Under the pieces are notes generated by a model that had not been told where the DNA came from, did not search any database, and saw nothing but the letters and a program-made list of their open reading frames with translations. Position numbers and translations under genes: made by a program. From NCBI GenBank assembly GCA_001464335.1, contig LNEV01000008.1, forward strand, positions 124,001 through 188,000: DNA of 64,000 bases, written 5' to 3'. The DNA is from Rhizobiales bacterium Ga0077545 (GTDB lineage Bacteria > Pseudomonadota > Alphaproteobacteria > Rhizobiales > Methylopilaceae). This document shows positions 1-64,000 of this stretch, piece by piece (within the stretch, counting starts at the first letter, position 1; every line of letters starts with the position of its first letter).

Positions 1-107
1 GACAATGCGACCGACATCTCGTCGAGCGGCAGAAGCTCTCCGGCAATCTGTCCGAGATGCTCGGCCTGCTGCTGGGAGGTGAAGATGCGGACGACGGATG
101 TGGGCAT
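1..107 (-). CDS. N-terminal fragment, probable ribosomal protein L11 methyltransferase
   Basis: The frame opens with ATG at 107-105 and runs off the left edge, so only about 35 residues are visible (beginning MPTSVVRIFTS and rich in Gln and Glu). There are no catalytic motifs in this stretch. The short basic beta-strand start followed by an acidic helix resembles the N-terminus of alphaproteobacterial PrmA, and as I recall prmA sits next to a uvrD-type helicase in several Hyphomicrobiales. It would be co-directional with the helicase at 254-2638. The call rests on weak similarity and context only, and any other small-start protein is possible. Confidence 0.35.
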   Translation of the reverse strand, partial: MPTSVVRIFTSQQQAEHLGQIAGELLPLDEMSVAL

Positions 108-142
108 GGTTCAGATCCTCGAAGCGGGCGGCTTCCGGCAGC

Positions 143-248
143 CTTATCCTGAGCCGTGAGCGAAGCTCACGTGTCGAAGGATGTTTGGGAAATTCAGAGC
201 GTGCGGCCATCCTTCGACACGGGCCTGCGGCCCGGCTCAGGACGAGGG
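143..248. repeat. Nested intergenic inverted repeat (REP/RIME-like element)
   Basis: Two arms pair almost end to end. GTGTCGAAGGATG (171-183) is the exact reverse complement of CATCCTTCGACAC (208-220), and TCCTGAGCC (147-155) pairs with GGCTCAGGA (234-242). Each half also carries its own small hairpin: TGAGC/GCTCA in the left half and GGGCC/GGCCC in the right. The CATCCTTCGA...CTCAGGA wording is a common dispersed intergenic element in Hyphomicrobiales genomes. It fills the gap between the helicase stop and the upstream gene and could act as a transcription terminator. No second copy was seen in this window. Confidence 0.75.
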
Positions 249-253
249 TGTAG

Positions 254-2638
254 TTAAACCCGCTTCACGAAGCTGTCGATGACCCGCTTGGTGTCGGCTT
301 TCTCAAAAGCCACCATCAGCTTGTTGCCCTCGACCTCGATCACCTCGCCATAGCCGAACTTGTCGTGAAACACGCGCTCGCCGACGACATAGCTCGCGGC
401 ATTGGCGGTGGATTTGGCGACAAGCTCGCCCTCGATCACCACCGGCCCGCCACGGCGGTTGAAGCCACCCGCGCGTGGTTCGGCAAAGCCGCTGTCCTTG
501 CGCGCCTGCGCGCGCTGCCAGCCCGGCGTGTTGTAGGTCGAGGCTTGGAAGGGTTCGAGGCGGTCGAACCGGCTTTCGCCGAAGCCGCGATTGGAAAACG
601 CGGCGGGCGCCTCCGTCACCTCGACATGCTTGTTCGGCAATTCATCGAGAAAGCGCGACGGCAGCGAGGATTGCCACATTCCGTGGATGCGGCGGTTGGA
701 GGCGAAATAGATCTTCGCCCGCTTCTTGGCCCGCGTAAGGCCGACATAGGCCAGACGGCGTTCTTCTTCGAGGCCCGCGCGGCCGCTCTCGTCCAGCGAT
801 CTTTGATGCGGAAACAGGCCTTCCTCCCAGCCGGGCAGGAACACGACATCGTATTCGAGGCCCTTGGCGGCATGGAGCGTCATCAAGGTCACCTTGTCGT
901 CGTTCGCGCCGCTTTCGGTGTCCATGACGAGCGAGACATGTTCAAGAAAGCCCTGAAGGTTTTCGAACCCGTCCATGGAGCGCACAAGCTCCTTCAGGTT
1001 TTCGAGGCGGCCCGAGGCATCCGCCGAGCGGTCCTGCCGCCACATCTCGGTGTAGCCGCTTTCGTCGAGCACCATTTCGGCAAGCTCGGTGTGTTTCATC
1101 TCCTCGCTGGCCTTGGTCCAGCGCGCGAAATTCTGCGTCAGGGTCTTCAGCGCCTCGCGGGGCTTCGGCTTGAACTCGCTCGTGTCTGCCATCTCCTGCG
1201 CGGCCTGAAGCAGCGGAATGCGGGTCGAGCGCGCGAACCTCTGCAGCGCCTGTACGGTCACATCGCCAAGCCCGCGCTTGGGCACATTGACGATACGCTC
1301 GAACGCCAGATCGTCGGACGCCGAATTCACGCAGCGCAGATAGGCCAGCGCGTCGCGGATTTCCTGCCGCTCATAGAAGCGCGGCCCGCCGACCACGCGG
1401 TAGTCGATGCCGAGATTGACGAAACGGTCCTCGAATTCGCGCATCTGGAAGGAGGCGCGGACGAGGATTGCGATGTCGTTGAGCTGCCCGCCTTTGCGGT
1501 GCACGGTCTCGATCTCATCGGCGATCGAGCGCGCTTCCTCGCCGCTGTCCCAGGATCCCGTCACCGTCACCTTCTCGCCGTCCTCGCCCTGCGGGCGCAG
1601 CGTCTTGCCGAGGCGTCCTTCGTTGTGGGCGATGAGATGGGAGGCCGCGCCGAGAATGTGGGCATCCGAGCGGTAATTACGCTCCAGCCGGATCACCTTC
1701 GCGCCCGGAAAATCCTTCTCGAAACGCAGGATGTTGTCGACCTCCGCGCCGCGCCAGCCATAGATCGACTGGTCGTCGTCCCCGACGCAGCACAGATTGC
1801 GCGGCCCCTGCGCCAGCAGCCGCAGCCACAGATATTGGGCGACATTGGTGTCCTGATATTCGTCCACCAGCATGTAGCGAAAACGCCTGTGATACTGCTC
1901 CAGCACATCCGGGTGTTCGCGGAAAATACGGATCGGCTCCAGCAGAAGATCGCCGAAATCCGATGCGTTCAGCGTCTTCAGGCGTTCCTGATAAAGTGCG
2001 TACAAATCCTTGCCGCGCCCGTTGGCGATCGCGGCGCCGTCGCCGGGCGGCACGTCTTTCGGCGCAAGGCCGCGGTTCTTCCAGCCGTCGATCGCCCAGG
2101 CGAGGCTGCGCGCGGGCCAGCGCTTCTCGTCGATGTTTTCGGCGGAAAGGATCTGCTTGAGGAGGCGGATCTGGTCGTCGGTGTCGAGAATGGTGAAGGA
2201 GGATTTCAGCTCGGCCAGCTCCGCATGGCGGCGCAGGATCTTGGTGCCGATGGAGTGAAAGGTGCCGAGCCAGGGCATGCCCTCGGCAACATCGCCGACG
2301 AGAGATGCCACGCGGTTTTTCATCTCCCGCGCGGCCTTGTTGGTGAAGGTGACGGCCAGGATTTCGGAGGGCCGCGCCCGGCCGGTCGCCAGAATATGGG
2401 CGATGCGGGTCGTCAGAACGCGCGTCTTGCCCGTGCCCGCGCCCGCAAGGACGAGGAGGGGGCCTTCGGTGGTCTCGACCGCTTCGCGCTGCTCGGGGTT
2501 CAGCCCTTCGAGATAATTGCCGGCGGCCCCGGTGCGCGCCTGCATGACGCCCGCCATCGCGCGCGCGGCAATCCCGCTGGGGCGCGGGGTCGGGGGCTCG
2601 TCGTCGTCGAAAAACGGAACGGCGTTCGGATCGGCCAA
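254..2638 (-). CDS. uvrD: ATP-dependent DNA helicase UvrD/PcrA
   Basis: A 794-residue superfamily 1 helicase that unwinds DNA 3' to 5' in nucleotide-excision and mismatch repair. Walker A AGAGTGKT lies at residues 65-72 after the Q motif region NPEQREAV. The Walker B motif VDEYQDTN is near residue 258, followed by DDDQSIYGWRGA and, in domain 2A, the C-terminal helicase motifs including VTLMTLHAAKGLEYDVVF and YVGLTRAKK. The last 45 residues (VGERVFHDKFGYGEVIEV) match the C-terminal Tudor-like tail of PcrA/UvrD. Length is slightly above the usual 720-780, mainly from a Pro/Asp-rich N-terminal extension of about 40 residues. It stands alone, downstream of an inverted-repeat element. Confidence 0.95.
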   Translation of the reverse strand: MADPNAVPFFDDDEPPTPRPSGIAARAMAGVMQARTGAAGNYLEGLNPEQREAVETTEGPLLVLAGAGTGKTRVLTTRIAHILATGRARPSEILAVTFTNKAAREMKNRVASLVGDVAEGMPWLGTFHSIGTKILRRHAELAELKSSFTILDTDDQIRLLKQILSAENIDEKRWPARSLAWAIDGWKNRGLAPKDVPPGDGAAIANGRGKDLYALYQERLKTLNASDFGDLLLEPIRIFREHPDVLEQYHRRFRYMLVDEYQDTNVAQYLWLRLLAQGPRNLCCVGDDDQSIYGWRGAEVDNILRFEKDFPGAKVIRLERNYRSDAHILGAASHLIAHNEGRLGKTLRPQGEDGEKVTVTGSWDSGEEARSIADEIETVHRKGGQLNDIAILVRASFQMREFEDRFVNLGIDYRVVGGPRFYERQEIRDALAYLRCVNSASDDLAFERIVNVPKRGLGDVTVQALQRFARSTRIPLLQAAQEMADTSEFKPKPREALKTLTQNFARWTKASEEMKHTELAEMVLDESGYTEMWRQDRSADASGRLENLKELVRSMDGFENLQGFLEHVSLVMDTESGANDDKVTLMTLHAAKGLEYDVVFLPGWEEGLFPHQRSLDESGRAGLEEERRLAYVGLTRAKKRAKIYFASNRRIHGMWQSSLPSRFLDELPNKHVEVTEAPAAFSNRGFGESRFDRLEPFQASTYNTPGWQRAQARKDSGFAEPRAGGFNRRGGPVVIEGELVAKSTANAASYVVGERVFHDKFGYGEVIEVEGNKLMVAFEKADTKRVIDSFVKRV

Positions 2639-2759
2639 AACTCATCCTCGGAACGGCAAAGGGAGGTCGCGCGCGCAACGTCGCGATTCGCTATCTGAGA
2701 ACAAAATGGCATTCCGAAGGGCAGATTGCGAGGTCTGCGGCCTTCCCACGCGCGGGAGG

Positions 2760-3641
2760 CTAGTTCCGCCGTGCCTTCTGCCACGCTGCCGGAGTGTCGC
2801 CGACAAAGCGGCGGAAGGTGCGGGTGAAATGCGCCTGATCGGAAAATCCGGTTTCGGCGGCAATCTCGGTGAGTGGCACATCGCCCCGCAGCAGCAGGTT
2901 CTGCACGCGCCGGATGCGCGCATTCATCTGCCATTGATGCGGCGGCACGCCGGTCGCGGCCTTGAAGGCATGGCTGAAATAGGATTGCGAAAGCTCCGTC
3001 AGTTCGGCCAGTTCCTGCAGGCGTATGCTGCGCGTGCAGTTCTCGGTGATGAAGTCGGTCACGCGGCGGAGCTGACGGGCGGAGAGGGGCGTGCGCTTTT
3101 TCGCGCTGTCCTGGCGGCGGCCGAGCTTCAGCACGTCGATGATGAGGGCAAGCGTCAGGCTGTCGCCGTAAAGATCGTGCCGCGCATCGGGGCCTTCGCA
3201 TTCGGCGGCGATGAGCCGGGCAAGCGCCATCACGCGCGCGTCGTCGACGCACAGGCGCGGCTTGGAAAGGCGCTCCTCGTCGATGTCCTCGATCAGGCGT
3301 TCGGAAAGAACCGCCGGGTCGAAATGCAGATCGAGATGACGCAGGCTCTCGATCTCTTCGCACTCCGTCCATACGGCCACATTTGCCGGAAGAAAACTGA
3401 TCGAGCCTCCCTCCGCGCGGTGGGCCGGTCCGTCGGGTGAAAGCCGCGCCGAAAAATCGCCGCCCTGCTTGTCGAGCACGATGAACAGACGCGGATAGGG
3501 CGAGACATATTCGCCGCGCGCGCCGCGTCCGCACTGCGCGTTCCACACATCCGCAACCACGCCGTTCCAGCTGCGCCATTTCAGCGTGTCGAGAACGGAG
3601 ATGCCCTCGCGGATCGACGTCATGCGCGGATGAAAAGTCAT
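2760..3641 (-). CDS. AraC-family transcriptional regulator of the siderophore locus
   Basis: A 293-residue regulator with an N-terminal ligand-sensing region and a C-terminal AraC double helix-turn-helix (about residues 190-290). The second HTH carries the family signature around GFSDQAHFTRTFRRFVGDTPAAWQ. The start at 3641 (MTFHPRMTS) was chosen because an AGG lies 5' of it; an in-frame ATG 32 codons upstream gives a cysteine-rich leader with no family character. It is divergent from the TonB-dependent receptor across 231 bp, the usual arrangement for AraC activators of ferric-siderophore receptors such as RhrA or PchR. I infer that it senses the cognate ferric siderophore; the ligand cannot be read from the sequence. 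Confidence 0.85.
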   Translation of the reverse strand: MTFHPRMTSIREGISVLDTLKWRSWNGVVADVWNAQCGRGARGEYVSPYPRLFIVLDKQGGDFSARLSPDGPAHRAEGGSISFLPANVAVWTECEEIESLRHLDLHFDPAVLSERLIEDIDEERLSKPRLCVDDARVMALARLIAAECEGPDARHDLYGDSLTLALIIDVLKLGRRQDSAKKRTPLSARQLRRVTDFITENCTRSIRLQELAELTELSQSYFSHAFKAATGVPPHQWQMNARIRRVQNLLLRGDVPLTEIAAETGFSDQAHFTRTFRRFVGDTPAAWQKARRN

Positions 3642-3670
3642 GGCAAACCTGTAATCGTTCCAATCTATAC

Positions 3671-3688
3671 TGTGTGCGAAACCACACA
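3671..3688. promoter_or_regulatory. Inverted repeat in the AraC/receptor divergent promoter
   Basis: TGTGTG (3671-3676) and CACACA (3683-3688) are perfect 6-bp inverted arms separated by CGAAAC. The repeat lies 30 bp upstream of the araC-type start within an AT-rich divergent promoter region. It is a candidate operator, possibly autoregulatory. No canonical Fur, Irr or RirA box was recognised beside it. Confidence 0.35.
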
Positions 3689-3812
3689 AAACACAGCAGA
3701 TATCGCAATAATCACACCCTACACCAAGAATATTCAATGCGCAGCAGGATCGAGCAATAAAGTCTTAAGTCGAGTTGATATCAGCGCCGCGATGAGGGAT
3801 GGCTTGGTCCGA

Positions 3813-3840
3813 TAAGAAGAGTTGTTTTGAATTCTTCTTA
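3813..3840. promoter_or_regulatory. Inverted repeat just upstream of the TonB receptor gene
   Basis: TAAGAAGA (3813-3820) and TCTTCTTA (3833-3840) are perfect 8-bp inverted arms with a 12-bp spacer, ending 32 bp before the receptor ATG. Its position suits an operator overlapping the promoter or a hairpin in the 5' leader. Iron-responsive control is expected for this gene family, but the motif does not match the consensus of a known iron regulator. Confidence 0.4.
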
Positions 3841-3872
3841 ACTGCCCTGCCGGTTATCGGGGTGACTGTACT

Positions 3873-6065
3873 ATGCATGATTTTTCATCGGCGAAATTTA
3901 GATTCATTCTGATGTGCGGCGTCGCGCTGTGCGCCGCAACGCCGGGTCTCGCGCAGGCTCCCGCGGGCGGCCAGCAGATCGAACTCGAAACGATCTCGGT
4001 GGAAGGTGAAGCGCAGACGCCCGAGACCACGACCGGCCCGGTGAACGGCTATGTCGCGACGAAATCCGGAACGGGTTCGAAATCCGACACGCCGATCACC
4101 GAAATCCCTCAGGCGGTGTCCGTCGTCGGACGCGAGGAAATCGACGACCGCAAGGCAACGAAAGTGGACGAGATCCTGCGCTACACCGCAGGCGTCACCG
4201 CGCAACCCTTCGGCCAGGATCCGGACACCGACTGGTTCTACATTCGAGGTTTCGACGCCACGCAGAAGGGCGTCTTCCGCGACGGGCTTCAGCTCTATGC
4301 GTACGGCTTCGGCGGCTTCCAGACGGACCCCTTCTTTCTCGAGCGCGTGGACGTGCTCAAGGGGCCTGCGTCCGTTCTCTACGGCGGCGCCAACCCGGGC
4401 GGCATCATCAATCTCGTCAGCAAGAGGCCCAACGGCGAGACCTTCGCCTACGCCGAGGCTGGCGTGAACAATTGGGGCAATGCCTATTTCGGGCTCGATG
4501 CCGGCGGCGTGGCGGGTGCGGGCAATGAATGGTCCTACCGGTTCACGGGTCGCGTCGCGGGCGGCGACCAGTACACCGATTATTCGGAGGATTTCCGGGG
4601 CGCGGTGCTGCCCCAGATCACTTATCAGCCGACGGACGCGACCCGCATCACGGCCTATGCCGAATATGCCACGCTCGACCAGTTTCATTCCGGCGGCAGC
4701 TTCCTGCCGTATTACGGCACGGTCCGGGATGCGCCCTTCGGCAAGATCGACCGGAAGGCCTATTTCGGTGAGCGTTCCGAGGACGATCAGGACCGCAGCC
4801 AGTTCCTCATCGGCTATGAGTTCGAACACACATTCGACAATGACTGGACCATCCAGCAGAACGCCCGCTATGGGCGTCTGCACAACAAGGAAAACGCGCC
4901 TTACACGTTCGGTTACGCGCCCTACAACTGGATGGTCGATCTGAATGGAAATGACGACCCGTCCACCGGTATGCTCCATCGTATCGGCTTCCTCCACGAT
5001 ACCGAGGTGGACACCTTCACTGTCGACAACCGCGCCTCGCGCGATTTTATGACCGGCGGTCTGGAGCACTCGGTGCTGTTCGGCGTCGACTACAAATATT
5101 TCAAGATCGACCACGTACAATACTCTGGCACGCTCGATCCCATCAGCGCGACCGATCCGCAATATACGGGACCCGCCACCTTCTCTATCCCCTATCTGGA
5201 CGATGTCGTTACGCAGCATCAGGTCGGCATCTATTTGCAAGACCAGATCCGTTTCGGAAGCGGCTGGCTTGCCACGTTCAATGGCCGGTACGACATCGTC
5301 GAGACCGATCAGGAAGTACGCGGCGGTTTTTCGACCCCCTATTCTTCGGATGACGGCGAGGCGAGCGGCCGGGTGGGCCTTGCCTATGAATTCGCCAACG
5401 GCCTGACCCCCTATGTCAGCGCCGCGACCTTCTTCAATCCGCTCATTGGCACCAGCGGTACGCCCTTCGAGCCCGAGACGGGCCATCAGTTCGAGGCCGG
5501 GGTGAAATACGCGCCGACCTTCGTCGATGCGATCATCACGGCGTCGGTGTTCGACATCACGCGGCAGAACGTCGTGACCAGAGGCCCCGGCGCCCTTGGC
5601 GTCAACATTCAGATCGGCGAAGTCACGTCGAAGGGCTTCGAATTCGAAGCGAAAGCCAATGTGAACGAGAACCTCAAGATCATCGCGGCCTTCACGGCTC
5701 TGGACATGGAGATCACCGAGGACGCGAACCCCGCGATCATCGGCAATTCGCCTTTCCTCATCCCCGAGATGACGGCCTCGCTCTGGGCGGATTACAAGGT
5801 CACGCGCGGATCCTTCGAGGGCGTCAGCTTCGGTGCGGGCCTGCGCTACAATGGCGAGTCCTGGGCGGACAACGAGAACCTGTTGAAGGTGCCCGATGCC
5901 GTTCTGGTCGACGCCGCCATTCGCTACGAGCGGGACGATTGGGGTCTGGCGCTCAACGTCAACAATCTGCTGGACAAGGAATATGTCCAGGGCTGTCAGG
6001 GCGTCAGCACCTGCAGCTGGGGAGCCGCGCGTCAAATCACGCTCTCCGCCCACTACAAATGGTAA
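3873..6065 (+). CDS. TonB-dependent siderophore receptor (FhuA/FoxA type)
   Basis: A 730-residue outer-membrane receptor that imports a ferric siderophore using TonB energy. It has a signal peptide ending near residue 28 (PGLAQA). The plug domain follows with SDTPITEIPQAVSVVGREEI and the conserved VLKGPASVLYGGANPGGIINLVSKRP (read as two halves, near residues 165-190). A 22-strand barrel follows and ends in the aromatic terminus SAHYKW. The plug wording is that of hydroxamate (ferrichrome/ferrioxamine) receptors. It is the first gene of an operon with FhuC, FhuD and FhuB downstream, which supports a hydroxamate substrate; the exact siderophore is not determined. Confidence 0.93.
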   Translation: MHDFSSAKFRFILMCGVALCAATPGLAQAPAGGQQIELETISVEGEAQTPETTTGPVNGYVATKSGTGSKSDTPITEIPQAVSVVGREEIDDRKATKVDEILRYTAGVTAQPFGQDPDTDWFYIRGFDATQKGVFRDGLQLYAYGFGGFQTDPFFLERVDVLKGPASVLYGGANPGGIINLVSKRPNGETFAYAEAGVNNWGNAYFGLDAGGVAGAGNEWSYRFTGRVAGGDQYTDYSEDFRGAVLPQITYQPTDATRITAYAEYATLDQFHSGGSFLPYYGTVRDAPFGKIDRKAYFGERSEDDQDRSQFLIGYEFEHTFDNDWTIQQNARYGRLHNKENAPYTFGYAPYNWMVDLNGNDDPSTGMLHRIGFLHDTEVDTFTVDNRASRDFMTGGLEHSVLFGVDYKYFKIDHVQYSGTLDPISATDPQYTGPATFSIPYLDDVVTQHQVGIYLQDQIRFGSGWLATFNGRYDIVETDQEVRGGFSTPYSSDDGEASGRVGLAYEFANGLTPYVSAATFFNPLIGTSGTPFEPETGHQFEAGVKYAPTFVDAIITASVFDITRQNVVTRGPGALGVNIQIGEVTSKGFEFEAKANVNENLKIIAAFTALDMEITEDANPAIIGNSPFLIPEMTASLWADYKVTRGSFEGVSFGAGLRYNGESWADNENLLKVPDAVLVDAAIRYERDDWGLALNVNNLLDKEYVQGCQGVSTCSWGAARQITLSAHYKW

Positions 6066-6086
6066 GAGAGAAGGCTTGAGGATGAG

Positions 6087-6110
6087 GGCCGCGCATGCCA
6101 TTGCGCGGCC
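6087..6110 (+). other. Intercistronic hairpin between receptor and fhuC
   Basis: GGCCGCGC (6087-6094) and GCGCGGCC (6103-6110) form a perfect 8-bp stem with an 8-nt loop. There is no following T-run, so it is more likely an mRNA-stabilising or partial read-through element than a full terminator. Such an element would favour expression of the receptor over the transporter. Confidence 0.5.
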
Positions 6111-6137
6111 TTGTCCGTTGTTTCGGGACCATTCCAC

Positions 6138-6917
6138 GTGAACGAATTCGGCTTCCAGATTGACGGCGCACGGTTTTCTGTGCCCGGCCGCGATATTCTG
6201 CAGCCGCTCGATCTGGTTCTGGAGTCGGGCCGCGTTCATGGCCTCATCGGCCCGAACGGCTCGGGCAAATCGACCCTTGTGAAACTCCTCGCACGCCAGC
6301 TCGCGCCGGACGGCGGGCGCATCGCCTTTGCGGGGCGGCCGCTCGGTGACTGGCACGACCGCGAACTCGCGCGCCACATCGCCTACATGCCGCAATTCAC
6401 GCCGGGTGCGGACGGCATGAATGTCCGCGAACTCGTGGCGCTTGGTCGCTTTCCCTGGCACGGCGCACTGGGGCGCTTTTCGAGGACAGACGAAGAGAAG
6501 GTCGAAAGCGCGCTCGCGCGCACGGGACTGGTCGGGTTTGCGGAACGTCAGGTCGACACGCTGTCGGGGGGCGAGCGCCAGCGCGCCTGGTTTGCGCTGA
6601 TGCTGGCGCAGGACACGAAATGCATCTTGCTCGATGAGCCGACGTCTGCGCTCGACATCGCCCATGAAGGGCAGATGCTCGATCTCGTGCAGGCCGTCAG
6701 CCGCGAGCGCGGCGTCACCGTCATCGTCGTGCTCCACGACATCAATCTCGCTGCACGCGTGTGTGATGACATCGTGGCGCTGCGGGAAGGGCGCCTCATC
6801 GCGCAGGGCCGCGCGGCGGATGTCATGACGCCGGAGGTGCTTGGCCGTATCTACGGCGTGCCGATGGGCGTGCTGCCACATCCGACACGCGGCGATCCCA
6901 TCGGATATGTGCTGTGA
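6138..6917 (+). CDS. fhuC: Ferric-siderophore ABC transporter ATP-binding protein
   Basis: A 259-residue cytoplasmic ATPase of the iron-siderophore importer family. It shows Walker A GPNGSGKST, the ABC signature LSGGERQR, Walker B ILLDEPTSALD and the H-loop VLHDIN. The GTG start at 6138 (VNEFGFQ) is preferred because GGGA lies about 9 bases upstream; a TTG at 6111 directly abuts the hairpin and has no ribosome-binding site. Length fits FhuC (about 265). The stop overlaps the next start by 4 bases (GTGA), indicating translational coupling. It powers FhuB to bring the siderophore from periplasm to cytoplasm. Confidence 0.92.
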   Translation: MNEFGFQIDGARFSVPGRDILQPLDLVLESGRVHGLIGPNGSGKSTLVKLLARQLAPDGGRIAFAGRPLGDWHDRELARHIAYMPQFTPGADGMNVRELVALGRFPWHGALGRFSRTDEEKVESALARTGLVGFAERQVDTLSGGERQRAWFALMLAQDTKCILLDEPTSALDIAHEGQMLDLVQAVSRERGVTVIVVLHDINLAARVCDDIVALREGRLIAQGRAADVMTPEVLGRIYGVPMGVLPHPTRGDPIGYVL

Positions 6918-7795
6918 AGCTCACGCGGCGCGATCTATTCGGTGCGGGCGCGGCCTTCGCCGCGATGGCTCTGCCGGTGCGCGCCGCCGTGCCGGAGCGG
7001 GTTGCGACCGTCGACTGGTCGGTGCTCGAAACGCTGCTTGCGCTGGGCATCACGCCGGTCGCCGCAACGGAGCTTCTGCAATTCTCCGAAGTCGCCGTCG
7101 AACCTCCCGTACCGCCGCAGACGGCGGATCTTGGCCTGCGCGGCACGATCAATCTCGAAGTTCTGCAGCTTGCCGCGCCGGATCTCATCTTCTCGTCGAA
7201 CTTCTACCGCGCGTCCGAAGAACGCCTTCAACGCATCGCGCCGGTCGAGAGCTTCACCATCTACGCGCCCGGAATATTGCCGTTCGACGCATGCGTGGGC
7301 ATGACGCGCAGCATCGGCGCACGGCTCGCAATCTCCGATCGTGCGGAAGCGTTCCTTGCCGGGACCGATGCCGAGATCGCCGCCCTGAAGGGGCGGCTGC
7401 GGGCAGGGGATGGCCGCGCGATCATCCCCATCAATCTCGGCGATCCCCGCCATTTCCGTGTCTTCGGTACGGACAGCATGTTCGGCGAAGTTCTGAAGCG
7501 CCTCGGCCTCGAAAACGCATGGCGTGACAACACAAGCTATTCGGCCATGGCGCCGGTCGGCCTCGAAGCTCTGGCGCTGACCCCGGATGCGTGGATCGCG
7601 ATCATTCCGCCGATCCCCCCGGATGCCGCACGGGTTCTGTCGCAAAGCGCGTTCTGGAACGCGCTTCCGGCGGTGCGCGAGGGACGTGTGATCTGGCTCG
7701 ACCCGATCAATCCGTTCGGCGCTCTGCCGGCGGCGCGCCGTTTTGCGCGCCTGCTCGTTCAGGCCTTGCCCTCTGCGGAGCGGGCGCGTGGTTAG
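6914..7795 (+). CDS. fhuD: Periplasmic ferric-siderophore-binding protein
   Basis: A 293-residue substrate-binding protein of the FhuD/BtuF type. It starts with GTG at 6914 and has a twin-arginine signal (TRRDLFGAG followed by a hydrophobic stretch ending PVRAAV), implying Tat export. The family core is seen in VATVDWSVLETLLALGITPV and in the segment from residue 65 with DLGLRGTINLEVLQLAAPDL. It lies between FhuC and FhuB with overlaps at both ends, which fixes its role as the periplasmic component of this importer. Confidence 0.88.
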   Translation: MKLTRRDLFGAGAAFAAMALPVRAAVPERVATVDWSVLETLLALGITPVAATELLQFSEVAVEPPVPPQTADLGLRGTINLEVLQLAAPDLIFSSNFYRASEERLQRIAPVESFTIYAPGILPFDACVGMTRSIGARLAISDRAEAFLAGTDAEIAALKGRLRAGDGRAIIPINLGDPRHFRVFGTDSMFGEVLKRLGLENAWRDNTSYSAMAPVGLEALALTPDAWIAIIPPIPPDAARVLSQSAFWNALPAVREGRVIWLDPINPFGALPAARRFARLLVQALPSAERARG

Positions 7796-9761
7796 CGCGT
7801 CCCGAAAGGCATTTGCGTCATGGGGCGCGCTTGCGCTTCTCGCCGCCGTGCTTTTTGCGGCGGTCCTCGCCACGCGTCCGCTCGTGCCGGGGCCCGCGGA
7901 TGTGTCGGCGGCGCTCGGCCAGATCCTGCTGTGGCAGAGTCTTTTGCCGCGCGCGGTCTCGGCGCTGATCTGCGGGGCCATGCTCGGCCTGTCGGGCGCG
8001 CTGCTTCAGCGCGTTTTGCGCAATCCGATTGCCGATCCCTCGACGCTCGGCATCGCCTCCGGCGCGCAGCTCGCGCTCACCGCCGCGACGGCCTATGCGC
8101 CGCTTTTGATCGAGGTTTCGCGCGAAGCGGTGGCGTTCACGGGAGGCGCGTCGGCCATTCTTGTCGTTTTCCTGCTCGGCTGGCGGCGTGGGCTCGATCC
8201 GGTGACGGTGGTGCTGTCCGGCTCGGTCATCTCCCTCGTCGCTGCCGCTGTCAGTACGACCATCGTGCTGGCGAAGGGCGAGTATGTCATGTCGCTCTAC
8301 ATCTGGGGCGCCGGTTCGCTGGCGCAGCAGAGCTGGGACGCCCCTCTTGCCCTGCTGCCGCGCTTTGCGTTCGGTGCGCTGGCGGCTTTTCTGCTGCTGC
8401 GTCCGCTGGCGGTCCTCGGGCTCGATGACAGCGCCGCGAAAAGCCTCGGCATCGCGCTGCATGCCATGCGCATCGCAGTTCTCGTCGTCGCCGTCTGGCT
8501 CGCGGCAAGCGTGACGGCCGAAATCGGCGTCATCGGTTTCATCGGCCTTGCCGCGCCGACACTCGCGCGCGCGAGCGGCGCGCGCACCCCGCGCGATGTT
8601 CTCATCGCAGCGCCGCTGATCGGCGCGCTGCTTCTTTCCGTGACCGACAGCGCCGTGCAATTGCTTGGCTCGGGCTTTGCCGATCTCGCGCCCACCGGCG
8701 CGGTGACGGCCCTGTTCGGCGGCCCGCTTCTGATCTGGCTCCTGCCGCGTCTCAAGGCCCATATGCGCCCGGGCACCAACCCACTTGCACAAAAACGCCT
8801 GCATCGTCCGTACTGGATGATGATCGGCCTTGCGGCGGCGATCCTCGCGGCGGGGCTTGCGGCGCTCATGATCGGGCAGGGGCCGCATGGCTGGTCTCTC
8901 GCGACGGGTGTTCTTCTGTCTGATCTCCTGCCGTTTCGCGGGCCGCGCATCGTCGCAGCCGGTGCGGCCGGCGCCATGCTTGGCGCGGCGGGCACCTTGA
9001 TGCAGCGCATGACGGGAAACCCGCTCGCCGGGCCGGAAATTCTCGGCGTCAGCGCCGGCGCGGGTGTCGGCCTCACCGTCGCGCTTTATCTGGCGCCGAG
9101 CATGGCCCCGCAATTCCTGATCGCGGGTCTGGCGGGCGGTGCACTCACAACGCTGATCGTCATGCTGCTGGTTGCCGGGCGGTCGGGCTTCGGACCCGAG
9201 CGGCTGTTGCTGGCGGGGCTTGCGATGGGCGCGCTCTGCATGGCGATCATTTCGACCGTTCTCGCGCAGGGCGACATCCGCGCTTTCACGCTGCTCGTCT
9301 GGATGTCGGGCTCGACCAACAATGCCAGCTCGGTGGAGGCATGGACGGGGACTGTTGCGGCTGTCGCGATGATCCTGCCTCTTTTCATGTTCTGGCGCTG
9401 GCTCGACGTGCTTCCGCTCGGGGAGGCGACGAGCCGAAGCCTCGGCCTTCCGGTGCGGCGCGCGCGGCTCGTTCTGGCCGTCTTTGCGTCTGTATTGACG
9501 GCTGTGTCTTCCTTTCTCATCGGCCCGCTCTCGATGATCGGCCTCGTCGCGCCTCATCTTGCGCGGCTCATCGGCTTTGCGCGCGGGCGTGACCAGCTTG
9601 CCGCGGCGGTGCTTCTCGGCTGTGCCATCATGATTGCCGCCGACTGGCTGTCGCGTATCATTGCATTCCCATATCAGGTGCCGGTCGGCCTGTTCGCGGC
9701 CTTGATCGGCGGGCCCTATCTCATCTGGCTTCTGAACCGGGGGGCGGCTCATGCCCGCTGA
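7788..9761 (+). CDS. fhuB: Ferric-siderophore ABC transporter permease (fused double permease)
   Basis: A 657-residue inner-membrane permease, nearly the same length as E. coli FhuB (660), in which two FecCD-type permease halves are fused. Each half contains the characteristic cytoplasmic segment: LQRVLRNPIADPSTLGIASG in the first and MQRMTGNPLAGPEILGVSAG in the second. About 20 hydrophobic segments are present. The GTG start at 7788 is preceded by GGAG at a 7-base spacing and overlaps the fhuD stop by 8 bases. The order fhuC-fhuD-fhuB is the standard one. Confidence 0.93.
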   Translation: MVSASRKAFASWGALALLAAVLFAAVLATRPLVPGPADVSAALGQILLWQSLLPRAVSALICGAMLGLSGALLQRVLRNPIADPSTLGIASGAQLALTAATAYAPLLIEVSREAVAFTGGASAILVVFLLGWRRGLDPVTVVLSGSVISLVAAAVSTTIVLAKGEYVMSLYIWGAGSLAQQSWDAPLALLPRFAFGALAAFLLLRPLAVLGLDDSAAKSLGIALHAMRIAVLVVAVWLAASVTAEIGVIGFIGLAAPTLARASGARTPRDVLIAAPLIGALLLSVTDSAVQLLGSGFADLAPTGAVTALFGGPLLIWLLPRLKAHMRPGTNPLAQKRLHRPYWMMIGLAAAILAAGLAALMIGQGPHGWSLATGVLLSDLLPFRGPRIVAAGAAGAMLGAAGTLMQRMTGNPLAGPEILGVSAGAGVGLTVALYLAPSMAPQFLIAGLAGGALTTLIVMLLVAGRSGFGPERLLLAGLAMGALCMAIISTVLAQGDIRAFTLLVWMSGSTNNASSVEAWTGTVAAVAMILPLFMFWRWLDVLPLGEATSRSLGLPVRRARLVLAVFASVLTAVSSFLIGPLSMIGLVAPHLARLIGFARGRDQLAAAVLLGCAIMIAADWLSRIIAFPYQVPVGLFAALIGGPYLIWLLNRGAAHAR

Positions 9762-10827
9762 AGCACTCTGCGCCGAGGCGCGCGTCGTTCTCGCAAACCC
9801 GAAAGCCATGCTCGAGCGAATATGCGATCATTTCGTCGAGCACGGCACCGTCACGAAGACCGAAAGCGGCGCGCGCATCGACAGCCCGCTCGGCAATGCG
9901 GTGCTGAAAATCGAGGGCGATGCGCTCAATCTGCGCGCCGAATGCCCAAGCGAGCCCGCGCTCTTCCTCGTCAAATCCTCGCTCGCCGAACACATCTTCA
10001 TGTTCGCGGAAGGGGAAACCCCGAGCCTTGTATGGGCCGGAAATGGCGCCGCCTCGGATGAGGTGCCCTATTTTCGCGCTATGCAGGTGATCGGCAAGCG
10101 GCAGATATCGCCCAACATGCGCCGCGTGACGCTGAAGGGCGATGCCGCCCATTTCGCGAAAGGCGGGCTCCACGCCCGCGTCCTCATCCCGCCGCGCGGT
10201 CGCGTGCCCGTCTGGCCGAAAGCGGGGCCGGATGGCCGCGTCATCTGGCCGAAGGGAGAGGATGAGCTGACAGGCCGTATCTACACGATCCGCAAGATCC
10301 GCGAAGCCGATGGCGAAGTGGATGTGGACGTGGTGCTGCATGGTTCATCGCCTGGCTCGGTCTGGGCGATGACCGCCGAGCCGGGCGATCCCGTCGGCCT
10401 GATGGGGCCGGGTGGCGGGGAGGCGGTTGCGGCGGACAGCTATGTGCTCGCGGGCGACGAGACGGCGTTGCCTGCCATTGCGCGGCTGGCCGAGGAATTG
10501 CCGCTGAACTCCCGGATCCGCATTTTCCTCGAGATCGCCGGCCCCGAAGACGAACAGCAGATCGCGGCACGTCCGGGCCTCGATCTAGTCTGGCTGCACC
10601 GCAACGGTGCGGAGGCGGGCACGAGCGGCCTTCTGGAGGCGGCGCTCCTCGATCTCGACTGGCCGGAGAGCGATCCGCCCTATGTGCTGGTCGGTTGCGA
10701 ACACAAGGCGGCCCGCGCCATCCGCCGTCACGTCCGAAAGACACGAAACCACCCCAAAACCCGCCACCTTATTGCCGCCTATTGGCGGCGGGGCTATCAG
10801 GATGCCACCGACGAGGATCGGCATTGA
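9751..10827 (+). CDS. Siderophore-interacting protein with N-terminal DUF2218 domain
   Basis: A 358-residue protein. Residues about 10-95 match DUF2218 (HFVEHGTVTKTESG). From about residue 105 it is a siderophore-interacting FAD-binding reductase of the ViuB/YqjH type, with the flavin motif GRIYTIR near residue 173 and the NAD(P)H-side segment SYVLAGDETALPAIARL. It likely reduces the ferric siderophore in the cytoplasm to release iron. Its start overlaps the fhuB stop by 11 bases, so it belongs to the import operon. The DUF2218-SIP fusion is common in alphaproteobacteria. Confidence 0.88.
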   Translation: MPAEALCAEARVVLANPKAMLERICDHFVEHGTVTKTESGARIDSPLGNAVLKIEGDALNLRAECPSEPALFLVKSSLAEHIFMFAEGETPSLVWAGNGAASDEVPYFRAMQVIGKRQISPNMRRVTLKGDAAHFAKGGLHARVLIPPRGRVPVWPKAGPDGRVIWPKGEDELTGRIYTIRKIREADGEVDVDVVLHGSSPGSVWAMTAEPGDPVGLMGPGGGEAVAADSYVLAGDETALPAIARLAEELPLNSRIRIFLEIAGPEDEQQIAARPGLDLVWLHRNGAEAGTSGLLEAALLDLDWPESDPPYVLVGCEHKAARAIRRHVRKTRNHPKTRHLIAAYWRRGYQDATDEDRH

Positions 10828-10862
10828 TATGATCCGGCGCCGCGAAGGCCCTGCAGACGACC

Positions 10863-12572
10863 ATGGATATTCTGAAACGCTTTTTCGCCTATTACGCGCC
10901 CTATAAGGGGCTGTTCGCGCTCGATTTTTCCTGCGCTGTCCTGGCCGGGCTGCTCGAACTCGGCTTCCCCATGGCCGTGAAGCTGTTCGTCGACGAATTG
11001 CTGCCGCAGCAGGATTGGTCGCTGATCCTGCTCGCCGCGCTGGGCCTGCTGGTGATCTACCTGCTGAACACGGGCTTCATGGTGGTCGTGACCTATTGGG
11101 GCCACATGCTCGGCATCAACATCGAGACCGAGATGCGCCGGAAGAGCTTCGATCATCTGCAGAAGCTGTCCTTCTCCTTCTACGACAACCAGAAGACCGG
11201 CCATCTCGTCGGGCGTGTCACGAAGGATCTCGAAGAAGTGGGCGAGGTCGCCCATCACGGCCCCGAGGATGTTTTCATCGCCGTCATGACCTTCATCGGT
11301 GCGTTCGTGCTGATGCTGACGGTGAATGTCGAGCTTGCGCTCATCACCGGTATCATCGTGCCCGTCGCGGCTTTCGTGACGACCCGCTACGGCAACAGCA
11401 TGACGCAGAACTTTCGCGCGCTGTTCGGGCGCGTGGGCGATTTCAATGCTCGCATCGAGGAGAATGTCGGCGGCATCCGCGTCGTGCAGGCCTTTGCCAA
11501 CGAGGACTATGAGCGCGCATTGTTCGCCAAGGACAACGCGGCCTACCGCGAGACCAAGCTCAACGCCTACCGCCTGATGGCGGCCTCGACTTCGCTGTCC
11601 TATCTCGGCATGCGCCTCACGCAGGTCATCGTGATGGTGGCGGGCACGTGGTTCGTGCTCAAGGGCGAACTCAGCTATGGCGGCTTTGTCAGCTTCCTTC
11701 TGCTGGTCACGGTGTTTTTCCGGCCCATCGAGAAGATCAACGCCGTTCTCGAAATCTACCCCAAGGGCATTGCCGGCTTCCGCCGTTATCTCGAACTTCT
11801 GGAAACCGAGCCCGACATTGTGGACCGTCCCGACGCGAAGGATGCGGGAGCGCTCAACGGCGACATCCGCTTCGAAAATGTGTCCTTCGGCTACGATCCC
11901 GCGCGGCCGGTCCTGAACGCGATCGACCTGTCGGTCCGGGCGGGCGAAACCGTCGCCTTCGTCGGCCCGTCCGGCGCAGGCAAGACGACGATCTGCTCGC
12001 TGCTGCCGCGCTTCTATGAGCCGACCGGCGGGCGCATCCTCATCGACGGTACGGACATCCGCGACATGACGCTCGCCTCGCTGCGCGGGCAGATCGGCAT
12101 CGTCCAGCAGGATGTGTTCCTGTTTGCCGGAACGATCCGGCAGAACATCGCCTATGGCCGTCTCGACGCGAGCGAGGAGGCCATCGTGGAAGCCGCGCGC
12201 CGCGCCCAGCTCGAAGACCTCATCTCCAGCCTGCCGCTCGGCATGGACACGCTCATCGGTGAGCGCGGAGTGAAGCTCTCCGGCGGTCAGAAGCAGCGTC
12301 TCGCCATTGCGCGGATGTTCCTGAAAAACCCGCCGATCCTCATTCTCGACGAGGCCACCTCCGCCCTCGACACGGCCACGGAGCAGGCCATTCAGGCGGC
12401 TCTGGAGGAACTGGCGAAGGGCCGCACCACGCTCGTCATCGCCCATCGCCTGGCGACGATCCGCAACGCCGACCGCATCGTCGTCGTCACGGAAAGCGGC
12501 ATCGCGGAGCAGGGCGCGCACGGAGATCTTATCGCGCGCGGCGGGGTCTATTCGCAGCTTCACAAAGCGTGA
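10863..12572 (+). CDS. ABC exporter, fused permease-ATPase (MsbA-like)
   Basis: A 569-residue half-transporter with a six-helix transmembrane region in residues 1-310 and an ATPase domain after it. Walker A is GPSGAGKTT, the signature is LSGGQKQR and Walker B is ILILDEATSALD, followed by the H-loop AHRL. It begins 35 bp after the siderophore reductase and on the same strand, so it may be the last gene of the siderophore operon. The context allows export of a siderophore or its breakdown product, but the family (MsbA, lipid or drug exporters) does not specify substrate. Confidence 0.85.
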   Translation: MDILKRFFAYYAPYKGLFALDFSCAVLAGLLELGFPMAVKLFVDELLPQQDWSLILLAALGLLVIYLLNTGFMVVVTYWGHMLGINIETEMRRKSFDHLQKLSFSFYDNQKTGHLVGRVTKDLEEVGEVAHHGPEDVFIAVMTFIGAFVLMLTVNVELALITGIIVPVAAFVTTRYGNSMTQNFRALFGRVGDFNARIEENVGGIRVVQAFANEDYERALFAKDNAAYRETKLNAYRLMAASTSLSYLGMRLTQVIVMVAGTWFVLKGELSYGGFVSFLLLVTVFFRPIEKINAVLEIYPKGIAGFRRYLELLETEPDIVDRPDAKDAGALNGDIRFENVSFGYDPARPVLNAIDLSVRAGETVAFVGPSGAGKTTICSLLPRFYEPTGGRILIDGTDIRDMTLASLRGQIGIVQQDVFLFAGTIRQNIAYGRLDASEEAIVEAARRAQLEDLISSLPLGMDTLIGERGVKLSGGQKQRLAIARMFLKNPPILILDEATSALDTATEQAIQAALEELAKGRTTLVIAHRLATIRNADRIVVVTESGIAEQGAHGDLIARGGVYSQLHKA

Positions 12573-12642
12573 TGCACCGTCCGACAAAAAATCATGACGC
12601 ATCCTCTCCCGCAAAGGCCTGTTCCGGCGCTATAGACGTGTC

Positions 12643-13272
12643 ATGACCCTTCAGGCTCTCGCCGCCAGTTTCTCTGCGGGCTTTATCTACGGCATTGCGC
12701 CGGGACCGGCGGTGCTTGCCCTGTTCACCCTCACGGCGATGTCCGGCCGCGCGCATGGCAGGCGCTTCATCACGGCGCATCTTCTGGGCGACACGCTCTG
12801 GTGCGGCCTCGCCATCATGTCCATCGTCGGCGTCAGCCAGCTTGGCTACACGCTGTTCGACATTCTGGGCGTGCTGTGCGGCGGATTCCTCATCTGGCTC
12901 GGCTGGCAGGCCTTGCGCGCGCCGGGCGACGGCACTGGGCAACACATCGGCGCGGCGCATCCGGCGCGGACGGGTCTCGTGTTCGGCCTCACAAACCCCA
13001 AGGCCTATCCGGTCGCGGTCGCCATGTTCACGGCGCTCACGGCACCCTTTGCCAAGGAACTGACCTGGTCGGACGCGCCGGGCTTCATGGCGGCGGCGAT
13101 TGTCGGCTTCGTTCTGGCTTACGCGGTTCTTCTCTGGATGGCGGGTTGGGGTCCCGTGCGGCATGTGATGATGCGCTATCACCGGCCGATCACCCGCTGC
13201 GTCGGCGCCATGTTCATCGCTTTCGGCGCGAAATCCATCCTCGACGTCGCCAATGCCATTCGAAACCGCTGA
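12643..13272 (+). CDS. LysE-family amino-acid exporter
   Basis: A 209-residue inner-membrane protein of the LysE/RhtB superfamily, with about six hydrophobic segments. The N-terminus has the family wording AGFIYGIAPGPAVLALFTLTA, with the conserved GPG-type turn, and the middle has GLTNPKAYPVAVAMFTA, matching the conserved NPK segment. It is predicted to export an amino acid or derivative; the substrate is unknown. It follows the ABC exporter by 70 bp on the same strand and probably has its own promoter. Confidence 0.85.
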   Translation: MTLQALAASFSAGFIYGIAPGPAVLALFTLTAMSGRAHGRRFITAHLLGDTLWCGLAIMSIVGVSQLGYTLFDILGVLCGGFLIWLGWQALRAPGDGTGQHIGAAHPARTGLVFGLTNPKAYPVAVAMFTALTAPFAKELTWSDAPGFMAAAIVGFVLAYAVLLWMAGWGPVRHVMMRYHRPITRCVGAMFIAFGAKSILDVANAIRNR

Positions 13273-13409
13273 TGGGCGGTGGAGAAGAAGCGAAAAGTGA
13301 GGGGCAAGGGGCGTTGCCGCCGTCGCTTTCTTACCATCTTGGCGTCATAGTCTTACGCTGGTTTCCGACGCGCCGGATCATGGCGGACGCAGAGGTTTAG
13401 GGCGGCGTT

Positions 13410-16400
13410 TTGAACACGACATTGACCGGACTCGGCGTTGCGCTGCTTGTCGCGCTTGTGACAGCCCTCGTCGGTCCCATGTTCATCGACTGGGGCAGCC
13501 ATCGCGCCACCTTCGAGGCTCAGGCGAGCCGTCTGCTTGGCGTGCCGGTCAAGGTGCTGGGCGATGTCGATGTGCGTCTGCTGCCCAGTCCGCGCATCCG
13601 TTTTTCCCAGATCGTTGCGGGCGATGAATGGGCAGCCTCCAAATTCACGGCCGACAGTTTCGAACTCGACCTTGCTTTGACACCGCTTCTGAGCGGTGAA
13701 TATGAGGTCTCGCGCCTCAAGGTGGACGGCGCCGAACTCAAGGCAAGCCTGTCGGCCGACGGCGAAGTGTCCGTGCCCTTTGCTGCCAGTGGCATGACAC
13801 GCGCTGATCTCGACACGATTGCGATCACCGATCTCGACGTCACCAATTCGCGCATCACATTGGCCGACCCGGCTGCGAACCGCAGCACCGTCATCGAGAA
13901 TGTCTCCCTGTCCGGGGAGGCGGGGTCTCTGGCAGGCCCCCTGAAGATCGAATCCGCGGGCACGGTCGATGGCAAAAGCTACACGCTGCGCGGCGCGACC
14001 GGGCGGTTCGATGAAACTGGCCTTGGTCAGATCAAGCTGTCTCTGTCCGGTGCGGAAAGCCCCGTGCTCTCCTTCGACGGAACCCTCCAGCTCGCGGAAA
14101 AGCCGCGCTTTGCGGGCCTCGCAATCGTGGCGCAGACGGCGGCCGGAGAGGGCACAACCGCCCGTACGCCCTGGAAGGTTCAAGGCGTTGTCACCTCCGA
14201 CCTTCGCAAGCTGCACGCCGAGAAGATCGAATTCGAATACGGCGCGCCGGGCCAGGATGTCAGGCTTGCGGGCGGGCTCGATCTCGTCCTCGGCCCGAAA
14301 GCATCGGTGGACCTGAAACTTGCCGCGCGGCAGGTCGATGTCGACCGGCTTATGGGCCGGGTGAAGGATGCGCCGCCGCTGGCCCCATCCGAGGTTCTGT
14401 CGGCGCTGGCCTCCCGGTTCTCCGGGGCGGCGCGGCCGGGCATGCCCATTCGCGTCGAGACCAATCTCGAAAGCGTCGCGCTCGGCGGCGATCTTGTTCA
14501 GGGCCTTGCAGCGGTGGCCGTCTCCACCTCCGAAGGCTGGACGCTCGAAAGCCTGAACGCGCAGCTTCCCGGCAGCACGACGCTCGATGCAGCAGGAGAA
14601 CTTCATCTGAAAGAAGGCGAAGCCCCGCGCTTCGACGGTGCGCTGAAGCTCGATGCGCCCAACGCTCCGGCCCTCGTTCACTGGCTCGATGGGCTGGCAA
14701 AGGAACGTCCGGGTCTCGCTCTCAAGACATTCCGTCTGGACGCGATGCTGGCTGCGCAGCAAAGCCGCTGGTCGCTCGAGGAGATGAAGGCCAGCGCCGA
14801 TGGCGCCGAGATCGGCGGGCGGCTTGCCTTTACCGATCCGCCGCAGGGCCGCGGCAAGCTGGAAGCACGCCTGACCGCCGAAAGCCTCGATCTCGACGCG
14901 CTCGATCCGCAACGCCTGTTCGGATTTGTCCGCACATCGCAGGGCGCCGATCTGGCGCTCGTCCTGAAGGCAAAGAAGCTGACTTATGCCCGGGTTCCGT
15001 GGTCCGGTGTTGATGTCGATCTGAGCGCGGATGCCTCGGCCATCGACATCCGCAAGCTCGCGATCGCCGATCTCGGCGGCGCGAGAATTTCGGCGACGGG
15101 GCGCCTCAGTTCCGCCGAAGGCACCCGCGCCGCGCGCCTCGACGCCAAGATCGATGCCGCAAATTTGGGCGGTCTCGTCACGGTTCTGCGGACGGCCGGT
15201 GCGCCTTCGGACATCGTCGACGAGATCGGAAGCCGCGCGTCCGTCATTGCCCCGGCGGCACTTACGGCTGTGATTGCGTCGAACGCGGATGGCGGAGGAG
15301 CCAGCGTCAAAATTTCCGGATCGCTTGGCGGCACGCAGGTCGAGGCGGAGGCGAGCGGGCCGCGCTTTGCTCTCGCGGGCCTCGTTAAAGCGAAGCTGGT
15401 GGCGACGGCCGAAGATGGCGGGCGCCTTCTCAATCAGCTCGGCCTGCCTGCGGTGTCGCTCGACAGCTTCGGCGCCGCATCCGTTGAGGCGCGGCTCGAT
15501 GGCGATGTGTCGAAGGGCGCGGCGCTCGATGCGCATTTCACCGCCGGGGGGGACAAGATTGTCTTTACCGGAAAGGCCGATGCAGTTCCCGGAATTCGCG
15601 GGCGCCTCGACGTGGCGTTCGAAGATGCCGCGCGCTACGCAGTGCTGCTGGGTCGCGCGCCGCCCGCAACGCTGCCGACAGTGCCGCTCACCGCAGGAGC
15701 CGATCTGACGTGGGACGGCAAAAGCGTCGGGTTCTCGCGCCTCGCCGGAACGGTCGATGGACGAAGCGTCAGTGGAGCTATTTCCATCGGCGCGAAGGGG
15801 CTTGGCGGTGCTCTCGAGACACCCTCGCTCAGCCTGTCGGAGATTGTGGGCTTTGCGCTCGGGCCGATCGCGATCGCGCAGTCCGATGCGGCGGGCTGGC
15901 CGTCCGGCGCCACCGCGCCAAGTCTGTTCGACGGTCTCGAAGGCCGGATCGCGATACGTACCGACGCGCTCGCCATCGCGCCGGGCTATGATGGCGGGAA
16001 GACGAAATTCACGCTCGTTCTCGGCCGCAACGAATTTGCGGTGCAGGACGGGGAAACGGCAATCGCGGGCGGCACTCTGAAAGCCAATTTCGCGCTGCGC
16101 CGTGCGGAGAACGATCTGTCGCTGGCAGGTCGCTTGGCGCTTGAAAATGCGCGCGTCGAAAATCTCCTCTGGGGCTCCCCGGATGCGCCCCCTGCAACGG
16201 GGACTCTGGATCTGACGGCCGACATGCTGGGAACGGGCACCAACCTGTCGGCCATCGTTTCCGGGCTCACGGGCAGCGGCAGCTTCACATTGCGCGACGC
16301 GCGGCTCGCCGGGGTCGATGCGGGCGCGTTCGAGCGCACTTTGATCGCCGTCGAAAACGGCAGCGAGCCGGCGGATGCCGCCGACATCGCGACCCGGTTC

Positions 16401-17015
16401 AGCAGTGAGCTTGCCATGGCCGATCTCGATGTCGGGGAGGTGTCCTCCGCTTTTACAATCGCATCGGGCGTCGTGCGCGTCAGCAATGCCGCCATCGAGG
16501 CGCCGCTCGTGGCGGCGACGGCTTCGGGCACGCTCGATCTCGGGCGGCGCCTGCTTACGGCAGACCTCGACCTTCGCCCGAAAATGCTGGCCGATCTCGC
16601 GGAGAACGCGATCCCTCAGGCCGACCTTTCGCTTGGCGGCCCGTGGGCCGCGCCGCAGCGCAAGGTCGAGACCACAGCCTTCGCGAATGTGCTGGCGATC
16701 CGTGCCGTGGAGCGCGAGGTAAAGCGCATCGAGCAGATGGAAGCGGAGCGCAAGGAGCGGGCGATCAAAGCCGCCGAGGAAGAAGCGCGCCGCATGATAG
16801 AGGAGCAGCGCCGCGCCGCCGAGGCCATCGAGGCCGCCCGCCTCAAGGCGATCCGCGAGGCGACGGGCGATGTGCCTCCCGGCGATCTGCCGCCGCCGGT
16901 CGACATCCTGCCGAAGAAAACGGAAGCGCGGCCGACCCTGCGCAGCACGACGCGCGACAGCCAGTCGCCGCTGGAATTCTACACCCGCCCGGTCTTGCCG
17001 GACGCGGCGCGGTAA
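13410..17015 (+). CDS. AsmA-family outer-membrane biogenesis protein
   Basis: A 1201-residue protein with one N-terminal membrane anchor (residues about 5-25, LTGLGVALLVALVTALVGPMFIDW). A long beta-rich repeat region follows, typical of AsmA/TamB-like bridge proteins (FEAQASRLLGVPVKVLGDVDVRLLPSP read in parts, then the C-terminal AsmA-like domain with GSGSFTLRDARLAGVD). Family members span or face the periplasm and affect lipid transport and membrane assembly. The last 120 residues are a charged helix (KRIEQMEAERKERAIKAAEE) and a Pro-rich tail. The start is TTG at 13410, because an in-frame stop lies immediately upstream. Its 3' end overlaps the convergent gene by 37 bases. Confidence 0.85.
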   Translation: MNTTLTGLGVALLVALVTALVGPMFIDWGSHRATFEAQASRLLGVPVKVLGDVDVRLLPSPRIRFSQIVAGDEWAASKFTADSFELDLALTPLLSGEYEVSRLKVDGAELKASLSADGEVSVPFAASGMTRADLDTIAITDLDVTNSRITLADPAANRSTVIENVSLSGEAGSLAGPLKIESAGTVDGKSYTLRGATGRFDETGLGQIKLSLSGAESPVLSFDGTLQLAEKPRFAGLAIVAQTAAGEGTTARTPWKVQGVVTSDLRKLHAEKIEFEYGAPGQDVRLAGGLDLVLGPKASVDLKLAARQVDVDRLMGRVKDAPPLAPSEVLSALASRFSGAARPGMPIRVETNLESVALGGDLVQGLAAVAVSTSEGWTLESLNAQLPGSTTLDAAGELHLKEGEAPRFDGALKLDAPNAPALVHWLDGLAKERPGLALKTFRLDAMLAAQQSRWSLEEMKASADGAEIGGRLAFTDPPQGRGKLEARLTAESLDLDALDPQRLFGFVRTSQGADLALVLKAKKLTYARVPWSGVDVDLSADASAIDIRKLAIADLGGARISATGRLSSAEGTRAARLDAKIDAANLGGLVTVLRTAGAPSDIVDEIGSRASVIAPAALTAVIASNADGGGASVKISGSLGGTQVEAEASGPRFALAGLVKAKLVATAEDGGRLLNQLGLPAVSLDSFGAASVEARLDGDVSKGAALDAHFTAGGDKIVFTGKADAVPGIRGRLDVAFEDAARYAVLLGRAPPATLPTVPLTAGADLTWDGKSVGFSRLAGTVDGRSVSGAISIGAKGLGGALETPSLSLSEIVGFALGPIAIAQSDAAGWPSGATAPSLFDGLEGRIAIRTDALAIAPGYDGGKTKFTLVLGRNEFAVQDGETAIAGGTLKANFALRRAENDLSLAGRLALENARVENLLWGSPDAPPATGTLDLTADMLGTGTNLSAIVSGLTGSGSFTLRDARLAGVDAGAFERTLIAVENGSEPADAADIATRFSSELAMADLDVGEVSSAFTIASGVVRVSNAAIEAPLVAATASGTLDLGRRLLTADLDLRPKMLADLAENAIPQADLSLGGPWAAPQRKVETTAFANVLAIRAVEREVKRIEQMEAERKERAIKAAEEEARRMIEEQRRAAEAIEAARLKAIREATGDVPPGDLPPPVDILPKKTEARPTLRSTTRDSQSPLEFYTRPVLPDAAR

Positions 17016-17212
17016 TAATCGAGAACGAAGAGCCGGATCGCCGAGGACAGATTGTTCCGCCCGCGCCGGGCATCCACTTCCGCAATCAGCGCCCGCAGGG
17101 TCTGTCCACGCGCGTCCGCGATTTCGCGCAGCGCATTCCAGAACGCGTCCTCAAGCGTCACCGAAGTGCGGTGCCCGGCGATTTCGATCGAGCGTTTGAC
17201 GATCACGCTCAC
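16979..17212 (-). CDS. Ribbon-helix-helix domain protein
   Basis: A 77-residue protein beginning MSVIVKRSIEIAGHRTSVTLE. The beta-strand followed by two helices (EDAFWNALREIADARGQTL, then LIAEVDARR) fits the small ribbon-helix-helix family found beside fumC in Hyphomicrobiales. It is a possible DNA-binding regulator; its target is unknown. It overlaps the stop of the DUF4169 gene by 4 bases (ATGA), so it is the last gene of fumC-DUF4169-RHH. Its 3' end overlaps the convergent AsmA gene by 37 bases. Confidence 0.8.
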   Translation of the reverse strand: MSVIVKRSIEIAGHRTSVTLEDAFWNALREIADARGQTLRALIAEVDARRGRNNLSSAIRLFVLDYYRAASGKTGRV

Positions 17213-17394
17213 GTTCTGTCGTCATCCCGCCGGTGCTGGTCGAGAAGCTCCTCGGCCTTTTTCGTACGTGCGCTCTCAAGCTCGCGCTCGGCCTTCGTGC
17301 GCCCGTGCGCCGCGCGGTTCCCGGCGGCCTTGTCCGCCTTTTCGGCGCGGGCCTTGTCCTTGCGGAAGCGGTTGAGGTTGACGATCTCGGCCAT
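17209..17394 (-). CDS. DUF4169 family protein
   Basis: A 61-residue, highly charged and probably helical protein starting MAEIVNLNRFRKDKARAEK, the family's conserved opening. The start at 17394 is preferred over an ATG five codons upstream because the family always begins at this MAE. Function is unknown. It lies 15 bp after fumC and overlaps the next gene by 4 bases, a conserved three-gene arrangement in this order. Confidence 0.85.
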   Translation of the reverse strand: MAEIVNLNRFRKDKARAEKADKAAGNRAAHGRTKAERELESARTKKAEELLDQHRRDDDRT

Positions 17395-17409
17395 CGGAAG
17401 CTCCAGCAA

Positions 17410-18801
17410 TCAGCCCGGGGAAATCATCTTCTCCGGACGAACGACTTCGTCAAATTCCGCATCGGTCACATATCCGCCGCCGACTGCCTCTTCGCGAAGG
17501 GTGGTGCCGTTCTTGTGGGCCGTCTTGGCGATCTTGGCGGCGTTGTCGTAGCCGATCTTCGGGGCGAGGGCCGTCACCAGCATCAACGAGCGCTCGAGCG
17601 CGGCCTTGATGTTGTCCTCGCGCGGCTCGATGCCGACGACGCAGTTTTCGGTGAAGGACACAGCCGCGTCCGCGAGAAGGCGCACCGACTGCAGGAAATT
17701 GTAGGCCATCACCGGGTTGTAGACGTTCAGCTCGAAATGGCCCTGGCTTCCGGCGAAGGTGACGGCGGCGTTGTTGCCGAACACCTGCACGCAGACCTGT
17801 GTCAGAGCTTCGCACTGGGTCGGGTTCACCTTGCCCGGCATGATCGAGGAACCGGGCTCGTTTTCCGGCAGTGAAAGCTCGCCGAGGCCCGAGCGAGGGC
17901 CGGAGCCGAGCAGGCGGATATCGTTGGCTATCTTGAACAGGCTCGCCGCGACGGTGTTGATCGCGCCGTGCGAGAAGACCATCGCATCATGGGCCGCGAG
18001 CGCCTCGAATTTGTTCGGCGCGGTGGTGAAAGGAAGCTGGGTGATGGCGGCGATCTTGTCGGCCACGGCCTTGTCGAATCCGACCGGCGCATTGAGCCCG
18101 GTGCCGACCGCGGTGCCGCCTTGGGCAAGCTGCATCAGCTTCGGCAAAGTCTGCTCGATCCGCTCGATGCCGTTTTCCACCTGCTGCGTGTAGCCGGAAA
18201 ATTCCTGGCCGAGGGTCAGCGGTGTCGCATCCTGCGTGTGCGTACGGCCGATCTTGATGATCTTGGCCCATTTCTGCGCCTTGTCGTTCAGCGCGTTGCG
18301 CAGGGTCTGAAGGGCAGGGATGAGGCGCTGGACGATCTCTTCCGCGCAGGCGATGTGCATCGCCGTCGGATAGGTGTCGTTCGAAGACTGGCTCATATTG
18401 ACGTGGTCGTTCGGATGGACCGGCTTCTTCGAACCCTTCTCGCCGCCCAGAATCTCGATGGCGCGGTTCGAGATGACCTCGTTGGCGTTCATGTTCGACT
18501 GCGTGCCCGAGCCCGTCTGCCAGACGGCGAGCGGGAAATGAGCGTCGAGCTTGCCCTCGATGACCTCTTGCGCGGCCTGCACCACGGCCTTGCCGATGGC
18601 CGGATCGAGCCGGCCGAGGTCCATGTTTGCTTCCGCCGAGGCGCGCTTGACGATGCCGAGCGCCCGGACGACCGGCAGCGGCTGTTTTTCCCAGCCGATC
18701 TTGAAATTGCCGAGCGAGCGTTCGGCCTGTGCGCCCCAATAGCGGTCGGCGGCGACCTCGATCGGGCCGAAGGTGTCGGTTTCGGTGCGGGTCGCGGTCA
18801 C
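17410..18801 (-). CDS. fumC: Class II fumarate hydratase
   Basis: A 463-residue fumarase that interconverts fumarate and malate in the TCA cycle without an iron-sulfur cluster. It carries the superfamily signature [11 protein letters not shown] near residue 320, the substrate-site segment [11 protein letters not shown] near residue 100, and SSNDTYPTA near residue 140. Length is that of FumC (460-467). It is the first gene of an apparent operon with DUF4169 and a ribbon-helix-helix protein, and lies 106 bp downstream of sspB on the same strand. Confidence 0.97.
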
Positions 18802-18907
18802 GGGCGTCCTCCTCGCTCTTTCAGTGACTTAAAAGCACGCCTTTGCGGCGGCCGGCACTGTCTAGCACCGCATCCGGGGGAGCGTCATCACGCCATTCGC
18901 AGGGAGC

Positions 18908-19453
18908 TTATTTCTTGCGGAACTTGTCGAGGCTGACGATCTGCGCGCCTTCCTCGGGAACGGGCGGCTTGCCGTCATCCTCGGCCGCGATCTCCGCAGT
19001 GGAGCGGATCGGCAATTCTTCCTCCGGCTCGGAGCCGGCGCCGCGGGGCTGATCGCGTGTGGCCACCAGTCTCTCGGTCTTTTCCTCGGCGTTCTGGCTC
19101 AGCGGCTCGAATTTGAGGCCGAATTTCACGCTCGGGTCGAAGAAGCCCGTGATGGCGTCGTAGGGGATAACCAGCTTTTCCGGGATGTTCGAAAACGACA
19201 GGCCGACCTCGAACCCATGATCGGAGACGATGAGATCCCAGAACTGATGCTGGAGGATGATCGTCATCTCCTCCGGATATTTCTCGCGCAGGCGCGGAGA
19301 GATCCGCACGCCGGGAAATTCGGTGTTGAACGAGATGTAGAAATGATGCTCGCCGGGAACGCCGGTGCGAGCCACGTCCTGAAGAACGCGCCGCACGACG
19401 CCGCGCAGCGCTTCCTGCGCCAGAAGATCGTATCGAATAAGATCGGTGCTCAT
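18908..19453 (-). CDS. sspB: ClpXP adaptor SspB (alphaproteobacterial type)
   Basis: A 181-residue protein. The N-terminal 120 residues (HHFYISFNTEFPGVRISPRL, then HQFWDLIVSDHGFEVGLSF) match the substrate-binding domain of SspB, which delivers ssrA-tagged proteins to ClpXP. An acidic linker follows. The C-terminus ends in a short basic/hydrophobic patch, GAQIVSLDKFRKK, consistent with the ClpX-tethering XB motif. It lies directly downstream of the ssrA gene on the same strand, so the tag-encoding RNA and its adaptor are neighbours. Confidence 0.93.
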   Translation of the reverse strand: MSTDLIRYDLLAQEALRGVVRRVLQDVARTGVPGEHHFYISFNTEFPGVRISPRLREKYPEEMTIILQHQFWDLIVSDHGFEVGLSFSNIPEKLVIPYDAITGFFDPSVKFGLKFEPLSQNAEEKTERLVATRDQPRGAGSEPEEELPIRSTAEIAAEDDGKPPVPEEGAQIVSLDKFRKK

Positions 19454-19559
19454 TCCCTGCCGCCGCGACCCGGACCCAGTCTCAAGAGGGCGCTCCGGAT
19501 AGCCGAAGCAAGATAAGTGGAGGCTTCTGTTGCCAGGTGCCTCCGAACCCCGCCTGAAA

Positions 19560-19834
19560 GGTGCTAGCCAGCCAGGACTTTAAATCGGTACCTGCACTGC
19601 ATTACGCAGCGACGGCCACCGGAGCATAGTTGTCGTTTGCAACTACAAATTAGCCCGATAACGGCGGTACAATGCCGGGCAAAAGGACAACTTTTACACC
19701 CTCGTCGATCCTGTTTCGCCCCCGCCGCAGCCCGCCCAACGAATGACGGGATCTGGTGGAGGCGCCGGGTACTGCCCCCGGGTCCGAATGGCTTATTACG
19801 AAGGCCGTTTATCACCATAGCCGGACAAGCCGGC
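19560..19834 (-). ncRNA. ssrA: Circularly permuted two-piece tmRNA
   Basis: On the minus strand the acceptor piece (about 19834-19754) comes first and ends in GGCGCCTCCACCA, with CCA at 19756-19754. A short intervening loop (19753-19724) separates it from the coding piece, which starts GGGGGCGAAACAGGATCGAC at 19723. GGGGGCG pairs with CGCCTCC to make a 7-bp acceptor stem with a G-U at position 3, the alanine identity feature. The tag frame is 19640-19602 and encodes ANDNYAPVAVAA followed by TAA. The T-arm GGACCCGGGGGCAGTACCC is present. The 3' end of the coding piece, near 19560, is estimated from the loss of conserved structure. tmRNA rescues stalled ribosomes, and the downstream sspB product serves the same pathway. 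Confidence 0.95.
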
Positions 19835-19840
19835 ACCACG

Positions 19841-19869
19841 AATATAGGGGCAGAGCACGCCCAAATCAA
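19841..19869 (-). promoter_or_regulatory. Promoter of ssrA
   Basis: On the minus strand, TTGATT (19869-19864) and TATATT (19846-19841) are separated by exactly 17 bp, a good sigma-70 type promoter. The predicted transcript start, near 19834, coincides with the start of the acceptor piece. Confidence 0.8.
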
Positions 19870-19910
19870 AGCCCCAGATGCAGGTTGTGGCGTTGTGAAC
19901 CGGCAAAACA

Positions 19911-19942
19911 AAAAAGGGCGCCGTCGGCGGGCGCCCTTTTTC
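19911..19942 (-). terminator. Intrinsic terminator between the small secreted gene and ssrA
   Basis: GGGCGCC and GGCGCCC form a GC-rich stem with A and T runs on either side, so it can work in both directions. On the minus strand it follows the gene ending at 19959 and insulates it from the ssrA promoter. Confidence 0.85.
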
Positions 19943-19958
19943 ATCAAAGTGTTACCGG

Positions 19959-20315
19959 TCAGCGGCGGACGCGATCCATCGAAATCACATTGCCGGTGCG
20001 GGCATTGATCGCGACCCGAAGGCCGCCGGCACCGCGCCGCGCATCGCCGGTCACAACCCAGCGCGCGCCCCGGCGATCCACGTTCCAGACGCGGCCGACG
20101 CCGTGGTGGCGGGCGATTTCCACCGCGTCGCGGCGGTCGATGTCGCGGCGGTAGCGGCGGTCGTAGCGGTTGTAATCGGGCTGCCACGGATAGACGCGCA
20201 CGCCCTGCGGAGTGATCACGATGCCCTGGGCCGAGGCCGGAGCCGGCGCGAAAGTTGCGGCAAGGCCGAGGCCGAGCGTGGCGGCGAGCAGGGCGCCTGC
20301 GAGAATTTTCTTCAT
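19959..20315 (-). CDS. Small secreted protein, PepSY-like C-terminus
   Basis: A 118-residue protein with a clear signal peptide (MKKILAGALLAATLGLGLAA, cleavage near PASAQG). A Tyr/Arg/Asp-rich linker follows (YDRRYRRDIDRR). The last 55 residues read AVEIARHHGVGRVWNV, then WVVTGDARRGAGGLRVAINARTGNVI. The pattern of a short helix, two strands and a final AR-TGxVI turn resembles PepSY-type periplasmic domains, but I do not assign the family firmly. It is monocistronic, divergent from thyA, and ends at a strong terminator. Confidence 0.7.
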   Translation of the reverse strand: MKKILAGALLAATLGLGLAATFAPAPASAQGIVITPQGVRVYPWQPDYNRYDRRYRRDIDRRDAVEIARHHGVGRVWNVDRRGARWVVTGDARRGAGGLRVAINARTGNVISMDRVRR

Positions 20316-20502
20316 TCGGGTCCTCCTGAGAAAAGCATATGGCTTTCTCCTACAGGTTCGGGTCTGAACGGAGGCTGAACGATAAAATGCCGTTTGGGTT
20401 CATTTTCGGGGTCCTGCTCTTTCCTGTTCGCTATTGCGAATGTCGGACGGACAGGCCGGGATCGAACGGCTATAATCGGCCTCGAACAGGCCAGAGAGAA
20501 TC

Positions 20503-21297
20503 ATGAAAGCCTATCTCGATCTCGTGCAGCGCGTGCTGGAGGAGGGCGTTCGCAAAGGCGACCGCACCGGAACCGGCACATTGTCGGTCTTCGGCGCGCA
20601 ATTGCGCTTTGATCTGTCCGAAGGCTTCCCGCTCGTGACCACCAAGAAGGTGCATCTCAGGAGCATCGTGCACGAGCTTCTGTGGTTTCTGGCCGGCGAC
20701 ACCAATGTGCGCTACCTGCAGGACAACGGCGTCACCATCTGGAACGAATGGGCGGATGCCAGCGGCGATCTCGGCCCGGTCTACGGCAAGCAATGGCGTT
20801 CCTGGGCCAGCCTGGACGGCGGCACGATCGATCAGATTTCGCAGGTGCTGAACGAAATCCGCTCGAACCCGAATTCGCGCCGCATGATCGTCTCGGCGTG
20901 GAACCCGGCCGATCTCGACAAGATGGCGCTCGCACCGTGCCACTGCCTGTTCCAGTTCCATGTCGCCGACGGGCGGCTGTCGTGCCAGCTCTATCAGCGT
21001 TCGGCCGACATTTTCCTCGGCGTGCCGTTCAACATCGCGTCCTACGCACTTCTCACGCACATGATCGCGCACGTCACCGGCCTGAAACCGGGCGATTTCG
21101 TCCATTCGTTCGGCGATGCGCATCTGTACGTCAACCATCTCGATCAGGCCCGCGAGCAGCTGTCGCGCGCGCCGCGCAAACTGCCCGTCCTCAAGCTCAA
21201 TCCGGCAGTGAAGTCGCTGTTCGATTTCCAGTACGAGGACATCACGATCGAGGGCTATGACCCCCACGCGCCGATCAAGGCTCCGGTGGCGGTCTGA
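20503..21297 (+). CDS. thyA: Thymidylate synthase
   Basis: A 264-residue enzyme that methylates dUMP to dTMP using methylene-tetrahydrofolate. The catalytic cysteine lies in [12 protein letters not shown] near residue 147, followed by [20 protein letters not shown]. The N-terminal [14 protein letters not shown] and [11 protein letters not shown] are typical. The length is exactly that of bacterial ThyA. Its stop overlaps the acetyltransferase start by one base (TGATG), and folA, which regenerates tetrahydrofolate, follows; the pathway link supports an operon. Confidence 0.97.
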
Positions 21298-21779
21298 TGC
21301 TGTCCATTCGCGAGGCCCGGCCCGGCGATGCCGGGACTGTCCTTGCGCTCATGCACGAGCTCGCGGTCTATGAAAGGCTCGAGCACGAGGTCGTCGCAAC
21401 CGAAGAGCTGATGCACGCGGCGCTGTTCGGCAAAAGCCCGCGCGTCTTCGGCGACATCGCCGAATGGAACGGCGAACCGGTGGGCCTTGCGCTCTGGTTC
21501 TACAATTTTTCGAGCTTCGAGGCGCTGCACGGCATCTATCTCGAAGATCTGTACGTGCAGGAGAACATGCGCGGCAAGGGCATCGGCAAGGCGTTGATCG
21601 CGCGGCTTGCGAAACGCTGTGTCGAGGAAGGTCTGGCACGCTTCGAATGGTCGGTGCTCGACTGGAACACACCCTCGATCGAGTTCTACAAGGCCATGGG
21701 CGCGGAACTGAAGGACGAGTGGACCGTTTGCCGGGTGTCGGGCGTGGCGTTGAAAGAGCTTGCGGAGCGCGGGATTTGA
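21297..21779 (+). CDS. GNAT-family N-acetyltransferase
   Basis: A 160-residue acetyltransferase. The acetyl-CoA loop is ENMRGKGIGKALI near residues 90-103, preceded by IYLEDLYV and followed by WSVLDWNTPSIEFYKAMGA. These segments resemble diamine (spermidine/spermine-type) acetyltransferases of about 160 residues. The substrate is not known. It sits between thyA and folA with overlaps of 1 and 4 bases, so it is co-translated with folate enzymes, although no folate role is implied. Confidence 0.88.
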   Translation: MLSIREARPGDAGTVLALMHELAVYERLEHEVVATEELMHAALFGKSPRVFGDIAEWNGEPVGLALWFYNFSSFEALHGIYLEDLYVQENMRGKGIGKALIARLAKRCVEEGLARFEWSVLDWNTPSIEFYKAMGAELKDEWTVCRVSGVALKELAERGI

Positions 21780-22306
21780 ACGAACCGGAGATCATTTTTG
21801 TCGTGGCCATGGGCGAGAACCGCGTCATCGGCCGGGACAATGTCATGCCCTGGCACGTCCGTTCCGACCTCAAGCGCTTCAAGGCGCTGACCTGGGGCAA
21901 GCCCATGATCATGGGGCGAAAGACGTTCGAATCGATCGGGCGGGTGCTTCCGGGGCGCGAAAGCATCGTCGTCACGACGGATCCGGCCTATCGTGCGGAA
22001 GGCGCCTATATCGTCCATTCGCTTGAGGCGGCGGTCGAAAAGGCGCGAGAGCTTGCCGTCAGCCTGCACAGCGACGAAATCGCGGTCATCGGCGGCGGCG
22101 AGATATTCCGGCAGCTTCTTGCCGAGGCCGACCGGATCCACGTCACCGAGATCCATGCGCGGCCCGACGGCGATGCCCTTTTCCCGGAACTCGACCCCGG
22201 CCAGTGGATGGAAGAAAGCCGCGAAGCCCACGAGGCGGCCGAAAAGGACGACCACGCTTTCTCCTTTGTTCAGTATGTTCCGAAGGCAAGCGCGGACGTC
22301 ACCTGA
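21776..22306 (+). CDS. folA: Dihydrofolate reductase
   Basis: A 176-residue enzyme that reduces dihydrofolate to tetrahydrofolate with NADPH. It shows AMGENRVIGRDNVMPWHVRSD, with the conserved Trp and acidic substrate residue region, then GKPMIMGRKTFESIGRVLPGR and the nucleotide-binding IGGGEIFRQL. The TTG start at 21776 overlaps the preceding stop by 4 bases; GGAG lies upstream. It completes the dTMP-synthesis pair with thyA. Confidence 0.95.
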   Translation: MNEPEIIFVVAMGENRVIGRDNVMPWHVRSDLKRFKALTWGKPMIMGRKTFESIGRVLPGRESIVVTTDPAYRAEGAYIVHSLEAAVEKARELAVSLHSDEIAVIGGGEIFRQLLAEADRIHVTEIHARPDGDALFPELDPGQWMEESREAHEAAEKDDHAFSFVQYVPKASADVT

Positions 22307-22469
22307 CCGGGTCAGCCCTGCAGTAGTTTCCGCGGCGGCAGACGCGTTATCCGGCATCTGACCAAGATTTGACCGCTTTGTGTTGATCCTCCACCTTGCC
22401 GTCCTCTACAAGCATCTGCACATAAGACCGCCGCTGTTCGTGATGCGGCGTTTGGTGGGAAGGATTTGA

Positions 22470-23675
22470 ATGCCCTGGAGTAATCAGAGCGGTGGCGGCG
22501 GCGGTGGTCCGTGGCGCCCCAATCCCGGTCCTTGGGGAGGCGGTGGCCCCTCCGGCGGCGGCAATGGTGGTGGTCAGCGCCCGCCGGACATCGACGAGCT
22601 TCTGCGCCGCAGCCAGGACCGCCTTCGGCGCGTGATGCCGGGCGGGTTCTTCACGGGCAAGAAGAGCATCTTCCTTATTCTGCTGGCTCTTCTGGTCGTC
22701 TGGGGCTTCTCGGGCTGGTTCCAGGTGAACACGTCCGAGCAGGGTGTCGTGCTGCGTTTCGGCAAGCACATTCGCTCCGTGGGTGAAGGCCTGCACTATC
22801 ATCTGCCTTACCCGATCGAGAGCGTCGTCATCGCCAACGTCACCGAGAACCGCCGTCTCGAAGTCGGCCTGCGCATGGAAGGCTCCGAGCGCAGCAATAT
22901 CGGCGTGCGCGAGGTTCCGCAGGAAAGCCTGATGCTCACGGGCGACGAGAACATCGTCGATGTGAACTTCGCCGTCGTCTGGCAGATCAAGCCGGGCGGA
23001 GCCGCGGACTTCCTCTTCAACATCCAGCTGCCGGAAACCACGATCCGCGCCGTCGCCGAAAGCGCGATGCGCGAGGTCATCGGCCGTTCCGATCTGCAAC
23101 TCGTCCTCACCGAGGGCCGCCAGCAGATCGAGCGTTCGGTGCACGATCTGATGCAGAAGACGCTCGACGAATATCAGGCGGGCGTTCTCATCGTTCAGGT
23201 GCAGCTGCAGAAAGTCGATCCGCCGGATCAGGTCATCGACAGCTTCCGCGACGTTCAGGCGGCCCGTGCCGACCAGGAGCGTCTGCAGAACGAGGCGCAG
23301 TCCTACGCCAACCGCGTCGTGCCGGAAGCGCGCGGTGAAGCTGCCCGTATTTCCCAGTCGGCCGAAGGTTATCGCGAGCGCGTCATCAACGAGGCGCGCG
23401 GTGCCGCCGACCGCTTCAACTCGATCCTGACGGAGTACCAGAAGGCGCCCGATGTCACGCGGGAGCGCATGTTCCTCGAAACCATGGAGCGCATCTTCGC
23501 GGGCACCGACAAGATCATCCTCGATTCCTCGTCGAACGGTCAGGGCATCGTGCCTTATCTGCCGCTGAACGAGCTTGGCCGGACACCGCGTCCCGCAGCC
23601 ACGCAGACCCAGCCTCAGTCGCCGGTCATCCCCCAGATCACCGGTCCGCGCACCAATACGGGAGTTCAGCGATGA
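22470..23675 (+). CDS. hflK: FtsH protease modulator HflK
   Basis: A 401-residue inner-membrane protein of the band-7/SPFH family. A glycine-rich cytoplasmic N-terminus (residues about 7-37) is followed by a membrane helix (IFLILLALLVVWGFSGWF) and the SPFH domain (NTSEQGVVLRFGKHIRSVGEG, then LHYHLPYPIE). The C-terminal region is a long helix and a Pro/Gln-rich tail. HflK pairs with HflC to form a membrane cage around FtsH and restrict its proteolysis. The stop overlaps hflC by 4 bases. Confidence 0.95.
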   Translation: MPWSNQSGGGGGGPWRPNPGPWGGGGPSGGGNGGGQRPPDIDELLRRSQDRLRRVMPGGFFTGKKSIFLILLALLVVWGFSGWFQVNTSEQGVVLRFGKHIRSVGEGLHYHLPYPIESVVIANVTENRRLEVGLRMEGSERSNIGVREVPQESLMLTGDENIVDVNFAVVWQIKPGGAADFLFNIQLPETTIRAVAESAMREVIGRSDLQLVLTEGRQQIERSVHDLMQKTLDEYQAGVLIVQVQLQKVDPPDQVIDSFRDVQAARADQERLQNEAQSYANRVVPEARGEAARISQSAEGYRERVINEARGAADRFNSILTEYQKAPDVTRERMFLETMERIFAGTDKIILDSSSNGQGIVPYLPLNELGRTPRPAATQTQPQSPVIPQITGPRTNTGVQR

Positions 23676-24574
23676 AGGGCATCGCCGGCGGAGCTCTGCT
23701 CCTTCTGCTGCTGATTGCCGGTTTTCTCGGCGTCAGCTCCGTCTTCACCGTCAACCAGACCGAGCAGGCGCTCGTCCTGCGTTTCGGTCAGGCGATCAAC
23801 ATCGTTCGCGAACCGGGTCTGTACTTCAAGCTGCCCTTCGTGGACGGCGTCGTGCGGATCGACAAGCGCATCCTCGCGCTCGATCTTCCGGAGCAGGAGG
23901 TCATCGCCTCCGACCAGAAGCGTCTGCGCGTCGATGCCTTCGCGCGTTACCGCGTCATCGATCCGCTGCTGTTCTATCAGGCGCTCGGTTCGGTGGACCG
24001 CGCCAACGAACAGCTCGCGACCTTCGTGAACTCGGGTCTGCGTCGTGTGCTGGGTGAATCGACCTTCCAGCAGGTCGTCCGCGATGAGCGCACCCAGCTC
24101 ATGGCCCGCATCCGTGACGGCGTGAACGACCAGGCCAAGAACCTCGGAATTTCGGTCGTGGATGTGCGCATCCGTCGTGCCGATCTGCCCGAGGCGAACA
24201 GCCAGGCGATCTACACGCGCATGCAGACGGAGCGTCAGCGTGAAGCGTCGGAAATCCGCGCTCAGGGTGCCGAGGCGGCACAGCGCATCCGGGCCCGCGC
24301 CGACCGTGACGTCGTGGTCGTCGTCGCCGAGGCGAACCGCGAGGCGGAGCGCATTCGAGGTGAGGGCGATGGCCAGCGCAACAATATCTTCGCGCAGGCC
24401 TATGGTCAGGATCAGGATTTCTTTGCGTTCTACCGTTCGATGCAGGCCTATGAAACGGGTCTCGGATCGAACGACACGCGGTTGGTCCTGAGCCCCGATT
24501 CGGAGTTCTTCCGCTACTTCCGCCTGCCGATGGGCAATGCCCCGGCGGCACCCGCTGCGGTCCCGCCTCAGTGA
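23672..24574 (+). CDS. hflC: FtsH protease modulator HflC
   Basis: A 300-residue SPFH protein with an N-terminal membrane helix (ALLLLLLIAGFLGVSSVFTV) and the HflC-typical segments NQTEQALVLRFGQ, REPGLYFKLPFVD and the C-terminal FFAFYRSMQAYE. It forms the alternating HflK/HflC assembly. It overlaps hflK by 4 bases (ATGA) and the DUF2065 gene by 4 bases (GTGA). Confidence 0.95.
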   Translation: MKGIAGGALLLLLLIAGFLGVSSVFTVNQTEQALVLRFGQAINIVREPGLYFKLPFVDGVVRIDKRILALDLPEQEVIASDQKRLRVDAFARYRVIDPLLFYQALGSVDRANEQLATFVNSGLRRVLGESTFQQVVRDERTQLMARIRDGVNDQAKNLGISVVDVRIRRADLPEANSQAIYTRMQTERQREASEIRAQGAEAAQRIRARADRDVVVVVAEANREAERIRGEGDGQRNNIFAQAYGQDQDFFAFYRSMQAYETGLGSNDTRLVLSPDSEFFRYFRLPMGNAPAAPAAVPPQ

Positions 24575-24756
24575 GAGACTTCATAGCGGCTCTTGGTCTC
24601 GTTCTCGTCATCGAGGGCGTGTGTTCGGCAGCATTTCCGAGCCTGACCAAGGCCGCCATGCAGGCGGCGGCGCAATCGCCGATCCAGCGCATGCGGATCG
24701 TCGGTGTGGGCGCCGCCGTGCTCGGCGTGGCCATTGTCTGGCTGGTGCGAGGCTAG
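24571..24756 (+). CDS. DUF2065 small membrane protein
   Basis: A 61-residue protein with two hydrophobic helices (FIAALGLVLVIEGVCSAAF and VGVGAAVLGVAIVWLVRG) separated by a short loop containing QRMR. This is the DUF2065 pattern, a family of unknown function that regularly follows hflC. The GTG start overlaps the hflC stop by 4 bases. Coupling to hflKC suggests a role at the FtsH complex, which is inference only. Confidence 0.88.
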   Translation: MRDFIAALGLVLVIEGVCSAAFPSLTKAAMQAAAQSPIQRMRIVGVGAAVLGVAIVWLVRG

Positions 24757-24847
24757 GCCGCGGCGCGCGATTGCGCGAATGTGTGCCCGGGGCCCTTGGC
24801 CCCGGGGCCGAACCCGCCCAATATCATCGGAGCATTCAGAGGCTCAG

Positions 24848-26350
24848 ATGACAGCAACATTCTTCCGTGGGTTCAGCTCCGTCGTCATCGCCGGTGCGCT
24901 GTGCAGTTTCTCGCTGCAGCCGGCCGCAGCGCAGGTCCATCCGGTCCAGGCGCAGGCCCAGGCTTCGCCGCGCGGTCCCGAGGCCATCGCCGACGTCATC
25001 GATCAAGTGATCGATTCGGTCGTGCTGATTTCGACTCAGCAGAACATCGGCCGCGATGCCGGAGACGACCAGCCGCAGGTGCCGGACCTGTCGCCCGACG
25101 TTCCCCTCGATCAGTTCTTCGACGATTTCTTCAAGCGCCAGCAGGGTGGCGAGCCGCTTCAGCGCCAGCTCGGCGAAGGGTCCGGCTTCGTCATCGATGC
25201 GGGCGGAACCATCGTCACCAATTTTCACGTCGTCGATGGATCGGACCGCGTCGAGGTCGTCTTCAACGACGGCACCAAGCTTCCGGCGCAGGTCGTCGGC
25301 CGTGACAAGGAAATCGACATCGCGGTTCTGAAGGTCAAACCCGTCCAGCCTCTCAAGCCCGTCGCTTTCGGCGACCCGGAGATATTGCGTGTCGGCGAAT
25401 GGGTGCTGGCGATGGGCAATCCGTTCGGCATCGGCCTGTCGGCGACATCGGGCATCGTGTCCGGGCGCAACCGCGATATGCGTACGGGCAAATACGACAA
25501 TTTCATCCAGACCGATGCCTCGATCAACAAGGGCAATTCGGGCGGTCCGCTGTTCAATCTTTCGGGCGAGGTCGTCGGCGTCAATACGGCCATTCTGTCG
25601 CCGACGGGCGGCTCGGTCGGCATCGGCTTTGCGGTTCCCACCTCGACCTTCCGGCCGGTGGTGGCCCAGCTTCTGGAGTTCGGCGAAGCGCGGCGCGGCT
25701 ATATCGGCGTGCGCATTCAGGACGTTCCCGAAGAAGTCGCCAAGCGCATCGCGATGAAGGGCCTGCAAGGCGCCCTGATCGCCGACACCGTGGACAAGGG
25801 CCCGGCCGCCGCCGCCGGCATCCGCAAGGGCGATGTCATCATCTCCTTCGACGGCAAGCCTGTGCCCACCTCGCGCACCTTGCAGCGTCTCGTCGCCGAT
25901 GCGGGCATCGACCGCGAGGCCGAGGTGACGATCTGGCGCGATGGCAAGGAGATCAAGACCAAGGTCAGGATCGGGCGTCTGGAGGAACCGCAGGCCGCGG
26001 CGCTGCCGCCCAAATCGGAAGACAAGCTGAACGATTTGCCGAAGCCGACGGGCCGTGTGCTCGGCCTCGATCTGGCCCCGCTCGACGACAAGGCGCGGGC
26101 GAGCTTCGCCATCGACCCGACGGTGGAATCGGGTGTCGTCGTGGTCGCCGTCCTGCCGGATTCGCCGTTCAAGGCGCTCGACATCGGCGTCGGCGACATC
26201 ATTCAGGACGTCGACAACAAGAAGGTCGCAACGCCTGAAGAGCTGGACAAGCGCATTGCGGAGCTGAAGGGGCAGGGCGGGCCGAGCGCCAGCCTGTTCG
26301 TCTCCAACGCGGCGGGCGAAATGCGCTATGTGCGGCTGCCGCTGAACTGA
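24848..26350 (+). CDS. degP: Periplasmic Do-family serine endoprotease
   Basis: A 500-residue HtrA/Deg protease with a signal peptide ending near LQPAAA (residue 28). The catalytic triad is His127 (TNFHVVDG), Asp158 (EIDIAVLKV) and Ser231 (INKGNSGGPLFN). Two PDZ domains follow (about residues 280-375 and 390-490). It degrades or refolds damaged envelope proteins. The start at 24848 was chosen because the signal peptide begins there. Its position after hflKC and DUF2065 is conserved in the order; its stop lies 4 bases from the convergent serB stop. Confidence 0.95.
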   Translation: MTATFFRGFSSVVIAGALCSFSLQPAAAQVHPVQAQAQASPRGPEAIADVIDQVIDSVVLISTQQNIGRDAGDDQPQVPDLSPDVPLDQFFDDFFKRQQGGEPLQRQLGEGSGFVIDAGGTIVTNFHVVDGSDRVEVVFNDGTKLPAQVVGRDKEIDIAVLKVKPVQPLKPVAFGDPEILRVGEWVLAMGNPFGIGLSATSGIVSGRNRDMRTGKYDNFIQTDASINKGNSGGPLFNLSGEVVGVNTAILSPTGGSVGIGFAVPTSTFRPVVAQLLEFGEARRGYIGVRIQDVPEEVAKRIAMKGLQGALIADTVDKGPAAAAGIRKGDVIISFDGKPVPTSRTLQRLVADAGIDREAEVTIWRDGKEIKTKVRIGRLEEPQAAALPPKSEDKLNDLPKPTGRVLGLDLAPLDDKARASFAIDPTVESGVVVVAVLPDSPFKALDIGVGDIIQDVDNKKVATPEELDKRIAELKGQGGPSASLFVSNAAGEMRYVRLPLN

Positions 26351-26354
26351 GCGA

Positions 26355-27257
26355 TCAGACCGCGAATTCCTCGCGTCGGTAGCCCTGCAGATACAGGAGC
26401 GCGGTAAGATCGCAATGGTCGATCCGTGCGTCGGCCATTTCGGCCACGGCCGGTTTCGCCCGGAAGGCAACACCGAGACCGGCCTCGTCCAGCATCGCCA
26501 GGTCGTTCGCGCCATCCCCCACGCCGAGCGTATCGGTGCTCTGAAGCCCAAATCGGGTGCGCAATTCGATCAGCGCCTCGCGTTTCGCTTCGCGGCCAAG
26601 AATGGGCTCGGCGACCGTGCCCGCAAGCCTGCCCTCATCCACAATCAGTTCGTTCGAACGATGCTCCTCGAAGCCGATTCGTGCCGCCACCGGGCCCGTG
26701 AACAGCGTGAAGCCGCCCGAGACGAGGGCGGTGTGGGCTCCGTGTGCCTTCATCGTGCCGACAAGCTCCCGCGCGCCCGCCATCGGGGTGATGCGCTCGC
26801 GGATGAGAGTGCCGATCTCCTCCAGCGTGATGCCTTTCAGCAGCGCGACGCGCGCGCGCAAGGCCGGCTCGAAATCCAGTTCGCCGCGCATGGTCCGCTC
26901 GGTAATGGCGGCGACTTTCTCTTTCAGGCCCAGAAGATCGGCCAGTTCGTCCACGCATTCCTGCGCGATCATGGTGGAATCCATGTCGGCCACGAGCAGC
27001 TTCTTGCGCCGTGCGCCCGCGGGCAGAAGATTGAGATCGACCGGACGGCCTCCAAGCCCTCCGCGCAGCTTTTCCAGAAGTCCCGAGAGATCGGCCTTCT
27101 CCGTTCCGAACGGCACCTCAGCGGCCTCGCCGGGCGCCAGCCACACCGGCGCTCCGGCGTCGGGGAGGGTAGACGCGATGCGCCGCACCAGGTCCTCGTC
27201 GAGGGCCCGGCTGGCAGGCGGCGAGATGAAAGACAGAAGATAAGGCATTGACGACAT
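26355..27257 (-). CDS. serB: Phosphoserine phosphatase
   Basis: A HAD-family phosphatase of about 300 residues that makes L-serine from phosphoserine. The nucleophile motif is VADMDSTMI, with the first Asp catalytic, followed by motif II VSGGFT and motif III/IV GVGDGANDLAML. The N-terminal 80 residues form an ACT-like extension, as in SerB proteins. The start is uncertain: ATG at 27257 has GGGG upstream, and ATGs at 27275 and 27248 are also in frame. It is divergent from miaA. Confidence 0.93.
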   Translation of the reverse strand: MSSMPYLLSFISPPASRALDEDLVRRIASTLPDAGAPVWLAPGEAAEVPFGTEKADLSGLLEKLRGGLGGRPVDLNLLPAGARRKKLLVADMDSTMIAQECVDELADLLGLKEKVAAITERTMRGELDFEPALRARVALLKGITLEEIGTLIRERITPMAGARELVGTMKAHGAHTALVSGGFTLFTGPVAARIGFEEHRSNELIVDEGRLAGTVAEPILGREAKREALIELRTRFGLQSTDTLGVGDGANDLAMLDEAGLGVAFRAKPAVAEMADARIDHCDLTALLYLQGYRREEFAV

Positions 27258-27313
27258 GGCGGCCCCGGCGGTCATAGGGGGCTATAATCCTTCCTTCGCG
27301 GAGTCGAGACCCC

Positions 27314-28228
27314 ATGCCCGCTGCCGTACGCCCGCGCACTGTCCTGATCGCCGGCCCGACGGCCAGCGGCAAGTCGGCGCTGGCGCTGGATCTGGCCGAG
27401 CGGCTGGGTGGTGTGGTCGTCAACGCCGATTCCATGCAGGTCTATCGCGATCTGAAGCTCGTCTCGGCCCGCCCGTCCACGGCAGACGAGGCCCGGGCGC
27501 CGCATCTGCTGTACGGCCATGTCGATGCCTCCGAGGCCTATTCGGCGGGCCGCTTCGTTCTCGACGCCGGTCGGGTGCTGGCGGAAAATCCCGGTCTTCC
27601 GCTCATTTTCGTCGGCGGCACGGGTCTTTACTTCGAGGCGCTGACGCGTGGCCTGTCCACAGTCTCGCAGGTGCCGGACGAGGTCCGTGCCCGCTGGCGC
27701 GCTTACGCCGCGTCGGTGCCGCCCGAGGAGCTTCACGCGGAGCTTTCCCGCCGCGATCCGGATATGGCGGCACAGCTTCGCCCAAGCGATTCCCAGCGCC
27801 TCATTCGCGCGCTGGAAGTCATTGACGCAACAGGCATTTCCCTCAGCGCCTGGCAGCGCATCGCTGGATCGCCTTTGATCGATCTGGCCGAGGCCAAACG
27901 AATCGTCCTGTCGGTGGACCGAACCGAGCTGCGGGCGCGGATCGCGCGCCGGTTCGCGCGCATGGTGGAGGAGGGCGCGCTCGATGAGGTTCGCCGTCTT
28001 GACGAGCGGGGCCTCGATCCGGCGCTGCCCGCTCTGAAAGCCATCGGCGTGCCGCAGCTCGCCGCATTTCTGGCTGGTCAGATACCGCTTGAGGCCGCAA
28101 TTGCGCGCGCCGTGATCTTGTCGGGGCAATACGCCAAACGTCAGGACACGTGGTTTCGCAACCGCTTCGCCGACTGGCCGAAAATGTCTCCCGAGGCCGC
28201 CCGGCAGATGGTTCTGGGAACAGAGTGA
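27314..28228 (+). CDS. miaA: tRNA dimethylallyltransferase
   Basis: A 304-residue enzyme that adds a dimethylallyl group to A37 of tRNAs reading UNN codons. It shows the P-loop GPTASGKSALA at residues about 14-24, then NADSMQVYRDL and the tRNA-binding segment ALPALKAIGVPQLAAFL, with the C-terminal QYAKRQDTWFRNRF. Length is normal for the family. In this group miaA lies between serB and the ilv genes, as here. Confidence 0.96.
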   Translation: MPAAVRPRTVLIAGPTASGKSALALDLAERLGGVVVNADSMQVYRDLKLVSARPSTADEARAPHLLYGHVDASEAYSAGRFVLDAGRVLAENPGLPLIFVGGTGLYFEALTRGLSTVSQVPDEVRARWRAYAASVPPEELHAELSRRDPDMAAQLRPSDSQRLIRALEVIDATGISLSAWQRIAGSPLIDLAEAKRIVLSVDRTELRARIARRFARMVEEGALDEVRRLDERGLDPALPALKAIGVPQLAAFLAGQIPLEAAIARAVILSGQYAKRQDTWFRNRFADWPKMSPEAARQMVLGTE

Positions 28229-28340
28229 CCGGACTTGGGCGGGCGGGACACGAATTGGTCCGTGTGTTGCCACAAAACTACAGCGCCGGAAGGCGAATCC
28301 CCAGTACAAAAGGGCCACTGGTTTTTGGGGATACACCATC

Positions 28341-28994
28341 ATGAAGCGCATTCTTCTCGCCGGCGCCGCGCTGTTCGCGCTGACTTCGGTCTCTTCGGCC
28401 GCCGATCTCGGCCTTCCGCCGATCGTCGAATCGGACGCATGGGCCGGCTATTACGTCGGTCTTCAGGGCGGTTATGCCTTCTCGGACCTCACCGTCGATA
28501 ACGACACGGATCTTGAGACCTTCGGCTCCGATTACGACGGCGGCTTCGGCGGCGTCTATTGGGGCCGCAACTGGCAGTCCGGCAGCTGGGTGTTCGGCCT
28601 CGACGGCAGCTTCCAGGTCGCGGCGATCGACAGTGACATCGCCATCGTCAATCCTGAAGATCCGTCTGTCGAAACCGAGTTCTTCTCGGCCTCGCGTCTG
28701 CGCGTCGGCTATGCCTTCGACAACGTCATGCTCTTCGCGGCCGGCGGCTTCTCGCTCGCCAAGGTCAATGTCGAGAACGATTTCGGCGATGAAGATGCCT
28801 ATCTGAAGGGCTTCACGGTCGGCGCCGGCGTTGAAATGATGATCGCCGAAGGCTGGTCCGCCCGCCTCGAATACCTCTACCTCAACTATGATGAAGAGCA
28901 GCGCACGATCTTCGCGGGTGGTGACACCACCACCTACCAGATCAATGTGGAAGACGTTCACGCCATCCGCGCGGGTGTTGCTTACCACTTCTAA
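28341..28994 (+). CDS. Outer-membrane beta-barrel protein (Omp25/Omp31-like)
   Basis: A 217-residue protein with a signal peptide (MKRILLAGAALFALTSVSSA) and an eight-stranded porin-like domain. The segments WAGYYVGLQGGYAFSD, SWVFGLDGSFQ and RLRVGYAFDNVMLFAAGGFSLA alternate as beta strands, and the protein ends with RAGVAYHF, the terminal Phe recognised by the BAM complex. It belongs to the small outer-membrane proteins abundant in Hyphomicrobiales. It is monocistronic and closes at a strong terminator. Confidence 0.88.
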   Translation: MKRILLAGAALFALTSVSSAADLGLPPIVESDAWAGYYVGLQGGYAFSDLTVDNDTDLETFGSDYDGGFGGVYWGRNWQSGSWVFGLDGSFQVAAIDSDIAIVNPEDPSVETEFFSASRLRVGYAFDNVMLFAAGGFSLAKVNVENDFGDEDAYLKGFTVGAGVEMMIAEGWSARLEYLYLNYDEEQRTIFAGGDTTTYQINVEDVHAIRAGVAYHF

Positions 28995-29020
28995 GACTTG
29001 CCGAAACCGAGGCAACCGAG

Positions 29021-29049
29021 CCCCGTCTGGGAAACCAGGCGGGGTTTTG
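29021..29049 (+). terminator. Terminator of the outer-membrane protein gene
   Basis: CCCCGTCTGG and CCAGGCGGGG pair over 10 bp (one G-U) around a GAAA tetraloop, followed by TTTTGT. Confidence 0.9.
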
Positions 29050-29129
29050 TCTTTTCGGGCGAGAGTTTCCCTTGACCGGGGCGGGGGAGAGGATTATTCC
29101 CAACTCCACCTAAACTGGGAGCAGCGGGC

Positions 29130-29171
29130 ATGGGCACGCGAATTCTTGTATCGGGAGCGCCATCCACGTAA
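29130..29171 (+). CDS. ilv leader peptide MGTRILVSGAPST
   Basis: A 13-codon frame with consecutive ATT CTT GTA codons (Ile-Leu-Val, 29142-29150), the three amino acids made through the downstream enzymes. A GGGAG ribosome-binding sequence (29117-29121) lies 8 bases before the ATG. The stop codon (29169-29171) is followed within 40 bases by an intrinsic terminator that precedes ilvB by about 80 bases. This is the architecture of ribosome-mediated attenuation: starvation for a branched-chain amino acid stalls the ribosome at these codons. Attenuation of ilvBN has been described in Caulobacter; for this organism it is inferred from the sequence. Confidence 0.85.
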   Translation: MGTRILVSGAPST

Positions 29172-29231
29172 CGGCCAGTCGGGCCGTCGCGAACGGTGGC
29201 GCATGCAGGGGCTCTTCGAGGCCCCTTTTTT
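29157..29231 (+). terminator. ilvB attenuator: alternative stems and terminator
   Basis: The terminator is GGGGC/GCCCC with an inner CT/AG pair and one bulged T (29208-29225), followed by TTTTTT (29226-29231). Upstream, ACGGCC (29171-29176) pairs with GGCCGT (29182-29187), and GCGCCA (29157-29162) pairs with TGGCGC (29197-29202). GAGC at 29155-29158 could instead pair with GCTC at 29211-29214 and break the terminator, so it is a possible antiterminator when the ribosome stalls on the Ile-Leu-Val codons. The exact switching pair is not certain. Confidence 0.8.
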
Positions 29232-29311
29232 ATTGCCCGCGCCGGGGCTGCACCCCGGTTACCTGATGTTCAGGCGCGGGAGCTTTAAGAACGCAGGCGG
29301 AAGGGATCGCC

Positions 29312-31095
29312 ATGACGAAGGGATCGAAGACTGGCGCTGAGATGACCGGCGCGGAAATGGTCATCAGGGCTCTGCTCGATCAGGGCGTGGACACCATTTT
29401 CGGATATCCCGGCGGCGCCGTACTTCCGATTTACGATGCCCTGTTTCAGCAGAATGAGTTGCAGCACATCCTCGTGCGCCACGAGCAGGGCGCGACCCAT
29501 TCGGCCGAAGGCTATGCCCGCTCGACCGGCAAGGTCGGCGTTGTCCTCGTCACCTCGGGCCCCGGCGCCACCAACGCCGTCACCGGCATGGTCGACGCGC
29601 TGATGGATTCGATCCCGCTTGTTGTCATCACCGGCCAGGTGCCGAGCCATTTGATCGGTTCGGACGCGTTCCAGGAATGCGACACGGTCGGCATCACGCG
29701 CCCGGCCACGAAGCACAATTATCTGGTCAAGAGCGTCGAAGAGCTGCCGCGCATCCTGCACGAGGCGTTCTATGTCGCGCGCTCGGGCCGTCCGGGCCCG
29801 GTCCTCGTCGACATTCCGAAGGACATCCAGTTCGCAGCCGGCCTCTATACGGGGCCGGAACATGTCGAGCACCGCACTTACAAGCCGCGCATCGAGGGCG
29901 ATGCGGACAAGATCCGCGCGGCCGTCGAGCTGATGGCCTCGGCGAAGAAGCCGGTGTTTTACACGGGCGGCGGCGTCATCAATTCGGGCACCAGGGCCTC
30001 CGAGGCGCTGCGCGAACTCGTGCGCCTGACGGGCTTTCCGATCACCTCGACCCTGATGGGTCTCGGCGCCTATCCGCATTCGGACAAGCAATGGCTCGGA
30101 ATGCTCGGCATGCACGGCACCTTCGAGGCCAATCACACGATGCATGATTGCGACGTGATGATCTGTCTGGGCGCGCGTTTCGACGACCGTGTCACCGGCC
30201 GCGTCGATGCCTTTTCGCCGAACTCGAAGAAGATCCACGTCGACATCGATCCGTCTTCGATCAACAAGATCGTCAAGGTGGACATCCCGATCGTCGGCGA
30301 TGTCGGCAACGTCATCGAGGCGATGACGAAGCTCTGGAAGGCCGAGAAGAAATCGGCCGACAAGGAAGCTCTGGCCGGCTGGTGGAAGCAGATCGGGACG
30401 TGGCGCGCGCGCAAGAGCCTCAGCTACAAGAACTCGAAATCGATCATCAAGCCGCAATACGCGGTCGAGCGTCTGTACGAGCTGACCAAGGGTCCGAACA
30501 CCTACATCACGACCGAGGTCGGCCAGCATCAGATGTGGGCGGCGCAATATTACGGCTTCGAAGAGCCGAACCGCTGGATGACGTCCGGCGGCCTCGGCAC
30601 GATGGGCTATGGCCTGCCGGCAGCCCTCGGCGTGCAGGTCGCCCATCCCGACGCGCTCGTCTGCTGCATCGCGGGCGAGGCCTCGGTGCTGATGAACATG
30701 CAGGAAATGTCGACCGCCGTGCAGCACCGCCTGCCGGTCAAGATATTTATATTGAACAACGAGTACATGGGCATGGTCCGCCAATGGCAGCAGCTGCTGC
30801 ACGGCGCGCGCTATTCGCAGTCCTATTCGGAAGCGCTGCCCGATTTCGTGAAGCTCGCCGAAGCCTATGGCGGCGTCGGCATCCGCTGCGAGGATCCGGC
30901 CGAGCTCGACGGCAAGATCAAGGAAATGATCGAGGTCGATGCGCCGGTCCTGTTCGATTGCCGCGTCGAGAAGATCGAGAACTGCTTCCCGATGATTCCG
31001 TCGGGCAAGGCGCACAACGAGATGATCCTGGGCGATGCGGCGGCTGCCGCGGATATCGGCTCGGTCATCGATGAAGAGGGTAAGGTTCTCGTCTG

Positions 31096-31096
<1 letters not shown>
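29312..31096 (+). CDS. ilvB: Acetolactate synthase large subunit
   Basis: A 594-residue thiamine-diphosphate enzyme catalysing the first common step of valine, leucine and isoleucine synthesis. The N-terminal domain has the catalytic Glu region RHEQGATHSAEGYAR, the middle FAD domain contains CLGARFDDRVTGR, and the C-terminal domain has the TPP motif as AGEASVLMNMQE. The usual GDG reads GEA here, a variant I believe is common in alphaproteobacteria. The regulatory subunit follows with a 1-base overlap. An attenuator precedes the gene. Confidence 0.96.
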
Positions 31097-32731
<1,635 letters not shown>

Positions 32732-32755
32732 GTTCGCTGACGGCTGAATAAAAAG

Positions 32756-32783
32756 AGCCCCGGCCATCGCGCCGGGGCTTTGT
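32756..32783 (+). terminator. Terminator after ilvC
   Basis: AGCCCCGGC (32756-32764) and GCCGGGGCT (32771-32779) form a 9-bp stem with a 6-nt loop, preceded by A5 and followed by a short T-run. It ends 18 bp before the next gene. Confidence 0.9.
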
Positions 32784-32800
32784 CGTTCAAGGAGCAAGAC

Positions 32801-33475
32801 ATGCTGATCATCTTCGATTGCGACGGCGTGCTCGTCGATTCCGAACCGCTCGCCCTTCGCCTGATGGCCGAGCACCTTTCGGCGGCGGGCTTCGAGGCCT
32901 CGGCGGAGGAATTGCTGTCCCGGTTCGCAGGGTTCACCGATGATGAGGTTCTCAAGACCGTGGCGCGCGAAGCCGGAAAGCCGCTGCCGGACGGCTTCGA
33001 GGACGCTTACGTCGAGGCGCTCGACGAGCGCCTTGCGCGGGTCGAAGCCGTCCCCGGCGCGCAGGAGGTGCTCGATCGCCTCGACGACCCGCGGTGCGTC
33101 TGCTCGAATTCGCCGACCTCTCGCCTGAAGATCTCGCTCGGGGCGACGGGCCTGTACGACCGCTTCCGGCCCTATGTGTTCTCGGCGCGCGATGTCGCCG
33201 GTGGAAGGCCGAAGCCCGCGCCCGATGTCTATCTGCACGCCGCGCAGCAGCTCGAAACGGCGCCTGGCGACACGGTGGTCATCGAGGATTCTGTCGCGGG
33301 CGTCACCGGCGCGCACGCCGCCGGGATGCGGGTCATCGGCTTTACCGGCACCGCGCACGGACGTCTGGGTCTGGGCGATGCCTTGACCGAGGCGGGCGCC
33401 GAGACCGTCGTTCACCGTCTGGCCGATGTCGTGCCGGTCATCGACGCGTTCCGCCATTGGCGCAATCCCGGCTGA
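32801..33475 (+). CDS. HAD-superfamily phosphatase (beta-phosphoglucomutase-like)
   Basis: A 224-residue subfamily IA HAD hydrolase. Motif I is FDCDGVLVDSE, a helical cap follows, motif II is CSNSPTSRL, and motifs III and IV are RPKPAPDVYLHAAQ and VIEDSVAGVTGAHAAGM. The substrate is not predictable; relatives act on sugar phosphates or phosphoglycolate. The start at 32801 has GGAG at proper spacing; a TTG 21 bases upstream lies in the terminator tail. It stands between the ilvC terminator and pdxY. Confidence 0.88.
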   Translation: MLIIFDCDGVLVDSEPLALRLMAEHLSAAGFEASAEELLSRFAGFTDDEVLKTVAREAGKPLPDGFEDAYVEALDERLARVEAVPGAQEVLDRLDDPRCVCSNSPTSRLKISLGATGLYDRFRPYVFSARDVAGGRPKPAPDVYLHAAQQLETAPGDTVVIEDSVAGVTGAHAAGMRVIGFTGTAHGRLGLGDALTEAGAETVVHRLADVVPVIDAFRHWRNPG

Positions 33476-33549
33476 TCGTCGTCAGCGATGACGGACATCA
33501 CGTCTTTTCATTTTGCAGGAAACGCGCAGTGTCCTAAGGGACGAGCGCC

Positions 33550-34398
33550 ATGAACATTCTTTCCATCCAGTCCTGGGTCGCCTACGGGCATGTCGGCAAT
33601 GCATCGGCCATGTTTCCGATGCAGCGGCTCGGCCACGAAGTGTGGGCGGTCAACACCGTCCAGTTTTCAAACCACACCGGCTACGGCGTCTGGAAAGGAC
33701 AGGTCTTTTCCGGCGAGGCGATCCGCGAGGTGGTCGAAGGCGTGGCCGATCGCGGGGTGCTCGGCACCTGCAATGGCGTCCTGTCCGGCTATATGGGCGA
33801 TGCGGCCATCGGAGAGGCGATCCTCGATGCGGTTGCGCGCGTCAAGGCGGCCAACCCGCAGGCGCTTTACTGCTGCGATCCCGTCATCGGAGACGTTGGA
33901 CGCGGCATTTTCGTGCGCGAGGGCATCCCGGAATTTATGGCCACGCGCGCGGTTCCAGCCGCCGACATCGTGACGCCGAACCATTTCGAGCTCGAATTTC
34001 TGACAGGCATGCGCATTGCCGATCACGGCAGCCTCGCGCGGGCGTTCGACATGCTGCACGCCAAGGGGCCGAAGGTCGCGCTGGTCACGAGCCTTCGCAC
34101 CGCCGACACGCCGGACGACGCGCTCGATCTTGCCGTCTCGGACGGGACGGGGCGCTATCGTGTGCGTACGCCCCTGCTGCCGGTCGCGATCAACGGGGCA
34201 GGGGATGCCATCGCCGCGCTGTTTTTCGTCCATTACCTCGAAACGAAAAACGCCGCCGAAGCGCTCGCGCGCGCGGCATCTTCGGTCTATGGCCTTCTCA
34301 AGCGCACGGCCGAGGCCGGTTCGCGCGAAATCCTCTCCGTCGCCGCTCAGGACGAGTTCGTGACGCCGACGACGCGCTTCGAGGCCGAGGCTATATGA
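33550..34398 (+). CDS. pdxY: Pyridoxal kinase
   Basis: A 282-residue ribokinase-fold enzyme that phosphorylates pyridoxal in vitamin B6 salvage. It starts with the family signature [26 protein letters not shown] and has [13 protein letters not shown]. The ATP/anion-hole region is [12 protein letters not shown] near residue 218, with the catalytic Asp in GAGDA. The ATG has AAGGGACGAGCGCC just upstream. Its stop overlaps the phzF-type gene by 4 bases. Confidence 0.92.
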
Positions 34399-35297
34399 AA
34401 CGCCGCTTCGTCACCCTGGATGTCTTTACGTCGCAGCGGTTCGGCGGCAATCCGCTGGCCGTCGTTCTCGATGCCGAAGGTCTGGACACACAGGCGATGC
34501 AGACCATCGCCCGCGAGTTCAATCTGTCGGAAACCGTGTTCGTCCTGCCACCGGACGATCCGATCCATCTCGCGCGTTTTCGCATCTTCATGCCGTACCG
34601 CGAACTGCCTTTTGCCGGTCATCCGACCGTCGGCGCAGCGGTGCAGCTTGCGCTGATGAACTGTGCGGTCCCGGGCCAGGATCTCAATTTCATGGTCGAG
34701 GAAGAGGTCGGCGTGGTGCCGTGCACCGTGCGCATCGCCGACGCCGAGAAGGGCCGTGCCCGGTTCGAGCTGCCGCGTCTGCCGCAGGAGATCGAGGGCG
34801 AGTTGTCGGTGGAGGCCATCGCCGCGGCTCTCGGCCTCGATGCCGAAGAGATCGGTTTTCCCGGTCATAAGGTGAGCTGCTATTCGGCGGGAAACCCCTT
34901 CGTCTTCGTGCCGGTGCGCGATCTTGCGGCGATCCGGCGCATCGCGGTCCGCTCGCATCTGTGGAGCGCGGCGTTCGGCGGTGGCGGGCGCGATTTCTCG
35001 GCATTCGTCTACACCCGTGAATGCGTCGAGGCGGACGGCGCGTTCCATGCCCGTATGCTGGAGCCGGGACTTGGCGAAGATCCGGCGACGGGTTCTGCCG
35101 TGGCGGCCTTCGCGGGCGCGCTCATGCAGTTCGAGCCGCCCGCCGCGCGCCAGACCACCTACGCCATCGAACAGGGCTATGAAATGGGCCGCCCGAGCCG
35201 GATCATTCTCGGTATGGACGTTCTCGGCGGCCGCCTCGAAGGTGCGACCATTGGCGGGGATGCGGTTCTGGTCTCCGAAGGCATCATCCGCGCATGA
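34395..35297 (+). CDS. PhzF-family isomerase/epimerase-like protein
   Basis: A 300-residue member of the PhzF (diaminopimelate-epimerase fold) superfamily. The N-terminus is RRFVTLDVFTSQRFGGNPLAVV, the catalytic Glu lies in FNLSETVFVL, and the segment RELPFAGHPTVGAA follows. The C-terminal half repeats the fold with ARMLEPGLGEDPATGSAVAAF. The reaction is unknown for most members. ATGA overlaps at both ends link it with pdxY and a Nudix hydrolase. The open frame extends 900 bases further upstream, but that part is out of frame with pdxY and has no family character. Confidence 0.9.
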   Translation: MKRRFVTLDVFTSQRFGGNPLAVVLDAEGLDTQAMQTIAREFNLSETVFVLPPDDPIHLARFRIFMPYRELPFAGHPTVGAAVQLALMNCAVPGQDLNFMVEEEVGVVPCTVRIADAEKGRARFELPRLPQEIEGELSVEAIAAALGLDAEEIGFPGHKVSCYSAGNPFVFVPVRDLAAIRRIAVRSHLWSAAFGGGGRDFSAFVYTRECVEADGAFHARMLEPGLGEDPATGSAVAAFAGALMQFEPPAARQTTYAIEQGYEMGRPSRIILGMDVLGGRLEGATIGGDAVLVSEGIIRA

Positions 35298-36019
35298 GCA
35301 TTCTGAACCCCTCGGGCCGCGCGCCGACCCTCGGCGACGTGACCGAATTCGATTGCACGATGCGCGACGACATCTGGGAATGGGCGCGTGAAAACGCCGA
35401 TGCCATCGCCGCGCACTGGGCCGAGGCCAAAGCGGCCAAGCCCGCTCTGTTCAACGGCCGGGTGCTGATCGCGAGCGACGTCGGCATCGAGAAATCGCGC
35501 CTCGTGTCCTCACACATCGAAACCGATTACGCGGCCCTGACCTATTGGCGGGCCCTCGGTTTTCCGCGCGCCGATGCCTTCAACCTGTTCGGCTCGGGCG
35601 TTGTCGTGACATCCGACGGCGCCGTCCTGCTCGGGCGCATGTCGGCCCATACCGCCAATGCGGGCTTTGTCTATTTCCCGTGCGGCACGCCCGATCTTGA
35701 GGACGTCAAGGACGGCAGCGTCGACATCGACGGCTCGATCCTGCGCGAGCTCGAAGAAGAAACGGGCTTGTCGGGCGAGCATCTCGTGCTCTCGCCTCAG
35801 CGCTGGATCTCGTGGGACGGGCCTTTGTTCTGCTGCGCGCGGCGGCTCGATGCCCGCCTCACCGCGGAAGAGGTTCGGTCGATCTGCCGCGCGCGCATCG
35901 CCTTCGATGCGAAATCGGAGCTTGAAGACGTGGTGCTTGTTCGGTCGGTCGATGAACTCGCCGGGCTGAACGTGCCGGCCTATACGGCCGCTCTCGTCGG
36001 GGATGTGCTCGGAGACTGA
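35294..36019 (+). CDS. Nudix-family hydrolase
   Basis: A 241-residue protein. The Nudix helix is visible as LRELEEETGL near residue 157, matching REUXEEXGU. The upstream part of the box is degenerate: the Gly and first Glu are not at canonical spacing (GTPDLEDVKDGSVDIDGS). Before the Nudix fold there is an N-terminal region of about 90 residues (WEWARENADAIAAHWAEAKA). The substrate is unknown. It overlaps the phzF-type gene by 4 bases, and its stop is 3 bases from the convergent PilZ gene. Confidence 0.85.
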   Translation: MSILNPSGRAPTLGDVTEFDCTMRDDIWEWARENADAIAAHWAEAKAAKPALFNGRVLIASDVGIEKSRLVSSHIETDYAALTYWRALGFPRADAFNLFGSGVVVTSDGAVLLGRMSAHTANAGFVYFPCGTPDLEDVKDGSVDIDGSILRELEEETGLSGEHLVLSPQRWISWDGPLFCCARRLDARLTAEEVRSICRARIAFDAKSELEDVVLVRSVDELAGLNVPAYTAALVGDVLGD

Positions 36020-36022
36020 CCC

Positions 36023-36355
36023 TCAGCGCGGAAGGGAGGCCATGCGGCCGAGCTGGCCGATCTGCTCCTGAGACAGAAGAATCGGGTCTTCCTCCGCCTT
36101 GAGGGTGCGGGCGCCGATCTCTCCATCCTTCATCCAGACGATTTCGATCGGCGTCAGCGTCTGCTCGGCATCGTCGAACAGGCGCAGTTGAACGGGCATT
36201 GGCCGGTCTTCGCTCAGAAGACGCAGCCGCATGCCGGTTTCGGAGCGGTCCGCAATGCGGCATTCGCCCAGAAGCCGGTTGGCACGGTCGAAAATTTTTC
36301 CGGTGCGCAGGCGGGAGGTCCACCGCGTGCGTCGTCGATTATCCTGGTTGTCCAT
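36023..36355 (-). CDS. PilZ-domain protein
   Basis: A 110-residue single-domain protein. It carries both parts of the cyclic-di-GMP site: the N-terminal RxxxR (RRRTR, residues 7-11) and DRSETG near residue 36, matching (D/N)xSxxG. The rest is the expected beta-barrel. It could be a c-di-GMP receptor; its output partner is unknown. It is convergent with the Nudix gene, with only 3 bases between stops. Confidence 0.8.
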   Translation of the reverse strand: MDNQDNRRRTRWTSRLRTGKIFDRANRLLGECRIADRSETGMRLRLLSEDRPMPVQLRLFDDAEQTLTPIEIVWMKDGEIGARTLKAEEDPILLSQEQIGQLGRMASLPR

Positions 36356-36442
36356 GCCCTTCCGGCTGCCTGCATGTCGTGAAGGCGGGCAGAATGGTGC
36401 CGGAACATGGTGCGGGGCTGACCTCGAAAGGCGCAGGGCTTG

Positions 36443-36706
36443 TCAGTTGGTCGGGTAGCCGTAGCGGCTGCGCGCCGCCCGAACGGCGTTTGAAGCGGCG
36501 CCATCCTGACTGGCCGAGCAAAGCTTGCCTGCGGCCGCGAGGTCGGCGGACGCCTTCGCGTGAACGCTCTTGCCGACATGGCCGACCTTCAGGTCGTTGT
36601 CGAGAAGCTTCTGGAAGGTCGAGATATCCGTCTTGCAATTGGCCAGAGCCGGACTGACGAAGGCGAGGGGCAGGGCCAGGAGCCCGAGAGAGATGCTGCG
36701 AGTCAT
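36443..36706 (-). CDS. Small secreted protein of unknown function
   Basis: An 87-residue protein with a signal peptide (MTRSISLGLLALPLAFVSPA, cleavage near ALANC). The mature part (about 65 residues) has two cysteines and a helical stretch (ISTFQKLLDNDLKVG, then ASADLAAAGKLCSA) ending RSRYGYPTN. The start at 36706 is chosen because it opens the signal peptide; a GTG 24 codons upstream is also in frame. No family is recognised. It is divergent from the leuA leader. Confidence 0.65.
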   Translation of the reverse strand: MTRSISLGLLALPLAFVSPALANCKTDISTFQKLLDNDLKVGHVGKSVHAKASADLAAAGKLCSASQDGAASNAVRAARSRYGYPTN

Positions 36707-36886
36707 GGCGTAAAATTGCCGTCTCCACGGCGTTCGGGCAAGCCGGGAAGGCCGCCTGTGCCCAGCCGGTTCCGGCACGGGGGGTCTTGCCGCCGCGCCG
36801 GGAACCGCTTATGAAATCGGCCTCCGGGCTGCCTTTGGGTCAGCTCCGGCGTAGAGAATGACTTCAGGCGCAACGGGAACGAGACC

Positions 36887-36982
36887 ATGCTGGTCCGCAC
36901 CACATTCGACGACAAGACGGCACGGCGTTTCGCCGCCGGCGTCGCGCGCCTTCTTTCCGGGCTCCTTCTTAGCCGCCCCTGA
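36887..36982 (+). CDS. leuA leader peptide, leucine-rich
   Basis: A 31-codon frame starting MLVRTTFDDK and ending RLLSGLLLSRP. Five of the seven codons from 36950 to 36970 are leucine (CTT CTT TCC GGG CTC CTT CTT). GGGA (36875-36878) lies 8 bases before the ATG. The stop codon TGA (36980-36982) is itself part of a strong stem, and leuA begins 107 bases later. This matches a ribosome-mediated leucine attenuator: low charged tRNA-Leu stalls translation at the cluster. The peptide is inferred; no database comparison was possible. Confidence 0.8.
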   Translation: MLVRTTFDDKTARRFAAGVARLLSGLLLSRP

Positions 36983-37016
36983 ACGCCGGCCGGGCTTTTG
37001 CCTGGGCGCTCAGGGG
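36976..37016 (+). promoter_or_regulatory. Stem-loop following the leu leader peptide
   Basis: CCCCTGA (36976-36982), which includes the leader stop codon, pairs perfectly with TCAGGGG (37010-37016). CGCC and GGCG inside the loop extend the structure, around a GGGCTTTTGCC turn. There is no T-tract after it, so control may use Rho or affect leuA translation rather than classic intrinsic termination. Confidence 0.6.
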
Positions 37017-37089
37017 AGATTGACCGCTCAGAAAACAAACCCGGAATACCGAGCCCAAGGCCGGTCCTGAATTCAGAAGGCAGATCCCG

Positions 37090-38640
37090 ATGAGCACTTC
37101 CAACGGCAAAGACCGCGTCGTCATATTCGACACCACCCTGCGTGACGGCGAGCAATCGCCCGGCGCCACGATGACCTTCGAGGAAAAGCTCGAAGTGGCC
37201 GAACTGCTTGAGGTCATGGGCGTCGACATCATCGAGGCGGGCTTTCCCATCGCCAGCGTCGGCGATTTCGAGAGCGTTCAGGAAATCGCAAAGCGCGCCG
37301 ACAAGGCGGTGATCGCAGGCCTCGCGCGTGCCATTCCGGGCGACATCGCCCGCGCCGGCGAAGCGGTCCGCATCGCCCGCCGCCCGCGCATCCACACCTT
37401 CGTCTCGACCTCGCCGATCCATCTCGCGCATCAGATGCGCCGCAGCGAGGACGAGGTCATAGAGATCATCGCGGCCACGGTCGCGCAGGCGCGCAATCTC
37501 GTCGACGATGTCGAATGGTCGGCGATGGACGCGACCCGCACACCGCTGCCCTATCTGGCGCGCTGCGTCGCGCAGGCCATCAAGGCCGGTGCGACGACCA
37601 TCAACCTGCCGGACACGGTCGGCTACGCGACCCCGGAAGAATACGGCGCCATTTTCCGTTACATGCTCGAGCATGTCGAAGGCGCCGCCGACGTGACCTT
37701 CTCGACCCATTGCCATGACGATCTCGGCCTCGCGGTTGCGAATTCGCTGGCGGGCGTCGCGGGTGGTGCGCGGCAGATCGAATGCACGCTGAACGGCCTC
37801 GGTGAGCGCGCAGGCAATGCGGCGCTTGAAGAGGTCGTCATGGCGATCCGCACCCGCGCCGATGTCCTGCCTTACGAGACAGGGGTCGATCCCACTTATC
37901 TGACGCGTGCGTCGAAGCTCGTTTCGGCGGTGTCGAACTTCCCGGTCCAGTACAACAAGGCCATCGTCGGCCGGAACGCCTTCGCGCATGAGAGCGGCAT
38001 CCATCAGGACGGCATGCTGAAGAACGCGCAGACCTTCGAGATCATGACGCCCGAAAGCGTCGGCGTGAAAGCCACCTCGCTCGTCATGGGCAAGCACTCG
38101 GGCCGCCACGCCTTCCGCGAGAAGCTGAAGGAACTCGGCTATGAGCTGGGCGATAATGCGCTGAACGAAGCCTTCACCCGCTTCAAGGCGCTCGCCGATC
38201 GCAAGAAACATGTCTACGACGAGGACATCGAAGCTCTTGTCGATGAGGAGATCGCGCACGCCGATGACCGCATCAAGGTGCTGTCGCTGACGGTGATCGC
38301 GGGCACGCTCGGCGCCCAGTCCTCAACGGTGACGCTCGATGTCGAGGGCGAGCACAAAACGGTGCAGTCGACCGGCAACGGGCCCGTTGATGCGATCTTC
38401 AATTCGATCAAGTCCATCGTGCCCAATGAGGCGGTGCTGGAGCTCTATCAGGTCCACGCCGTAACGGAAGGCACCGACGCGCAGGCCGAGGTGTCCGTAC
38501 GGCTCACCGAGAACGGCAAGACCGTCACCGGCCGCGCCGCGGATCCGGACACTCTGGTTGCGTCGGCGAAAGCCTATGTCTCGGGCCTCAACAAGCTCAT
38601 GATCAAGCGCAATTCGACGAACGCCCAGGCCGTCGCCTGA
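37090..38640 (+). CDS. leuA: 2-isopropylmalate synthase
   Basis: A 516-residue enzyme that condenses acetyl-CoA with 2-ketoisovalerate, the committed step to leucine. The catalytic domain opens with [17 protein letters not shown] and contains [16 protein letters not shown] and the [14 protein letters not shown] segment. Residues from about 370 to 510 are the leucine-binding regulatory domain ([21 protein letters not shown], read in part). Length is that of the full-size bacterial enzyme. A leucine-rich leader peptide precedes it and a terminator follows. Confidence 0.96.
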
Positions 38641-38667
38641 CGCCTGATTGAATTTGTCCGCACAGTC

Positions 38668-38696
38668 AAAAAGGCCGCCTTCGGGCGGCCTTTTTT
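38668..38696. terminator. Bidirectional terminator between leuA and the VIT gene
   Basis: AAAAAGGCCGCC and GGCGGCCTTTTTT form a perfect stem around TTCG, flanked by A and T runs. It serves leuA (+) and the convergent VIT-family gene (-). Confidence 0.92.
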
Positions 38697-38703
38697 GGGT
38701 TTC

Positions 38704-39402
38704 TCAGAGGACGGTACCGAACAGTTTTCCGATCCCGGCCGTAAGCGCCATTGCGAAGGCGCCCCAGAACGTCACCCGCAAAGTCGGTCGCCATATTCCC
38801 GCGCCGCCCGCAGCCGCACCGACGGCGCCGAGCAGAGCCAGAAACAACAACGATGCGCCGGCGACGACCGGCACAATCAGCGACAGCGGCGCGACGAACA
38901 CCATTGCCAGGGGCATCGCCGCGCCGATCGCAAAACAGGCCGCCGACGCCAAGGCCGCGGTGATCGGGCGGGCCGAGGTGATCTCGGTTATGCCCAGTTC
39001 GTCCCGCGCATGCGCGCCAAGCGCATCCTTCGCCATCAACGCTTCGGCCACGGTGCGCGCCAGCGTGGCATCGAGGCCGCGTTCGACATAGATCCGCGCC
39101 AGTTCCTCGCGCTCGAATTCCGGCTGTTCAAGCAATTCACGCCGCTCGCGTTCAAGGTCGGCGTTTTCGGTGTCGGATTGCGAACTCACGGACACATATT
39201 CACCCGCCGCCATCGACATTGCCCCGGCCACGAGCCCCGCAACGCCGGCAAGCGCGATGTCGCTTTGGGCCGGCGCCGCCGCGGCCACGCCGACGATGAG
39301 GCTTGCCGTGGAGACGATCCCATCATTGGCGCCGAGCACCGCGGCGCGCAGCCAGCCGATGCGCTGGATGAGATGGCTCTCGGTGTGAGTTGTGCTGCGC
39401 AT
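38704..39402 (-). CDS. VIT/CCC1-family membrane protein
   Basis: A 232-residue protein of the vacuolar-iron-transporter-like family. The N-terminus has GWLRAAVLGANDGIVSTASLIVGV, with the conserved Asp-Gly of this family, then a helix-loop-helix with many Glu residues (LERERRELLEQPEFEREELA) corresponding to the cytoplasmic metal-binding domain, and three C-terminal membrane helices. Bacterial members are thought to move Fe(II) or Mn(II) but are little studied. The start at 39402 has GGAGG 8 bases upstream; an ATG two codons earlier is too close to it. Confidence 0.85.
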   Translation of the reverse strand: MRSTTHTESHLIQRIGWLRAAVLGANDGIVSTASLIVGVAAAAPAQSDIALAGVAGLVAGAMSMAAGEYVSVSSQSDTENADLERERRELLEQPEFEREELARIYVERGLDATLARTVAEALMAKDALGAHARDELGITEITSARPITAALASAACFAIGAAMPLAMVFVAPLSLIVPVVAGASLLFLALLGAVGAAAGGAGIWRPTLRVTFWGAFAMALTAGIGKLFGTVL

Positions 39403-39463
39403 GCACATGTCCTCCGGGCCGGGGACGTCTAGCCCACCGGGCAATATCGCACCGATTGCGGGC

Positions 39464-39534
39464 TGTGGATAAGTCCTGTGGATTGCTGTGGATAACTCTT
39501 AATAACCCCCGCGCGCCGCGTGCTCGCATCCACA
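39464..39534. repeat. Cluster of DnaA-box-like TGTGGAT repeats
   Basis: TGTGGATAA at 39464-39472 and 39487-39495 is the exact complement of the DnaA box TTATCCACA. TGTGGATTG at 39477-39485 differs at the last two bases. GCATCCACA at 39526-39534 is an opposite-strand copy of the core. The first three are spaced 13 and 10 bp. The cluster lies in the 200-bp gap upstream of the VIT gene and downstream of an orphan TctC gene. Confidence 0.7.
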
Positions 39535-39554
39535 GAACACACTGCCGCCGGGCA

Positions 39555-39584
39555 CAAAAAAGGCCGCCCGAAGGCGGCCTTTTC
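39555..39584. terminator. Terminator of the orphan TctC gene
   Basis: AAAAAAGGCCGCC and GGCGGCCTTTT pair perfectly around CGAA, 20 bases beyond the stop at 39604. It has A and T runs on both sides. Confidence 0.88.
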
Positions 39585-39603
39585 CAATCCGATAACTCCC
39601 GCT

Positions 39604-40566
39604 TCAGGCGAGGCCGAGCTCGGTGAGAAGCGCCCCGATGCGGCTCTTCTCGCTGTCGAGGAAGGTCTTGACGTCGGCGGCGTTGAGATGGAGGTTCTGC
39701 CAGCCATTGCGCTTGCAGGCCTCGGCCCACTGATCGCTCTGCGCGACCTTGGTCAGGATGCCGTCGAGCGAGGCGAGGGTGTCCGCGTCGATGCCGGGCG
39801 AGCCGACAAGGCCACGCCAGTTGACGAGTTCGGCGTCCACGCCCTGTTCCTTGAAGGTCGGCACATCGATGCCGGGCAGGCGCTCCGGCGAGGAAATGCC
39901 GATCGCGCGCAGCGTGCCGGATTTGATGTGCTCGGCGAATTCGGCATAGCCGCCGGTTGCGACCGTGACCTTGTTCGAGATGACGAAGGGCAGCATTTCG
40001 CCGCCGGCACCGACCACGATGTAGTTCATCTTCTTCACATCGCCGCCGACCGCCTTGATGACGAGTGCGCTGACGAGATGGTCCGGGCTGCCGATGCCGA
40101 AGCCGCCCCAGCTCACCGAGCCGGGATCGGCCTTGTACTTCTTCACGAGGTCGTCGAGCGTCTTGATGTCCGATTTCGCGGAGACGACGAGGGGCTGATA
40201 TTCGCCCTGAAGGCGCGCGACGGGCGTCACCTGATCGAGCGTGACCGGCGATTTGTTGAGGATCACCGCGCCCACCATGCCGAGACCGGCCGTCAGAAGG
40301 GCGTTCGGCTTCTTCTGGTTTACAAGCTGGGCGAGGCCGACGGTGCCGCCGGCGCCGGGCACGTTGATGACCTGCGCGTTGTCGATGAGCTTCAGCTCCT
40401 GCGCGATGCCCTGCACCGTGCGGGCGAGCGTGTCATAGCCGCCGCCAGGGCCTGCCGCCGCGATGATTTCCAGCGATGTGACGTTGGCGCGCGCCGGAAA
40501 ACCGAGCGCTGCGGCCCCGCCAAGGGCGGCTGCGCCAATTGCGAACTGGCGACGATTGACATGCAT
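39604..40566 (-). CDS. TTT substrate-binding protein (TctC/Bug family), orphan
   Basis: A 320-residue periplasmic binding protein. The signal is Tat-type (HVNRRQFAIGAAALGGAAAL), followed by TSLEIIAAAGPGGGYDTLARTVQG, the ligand-contact loop of the family. The start at 40566 is set by GGGAG about 9 bases upstream and by the signal peptide. It has no transporter gene beside it, as is common for Bug proteins. It is divergent from a second TctC gene across 315 bp. The ligand is probably a carboxylate but unknown. Confidence 0.88.
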   Translation of the reverse strand: MHVNRRQFAIGAAALGGAAALGFPARANVTSLEIIAAAGPGGGYDTLARTVQGIAQELKLIDNAQVINVPGAGGTVGLAQLVNQKKPNALLTAGLGMVGAVILNKSPVTLDQVTPVARLQGEYQPLVVSAKSDIKTLDDLVKKYKADPGSVSWGGFGIGSPDHLVSALVIKAVGGDVKKMNYIVVGAGGEMLPFVISNKVTVATGGYAEFAEHIKSGTLRAIGISSPERLPGIDVPTFKEQGVDAELVNWRGLVGSPGIDADTLASLDGILTKVAQSDQWAEACKRNGWQNLHLNAADVKTFLDSEKSRIGALLTELGLA

Positions 40567-40881
40567 GAGTCTTCTCCCAGGCTGGATTATCGGAAAGCCG
40601 GACCGCCGGTTTCCTGTCTTGGTTGCACAAGACATAAGCTGCTTGTGCGCTGGAGGGCAATTGGGCTGAAGTGGCAATCCTTCGGTCAAGGGTGTAGCCA
40701 TGGCTCAGGCAGGAAACGGCTGTTTCCCAAGATTGTGAGAGGTTTCGGGAAACGATGCCGAATACTCTCTCGTCCGCGGGTGGACATTTTTCTTGCCCCG
40801 GGCGAAATTCCGACCAAATATCAAACGGCTAGGACACGGCGGCCATGCGCCTCGACAGATGTCCGGCAAGGGAGACGATTG
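40567..40881. promoter_or_regulatory. Divergent promoter region between two TctC genes
   Basis: This 315-bp gap has no convincing coding frame. It contains GCACAAG (40625-40631) inverted against CTTGTGC (40642-40648) with a 10-bp spacer, and GTTTCCC (40722-40728) inverted against GGGAAAC (40747-40753) with an 18-bp spacer. Either could be a regulator site. Regulators of these genes are not adjacent; the nearest is IclR at 41903-42697. Confidence 0.4.
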
Positions 40882-41847
40882 ATGAATAAACTTCTTGCCG
40901 CGGCGCTTGGTGCCGCGATTTTCGCAACACCGGCTTTGGCGGAATATCCCGAACGCGCCGTCACGATGATCGTGCCGTTCGCGGCAGGCGGCCCGACCGA
41001 TACGGTCACGCGCCTCGTCGCCGAGAGCATGAGCAAGGATCTCGGCCAGCAGGTCGTGGTCGAAAACGTAGGCGGAGCGGGCGGCACGCTCGGCGCCGGT
41101 CGTGTGGCGAAGGCCGACGCCGATGGCTACACCCTTCTTCTGCACCATATCGGCATGGCGACGTCCGCCTCGCTCTACCGCAAGCTCGCCTACAATCCGC
41201 TGGAGGATTTCGATTATGTCGGCCTCGTCACCGACGTGCCGATGGTGATCGTCTCCAAGCCCGATTTCGAGCCGAAAGACCTCAAGGAACTCATCACCTA
41301 CGTGAAGGCGAACGCCGACAAGGTGAACTACGCCAATGCCGGCATCGGCGCGGCGTCGCATCTGTGCGGCATGCTCTTCATGTCGGCCATCGAGACCAAG
41401 CTGACCGCGGTGCCGTACAAGGGCACGGGCCCGGCTCTGACGGATCTGATGGGCGGTCAGGTCGATCTGATGTGCGACCAGACCACCAACACGACCAACC
41501 AGATCAAGGAAGGCAAGATCAAGGCCTATGCGACGACGACGCCCAAGCGTCTTGACGCGCTGAAGGATGTCCCGACAGCGGCCGAAGCCGGTCTTGCCAA
41601 TTTCGAAGTCGGCATCTGGCACGGCGTCTACGCGCCGAAGGGCACGCCGCAGGCGGCTCTCGACAAGCTGACGGCCTCGCTCCAGAAGGCGCTGAAGGAT
41701 CCGGTCGTCATCGAGCGCTTCGCCTCGCTCGGCACGGCGCCGGCTTCCGAGGCGGATGCCACGCAGGCGGCACTCAAGACCAAGCTTGAGACCGAGATCG
41801 CGCGCTGGAAGCCGGTCATCGAGGCAGCTGGCGAATACGCCGACTGA
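40882..41847 (+). CDS. TTT substrate-binding protein (TctC/Bug family)
   Basis: A 321-residue periplasmic protein with a Sec signal (MNKLLAAALGAAIFATPALA). The family motifs are MIVPFAAGGPTDTVTRLVAE, GAGGTLGAGRVAKADADGYTLLL and AVPYKGTGPALTDLMGGQVDLM. GGGAG lies upstream of the ATG at 40882. It is a single gene closed by a bidirectional terminator. It may serve the TctAB permease 4 kb downstream, but a closer binding protein exists there. Confidence 0.92.
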   Translation: MNKLLAAALGAAIFATPALAEYPERAVTMIVPFAAGGPTDTVTRLVAESMSKDLGQQVVVENVGGAGGTLGAGRVAKADADGYTLLLHHIGMATSASLYRKLAYNPLEDFDYVGLVTDVPMVIVSKPDFEPKDLKELITYVKANADKVNYANAGIGAASHLCGMLFMSAIETKLTAVPYKGTGPALTDLMGGQVDLMCDQTTNTTNQIKEGKIKAYATTTPKRLDALKDVPTAAEAGLANFEVGIWHGVYAPKGTPQAALDKLTASLQKALKDPVVIERFASLGTAPASEADATQAALKTKLETEIARWKPVIEAAGEYAD

Positions 41848-41863
41848 TCCTGGATATCATCCC

Positions 41864-41893
41864 GAAAACGGCCCGCGCGAGCGGGCCGTTTTT
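41864..41893. terminator. Bidirectional terminator between TctC and IclR genes
   Basis: ACGGCCCGC and GCGGGCCGT form a perfect 9-bp stem around GCGA, with AAAA before and TTTTT after. It separates the convergent tctC and iclR-type genes. Confidence 0.92.
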
Positions 41894-41902
41894 GTTTGCG
41901 GG

Positions 41903-42697
41903 CTACGGCGTCGCGCCGCCTCCGAATTCCGCGGCGATCTTCCTGGCCTCGGTCTTCAGCATCGCAACGATCTTGCTACGCCGGGGCTCCGCCAGACGTC
42001 CGGACAGGGCGACCACACTCAGCGCGATAGGCTGCCGTCCCGGCGCCGGCGGCAGCGACACGCCAAGGCCGGTAATGCCCGGCGTGAAATCGTTGTCGTT
42101 GAGCGCGTAGCCGAGCGTGCGTCCGCGCTCGGCAAGCGCGCGCAGGCCATCGGCCTTCAGCCGTGCATATTCGGTCAGCCGCGCGGCGTTGAACGCGATG
42201 ACTTCCTCGCATTCGCGCGCATCCAGATCGCACAACAGAGCCAGGCTCCCGGCGGTGGTTCCGAGCGGGCGCCGTCCGCCGATTTCGACCGTAAGGACGC
42301 GGATCGGATAGGAGCCTTCGCGGCGGTCGAGACATACGGAATCGTAACCGCTGCGCACGGTCAGGAAAGCGGTGTCCTCGGTTGCCGCCGCAAGGCGGTC
42401 GAGGCTCGGCCCGCAGATGCCGCGTATGTCGAAGCGCGGCGCGGCCGCAAGCCCGAGTTCGAACAGCGCCGGTCCCAGCCGGTAGCGTTTTGTCTCCGCG
42501 TCCTGCCGCGCCAGCCCTTCGAGGATCAGCGCCTGCAACATGCGATGAGCGGTGGGTCTTTGCAGCCCGGTCATCGTCATCACGTCGGAAAGCCGCATTC
42601 CGGGGCCGGCATGGGCTGCGAGCGCACGCAGCACGGCAGCAGTGCGGTGAATGCTCTGAGCGCCGCTCGGAGCGTCTGATTTTACTGTGTCCATCAT
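41903..42697 (-). CDS. IclR-family transcriptional regulator
   Basis: A 264-residue regulator. The N-terminal winged helix (SIHRTAAVLRALAAHAGPGMR, then LQRPTAHRMLQALILEGLA, about residues 15-75) is followed by the effector-binding domain (RDRREGSYPIRVLTVEIGGR-like region and LGVSLPPAPGRQPIALSVVA). It starts with ATGATG at 42697. An operator-like palindrome covers its own start codon and a matching one lies before the divergent oxidoreductase gene, so it probably represses both. The effector is likely the substrate of the adjacent TTT module. Confidence 0.9.
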   Translation of the reverse strand: MMDTVKSDAPSGAQSIHRTAAVLRALAAHAGPGMRLSDVMTMTGLQRPTAHRMLQALILEGLARQDAETKRYRLGPALFELGLAAAPRFDIRGICGPSLDRLAAATEDTAFLTVRSGYDSVCLDRREGSYPIRVLTVEIGGRRPLGTTAGSLALLCDLDARECEEVIAFNAARLTEYARLKADGLRALAERGRTLGYALNDNDFTPGITGLGVSLPPAPGRQPIALSVVALSGRLAEPRRSKIVAMLKTEARKIAAEFGGGATP

Positions 42698-42704
42698 GCG
42701 GACT
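42688..42704. promoter_or_regulatory. IclR operator 1 (over the iclR start codon)
   Basis: TGTCCATCATGCGGACT is a 17-bp palindrome (GTCC/GGAC arms) that matches operator 2 at 13 of 17 positions. It overlaps the start codon of the iclR-type gene, suggesting autoregulation. Confidence 0.65.
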
Positions 42705-42782
42705 TCAAATTCATCCTAATGGTCAACTTACACGGCGAAAGCATCTGCTCCTAAGGTCGCTCAGTCAAGAACACGACTTAAT

Positions 42783-42799
42783 AGTCCATAATGTGGACT
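42783..42799. promoter_or_regulatory. IclR operator 2 (upstream of the FAD oxidoreductase)
   Basis: AGTCCATAATGTGGACT has perfect 6-bp arms (AGTCCA/TGGACT) and a 5-bp spacer. It ends 11 bp before the oxidoreductase ATG, immediately ahead of the GGAGG ribosome-binding site, so a bound repressor would block transcription initiation or early elongation. Confidence 0.7.
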
Positions 42800-42810
42800 T
42801 TGGAGGAACT

Positions 42811-44202
42811 ATGCAGCATCTCGACTACGACGTGGCGGTCATCGGCGGCGGGGCCGCGGGCGTTGCAGCGGCCATCGCCGCCGCCAAGACCGGAGCAAGC
42901 ACCATCGTGGTCGATGCCGGCCCGATGCTGGGCGGCGAGCTTCTCAGCGGCATGTCGATCGACGGCGCCCTAAACGCGCGCGGCGAATGGGTTGTGAAGG
43001 GCGTTTCCGATGAGATCTACGAGGAATGCCGTGCCATGGACGGCTTCATCGGCCCGCTCTGCGACTACCGTCTCATCTCCTACATCTGCTGCGATCCGGA
43101 AGTGATGAAGATCGCCATCGCCCGCGTGCTCGCCCGGCACAACGTCACCGTGCTGCTGTACACGCACGCCACCGAGGTCGTGACGAAGGACGGCCGCGTG
43201 TCGAGCGTCGTGCTGCAGAGCAAGAACCGCAAGACGCTGCTGAGCGCGAAATATTTCGTCGATGCCTCCGGCGATGGAGACGTTGCCGCAATGGCCGGCG
43301 CGCCGTTCGAGTTTTCCGACGAGAGCGGAGACCTTCAGCCGGTGTCGCTGATGTTCCGCATGTCCGGCGTCGAGAACGAGCCGTTCCTCGATTTCGTCCG
43401 CGACAACTCGGCCTCGCTTGCCGTCGGCGAAAGCGATTACCTGCGCGGCGACCGCAGCGACGACGATCTGGCGCAGCTGATCCACGACCAGGGCGAGCCC
43501 ACCGTGTTCTTCCGCGGCAATGGCCCGTTCCTCGGCGGCGCCATCCAGCGGGGCGACATGCCGCCGACCGCGCTCATCATGATCATGCCGACCTCGAAGT
43601 CCCGTAAGGAAGTCTGCGTCAACGCCACCCGCGTCGCCGAGAACATCGACGGCACCCATGCCATCGAGGTCAGCCGCGCCGTTCCGGTCCTGCTGGAGCA
43701 GGTGTGGCAGACCGTGTCGTTCCTCAAAAAGCGCTGCCCCGGCTTCGAGAACGCCAGCTTTGCGGGCGTTGCGCCGCGCGTCGGCATCCGCGAAACACGC
43801 CGCATCATGGGCGAGGACATCATCACCGGAGAGGACTGCAAGACAGGCCGCAAGCGCCCCGATGTCATTACGAAGGGCGCCCACCACATCGACATCCACG
43901 GCGATGGCATCAAGCAGGTCCGCATCCAGATCCCCGATGGCGGCTCCTACGACATCGGCTGGCGCACGCTGATCCCGCAGAAGCTGTCGAACGTCGTTCT
44001 TGCCGGGCGCTGCATGTCCTCGACCCGCGAGGCCAACGGCACGACCCGCATGATGGGCCAGTGCCTCGGCACGGGCCACGCGGCGGGCACGGCGGCGGCC
44101 ATGAGCATTGCGGCCGGCCACACCGACATTCGCCAGCTCCCGCTCGAGAGCCTTCAGTCGAAGCTGCGCGAGCAGGGCGCCATTCTGGAGGGCACGCACT
44201 GA
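42811..44202 (+). CDS. FAD-dependent oxidoreductase (PF12831-like)
   Basis: A 463-residue flavoprotein. The N-terminal dinucleotide motif is DVAVIGGGAAGVAAAIAAAKTGA (read in parts), then GGELLSGMSIDGALN and the second FAD contact VDASGDGDVAAMAG. The C-terminal segment LAGRCMSSTREANGTTRMMGQCLGTG (read in parts) is typical of FAD_oxidored proteins. The substrate is unknown. GGAGG lies 5 bases before the ATG at 42811. It is followed by tctC-tctB-tctA and controlled by a divergent IclR gene, so it probably oxidises the imported carboxylate or a product of it. Confidence 0.88.
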   Translation: MQHLDYDVAVIGGGAAGVAAAIAAAKTGASTIVVDAGPMLGGELLSGMSIDGALNARGEWVVKGVSDEIYEECRAMDGFIGPLCDYRLISYICCDPEVMKIAIARVLARHNVTVLLYTHATEVVTKDGRVSSVVLQSKNRKTLLSAKYFVDASGDGDVAAMAGAPFEFSDESGDLQPVSLMFRMSGVENEPFLDFVRDNSASLAVGESDYLRGDRSDDDLAQLIHDQGEPTVFFRGNGPFLGGAIQRGDMPPTALIMIMPTSKSRKEVCVNATRVAENIDGTHAIEVSRAVPVLLEQVWQTVSFLKKRCPGFENASFAGVAPRVGIRETRRIMGEDIITGEDCKTGRKRPDVITKGAHHIDIHGDGIKQVRIQIPDGGSYDIGWRTLIPQKLSNVVLAGRCMSSTREANGTTRMMGQCLGTGHAAGTAAAMSIAAGHTDIRQLPLESLQSKLREQGAILEGTH

Positions 44203-44286
44203 CATACGCCGGGTGGTGCCGCGACGGCGCCACCCAACCGACACGTCCACGGTCCACAGAAGGCCGGGAAAGCATAAGGAAACGCC

Positions 44287-45267
44287 ATGTCATTTTTCTC
44301 GCTGGCCAGGCTTGGCTTCGCCGGGCTTCTCGCCATGGCTCCCGCCCTCGCGCATGCCGAGAGTGTGGAGCAATTTCCGAGCGGTCCGCTCACCATCGTC
44401 GTGCCCTTTGCACCCGGTGGCTCGAACGACACTTTGGCGCGTCTCGTCGGGCGCGATCTGGAAAAGAAATGGCGCCAGCCGGTCGTCATCGACAATCGCA
44501 CGGGTGCCGGTGGCAATCTCGGGGGGCTCGCGGTCGCGCGCTCGGAACCCGATGGCTACAATCTTGTCATGGCGTCCATCGGCACGCACGCGGTCAACCC
44601 GTTCCTCTACAAGAACATGCCCTACGACGCGGTGAAGGATTTTGAGCCCGTCACCCTCGTGGCAAAGGTCGATCTCGTGGTCGTCGTCCACCCGAGCCTT
44701 CCGATCAAATCCGTGCAGGAGCTGATCGACTATTCGAAGAAAAACCCCGGCAAGCTGAACTATGCGTCCGGCGGCAACGGCTCCTCGCAGCATCTGGCGA
44801 CAGAGCTCTTCAAGCATCTGACCGGCGCCGACATGACCCATGTTCCCTACAAGGGAAGCGGCAATGCGATTGCCGATCTTCTGGGCGGCCAGGTGCCGGT
44901 GATGATCGCGGACATGCCGATCGTCGCGCCGCACATCAAGGAGGGCAAGTTGCGGGCGCTTGCCGTCGGCAGCGCGCAGCGCTCTGCGGCGATCGACGTC
45001 CCGACGCTCCAGGAGGCGGGCGTGAAGGGCTATGAAGCCTATGCCTGGTACGGGCTGTTCGCCCGGGGCGGCACGCCGCGCCCCATCGTCGACAAGCTCC
45101 AGACCGAGATCGCGGCCATTCTGCACGACCCGCGGAATCAGACCTTCCTGCGCGATCTCGGCGCCGTGCCGTCCGGCAACACGCCGGACGAGTTCGCCGC
45201 CTTCCAGAAGTCCGAAATCGACAAATGGGGCGAAATCGTCAAACCGCTCGGAATGACACTCGACTGA
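44287..45267 (+). CDS. tctC: TTT substrate-binding protein of the tctCBA operon
   Basis: A 326-residue periplasmic protein with a signal peptide ending ALAHAES. The family motifs are TIVVPFAPGGSNDTLARLVG, GAGGNLGGLAVARSEPDGY and THVPYKGSGNAIADLLGGQVPVM. It is the third TctC-type protein in the window and the one directly ahead of the permease genes. A strong hairpin terminator after it may let the binding protein be made in excess over the permease. Confidence 0.92.
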   Translation: MSFFSLARLGFAGLLAMAPALAHAESVEQFPSGPLTIVVPFAPGGSNDTLARLVGRDLEKKWRQPVVIDNRTGAGGNLGGLAVARSEPDGYNLVMASIGTHAVNPFLYKNMPYDAVKDFEPVTLVAKVDLVVVVHPSLPIKSVQELIDYSKKNPGKLNYASGGNGSSQHLATELFKHLTGADMTHVPYKGSGNAIADLLGGQVPVMIADMPIVAPHIKEGKLRALAVGSAQRSAAIDVPTLQEAGVKGYEAYAWYGLFARGGTPRPIVDKLQTEIAAILHDPRNQTFLRDLGAVPSGNTPDEFAAFQKSEIDKWGEIVKPLGMTLD

Positions 45268-45274
45268 AGACCTG

Positions 45275-45313
45275 TGCACGGCCTGCTTTTCGCAGGCCGT
45301 GCAACACTTTTTT
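45275..45313 (+). terminator. Hairpin between tctC and tctB
   Basis: TGCACGGCCTGC (45275-45286) and GCAGGCCGTGCA (45292-45303) form a perfect 12-bp stem, followed by ACAC and TTTTTT. This is a strong intrinsic terminator inside the operon; partial read-through or a second promoter must supply tctBA. Confidence 0.9.
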
Positions 45314-45402
45314 CCAGTTGCCACGTTTGTGGTGAATGGTCATGGTCGGCAGAACAGGCGGGCCACCCGTCAAAGAGAAACATACGGCTGGGAGGCCTTT
45401 CC

Positions 45403-45858
45403 TTGACCGCCAACCGCAAAGATCTCATCTGCGGGCTCGTTTTCGTCGTCATCGGTCTTCTGTTCGCGGTCGGCTCCACCGATCTCGATATGGGAACGGC
45501 GACGCGCATGGGCCCAGGCTATTTCCCGATGGTCCTTGCCGGCCTTCTCATCCTGCTCGGCCTTATCATCGCGGGGAAGAGCTTCGGACAGCCTGACGCC
45601 GCAATTGGCGGCATTCCCTGGCGGGCGATGCTGCTCATCATTCCGGCGCTGTGCTTCTTCGGCTTCGCGGTGCGTGGCATCGGGCTCGTCCCGGGCATTT
45701 TCATCGTTGCGCTCGCGGCGAGTTTCGCCAGCAGCAAAATGACGCCCTTGCTCGCGGTGCTCCTGTCGGCGGGGCTCTCGATCTTCTGTTCGCTCGTCTT
45801 CGTGAAGGGGCTTGGGTTGCCGATTCAATTGATCGGTCCCTGGGTGAGGTTCTGGTAA
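45403..45858 (+). CDS. tctB: TTT small permease subunit
   Basis: A 151-residue membrane protein with four hydrophobic segments (LICGLVFVVIGLLFAVGS, MVLAGLLILLGLIIAG and two more). This and the GYFPM segment fit TctB. The TTG start at 45403 has GGGAGG exactly 7 bases upstream. An ATG-type frame extends upstream but would run through the terminator. The stop overlaps tctA by one base. Confidence 0.88.
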   Translation: MTANRKDLICGLVFVVIGLLFAVGSTDLDMGTATRMGPGYFPMVLAGLLILLGLIIAGKSFGQPDAAIGGIPWRAMLLIIPALCFFGFAVRGIGLVPGIFIVALAASFASSKMTPLLAVLLSAGLSIFCSLVFVKGLGLPIQLIGPWVRFW

Positions 45859-47372
45859 TGGAGCTTCTTTCAAATCTTGCGCTCGGCATCGCGACGGCCG
45901 GCGCTCCCGAAAACATCTTCTACTGTTTCCTCGGCGTTCTGCTCGGCACGCTCGTCGGTGTGCTGCCCGGCCTCGGGCCGACGGCGACGACCGCGATGTT
46001 GCTTCCCATCACCTTCGTCCTGCCGCCCACACCCGCGCTCATCATGCTGTCGGGCATCTATTACGGCGCGCAATATGGCGGTTCCACAACCGCGATCCTC
46101 ATCAACCTGCCGGGTGAAAGCTCATCCGCCGTCACCTCCATCGATGGCTATCAGATGGCGCGGCAGGGGCGGGCGGGGCAGGCTCTGGCCGCCGCAGCCA
46201 TTGGCTCGTTCTTCGCGGGCACATTTGCAACCTTCGTCATCGCGCTGGCCGCGCCGCCGCTGACGGAGATTGCGCTGCAATTCGGCCCGCCGGAATATTT
46301 CTCGCTGGTCGTTCTGGGCCTCGTCTGCTCGGTCGCGCTGGCGCACGGCTCGGTGATGAAGGCGCTCGCGATGATCGTGCTCGGGCTGATGCTCGGCCTT
46401 GTCGGTACGGACATCTACACCGGCGCGCCGCGCTTCACGCTGGACCGGCTCGAGCTTGCCGACGGGATCAATTTCGTCGCCGTGGCGGCGGGCGTGTTCG
46501 GTATTGCGGAAATCTTCCGCAATATGGAAAACGAGAACACGCGGGACGCGGTGATCGCGAAGGTCACCAGCCTGTGGCCGAGCCGCGAGGACTGGCGGCG
46601 CATGGTGGCTCCCATCCTGCGCGGCACCTTCCTCGGCTCGGCGCTCGGCATTCTGCCGGGCGGCGGCGCCATCCTTGCGAGCTTCGCGGCCTACACGGTC
46701 GAGAAGAAGGTTTCGAAATATCCCGAAGAGTTCGGCAAGGGCGCCATCGAGGGCGTTGCGGGCCCGGAAAGCGCGAACAATGCCGGCGCTCAGACGAGCT
46801 TCATTCCGATGCTCACGCTGGGCATCCCGTCCAATCCCGTGATGGCGCTGATGATCGGCGCGATGATCATTCAGGGCATCGTGCCCGGTCCGAACGTGGC
46901 GCGCGATCAGCCGGAACTGTTCTGGGGCATCATCGCCTCGATGTGGCTCGGCAATCTCATGCTCGTCATCCTGAACCTGCCGCTGATCGGCATCTGGGTG
47001 CGGCTGCTCCAGGTGCCCTATCACACGCTGTTTCCGGCCATCATCGCCTTCGCCTCGATCGGCGTGTATTCGGTCAACAGCAATGCCTTCGATCTGTACG
47101 CGGTGGCCCTGTTCGGCGTCGTCGGCTGGCTTCTGCTGAAGCTCGATTGCGAGCCCGCGCCGCTGCTGCTCGGTTTCGTCCTCGGGCCGCTCCTGGAAGA
47201 GCATCTGCGGCGCGCAATGATCATTTCGCGCGGCGATCCCATGATCTTCATCAACTTCTCCGAGCGTCCCATCAGCGCCGTGCTGCTCACTCTGGCAGCC
47301 ATCGCTCTCGTCATTGTGCTTCTGCCCAGCGTGGCCAAGAAGCGTGAAGAGGTCTTCGTCGAGGAAGATTGA
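45858..47372 (+). CDS. tctA: TTT large permease subunit
   Basis: A 504-residue permease with about 12 membrane segments. It has the two family signatures: [20 protein letters not shown] near residue 38, and [21 protein letters not shown] in the second half, followed by [28 protein letters not shown] (read in parts). It transports the substrate delivered by TctC using a cation gradient. It starts within the tctB stop. The hairpin at the end of the operon has no T-run. Confidence 0.95.
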
Positions 47373-47403
47373 ACGGCCCCGCGCCTTGAGTGCGGGGCCG
47401 TTC
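47371..47403 (+). terminator. Hairpin after tctA
   Basis: GAACGGCCCCGC and GCGGGGCCGTTC form a perfect 12-bp stem over a 9-nt loop, starting at the tctA stop codon. It lacks a T-tract, so it may end transcription weakly or protect the 3' end. Confidence 0.6.
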
Positions 47404-47465
47404 GACCCCATATCCGTGCTTTGAAGCCGCCGGGGGGCGAACTTCCAATCTGGAGGCCTTCAGGG

Positions 47466-47876
47466 ATGAAGCGACTGATATCGACTGCCCTCAGCTGCGC
47501 GCTTGTTTTCACAGGAATGGGAATGGCAGCGCCTGCCTTTGCGCAGGCCCCCTCAATGCCGACGATCTGGTCTTCGAGCCAGTCTGACACGGCGCGGACG
47601 GAGCAGGTCCAGCACCGCCGCCACTACAGAGGCCATCGCGGGCATTATCGCGGCCGCTATCACGGCCCGCGCCGTTATTATGGTTATCGCCGCCACAACA
47701 ACGGCGCAGCGGTCGCGGCGGGCGTTCTGGGCCTCGCGGCGGGCGCAGCCATCGCGGCTGGCGCAAATCGCGGTTATTCGGACAGCCACTCCTATTGCGC
47801 GTCTCGCTTCCGCTCCTACGACCCGCGGTCGGGGACCTATCTGGGCTATGACGGCTACCGTCACGCCTGCCCGTAA
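47466..47876 (+). CDS. BA14K-family secreted protein
   Basis: A 136-residue protein with a signal peptide (MKRLISTALSCALVFTG, cleavage near PAFAQ). A His/Arg/Tyr-rich low-complexity region (RRHYRGHRGHYRGRYHG) and a hydrophobic Ala/Gly stretch (AAVAAGVLGLAAGAAIAAGA) follow. The C-terminal BA14K core is CASRFRSYDPRSGTYLGYDG, ending YRHACP. BA14K proteins of Brucella are immunoreactive and lectin-like; the role here is unknown. A second, frameshifted copy follows 150 bp downstream. Confidence 0.88.
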   Translation: MKRLISTALSCALVFTGMGMAAPAFAQAPSMPTIWSSSQSDTARTEQVQHRRHYRGHRGHYRGRYHGPRRYYGYRRHNNGAAVAAGVLGLAAGAAIAAGANRGYSDSHSYCASRFRSYDPRSGTYLGYDGYRHACP

Positions 47877-47894
47877 CACTTCGGGCGTTTCTTC

Positions 47895-47922
47895 AGGCCG
47901 CTCCTTCGGGGGCGGCCTTTTT
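47895..47922 (+). terminator. Terminator after the first BA14K gene
   Basis: AGGCCGCTCC and GGGGCGGCCT pair over 10 bp (one G-U) around a TTCG tetraloop, followed by TTTTTC. Confidence 0.9.
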
Positions 47923-48023
47923 CGTGCGCAGCGCAGGGCGCAGTGCGAGAAGATTGCCCATTAGGACAGATTATCATAGCTTGCGCCGGGGCGTGGGACC
48001 GATTGATCAAGGGAATCAACCGT

Positions 48024-48399
48024 ATGAAGATGTTCATATCCACGCTTCTGGGCTGTTCGCTGGCTGTTTCGAGCATTGTTGTCCCGGCGTCCGCCAACGG
48101 CGCCATGCCGACCATCTGGGGGGCCTCCAGGGCCGATGCGCCCGTGGCCGAGCAGGCGCAGCATCGCCGCCACCACCGCCACCATGGTCATCGCCACCGC
48201 CATCGCGGATATGGCGGCGCCGCAGCAGCGGCCGGCATTATCGGGCGCAGCCATCGCAGCCGGTGCCGCGGAGCGTGACCGCGAGCGCTATTACGCGGAT
48301 CGCGAATGGGACGAATACTGCTTCTCGAAATACAGATCCTACGATCCGCGCACGGGCACCTATCTGGGGCATGACGGCTATCGTCATCCCTGCCGCTAA
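48024..48399 (+). pseudogene. Frameshifted BA14K-family paralogue
   Basis: The 5' part encodes a signal peptide (MKMFISTLLGCSLAVSS), then MPTIWGASRADAPVAEQAQH, closely matching the neighbour at 47466. The frame then meets a stop at 48276-48278. The +1 frame carries the conserved C-terminus (SGAAIAAGAAERDRERY, then YDPRTGTYLGHDG and YRHPCR). Deleting one G from the GGG at 48243-48245 restores one continuous frame, IIGAAIAAGA, in register with the intact paralogue. It is either a recent pseudogene, a sequencing error or a slippage site. Confidence 0.8.
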
Positions 48400-48412
48400 G
48401 GCTCGGGAATTC

Positions 48413-48443
48413 AAAAGGCCGCCCTTCCTGAAGCGGCCTTTTT
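48413..48443 (+). terminator. Terminator after the frameshifted BA14K copy
   Basis: AAAAGGCCGC and GCGGCCTTTTT form a stem over a 10-nt loop with flanking A and T runs. Confidence 0.85.
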
Positions 48444-48535
48444 CTTTGTCGCATGAGTGGAGGGAAGGGGTAGACACGCCCTGCGGTGTCTGTTACCTCC
48501 ACGACCCGCGCGAAGTTCAAAGCTTCGCACACGGC

Positions 48536-48611
<76 letters not shown>

Positions 48612-48703
48612 AATCTTCCCCAATACCGAAGATGAAGGTGTTGACCTCGCCGTGCCGAAGGGCACAGGCGGCCTCTCCGCAGCGTGCCACCAGATGCGCC
48701 GTT

Positions 48704-49297
48704 TTACGGAATCTTCCGCATATCCACGCCGAGCGTGATCACGCCGATATTGACCGGTCCGCTGACGATCGGAAGCGACACGACCGCGAGGTCGCGGCCC
48801 GAGCCATCGGCGTTTTCTTCCAACTCCGAGACGATCACCGCATCTTCCGTGTTCGGCAGAATGTCCTGCCACTGAAGCTCATCGCCCTGGAAAAAATCGG
48901 CGGTCATCGCCGTCTGCCCGACATTCCAGCCAAGTCCGTCGATCACCAGGATTTCCGTAATGGCGCCGCCCGGCGCCTCGGCTCTGCGTTCCTCCAGCCA
49001 GTCTGAAACGGCGTTCTGCGTAATGGCCTCGACAAGGCCGCCTTTCGTGCGGTCGGCGGCTTCGTCGCGCCAGCGGCGGTCGAGCGCGCGCTGTTCGTTC
49101 CAGTCGAGGCGGCTGTGCGATTTCGTCGATTCGCGAAGAACCGAATGCAGCATCGCATCGGATGCGAAACCGGCAACGAAGCTGCGCGCATAGGCTTCGG
49201 CGCGTTGCGCGTGCTCCATCCCGGCTTGCGGCTGTGTCTGGGCGCCCGCAGATGTAAGGCTGGCAAATGTAATGATGAAAGCTGCGGCCAGTCTCAT
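48704..49297 (-). CDS. Secreted Cache-like sensor-domain protein, copy 1
   Basis: A 197-residue protein with a signal peptide (MRLAAAFIITFASLTSAGA). The segment GLGWNVGQTAMTADFFQGDE, then VSLPIVSGPVNIGVITLGVD, matches the second copy at 49383-50048 and resembles the closing strands of PDC/Cache extracellular sensor domains. No membrane anchor, kinase, cyclase or methyl-accepting region follows, so it is a stand-alone periplasmic domain. The start at 49297 has GGGGA 6 bases upstream. It is in tandem, downstream of copy 2 and behind that gene's terminator. Confidence 0.7.
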   Translation of the reverse strand: MRLAAAFIITFASLTSAGAQTQPQAGMEHAQRAEAYARSFVAGFASDAMLHSVLRESTKSHSRLDWNEQRALDRRWRDEAADRTKGGLVEAITQNAVSDWLEERRAEAPGGAITEILVIDGLGWNVGQTAMTADFFQGDELQWQDILPNTEDAVIVSELEENADGSGRDLAVVSLPIVSGPVNIGVITLGVDMRKIP

Positions 49298-49329
49298 GCG
49301 TGTCCCCGTAGTCCAGACGTCAAGAAGAA

Positions 49330-49351
49330 AAGGGCGGCCGAAGCCGCCCTT
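49330..49351 (-). terminator. Terminator between the two Cache-like genes
   Basis: AAGGGCGGC and GCCGCCCTT pair over 9 bp around a 4-nt loop. On the minus strand it is followed by TTTCTTCTTG, so it ends the 49383-50048 transcript. Confidence 0.85.
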
Positions 49352-49382
49352 GTAAGTCACTGTGACAGGTTGTTTGTGAAAA

Positions 49383-50048
49383 TCACTTCACCTTGCTGAC
49401 ATCGACGCCGATCGTAACCGCGCCGATGTTCTTGTCGCCGTCCTTGATCGGCAGCGACACGTGCGAGTAACGCACGCCGTCTTCCTCGACGATCGGCAGC
49501 ACTTCGACCTCGTTCGGATCGCCCGAAGCGAAGGTCTTCTGCCACTTGCCTTCATCGCCCTGATAATAGTCGGAGGTGCCGCCGGTCTGGCCGACGTTCC
49601 AGCCCCAGCCGTCCATCACGAAGATTTCGGTCACGGCGCCCTTTGGCTCGGCCTTCTCCATCTGCTCGATGAGGAACTTCGAGGCCGCGCTCTCGCGAGT
49701 TGCCTTGATCAGGGCTTCACCCTTTTTCAGGTTTTCTTCCGGCGAGTCCGTGGTCAGTTCGACGAGCGAGTCGGCCGCCTTCTTTTCCTTGTCGGCGCCG
49801 CTCTTGGCCACACGCCACTGGCTGTCGATCACCGTGACGTCGTCGAACGAATACTTCTTGGTCTTGGCGGTCGAGGCTTTGACGGCTTCGATCAGCTTGG
49901 GGTCATTGCCCCATTTTGCCAGGAAGTCGCGGGCGTATTTCTCGACCGCGGGGCTGGGCATTTCTTCCTTCTTGTCCTGGGCAAAGGCGCAGGTCCCACC
50001 CACCGCCAGAGACAAAGCGACAAGCGAAGCGAGCTTAAATTTCTGCAT
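49383..50048 (-). CDS. Secreted Cache-like sensor-domain protein, copy 2
   Basis: A 221-residue protein with a signal peptide (MQKFKLASLVALSLAVGG, cleavage near AFAQD). A Lys-rich helical region follows (ALIKATRESAASKFLIEQM), then the shared core TEIFVMDGWGWNVGQTGGTS, DYYQGDEGKWQKTF and VSLPIKDGDKNIGAVTIGVD. This is paralogous to the gene at 48704-49297. The pattern suggests a stand-alone PDC/Cache-type ligand-binding domain; the ligand and any partner receptor are unknown. Its upstream region carries unusual repeats (50068-50181). Confidence 0.72.
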   Translation of the reverse strand: MQKFKLASLVALSLAVGGTCAFAQDKKEEMPSPAVEKYARDFLAKWGNDPKLIEAVKASTAKTKKYSFDDVTVIDSQWRVAKSGADKEKKAADSLVELTTDSPEENLKKGEALIKATRESAASKFLIEQMEKAEPKGAVTEIFVMDGWGWNVGQTGGTSDYYQGDEGKWQKTFASGDPNEVEVLPIVEEDGVRYSHVSLPIKDGDKNIGAVTIGVDVSKVK

Positions 50049-50067
50049 AATTCGCGTTTCCCCCTAA

Positions 50068-50181
50068 GAAGAGCTTTTTGATGCTCTTTAGTTTGAAGAG
50101 CTTGGATGCTCTCCTGGACGTCAGCCTAGCACAAAGTATCACACCAAGATCAAGGGGTTCTTCGTGTAGAACTGACGTCCA
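50068..50181. repeat. Direct and inverted repeats upstream of Cache-like copy 2
   Basis: GAAGAGCTTTTTGATGCTCT (50068-50087) and GAAGAGCTTGGATGCTCT (50095-50112) are near-identical direct repeats, each able to fold with AGAGC/GCTCT arms. Further upstream, TGGACGTCAG (50115-50124) is exactly inverted as CTGACGTCCA (50172-50181), each containing the palindrome GACGTC. All of it lies in the 157-bp gap before the start at 50048, as candidate operators or 5'-leader structures. Confidence 0.6.
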
Positions 50182-50205
50182 TCCTAACGGGGAGAAAACA
50201 AATGT

Positions 50206-50436
50206 TCAGGCGGCCCTGCCAAGTACGGGAAGGTCGCTGCGCCCAGCCTCCGCAGGGGGCGCGTTCAGCGCCTTGCGGATCGCCTTGTGGGCGTCGTCCG
50301 GGGTCGCGAATCGGCGGCCATCCAGCCCGAAGGCGCGGGGTATGGCCGCGTGAAAGCGGTAGCTCTTGCCATCTTCGTCGCGCGCCACGATGCCAACCGC
50401 GTTGCCGCCGACTTCGATCACGTAAACGTCCGACAT
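50206..50436 (-). CDS. Small conserved-looking protein of unknown function
   Basis: A 76-residue protein starting MSDVYVIEVGGNAVGIVARD. The rest reads YRFHAAIPRAFGLDGRRFAT followed by PDDAHKAIRKAL, a compact alternation of strands and a final helix. GGAG lies 8 bases before the ATG at 50436. No signal peptide or membrane helix is present, so it is probably cytoplasmic. No family is assigned. The codon bias matches its neighbours, which supports it as a real gene. Confidence 0.65.
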   Translation of the reverse strand: MSDVYVIEVGGNAVGIVARDEDGKSYRFHAAIPRAFGLDGRRFATPDDAHKAIRKALNAPPAEAGRSDLPVLGRAA

Positions 50437-50648
50437 GGGTCTACTCCGGTTTCCGGAAACTCTCGTAGCGGAGCAATATGACAGGCCGATATTGCGCCGC
50501 GCTTGCCGAACACGCGGACCATCTGGAAGTTCCATCACATTCTTATGATTAGTTTTTTCCGGCCACTGGCCCCTTTTGGGAAATCCCCGGAAGCGTCCCC
50601 CCGCTCGGGGCGGCGCTGCCTCTCGGTCGCGGTGCCTGAGCGCGGCTC

Positions 50649-51581
50649 ATGCTGAGGGGCATCCTCTTCAAGATCATTTCGGCCTTCTGCTTCACGCTGA
50701 TGGCGGCCTTGATCCGCTGGGTCGGCGAGGATGCCCCGACGGGCCAGATCCTGTTCGCGCGCAGCTTCTTTGCCCTGCTGCCTTTGATGCTGTGGCTGGC
50801 CGCGCAGCGGCAGATCGGCGCCGTCCGCACCTCCCGTCTCGGCGGCCATGTCCTGCGCTCGTCGATCGGCACCGTGTCCATGTTCTGCATGTTCTCGGCG
50901 CTGTCGCGCCTGTCCCTGCCGGACGCGACCATGATCCACTACACGAGCCCGCTGATAACGGTTCTGATCGCCGCGGCCGTGCTGGGGGAGCCTCTGCGGC
51001 TGCCGCGCATGGTGGCGGTGTTTCTCGGCCTCGCCGGGGTCGCGCTCATGCTGTGGCCGCATCTGGCCGATGGCACGTTGCTGCGCGTGCTGGCATCCGG
51101 AGGCGGGGAGGCGGACCGCGTCACGGAAGGCATGCTGTTTGCGCTGGCTGGCGCCTTCACCACGGCCTGCGCGATGATCCAGATCCGGCGTCTTGTGCAG
51201 ACCGAGACCACGGCCTCCATCGTCTTCTGGTTCACGATCATTTCGGCGGCGATCGGTCTGGCCACCTTGCCGTGGGGCTGGGTCTGGCCCGATCCGGCCA
51301 TGGCGGCCGCTCTGGTCGCAATCGGCATTTTCGGCGGCATCGGCCAGATCTTCCTGACCTCGGGTTACCGCTATGCGGAGGCCTCCGTCATCGCGCCCTT
51401 TGAATACACCAGCCTCATCTGGGCGCTTTCCATCGGCTGGTTCGCGTTCAGCGACCTTCCGGACTGGTTTGCGCTGGCGGGCGGCATCGTCGTCATCCTG
51501 TCGGGCATCCTCGTCATCCGCGACGAGCGTCGCCGGGGCATCGAGCGGGCCCGCGCCCGTCAGGCGGACACAGAAGTCTAG
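50649..51581 (+). CDS. EamA/DMT-family transporter
   Basis: A 310-residue membrane protein with ten hydrophobic helices in two EamA repeats. The first repeat includes LIRWVGEDAPTGQILFARSF and DATMIHYTSPLITVLIAAAVLGEPL, and the second includes FLTSGYRYAEASVIAPFEYTSLIW, matching the conserved proline/tyrosine helix of the family. It is probably an exporter of a small metabolite; the substrate is unknown. A short gap then leads to the TPP riboswitch of thiD, so it is not obviously a thiamine gene. Confidence 0.88.
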   Translation: MLRGILFKIISAFCFTLMAALIRWVGEDAPTGQILFARSFFALLPLMLWLAAQRQIGAVRTSRLGGHVLRSSIGTVSMFCMFSALSRLSLPDATMIHYTSPLITVLIAAAVLGEPLRLPRMVAVFLGLAGVALMLWPHLADGTLLRVLASGGGEADRVTEGMLFALAGAFTTACAMIQIRRLVQTETTASIVFWFTIISAAIGLATLPWGWVWPDPAMAAALVAIGIFGGIGQIFLTSGYRYAEASVIAPFEYTSLIWALSIGWFAFSDLPDWFALAGGIVVILSGILVIRDERRRGIERARARQADTEV

Positions 51582-51637
51582 CTGGGCCCGCCCCGCGCAT
51601 CTTGCGTGTCTGCGCCGTGACCTTTATGTGACGCGCA

Positions 51638-51750
51638 TCTGCTTGGGGTGCGCGTTTTCCTGTCCGAAGGCGCGCTGAGAGGCATGGGCCATCCCGGTCC
51701 GACGCCAACCCACGAACCTGATCCGGGTCATGCCGGCGGAGGAAAGCGGG
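51638..51750 (+). promoter_or_regulatory. TPP riboswitch (THI element) controlling thiD
   Basis: The conserved core is present: GGGGTGC (51645-51651), CGCTGAGAGG (51673-51682), then ACCCACGAACCTGATCCGGGT (read in parts, around 51709-51728), and TGCCGGCGGAGGAAAG (51731-51746). P1 pairs TCTGCTT (51638-51644) with AAGCGGGA (51744-51751). The GCGGGA immediately before the thiD ATG is part of the P1 3' strand, so thiamine pyrophosphate would hide the ribosome-binding site. Control is therefore probably translational, and there is no terminator after the aptamer. Confidence 0.95.
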
Positions 51751-51753
51751 ACG

Positions 51754-52572
51754 ATGGCACAGACCTCTTCCACGATACCGATTGCACTCACGATTGCGGG
51801 CACCGATCCGTCGGGCGGCGCTGGCATTCAGGCCGATCTGAAAACCTTTTCGGCGCTCGGCGTCTATGCAGCGACCGTCATTACGGCGCTCGTCGCCCAG
51901 AACACGATGGGCGTGCGCTCGATCCACGACGTGCCGCCGCCCTTCATCGCCGAACAGCTTGCCTCGGTGTTCGACGATCTCGACGTCAAGGCCGTGAAGA
52001 TCGGCATGCTTTCGCAGCCCGCCGTCATCGAGACGGTGGCAGCCTCGCTCGAGCGCTATCGGGCGAAAACCATCGTGCTCGATCCCGTCATGGTCGCGGC
52101 GTCCGGCGACAGCCTGCTTGTTCCCGAAGCGGTCGATGCGCTGCGCACATTGCTCATCCCCAAGGCACTCGTCATTACGCCGAACATGCCGGAAGCCGCC
52201 GTCCTGCTCGGCGAGGACATGGCGGAAAACGAAGCTGACATGATCCGCCAGGCGGAGGCGCTTCTGGCCCTTGGCCCGCGCGCGGTGCTTCTGAAGGGCG
52301 GGCATGGGCACGGCGGCGAAAGCACCGACATCCTGATCGACGAGACCGGCCTCAGCCGCTTCACCGCGCGCCGCGTCGCCACGCAGAACACCCACGGCAC
52401 CGGGTGCACGTTGTCCTCGGCCATTGCTGCGGGCCTCGCGCACGGCAAGCCGCTGCGCACGGCGGTCTCGGATGCCAAGGCCTATATCAGCGCCGCCATC
52501 GCGGCCTCGGACGATCTGTCGGTCGGCCACGGCCACGGCCCCGTCCACCATTTCCACGCCCTCTGGGCGTGA
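51754..52572 (+). CDS. thiD: Hydroxymethylpyrimidine/phosphomethylpyrimidine kinase
   Basis: A 272-residue ribokinase-fold enzyme that phosphorylates HMP and HMP-P for thiamine synthesis. It shows IALTIAGTDPSGGAGIQADLK (read in parts) at the N-terminus, then KIGML and the catalytic loop TQNTHGTGCTLSSAIAAGLA near residue 215. The start at 51754 is set by the riboswitch, which ends 3 bases earlier; an in-frame ATG 24 bases upstream lies inside the aptamer. No other thiamine gene is adjacent. Confidence 0.96.
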   Translation: MAQTSSTIPIALTIAGTDPSGGAGIQADLKTFSALGVYAATVITALVAQNTMGVRSIHDVPPPFIAEQLASVFDDLDVKAVKIGMLSQPAVIETVAASLERYRAKTIVLDPVMVAASGDSLLVPEAVDALRTLLIPKALVITPNMPEAAVLLGEDMAENEADMIRQAEALLALGPRAVLLKGGHGHGGESTDILIDETGLSRFTARRVATQNTHGTGCTLSSAIAAGLAHGKPLRTAVSDAKAYISAAIAASDDLSVGHGHGPVHHFHALWA

Positions 52573-52583
52573 GCCCCGGACGA

Positions 52584-52601
52584 CTGTCACAATAGCGTTA
52601 T
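52584..52601 (+). promoter_or_regulatory. Candidate Pho box
   Basis: CTGTCAC (52584-52590), AATA, then GCGTTAT (52595-52601) matches the PhoB layout of two 7-bp repeats 11 bp apart. The first repeat is perfect and the second has 4 of 7 positions of CTGTCAT. It lies in the short gap between thiD and the metallophosphoesterase gene. The function of the downstream genes supports phosphate control, but the second repeat is weak. Confidence 0.45.
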
Positions 52602-52607
52602 GCGGCC

Positions 52608-53447
52608 ATGCTTTCTGACCGCATGACGACTGTCCGACCCGAGAATCGCCGCGTTCGGAGCCTTTTCATCTCCGACATCCATCTTGGCACCAAAGGGTGC
52701 CAGGCGCAGCTTTTCCTCGATTTTCTGCGGGTTCACGACGCCGACACGATCTACCTAGTCGGCGACATCGTCGATGGCTGGCGCCTCAGGTCCGGCTGGT
52801 ACTGGCCGCAGCTCCACAACGACGTCGTGCAGAAAATGCTCCGCAAGGCCCGTCAGGGCACGCGGATCCTCTACATTCCCGGCAATCACGACGAATTCCT
52901 GCGCGATTATTACGGGTCGCATTTCGGCGGCATCGAGGTCGTCGAGCAGGCGATCCACGAAGGCGCGGACGGGCGGCGCTATCTCGTCATTCACGGCGAT
53001 TTCTTCGACATGGTGGTGCGCCACGCCAAATGGCTCGCTTTCCTCGGCGACTGGGCCTATGTCAGCGCGCTCGGCGTCAGCACCTATATCAATGTGGTGC
53101 GCCGCAAACTGGGGCTCACCTATTGGTCGCTGTCCGCCTGGGCCAAGCTCAAGGTCAAGAACGCGGTCAATTTCATTTCCGAGTTCGAAGAAGCCCTTTC
53201 GGGCGAGGCGCAGCGGCTCGGCTGCGACGGCGTCATTTGCGGCCACATCCATCATGCGGCCATGCACGATATGCACGGCGTTCGTTACATCAACACAGGC
53301 GACTGGGTTGAAAGCTGCACCGCGGTGGCCGAGAATTTCGACGGTACGTTCGAAATCATCCGTTGGACACGTTCGGTCCGTCTTCTCCAGGACGACATCG
53401 AGCGGGAGGAAGCCGCTCTTTCCGATGCCGCACGCAGCGCCGCCTGA
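52608..53447 (+). CDS. plcP: Calcineurin-like phosphoesterase, probable phospholipase PlcP
   Basis: A 279-residue metallophosphoesterase. The metal ligands are in SDIHLGTKGC, VGDIVDGWRL, PGNHDEFLRD, IHGDFFDMV and CGHIHHAAMH. Generic annotation would call it UDP-2,3-diacylglucosamine diphosphatase (LpxH-like). However, YWPQLHNDVVQKMLRKARQG and YWSLSAWAKLKVKNAVNFIS are, as I recall, typical of the PlcP branch, which removes the headgroup from phospholipids during phosphate starvation. The adjacent glycosyltransferase and upstream Pho-box-like site support this. The start could instead be ATG at 52623; neither has a clear RBS. Confidence 0.75.
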   Translation: MLSDRMTTVRPENRRVRSLFISDIHLGTKGCQAQLFLDFLRVHDADTIYLVGDIVDGWRLRSGWYWPQLHNDVVQKMLRKARQGTRILYIPGNHDEFLRDYYGSHFGGIEVVEQAIHEGADGRRYLVIHGDFFDMVVRHAKWLAFLGDWAYVSALGVSTYINVVRRKLGLTYWSLSAWAKLKVKNAVNFISEFEEALSGEAQRLGCDGVICGHIHHAAMHDMHGVRYINTGDWVESCTAVAENFDGTFEIIRWTRSVRLLQDDIEREEAALSDAARSAA

Positions 53448-53468
53448 TCCCGCGACACGAAAGTCTTC

Positions 53469-54476
53469 ATGCGCATCCTGATCGTCACCGACGCCTGGCA
53501 CCCCCAGGTCAACGGCGTCGTGCGCACGCTTGAGCGCGTCGCCGAGGAGCTGCGCCGGCTCGGCCACGACATCCTGTTTCTCACGCCCGACCAGTTCTTC
53601 ACGGTGCCGATGCCGAGCTATCCGCAGATTCGTCTGGCGGTGACACCGCCCGGCGCGGTCGCGCAGAAGATCACCGCGTTCGGGCCCGATCACCTGCACA
53701 TCGCGACGGAAGGTCCGCTGGGGCAGGCGGCGCGGCGCGCCTCGATCAACCGCGGCTGGAGCTTCACGACGAGCTACCACACCAAGTTCCCGGAATATCT
53801 GCGCGCGCGGCTGCCGATCCCGGAAAGCTGGTCCTATGCGTGGCTGCGCAATTTTCACAATGCGGGGCGCGGCACGCTGGTGGCCACGAAATCGCTGGCG
53901 GATGATCTCACCGCGCGCGGCTTCACCAAGATCCGGCCTTGGACGCGCGGCGTCGACAGCGAGCTTTATCGCCCGCGCGCCGAAAAGGTGCTCGATTATC
54001 CGGGGCCGATCTTCCTGTCGGTCGGGCGCGTGGCGGTCGAAAAGAACATCGATGCGTTCCTGAAACTCGATCTGCCGGGAACCAAGGTCATCGTGGGCGA
54101 CGGTCCGGCCCGCGCCGCGCTGCAAGCGAAATATCCGGAGGCTGTCTTTCTCGGCGAAAAGACGGGTGAGGATCTTGCACGTACCTACGCGTCGGCCGAT
54201 GTCTTCGTCTTTCCGAGCCTGACCGACACGTTCGGCATCGTCATCCTCGAAGCTCTGGCCTCGGGCGTTCCGGTCGCGGCCTTTCCGGTGACCGGCCCGT
54301 TCGACGTCCTGTCGGGCACCAAAGCCGGGGCGCTCGATGAGGATCTGCGCGCGGCGGCCCTGCGGGCGCTCGATCTGAAAAGCGAGGACGCGCGGGATCT
54401 GGCGCTCAAGCATTCCTGGCAGGTCTGCGCCCGCATGTTCATCGACGAGATGGAACGCGCGAAGGCCGAAGGCTAA
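53469..54476 (+). CDS. GT4 glycosyltransferase, probable glycolipid synthase Agt
   Basis: A 335-residue GT-B fold enzyme. The N-terminal domain begins RILIVTDAWHPQVNGVVRTLERV, and the C-terminal donor-binding domain contains FLSVGRVAVEKNIDAFLKL and the EX7E region DTFGIVILEALASG. The neighbour 22 bp upstream is a PlcP-type phosphoesterase, and this pair matches plcP-agt, in which Agt glycosylates the released diacylglycerol (mono-glucosyl or glucuronosyl) to replace phospholipids. Substrate assignment is by context. The ATG has only a weak upstream AAAG. Confidence 0.78.
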   Translation: MRILIVTDAWHPQVNGVVRTLERVAEELRRLGHDILFLTPDQFFTVPMPSYPQIRLAVTPPGAVAQKITAFGPDHLHIATEGPLGQAARRASINRGWSFTTSYHTKFPEYLRARLPIPESWSYAWLRNFHNAGRGTLVATKSLADDLTARGFTKIRPWTRGVDSELYRPRAEKVLDYPGPIFLSVGRVAVEKNIDAFLKLDLPGTKVIVGDGPARAALQAKYPEAVFLGEKTGEDLARTYASADVFVFPSLTDTFGIVILEALASGVPVAAFPVTGPFDVLSGTKAGALDEDLRAAALRALDLKSEDARDLALKHSWQVCARMFIDEMERAKAEG

Positions 54477-54503
54477 GACGCCCAGCGTCGCGCTTTCCGG
54501 CTC

Positions 54504-55214
54504 CTAAGCGAAGTAGACGATCTTTTCCTCGAAACTCAGCCCGTCGAGCACGATGGGATCGACGCTGTTCGGCGAGATGCCACCCGGCGGCGCAGGCGGC
54601 GGCGTTTCGCTTGCGCGCGCCACGGTGTCGTGCGCGGCGGCAAGGGCGCTCGTCAGCATCAGGTTCTGGGTGGTCGGCGGCGCGACCTCGCTGTCGAGGT
54701 CGTCCATGTCCGGTTCGAGGCTGGGCGTACCCGCCGGTGCCTCGGCCTCGGCCGCCTCGGAGGCCTCCGGCTTCCAGTTCTCCGCCTCAACCGTGCTGTC
54801 CGCGCAGGGCCAGATCAGGTCCGCATCGTCGATCTCGACAATTTCGAGCGGCTTCGGAAGCGCAGGCGGCGTCACCCGGTCCTCGATGACCCAGGATGCA
54901 TCCCCGTCATCGGGCAGCCCCGCCATCGGGATGTGCGGCGCGATCGGCTGGCTGTCGATGGCAAAGAGTTCGGACGATGCGCTGGTCGCAAGGCCGGTGG
55001 CGACCGGCTCGTGCGGTTTCGACACCGCATTGCCCGGGCCGGGTTCGATCAGCTTTTCCAGACGGTCGATCGCGGCGAGCAGCACCGTCGTGTCGGCAGA
55101 GCGGTTGCGCCGCGCGAACTCCGCGAGAAACCAGCGGCCGCGTGCGGTTTCCATCACCGCGGCTTCGATGGCCTCGTAGTCCTCTTCAGGCAACGCGGGT
55201 GGAGGGCTGCTCAT
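54504..55214 (-). CDS. Uncharacterised acidic, proline-rich protein
   Basis: A 236-residue cytoplasmic protein. The first 55 residues form a compact helical block (EDYEAIEAAVMETARGRWFL, then AEFARRNRSADTTVLLAAID) that I have seen at the N-terminus of several alphaproteobacterial proteins of unknown function. The middle is disordered, rich in Ala, Glu and Pro. The protein ends with a short hydrophobic motif, LDGLSFEEKIVYFA, possibly a docking segment. No enzyme motif is visible. It is monocistronic and convergent with the glycosyltransferase. Confidence 0.7.
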   Translation of the reverse strand: MSSPPPALPEEDYEAIEAAVMETARGRWFLAEFARRNRSADTTVLLAAIDRLEKLIEPGPGNAVSKPHEPVATGLATSASSELFAIDSQPIAPHIPMAGLPDDGDASWVIEDRVTPPALPKPLEIVEIDDADLIWPCADSTVEAENWKPEASEAAEAEAPAGTPSLEPDMDDLDSEVAPPTTQNLMLTSALAAAHDTVARASETPPPAPPGGISPNSVDPIVLDGLSFEEKIVYFA

Positions 55215-55330
55215 GTCTTCCCTGATGGCCCTGTTTGTCGAACCTTTGACGTCGAAGGTTCGCCGACAGACATTTCCGCACTCTTAAGAAAAACCGCGAG
55301 TCGGGCAAATGCCCGGAAAGCCTGCTGCTT

Positions 55331-56314
55331 TCAGCCCCACAGGTTTCGGCCCGGCGGATAAACGGTCGAGCCGTCATAGGCCAGCGCGTCCGCACGGTCC
55401 TGCGCCAGAAGAAGCGGACCGTCGAGATCGACCGCCTGCGCACGCCCGGCCAGCAGCAGAGCTGGGGCCATCGCAAGCGAGGTCCCGACCATGCAGCCGA
55501 TCATGATCGAAAAGCCGAGCCGCTCCGCTTCTTCAGTCAGTGCAATGGCTTCGGTGAGGCCGCCGGTCTTGTCGAGCTTGACGTTGATGGCGTCGTAACG
55601 GCTTCGAAGCGCAGCCAGCCCGGCGCGGTCATGGACACTTTCGTCCGCACAGATCGGGATCGGCCGCGCGATGCCGTCCAGCGCGCCATCGTTCGCGCTT
55701 GGCAAAGGTTGTTCAACAAGTTCCACATGCGCCGCCGCGCAGGCGTGCATATGCGTCGCGAGGTTTTCAGCGGTCCAGCCTTCATTGGCATCGACGATGA
55801 GGCGCGCGAGCGGTGCCGCGGCGCGCACGGCCGCAAGACGGTCCACATCCTTGTCCGCGCCAAGTTTGATCTTGAGGAGAGGGCGTTGGGCGGCGGCTTT
55901 CGTCGCCGCGGCCATCTCCTCCGGCGTGCCGAGGCTGATCGTGAAGGCCGTGGTGACGGGCGTCGGCGCGGGCAGGCCGGCGATCTCCCAGGCGCGCCGC
56001 CCCGTGGCCTTCGCCTCCAGATCCCAGAGCGCGCAATCCAGCGCGTTGCGCGCGGCACCCGGCTTCAAAAGCTTTTGCAGTTCAGCGCGTTGAAGCCCGT
56101 TTTTGATGTCGGCCGAAACACTCCGGATGGCGGCCTCGACGCTCTCCATGCTCTCGCCGTAGCGGGCATAGGGAACGCATTCGCCGCGGCCGGTATGCAC
56201 GCCGTCCGTAATTTCCGCCACAATCACCCGGGCTTGTGTCCGCGAGCCGCGCGCAATGGTGAAGCGTCCGGCAATGGGCCAACTTTCCTGCAACACTTTG
56301 AGCGCGCGTGTCAT
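55331..56314 (-). CDS. dgcA: Enolase-superfamily epimerase (dipeptide epimerase / N-acetyl-D-Glu racemase DgcA)
   Basis: A 327-residue enzyme of the muconate-lactonising subgroup. It shows the KxK catalytic lysines in LLKIKLGADKD, the three metal carboxylates in IVDANEGWT, VELVEQPLP and ICADESVHD, and the second lysine in NVKLDKTGG. This pattern fits L-Ala-D/L-Glu epimerases, and the alphaproteobacterial orthologue is usually named DgcA, an N-acetyl-D-glutamate racemase. The partner dgcN is not in the window. It is divergent from the mla operon. Confidence 0.87.
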   Translation of the reverse strand: MTRALKVLQESWPIAGRFTIARGSRTQARVIVAEITDGVHTGRGECVPYARYGESMESVEAAIRSVSADIKNGLQRAELQKLLKPGAARNALDCALWDLEAKATGRRAWEIAGLPAPTPVTTAFTISLGTPEEMAAATKAAAQRPLLKIKLGADKDVDRLAAVRAAAPLARLIVDANEGWTAENLATHMHACAAAHVELVEQPLPSANDGALDGIARPIPICADESVHDRAGLAALRSRYDAINVKLDKTGGLTEAIALTEEAERLGFSIMIGCMVGTSLAMAPALLLAGRAQAVDLDGPLLLAQDRADALAYDGSTVYPPGRNLWG

Positions 56315-56405
56315 ATCCCGTCTTTCTTTCGGTCCGGTCGCTTCTCTCGGCGCGGGCTGTCAGCTACAACACGCAGCGCGTGCTTGCGCCACACGGATAC
56401 CTGAA

Positions 56406-57554
56406 GTGACTGCGTTCACGGCCGACAGTCCTGTTTTCCCTGATTCTCCGAACGGGGGCTCCTACCATCTTCGCCTGTCGGGCGAATGGACGGCGCGCCA
56501 TGCGACGAATCTCGAATCGCTTGTCGAGGAAACGGCAGCTTCGCTCGCCGGGCGTAAGGTCACGCTCGACATCGGCGAGGTCTCGCGTGTCGATACGGTC
56601 GGCGCGCATCTGCTCGACCGTCTTCAGCATGAGATCGCCGCGCGCGGCGGGTCGGCGACCATACAGGGCGGGCGGCCCGAACAGCGCATTCTCATCGACG
56701 CCATCGCGACGGAAAGCACCAAGTCGAAGGCCACACCGGCGCGCCGCCTCAACCCCGCGCTCGCGCTCGTTGCCGATATCGGCCGCGGCATGGAATCGGC
56801 CGGCAAGGATCTGACCAGCTGGGCCGCCTTCCTCGGCGCGGTCATCGCCGCCGCAGGCCGCGTCGTCCTCAACCCACGGAAGTTCCGGTACACGAGCTTC
56901 GTCCACCATCTGGAACTCGTTGGCCTGCGCGCGGTGCCGATCGTCTGCCTCATTGCCTTCCTCGTCGGCGGCATCATCGCCCAGCAGTCGATCTTTCAGC
57001 TTCGTTATTTCGGCGCGACGATCTTCGCGGCCGACCTCATCTCCATTCTCGCCGTGCGCGAAATGGGCGTGCTTCTGGCCGCCATCATGATCGCGGGCCG
57101 TTCGGGCTCGGCCTTCACCGCCGAAATCGGCTCGATGAAGATGCGCGAGGAGATCGACGCCATCCGTGTCATGGCGCTCGACGAGATCGAGGTGCTGGTT
57201 CTGCCGCGCATGCTGGCGCTCATCGTGGGCATGACGCTGCTGGCCTTCCTGTCGACGATGGCCTGCCTCGGCGGCGCGGCGCTGGTCTCGCTTATCTATG
57301 GCGGCATTTCGCTGGAAGTCTTCATCGGCCGCGTCGACTACATGCTGACGCTCGACAGCTTCATGGTCGGCATGATCAAGGCACCGTTCATGGCGCTGGT
57401 CATCGGCCTCATCGCGACCATCGAGGGCATGAATGTGGAAGGCTCGGCGGAATCGCTCGGCATCCGCACCACGGCCTCGGTGGTGAAATCGATCTTCATG
57501 GTCATCGTTCTCGATGGCATCTTCGCCATCTTCTTCTCTGCGATAAACATGTGA
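56406..57554 (+). CDS. mlaE: MlaE-family phospholipid ABC permease with N-terminal STAS domain
   Basis: A 382-residue protein. Residues about 15-110 form a STAS-like domain (YHLRLSGEWTARHATNLESL, then VTLDIGEVSRVDTVGAHLLD), the fold of MlaB. The permease follows with FLVGGIIAQQSIFQLRYFGA, MGVLLAAIMIAGRSGSAFTA and EIGSMKMREEIDAIRVMALD. It moves phospholipid between the membranes with MlaF and MlaD. The GTG start at 56406 was chosen at the beginning of the STAS domain. The fusion explains the absence of a separate mlaB. Its stop overlaps mlaF. Confidence 0.92.
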   Translation: MTAFTADSPVFPDSPNGGSYHLRLSGEWTARHATNLESLVEETAASLAGRKVTLDIGEVSRVDTVGAHLLDRLQHEIAARGGSATIQGGRPEQRILIDAIATESTKSKATPARRLNPALALVADIGRGMESAGKDLTSWAAFLGAVIAAAGRVVLNPRKFRYTSFVHHLELVGLRAVPIVCLIAFLVGGIIAQQSIFQLRYFGATIFAADLISILAVREMGVLLAAIMIAGRSGSAFTAEIGSMKMREEIDAIRVMALDEIEVLVLPRMLALIVGMTLLAFLSTMACLGGAALVSLIYGGISLEVFIGRVDYMLTLDSFMVGMIKAPFMALVIGLIATIEGMNVEGSAESLGIRTTASVVKSIFMVIVLDGIFAIFFSAINM

Positions 57555-58360
57555 TGGAAACCAACGGCTCATACGTCGACAAGGGCGCAGCGCCACCGCA
57601 CCGCGATGCGGTCATCCGCGTGCGCGGGCTGAAAGCCGGTTTCGGCGAGCGCCTCATCATCGACGGTCTCGACCTGGATGTCTGGCGCGGTGAAATTCTC
57701 GGCGTTGTCGGGGCGTCGGGTACCGGCAAATCCGTGCTGACGCGCTGCGTCATCGGCCTCGTGCCTAAAATCGCCGGAACCATCGAGGTGTTCGGCGTCG
57801 ACCGCGACACCCAGAGTCACGAGCAGGAGCTGGCGATGGAGCGGCGCTGGGGCGTCCTGTTCCAGCACGGCGCGCTGTTCTCCTCGCTCACGGTCAAGCA
57901 GAACATCCAGGTGCCGCTGCGCGAGCACTCCAAATTCTCGCCGCGCCTCATGGAAGAGATCGCGATGCTGAAGCTCGATCTCGTGGGCCTCAAGCCCAGC
58001 GCGGCCGATCTGTACCCGTCCGAGCTTTCGGGCGGCATGATCAAGCGCGCCGCGCTCGCCCGCGCGCTGGCGCTCGATCCGGAACTCATCTTCCTCGACG
58101 AGCCGACCTCGGGCCTCGATCCCATCGGCGCGCAGGACTTCGACGAGCTGATCCTGACGCTGCGGCGTACTTTGGGGCTGACCGTTTTCATGGTAACCCA
58201 TGACCTCGACAGTCTCGCGCAGGCCTGCGACCGGATTGCGGCTCTCGGAAACAAGAAGGTTCTGAAGGAAGGCCCGATTTCCGAAATGCGCAGGGCCGAC
58301 CATCCTTGGCTGAAAGCCTATTTCCAGGGCCCCCGCGCGCGGGCTGCGGCAGGAGTTTGA
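57554..58360 (+). CDS. mlaF: MlaF-family ABC ATPase
   Basis: A 268-residue ATPase that energises MlaE. Walker A is GASGTGKS, the signature is LSGGMIKR, Walker B is LIFLDEPTSGLDP, and the H-loop is VTHDLDSL. The start is ATG at 57554, overlapping the mlaE stop as TGATG; a GTG one codon upstream is also possible. The order E-F-D is conserved. Confidence 0.94.
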   Translation: METNGSYVDKGAAPPHRDAVIRVRGLKAGFGERLIIDGLDLDVWRGEILGVVGASGTGKSVLTRCVIGLVPKIAGTIEVFGVDRDTQSHEQELAMERRWGVLFQHGALFSSLTVKQNIQVPLREHSKFSPRLMEEIAMLKLDLVGLKPSAADLYPSELSGGMIKRAALARALALDPELIFLDEPTSGLDPIGAQDFDELILTLRRTLGLTVFMVTHDLDSLAQACDRIAALGNKKVLKEGPISEMRRADHPWLKAYFQGPRARAAAGV

Positions 58361-58367
58361 GGACGCG

Positions 58368-59381
58368 ATGGAGACTCGTGCAAATCACATCATCATCGGC
58401 CTGTTCACGCTGGCGGTAACGGCGGGCGCCTTCGCCTTCGTCTGGTGGTTCGGCGGCAATTTCAACACCAACCGGCAGGAATACCGGGTGGTGTTCTCGG
58501 ATTCGGTGTCGGGCCTCACGGCGGGGTCGATGGTCCTGTTCAACGGCCTGTCGGTGGGCGAGGTGAAGAGCCTCACAATGTCGCCGACAGATCCCGGAAA
58601 ATCCGTCGCGGTCATCGCGGTCAACGGCGATGTGCCGGTCCGCCAGGATACGAAGGCCAAGCTCGAACAGGCCGGCTTCACGGGCGTCTCCTCGCTCATG
58701 CTCGAAGGCGGGCAGGCGGGTGCGGCCGAGCTTCCCGCCGCGCCGGACGGCGGTTCGCCCATCATCGTGGCGATGCCGGGCACGACGCAGAACCTTATGG
58801 AAGCCGCCCAGAAGATGATGGCGCGCGCCGACGGCATTCTGTTCCAGGTCGAGCAGTTCGTGGTCGAGAGCAAGCCGCAGCTCACCGAGGCGGTCGGCAA
58901 CATCCGTACGTTCTCCGAGGGCCTCAGCCAGATCGACCCGGAAAAGGTCCGCCAGATCGTGGACAATGCCACGACGTTCTCGGCAGCGCTTGCGCGCAAC
59001 AGCGAGAACATCGACGTCATCGTCGCCGACGCCAAATCCATGATCTCTCGCCTCAACGAGGCGTCGGCCCGTGTCGACGGCGTCCTCGCCAAGGCCGATT
59101 CGCTGCTGGGCAACGGGCAGGACAGCGGTCTGTTCGACGAAGTGAAGAAGACTGCGGAATCGATCCGCATCCTTGCCGACAACCTCGACAAGCGCACAGC
59201 GTCACTTTCAAGTGACATGTCCGATTTTACTGGTCGCGGACTGCGTGATCTCAGTGGACTTATCGCCTCCGGCAGGGAAACTCTTACAAGCGTGGATCGG
59301 GTTGTCCGCAGCCTCGAGCAGAATCCCCAAAGGTTCCTCTTTGGCGGAGGCGGGGTTCCGGAGTATGGTCGTACACGCTGA
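58368..59381 (+). CDS. mlaD: MlaD/MCE-family protein
   Basis: A 337-residue protein with an N-terminal membrane helix (HIIIGLFTLAVTAGAFAFVW) and one MCE domain (about residues 38-115, EYRVVFSDSVSGLTAGSMVL, then NGLSVGEVKSL). A long helical region follows (VGNIRTFSEGLSQIDPEKVR) and a Gly-rich tail. It is the periplasmic-side lipid-binding hexamer component of the complex. Its length exceeds E. coli MlaD (183) because of the C-terminal helices. It begins 7 bp after mlaF and overlaps the lipoprotein gene. Confidence 0.93.
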   Translation: METRANHIIIGLFTLAVTAGAFAFVWWFGGNFNTNRQEYRVVFSDSVSGLTAGSMVLFNGLSVGEVKSLTMSPTDPGKSVAVIAVNGDVPVRQDTKAKLEQAGFTGVSSLMLEGGQAGAAELPAAPDGGSPIIVAMPGTTQNLMEAAQKMMARADGILFQVEQFVVESKPQLTEAVGNIRTFSEGLSQIDPEKVRQIVDNATTFSAALARNSENIDVIVADAKSMISRLNEASARVDGVLAKADSLLGNGQDSGLFDEVKKTAESIRILADNLDKRTASLSSDMSDFTGRGLRDLSGLIASGRETLTSVDRVVRSLEQNPQRFLFGGGGVPEYGRTR

Positions 59382-60063
59382 GGCGGACGGTACCGGCGTT
59401 GGGGGCAAGGCCGTGACCGCATATCGGGCTGGGAGTCTGAGGTTGCGGACATTTTCGAATCTTGCGCCGCTGCGTCGCGTCGCGGCCGTATCGGTCGTGG
59501 CCCTGGTGCTCGGCGGGTGTGTCGGCGGCATGCTGCGCGAAGCGCCGATCGCGACTTACGATCTGTCCGCTCCCCAGAGCTTTACGGGGCGCGCTGCGGC
59601 GGGCCGTGGGGCGCTTGTCGTGTTCGAGCCGACCGCGATCAAGACCGTCGATTCCAACCGCATGGTGGCCCGCTCCGGCGGCCAGATCTCCTACGTCCCG
59701 GCCGCCCAGTGGACCGACCGGCTGCCGAGCCTCGTGCAGACGCGCATGGTCCAGAGCTTCGAAAATGCTGGCCGCATCGGTTCGGTCTCCCGTTCGGGTG
59801 ACCGCGTCGCCGGAGACTACCAGCTCATCACCGACATCCGCGCCTTTGAGCTTGATGTGCGTGGCGGCAGCACCGTCGCCCGCGTCGAGATCGCGGCCAA
59901 GATCGTCTCGAACCGTCATGGCGGCAAAGTCCTGTCCGGCCGCGTCTTCCAGGCGGAAGTGCCTGCGGGCCCGGTGACGGGGCCGTCGGCCTCCCAGTCG
60001 CTCGATCAGGCGCTCGGCCAGGTTCTCGTCGAGCTCGTCGGCTGGGCCTCCGGACACGTCTGA
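59365..60063 (+). CDS. ABC-type transport auxiliary lipoprotein
   Basis: A lipoprotein of about 230 residues. The lipobox is LGGC, after LRRVAAVSVVALVLGGC. The mature part matches the auxiliary lipoprotein family found with MCE transporters (PqiC-like): APIATYDLSAP, RMVARSGGQISYVPAAQWTD and SLDQALGQVLVELVGW. It lies at the end of the mla operon and overlaps mlaD by 17 bases from ATG 59365; GTG at 59413, with GGGGGCAAG upstream, is an alternative start. It probably contacts the outer membrane. Confidence 0.82.
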   Translation: MVVHAEADGTGVGGKAVTAYRAGSLRLRTFSNLAPLRRVAAVSVVALVLGGCVGGMLREAPIATYDLSAPQSFTGRAAAGRGALVVFEPTAIKTVDSNRMVARSGGQISYVPAAQWTDRLPSLVQTRMVQSFENAGRIGSVSRSGDRVAGDYQLITDIRAFELDVRGGSTVARVEIAAKIVSNRHGGKVLSGRVFQAEVPAGPVTGPSASQSLDQALGQVLVELVGWASGHV

Positions 60064-60075
60064 GCGGCTTCTTCC

Positions 60076-60094
60076 CGGCGCGTGAGCGCCGTTT
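60076..60094 (+). terminator. Terminator of the mla operon
   Basis: CGGCGC and GCGCCG pair around GTGA and are followed by TTTC. The stem is short (6 bp), so termination may be incomplete. Confidence 0.55.
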
Positions 60095-60301
60095 CTGTCC
60101 GCCGGGAGCGCGCGCTAATAGCGCCTTCAGCCGCCGATCATTCGCATACAGCCTGACCTGAAGGTCGCGCGGTTCATCGATTGAGCCCGGCGAAAAGTTG
60201 CGCTTGGATCAAAACGCAACCGGCAGGCCTTCGATCGGCCTTGTCGTATCCGCGCATTGCCCTGTTGCCTCCCGGGGCCAGGACACAATCTTCCCAAAAG
60301 A

Positions 60302-60325
60302 AAAGGGCGCCTCTCGGCGCCCTTT
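60302..60325 (-). terminator. Terminator of the giant coiled-coil gene
   Basis: AAAGGGCGCC and GGCGCCCTTT form a perfect 10-bp stem with a 4-nt loop. Read on the minus strand it is followed by TCTTTT and lies 22 bp beyond the stop at 60347. The rest of the gap to the mla operon (60095-60301) has no convincing gene. Confidence 0.88.
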
Positions 60326-60346
60326 AAGCATTCGATCCAGAGCCGA

Positions 60347-63300
60347 TCAGACGACGTCGTCGAAGCGTCCGGCCGCATGGGCGATCAGCGTGTAGACCTT
60401 GCCGGTGTCGGACGACAGATAGCCGCGTGCGACCGATGGATCGCGCTCGTTGCGGGAGACCTCGTCCAGCAGGCGCTCGAATTCCGCGATGTAGCGGTCG
60501 GCCGTCTGGCGGAAGTCGCGGTTCTGGTCGTAGCGGCGGCGCATGTCTTCGAACGCCAGCACGCCATCCTGTGTGTACACGCGGCGCGAGAAGGAATTGC
60601 GCTCGCCACGGCGATAGCGTTCCCAGGCGTCGAGCAGCGTGTCGGTGTCGACGAGGCGGTCGATGTCGCGCGCCAGATGGTCGAGCGAGGCGGGAGCCGT
60701 GCGCGGCGCGCGGGGCGGAGCAGGCGGGGCCTGTTCGCGGCGCGTCTCCACAGGGCCCATGCGGCGCTGCACCTGCGAGCCGAGCGGTTCCTCATCGGAG
60801 GCGCGGGCCAGAAGACCGCTCAGCCAGCCGCTGTCGTTGGAGGGCGGGGCGGCTTCGTCGCGGCGCGCCGGACGCGAGGCTTCGCGGCGGGGCTCGGGAC
60901 GTGCCTCGGGGCGCGGACGGACCGGCTCGCTGCTGTACGCATACTCGACCTGCCGGGGCTCGGCGGTGTCGTGCGCGCCGCGCGAGGCGATGTCCGAGAG
61001 GGTTTCGAGCGCCTTGAGCTGGTCGGAGACCACACGGCGGATCGCCTTGGTGTTTTCCTCGGTCTCCTTGGGCATGGCGGCCATGCCGCGGCGCACTTCC
61101 TCGCGCGTCGTGTCGAGGTCGGTCTTGATCGAGGTGGTGATCTCGCGGACGTCCTTGGCGACGAGGCCGAGGCCCGTCGAGGCGTTCTTGAGGATCGAGT
61201 TCATCTCGTTCAGCGCGTCGTCATAGGTCGAGCGCAGTTCGCGGACGGTGCGTTCGCGCTCCTCGGTCGAGATGGTGCGCAGCGTGCCGAACTGCTCCTG
61301 CATGGTGCGGGTGGCGGCCTCGGTGTTCTGGGCCAGCGCGGCGCTTGCCTCGCGGGCGCGCTGCTCGGCACCGGCGAGGGATTCGCCGACCATCCGCGCG
61401 AAGCCCTTCAGAACGGTGTCAAGTTCGGCCGCGCGGCCGTCGATGGTCTCGGTCAGCAGCTCCAGCGCGCGGCGGCGGTTGTCGAGCGAGCCTTCCATCT
61501 GCGCCTGGGCGCCGTCGAGCGCGTTCACGGTCATCGTCAGCGCCTGGCCCTGGCGGTCGAAGCGCTCGGTCAGGCCGCCGATATCCTGCAGCACGCCTTT
61601 GCCGATGCTGCGGAGCTGCTCGACCTGGTCGGCGAGGGCGACGTTCTTTTCGCCGGTGAGCTGGGCGAGTTCGTCCACCGTCTGCGAGGCATGGCCGACG
61701 AGTTCGCGGACCGCCGAGGAGGCCGTCTGCAGGCCCGACAGCGAGCCGACGATGGAGCCGCGCAGGGTTTCGCCCGCGCCGCGCAGGTCTTCGGTCGCGC
61801 GCTGCGTTTCGCCCGTGATGTGCTGAGTGACGCCGGTGACGCTTTCGGCGACTTCGCCGCGGATGCGCTCGATCGAGGTGGAGAAGGCGTGGGAAACACG
61901 CTCGGCCTGTTCGGCAATGGCGCGCGTAACCTCGTCGCTGCTGCTCGCCATCTGCGCGGCGAGTTCCGCGCGCTGGGTCTGCATGTTCTGCAGGAAGCTG
62001 CCGCCGTTCTGGTCGAGAACGCGGGCGATTTCCGCGCTCCGTTCGCCGAGCGTGTCGGCAAGGCCGATCGTGCGCTCCCGCAGGGTTTCGATGCTTTCCT
62101 TGGTCAGCTTTTCGAGCGTCGTCTCGACTTCGGACGCCGCGACGATCAGCGTGTCCGTCACCGACTCGACGCCCGCCGACAGGCGCTGGGTCAGATGCGC
62201 GCCGCGCTCGTCCAGCGTCGACGTGACGGCGTCCAGACGATCGACGACCGCCGATTCAAAGCGCTCGATGCGCGTGTCCAGCGTCTCGGCCACCTCGTTG
62301 GCCTTGTTGCCGAGCGCCGAGTTCACATAGTCCGCACGCTGTTCGAGCGAAGCGACGACCGCGTTCGCGCGGGCCTCGACTTCGGCGGCGAATTTCTGCG
62401 CGCGGTCGTCGAGCGCGTCCGTGAGTTCGCGGCCGCCGTCGGACAGGGTGCGCGACATTTCGATCGTGCGGTTGGCGAGCATGTCGTTGAAGCTCTCGAC
62501 GCGGGCGTCGAGGCCGTCGCCCACGCGCTGCATCCGGCCTTCGATCTGCGTGCCGATTTCGCCGATCCGCTCGCCGGATGTGGTCTGGAAGTTCTCGAGC
62601 TGCGCCGAGACGATGGCGTCGAGTTCCTGCGTGCGCTGCTGGATGAGGCCGGCAAAGCTTTCGGTGTGGCGCGAGATCTTGCCGTCCAGCGTTTCGGTGC
62701 CCGAGGCGAGGGCCGCCTCGAGGGCGCCCGCGCGTTCGGCGAAGCTGCGGACCAGCTCCGGGGCGCGCACGTCGAACACATCCGCGACGTCGCGCATGCG
62801 CGATCCGATGCTGGAATCGAGTTCCAGCGCATGCCGCTCGATGAGCCCGGCAAAGGTTTCGGCGTGGTGCGAAATCTTGCCGTCGAGCGCTTCGGTGCCG
62901 TGGGCGATGGCCGCTTCGAGTTCGCCGGCGCGGCTGGTGAAGGTACGGACAAGCTCCGGCGCACGGACATCGAACACGTTCTCGATGTCGCGCATGCGTG
63001 CCGTCAGGGTTTCGTCGAGATGCGCGGCATCAGTGCTGATCTTGTCGGCGATGGCCTGGGCGCGGTCGCCGACCAGCCCTTCAAGCTGCGTGAGCGAAGA
63101 GGCGAGGCTCTCGGTGACGAGCGAGCCGTGGCTGATGAGCGTGGTCGTCAGCGCCTCGGCGGTGTCGGCCATCTCGTTGTTCACCTTTTCGGTGCGCTCG
63201 GCGAGCGTCTCGACGATGTCGGTACCGGCGAGCGTCAGCTGGCGAACGGCCTCGCTGCCGCGCATGCTGATCTGGTCGGCAAGGCTGGTCGCGGCGCTGT

Positions 63301-64000
63301 CGAGCGAGTCGCGAACATGCATCACGCTGTCGTTGACGCGGTCGGCCAGCTTCTCGTGGAAGGTGTCGGCGCCGCTGACAAGCGTGTCGCTGATGCCGGC
63401 GATCATGGAGGCAACGCGCACTTCCAGATCGTCGCCGCGCACCGCGATGATGTCGTGCATACGGTCGGTGGTCGCGTTCAGCTTGGCGGTCAGCGTGTCG
63501 CCGCGGTCGGCGATGGTCGCAGCGGCGCGTTCGGCCGTGGCGATGAAGGTCTGCTGCACGCCTTCTGTGCGCTCGGAAAGCAGGTCCTCGAAGCCGCGAA
63601 CGCCCGATTCCATGGCATCGCGCGCGGCGAGGACATGCGTGTCGATGTCCTCGACGATCCGCGAGCCGACTTCGCGCAAGGTGTGCTCAAGTGCGTCGCC
63701 GCGGCCGACGACCGCGTCGTGAATACGTACGCTTGCGATGTCGAGGCGCTCGGCAAGCGTTTCGCCGCGCGAGGACAGCGTTTCGGTGATGCGGGTGCCG
63801 GTTTCGTCGAGCTTCTGCTGCACTTCATTGCCGCGCAGCGCCAGATCGTGGACGAGGCCTTCGCCGGTCAGCTTCAGCGTCTCGTTCACATCGGAGACGC
63901 GCTCTGTGATGGTCGCGGCGATGTCGGTGCTGGTCGCCATCAGGGTCTGGGTGAGGCTTTCGGCGCGCTCGGCGAAGGTCGTGGCGATGGTCTTGCCGGA
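60347..64000 (-). CDS. Giant helical-repeat (coiled-coil) protein, C-terminal part
   Basis: The frame is open to the right edge, so 1217 residues of the C-terminus are visible and the true start lies outside; ATG at 63940 is internal because in-frame repeat sequence continues beyond it. Most of it consists of amphipathic helices with regular Leu and Arg spacing (RGETLAERLD, RGDALEHTLR, RTEKVNNEMADTAEAL), like apolipoprotein- or MCP-type helices. A near-exact 66-residue tandem duplication lies at 62995-62600. After a Pro/Arg-rich linker there is a folded-looking C-terminal domain (DIDRLVDTDTLLDAWERYRR, then VYTQDGVLAFEDMRRRYD and YLSSDTGKVYTLIAHAAGRF). No function is assigned; a structural or polar role is plausible. 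Confidence 0.85.
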   Translation of the reverse strand, partial: SGKTIATTFAERAESLTQTLMATSTDIAATITERVSDVNETLKLTGEGLVHDLALRGNEVQQKLDETGTRITETLSSRGETLAERLDIASVRIHDAVVGRGDALEHTLREVGSRIVEDIDTHVLAARDAMESGVRGFEDLLSERTEGVQQTFIATAERAAATIADRGDTLTAKLNATTDRMHDIIAVRGDDLEVRVASMIAGISDTLVSGADTFHEKLADRVNDSVMHVRDSLDSAATSLADQISMRGSEAVRQLTLAGTDIVETLAERTEKVNNEMADTAEALTTTLISHGSLVTESLASSLTQLEGLVGDRAQAIADKISTDAAHLDETLTARMRDIENVFDVRAPELVRTFTSRAGELEAAIAHGTEALDGKISHHAETFAGLIERHALELDSSIGSRMRDVADVFDVRAPELVRSFAERAGALEAALASGTETLDGKISRHTESFAGLIQQRTQELDAIVSAQLENFQTTSGERIGEIGTQIEGRMQRVGDGLDARVESFNDMLANRTIEMSRTLSDGGRELTDALDDRAQKFAAEVEARANAVVASLEQRADYVNSALGNKANEVAETLDTRIERFESAVVDRLDAVTSTLDERGAHLTQRLSAGVESVTDTLIVAASEVETTLEKLTKESIETLRERTIGLADTLGERSAEIARVLDQNGGSFLQNMQTQRAELAAQMASSSDEVTRAIAEQAERVSHAFSTSIERIRGEVAESVTGVTQHITGETQRATEDLRGAGETLRGSIVGSLSGLQTASSAVRELVGHASQTVDELAQLTGEKNVALADQVEQLRSIGKGVLQDIGGLTERFDRQGQALTMTVNALDGAQAQMEGSLDNRRRALELLTETIDGRAAELDTVLKGFARMVGESLAGAEQRAREASAALAQNTEAATRTMQEQFGTLRTISTEERERTVRELRSTYDDALNEMNSILKNASTGLGLVAKDVREITTSIKTDLDTTREEVRRGMAAMPKETEENTKAIRRVVSDQLKALETLSDIASRGAHDTAEPRQVEYAYSSEPVRPRPEARPEPRREASRPARRDEAAPPSNDSGWLSGLLARASDEEPLGSQVQRRMGPVETRREQAPPAPPRAPRTAPASLDHLARDIDRLVDTDTLLDAWERYRRGERNSFSRRVYTQDGVLAFEDMRRRYDQNRDFRQTADRYIAEFERLLDEVSRNERDPSVARGYLSSDTGKVYTLIAHAAGRFDDVV
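62600..62995 (-). repeat. Tandem 198-bp duplication inside the giant protein gene
   Basis: Two copies start at 62995 and 62797 on the minus strand, exactly 198 bp (66 residues) apart. Both encode VFDVRAPELVR, then RAGxLEAA, GTExLDGKIS and a FAGLI segment. The period is a whole number of codons and keeps the heptad phase, so repeat number could change without breaking the frame. Confidence 0.85.

Follow-up and report, generated by a model that had tools for sequence, protein, structure and literature searches.

A leucine-rich leader peptide and stop-codon hairpin upstream of leuA in Alphaproteobacteria, a candidate leucine-responsive element

Ribosome-mediated attenuation by leader peptides is known already, as are leuA leaders in groups other than the one considered here. 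The product of leuA catalyzes the committed step of leucine synthesis. In the enterobacterial leu operon, the attenuator (leuL; Rfam Leu_leader) consists of a terminator and an antiterminator with a U-run, and the leader peptides tnaC and mgtL are coupled to a Rho-dependent readout. At the Caulobacter crescentus ilvBN leader, pausing at Ile/Val codons blocks formation of a terminator hairpin (as described in PMC4117421). The LEU element of Actinobacteria lies upstream of leuA and has a base stem formed between a leucine run and the Shine–Dalgarno sequence, with a pseudoknot proposed (Seliverstov et al. 2005, PMC1262725). Here we describe an alphaproteobacterial leuA leader encoded in a 64,000 nt stretch of DNA (hereafter, the window), its distribution, and a candidate mechanism in which a single hairpin would respond to the position of the translating ribosome.

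Leader reading frame, hairpin P1, and spacer

Read directly from the sequence, the leader ORF (leuL) begins with ATG at 36887 and ends with TGA at 36980–36982, 108 nt from the start of leuA, and its peptide closes with LLSGLLLSRP-stop (Table 1). As an earlier note on this locus had remarked, five of seven consecutive codons of the 31-codon peptide specify leucine; at the genome's Leu frequency, the chance of such a cluster anywhere in an ORF of this length is ~0.003. The run reads CTT, CTT, CTC, CTT, and CTT. It lacks CTG, which in the window's long ORFs is the most frequent Leu codon (42%; CTT, 15%). The last Leu codon, CUU, is located three codons (12 nt) before the stop, and two codons separate it from the final Pro codon. 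Readthrough or frameshifting from the leader stop into leuA was ruled out by inspection of the stop-to-ATG distances, which in close relatives measure 110, 108, and 109 nt and therefore place leuA in differing frames.

The Pro and stop codons of the leader lie within the 5′ arm of a hairpin, P1, in which CCCCTGA pairs perfectly with TCAGGGG. The same note remarked that this does not look like a classic intrinsic attenuator, and this agrees with what we found: no T-run follows the stem, and a terminator scan returned no + strand terminator-like site between P1 and leuA. The sole + strand terminator-like match in the region (36938–36950) is inside the leader ORF, 5′ of P1. The spacer that follows P1 contains only 14 to 16% U. 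Its C minus G skew is +0.069 versus +0.011 in the upstream stretches of other ORFs, relative to which it is also U-poorer and less structured; the skew is small, and the low U content is untypical of a rut site.

Table 1. Coordinates and supporting evidence for the leuA leader features and for other elements of the window
Feature	Position	Strand	Description or evidence
Small ORF with signal-peptide-like start	36443–36778	−	Divergent from the leader; upstream region common to both
leuL leader ORF	36887–36982	+	31 codons, MLVRTTFDDKTARRFAAGVARLLSGLLLSRP-stop; frame and peptide kept in relatives
First Leu pair, CTT CTT	36950–36955	+	With flanks, GCCUUCU; predicted partner of the leuA Shine–Dalgarno in the genus
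Leucine run, CTC CTT CTT	36962–36970	+	Sequence; Leu codon at −18 kept in relatives
Near-invariant CUU codon plus A (CUUA)	36968–36971	+	72/82 leuA upstreams; alignment
Hairpin P1	36976–37016	+	5′ arm CCCCUGA, 36976–36982; 3′ arm UCAGGGG, 37010–37016; loop with inner stem
Spacer	37017–37074	+	Lacks a U-tract; low in U, little structure, slight excess of C over G
leuA Shine–Dalgarno region, AGAAGGC	37075–37081	+	Minimum-energy fold joins it to the first Leu pair
leuA, 2-isopropylmalate synthase, 516 aa	37090–38640	+	Homologues with a motif of 10 residues
TPP riboswitch	51634–51761	+	57.5 bits, just over the Rfam gathering score of 54.3
Alphaproteobacterial two-piece (permuted) tmRNA gene	19516–19873	−	

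Conservation and distribution

leuA loci were gathered from 60 relatives and from further genomes of the class. A Leu-rich ORF ending in Pro-stop, mostly as Leu-x-x-Pro-stop, lies upstream of leuA in 30 of the 30 closest loci, and the leader peptide itself is kept in close relatives. Among 82 leuA upstream regions from distinct alphaproteobacterial genomes, 72 contain CUUAnnnGCCCC-stop with a matching hairpin. The defining pattern is CT(T/A)AnnnGCC(C/T)C, with the G replaced by A or T in a few; next come a stop codon, for which two sequences have UGG, and a 3′ arm that matches. Comparisons across genomes are the decisive evidence that the arrangement first remarked on is real and far from chance. 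The reading frame, whose loss in close relatives had been named as grounds for abandoning the proposal, is retained: 97% of 150 sequences keep it open over 30 or more codons before the stop, compared with 43% and 54% for the other two frames. In the subset with GC content below 58%, the values are 90% versus 33% and 14%.

The spacing between the leucine codons and the hairpin is fixed. The last Leu codon CUU and the A that follows it are kept in 98 to 99% of sequences, and the Leu codon at position −18, two codons ahead of it, in ~97% of 147 sequences; both sets were partly selected by pattern, and these percentages are inflated because 80 of the sequences were fetched by that very pattern. 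The G before CCCC is likewise conserved, and the two residues encoded after the last Leu vary. The constrained core is CUUAnnnG-CCCC-stop plus its partner arm, with the number of leucines variable; distant relatives encode Leu-Arg-Leu (CUGCGACUUA), so that constancy is limited to the final Leu codon and the Leu codon at −18. P1 alone does not explain the strict A after CUU or the strict G before CCCC, and the alignments point to a class-wide constraint on nucleotides as well as on amino acids.

P1 itself is supported by compensatory change, both with RNAalifold and by a covariation score. In an alignment of 49 diverse sequences, 94% of the cells of a ten-pair stem are paired, and 6 of the 10 pairs show two-sided change. 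The covariation score is 0.275 versus 0.182 ± 0.013 for shuffled alignments, and slid versions of the stem reach at most 0.122. Changes of the stop from UGA to UAG or UAA are compensated on the other arm (e.g., L021 and L039), and in L081 the CCCC arm has become CCUC, opposite AGAGG. In two further loci (L053 and L073), the codon after CCC is UGG; the stem is retained, and the stop has shifted into the loop. Read as natural experiments, these variants suggest that both the stem and a nearby end of translation matter. In a separate observation, two loci (L149 and L178) have a second CCCCTGA copy directly 3′ of the 3′ arm (TCAGGGGAACCCCTGAG); a small competing hairpin could form from this copy.

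Conservation of CUUA and G-CCCC at the nucleotide rather than the amino acid level would also be expected if P1 and CUUA were a protein-binding or RNase-processing site to which the reading frame is secondary. We consider such a site improbable: openness is specific to the leader frame, the Leu codons are strongly kept, and the stop varies only in concert with the opposite arm or by relocation to the loop.

A covariance model of the element, applied with strict filters, matched 90 of 289 genomes of the class, with essentially one match per genome. All 44 matches in genomes in which leuA had been located precede that gene and share its strand. In a sample of the phylum beyond the class, the model gave only chance-level scores (E values of 0.02–0.09). 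A DNA pattern scan of ~85,000 species genomes matched at least 120 stretches. Among the matches listed, which are alphaproteobacterial except for one assigned to Proteobacteria only, all 80 that were fetched are directly upstream of leuA, on the same strand, 126 to 235 nt from the FDTTLRDG motif. One compact RNA element precedes leuA across much of the class, including Bradyrhizobium, Methylobacterium, Caulobacter, and acetic acid bacteria, and the pair of leader and P1 is old. The model found no match in sampled genomes of one family of the same order (f24; ~6 Mb genomes, probably Rhizobiaceae), of which the member examined (G040) has a distant LeuA alone. The absence of the element from this family may explain why work on S. 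meliloti never met it.

Searches of Rfam for this element, including Leu_leader, gave no match in the window (chance matches fell below threshold) or in 20 relatives (E ≤ 0.5). An alphaproteobacterial leuA leader was not found in the open literature searched; an earlier mention is possible in a survey of proteobacterial attenuators (Vitreschak et al. 2004). Neither Rfam nor this literature yielded a class-wide alphaproteobacterial element with this constant core and without a terminator.

Ribosome position and candidate readouts

We simulated a ribosome at each codon of the leader. On the earlier Leu codons, the ribosome leaves P1 intact; at the stop, it melts P1. With the A site two codons 5′ of the last CUU, P1 is intact for any assumed leading edge between 8 and 14 nt, and with the A site one codon past CUU, P1 is mostly or wholly lost for any edge in the same range. 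On the last CUU itself, survival of P1 is 0.84, 0.47, 0.13, and 0.01 for edges of 8, 10, 12, and 14 nt. The model therefore predicts that the near-invariant last CUU is a hinge, the codon at which the leading edge of the ribosome meets P1, and opening of P1 from this codon depends on the footprint assumed. The earlier note had expected a ribosome at the stop to melt the stem and a stalled one to spare it. The first expectation agrees with the model. The second agrees for the earlier Leu codons; for the last CUU, where the outcome changes so steeply with the assumed edge, sparing of the stem by a stalled ribosome cannot be asserted.

Of the mechanisms that could use this arrangement, we tentatively favor, with confidence a little short of even, a leucine-responsive, ribosome-operated leader element controlling leuA, in which closed P1 is the off state and readout is Rho-assisted. 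When charged tRNA-Leu is plentiful, ribosomes would clear the leucine run, terminate at the stop inside P1, and leave; P1 would then close, and leuA would be off. Under leucine shortage, a ribosome would wait with the last CUU in its A site and its leading edge on the CCCC arm, holding P1 open and leuA on. Closed P1 probably lowers leuA expression through Rho-assisted early transcription end in the unstructured spacer. We prefer this readout because neither an intrinsic terminator nor a competing helix was found; the C-over-G, U-poor, weakly structured spacer lends it modest support. The sensor and the hairpin are well supported: the ORF and its conservation, P1 and its covariation, the constant distance from Leu codon to hairpin, and the near-exclusive placement ahead of leuA are all observed. 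We infer the sensing of leucine, the polarity of P1, and the role of Rho.

The polarity of P1 could also be reversed, as in trp leaders and as the earlier note had it. P1 would then be the on structure ahead of a stalled ribosome, and a ribosome at the stop would mask the 5′ arm, leaving the 3′ arm available to an off structure. The position of the stop codon within the 5′ arm fits this scheme, as does the simulation, in which ribosomes on the earlier Leu codons spare P1 and P1 is lost when the ribosome reaches the stop. However, the freed 3′ arm has no conserved partner: its pairing in the spacer is 0.49 versus 0.41 in shuffled spacers, with a mean duplex energy z of −1.1. Moreover, P1 would re-form once the ribosome departed, and the most constrained position is the last codon, where the stem sits at the ribosome edge. 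We therefore regard reversed polarity as unlikely. An antiterminator or second hairpin using the 3′ arm was rejected on the same pairing values, which do not exceed those of shuffles. An extension helix, P0, between the leader and the early spacer was also rejected, being weak and without class-wide effect; the sole group to show it is the distant CGACTTA group, at −10.7 for own and −9.0 for shuffled sequences (p = 0.018). Given the lack of a 3′-arm partner in the spacer and of an intrinsic terminator, the terminator/antiterminator logic of trp and of the enterobacterial leu operon is inapplicable. By analogy, two-state occlusion as in Caulobacter ilvBN fits best.

A translational route would follow the pattern of the actinobacterial LEU element, which has this layout (PMC1262725): the leucine run would mask the leuA Shine–Dalgarno sequence, a stalled ribosome would free it, and P1 would merely juxtapose the parts. 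In the minimum-energy fold of the window, GCCUUCU, at the first Leu pair, indeed pairs with AGAAGGC, at the leuA Shine–Dalgarno, with a probability of 0.84. This pairing reaches 0.84 to 0.85 in the window and two of its three genus relatives, and 0.34 in the fourth member. With a simulated ribosome placed on the Leu codons, access to the ribosome-binding site rises from 0.15 to ~0.3–0.65 in the window and two of the three relatives, and access is raised in all four genus members at most positions simulated. Across 150 genomes, own pairs of leucine run and Shine–Dalgarno score −9.91 versus −9.02 for swapped pairs (0 of 2000 permutations), a difference confounded by base composition. However, the swap test shows no advantage of own pairs in the TTCTTA group, and a distant group with CUGCGACUUA, a poor anti-Shine–Dalgarno, still keeps P1. 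Within genomes, the leuA Shine–Dalgarno is no better a partner than those of other ORFs (mean percentile of 0.65, in the wrong direction, against a comparison set biased to strong sites). Masking as a class-wide rule was rejected on the confounded swap test and the negative within-genome comparison, and we consider the translational reading as a whole rather doubtful. A translational route is possible notably in the genus of the window, where the folds suggest that masking may act locally on top of the common element.

It is possible, if on the doubtful side, that the single hairpin is the whole switch of an old alphaproteobacterial leucine sensor. Such a sensor would operate through ribosome contact placed by the CUU codon, use neither a terminator/antiterminator pair nor Shine–Dalgarno masking, and carry the additional CUUA and G constraints. 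The element offers a clean case for how a leader peptide acts without an intrinsic terminator, and the mechanism is directly testable, given a hinge codon that is well defined and variants that occur naturally (UAG or UAA stops, and a stop in the loop).

Comparison with known systems

Like enterobacterial leuL, the element places ahead of leuA a leader peptide that has Leu codons in succession, but the terminator, antiterminator, and U-run of the enterobacterial attenuator were not found here, nor was a match to Rfam. A likeness to tnaC and mgtL is a candidate one, in that translation of the leader would decide transcription without an intrinsic terminator; those leaders respond to other signals and have other sequences, and the role of Rho at leuA is one that we infer. 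The ilvBN leader of C. crescentus is also an alphaproteobacterial branched-chain leader peptide with a hairpin blocked by a ribosome paused on regulatory codons. It differs in using Ile/Val codons and a Rho-independent terminator, whereas the leuA element has Leu codons and no terminator. With the actinobacterial LEU element, the locus shares a leuA-proximal short ORF with a leucine run, the lack of an intrinsic terminator, and a structured region between that run and leuA. The base stem described there joins the leucine run to the Shine–Dalgarno, a pairing that is predicted here in the genus and is unsupported class-wide. The hairpin of the alphaproteobacterial element, in contrast, contains the stop codon, and its core is CUUAnnnGCCCC-stop/UCAGGGG.
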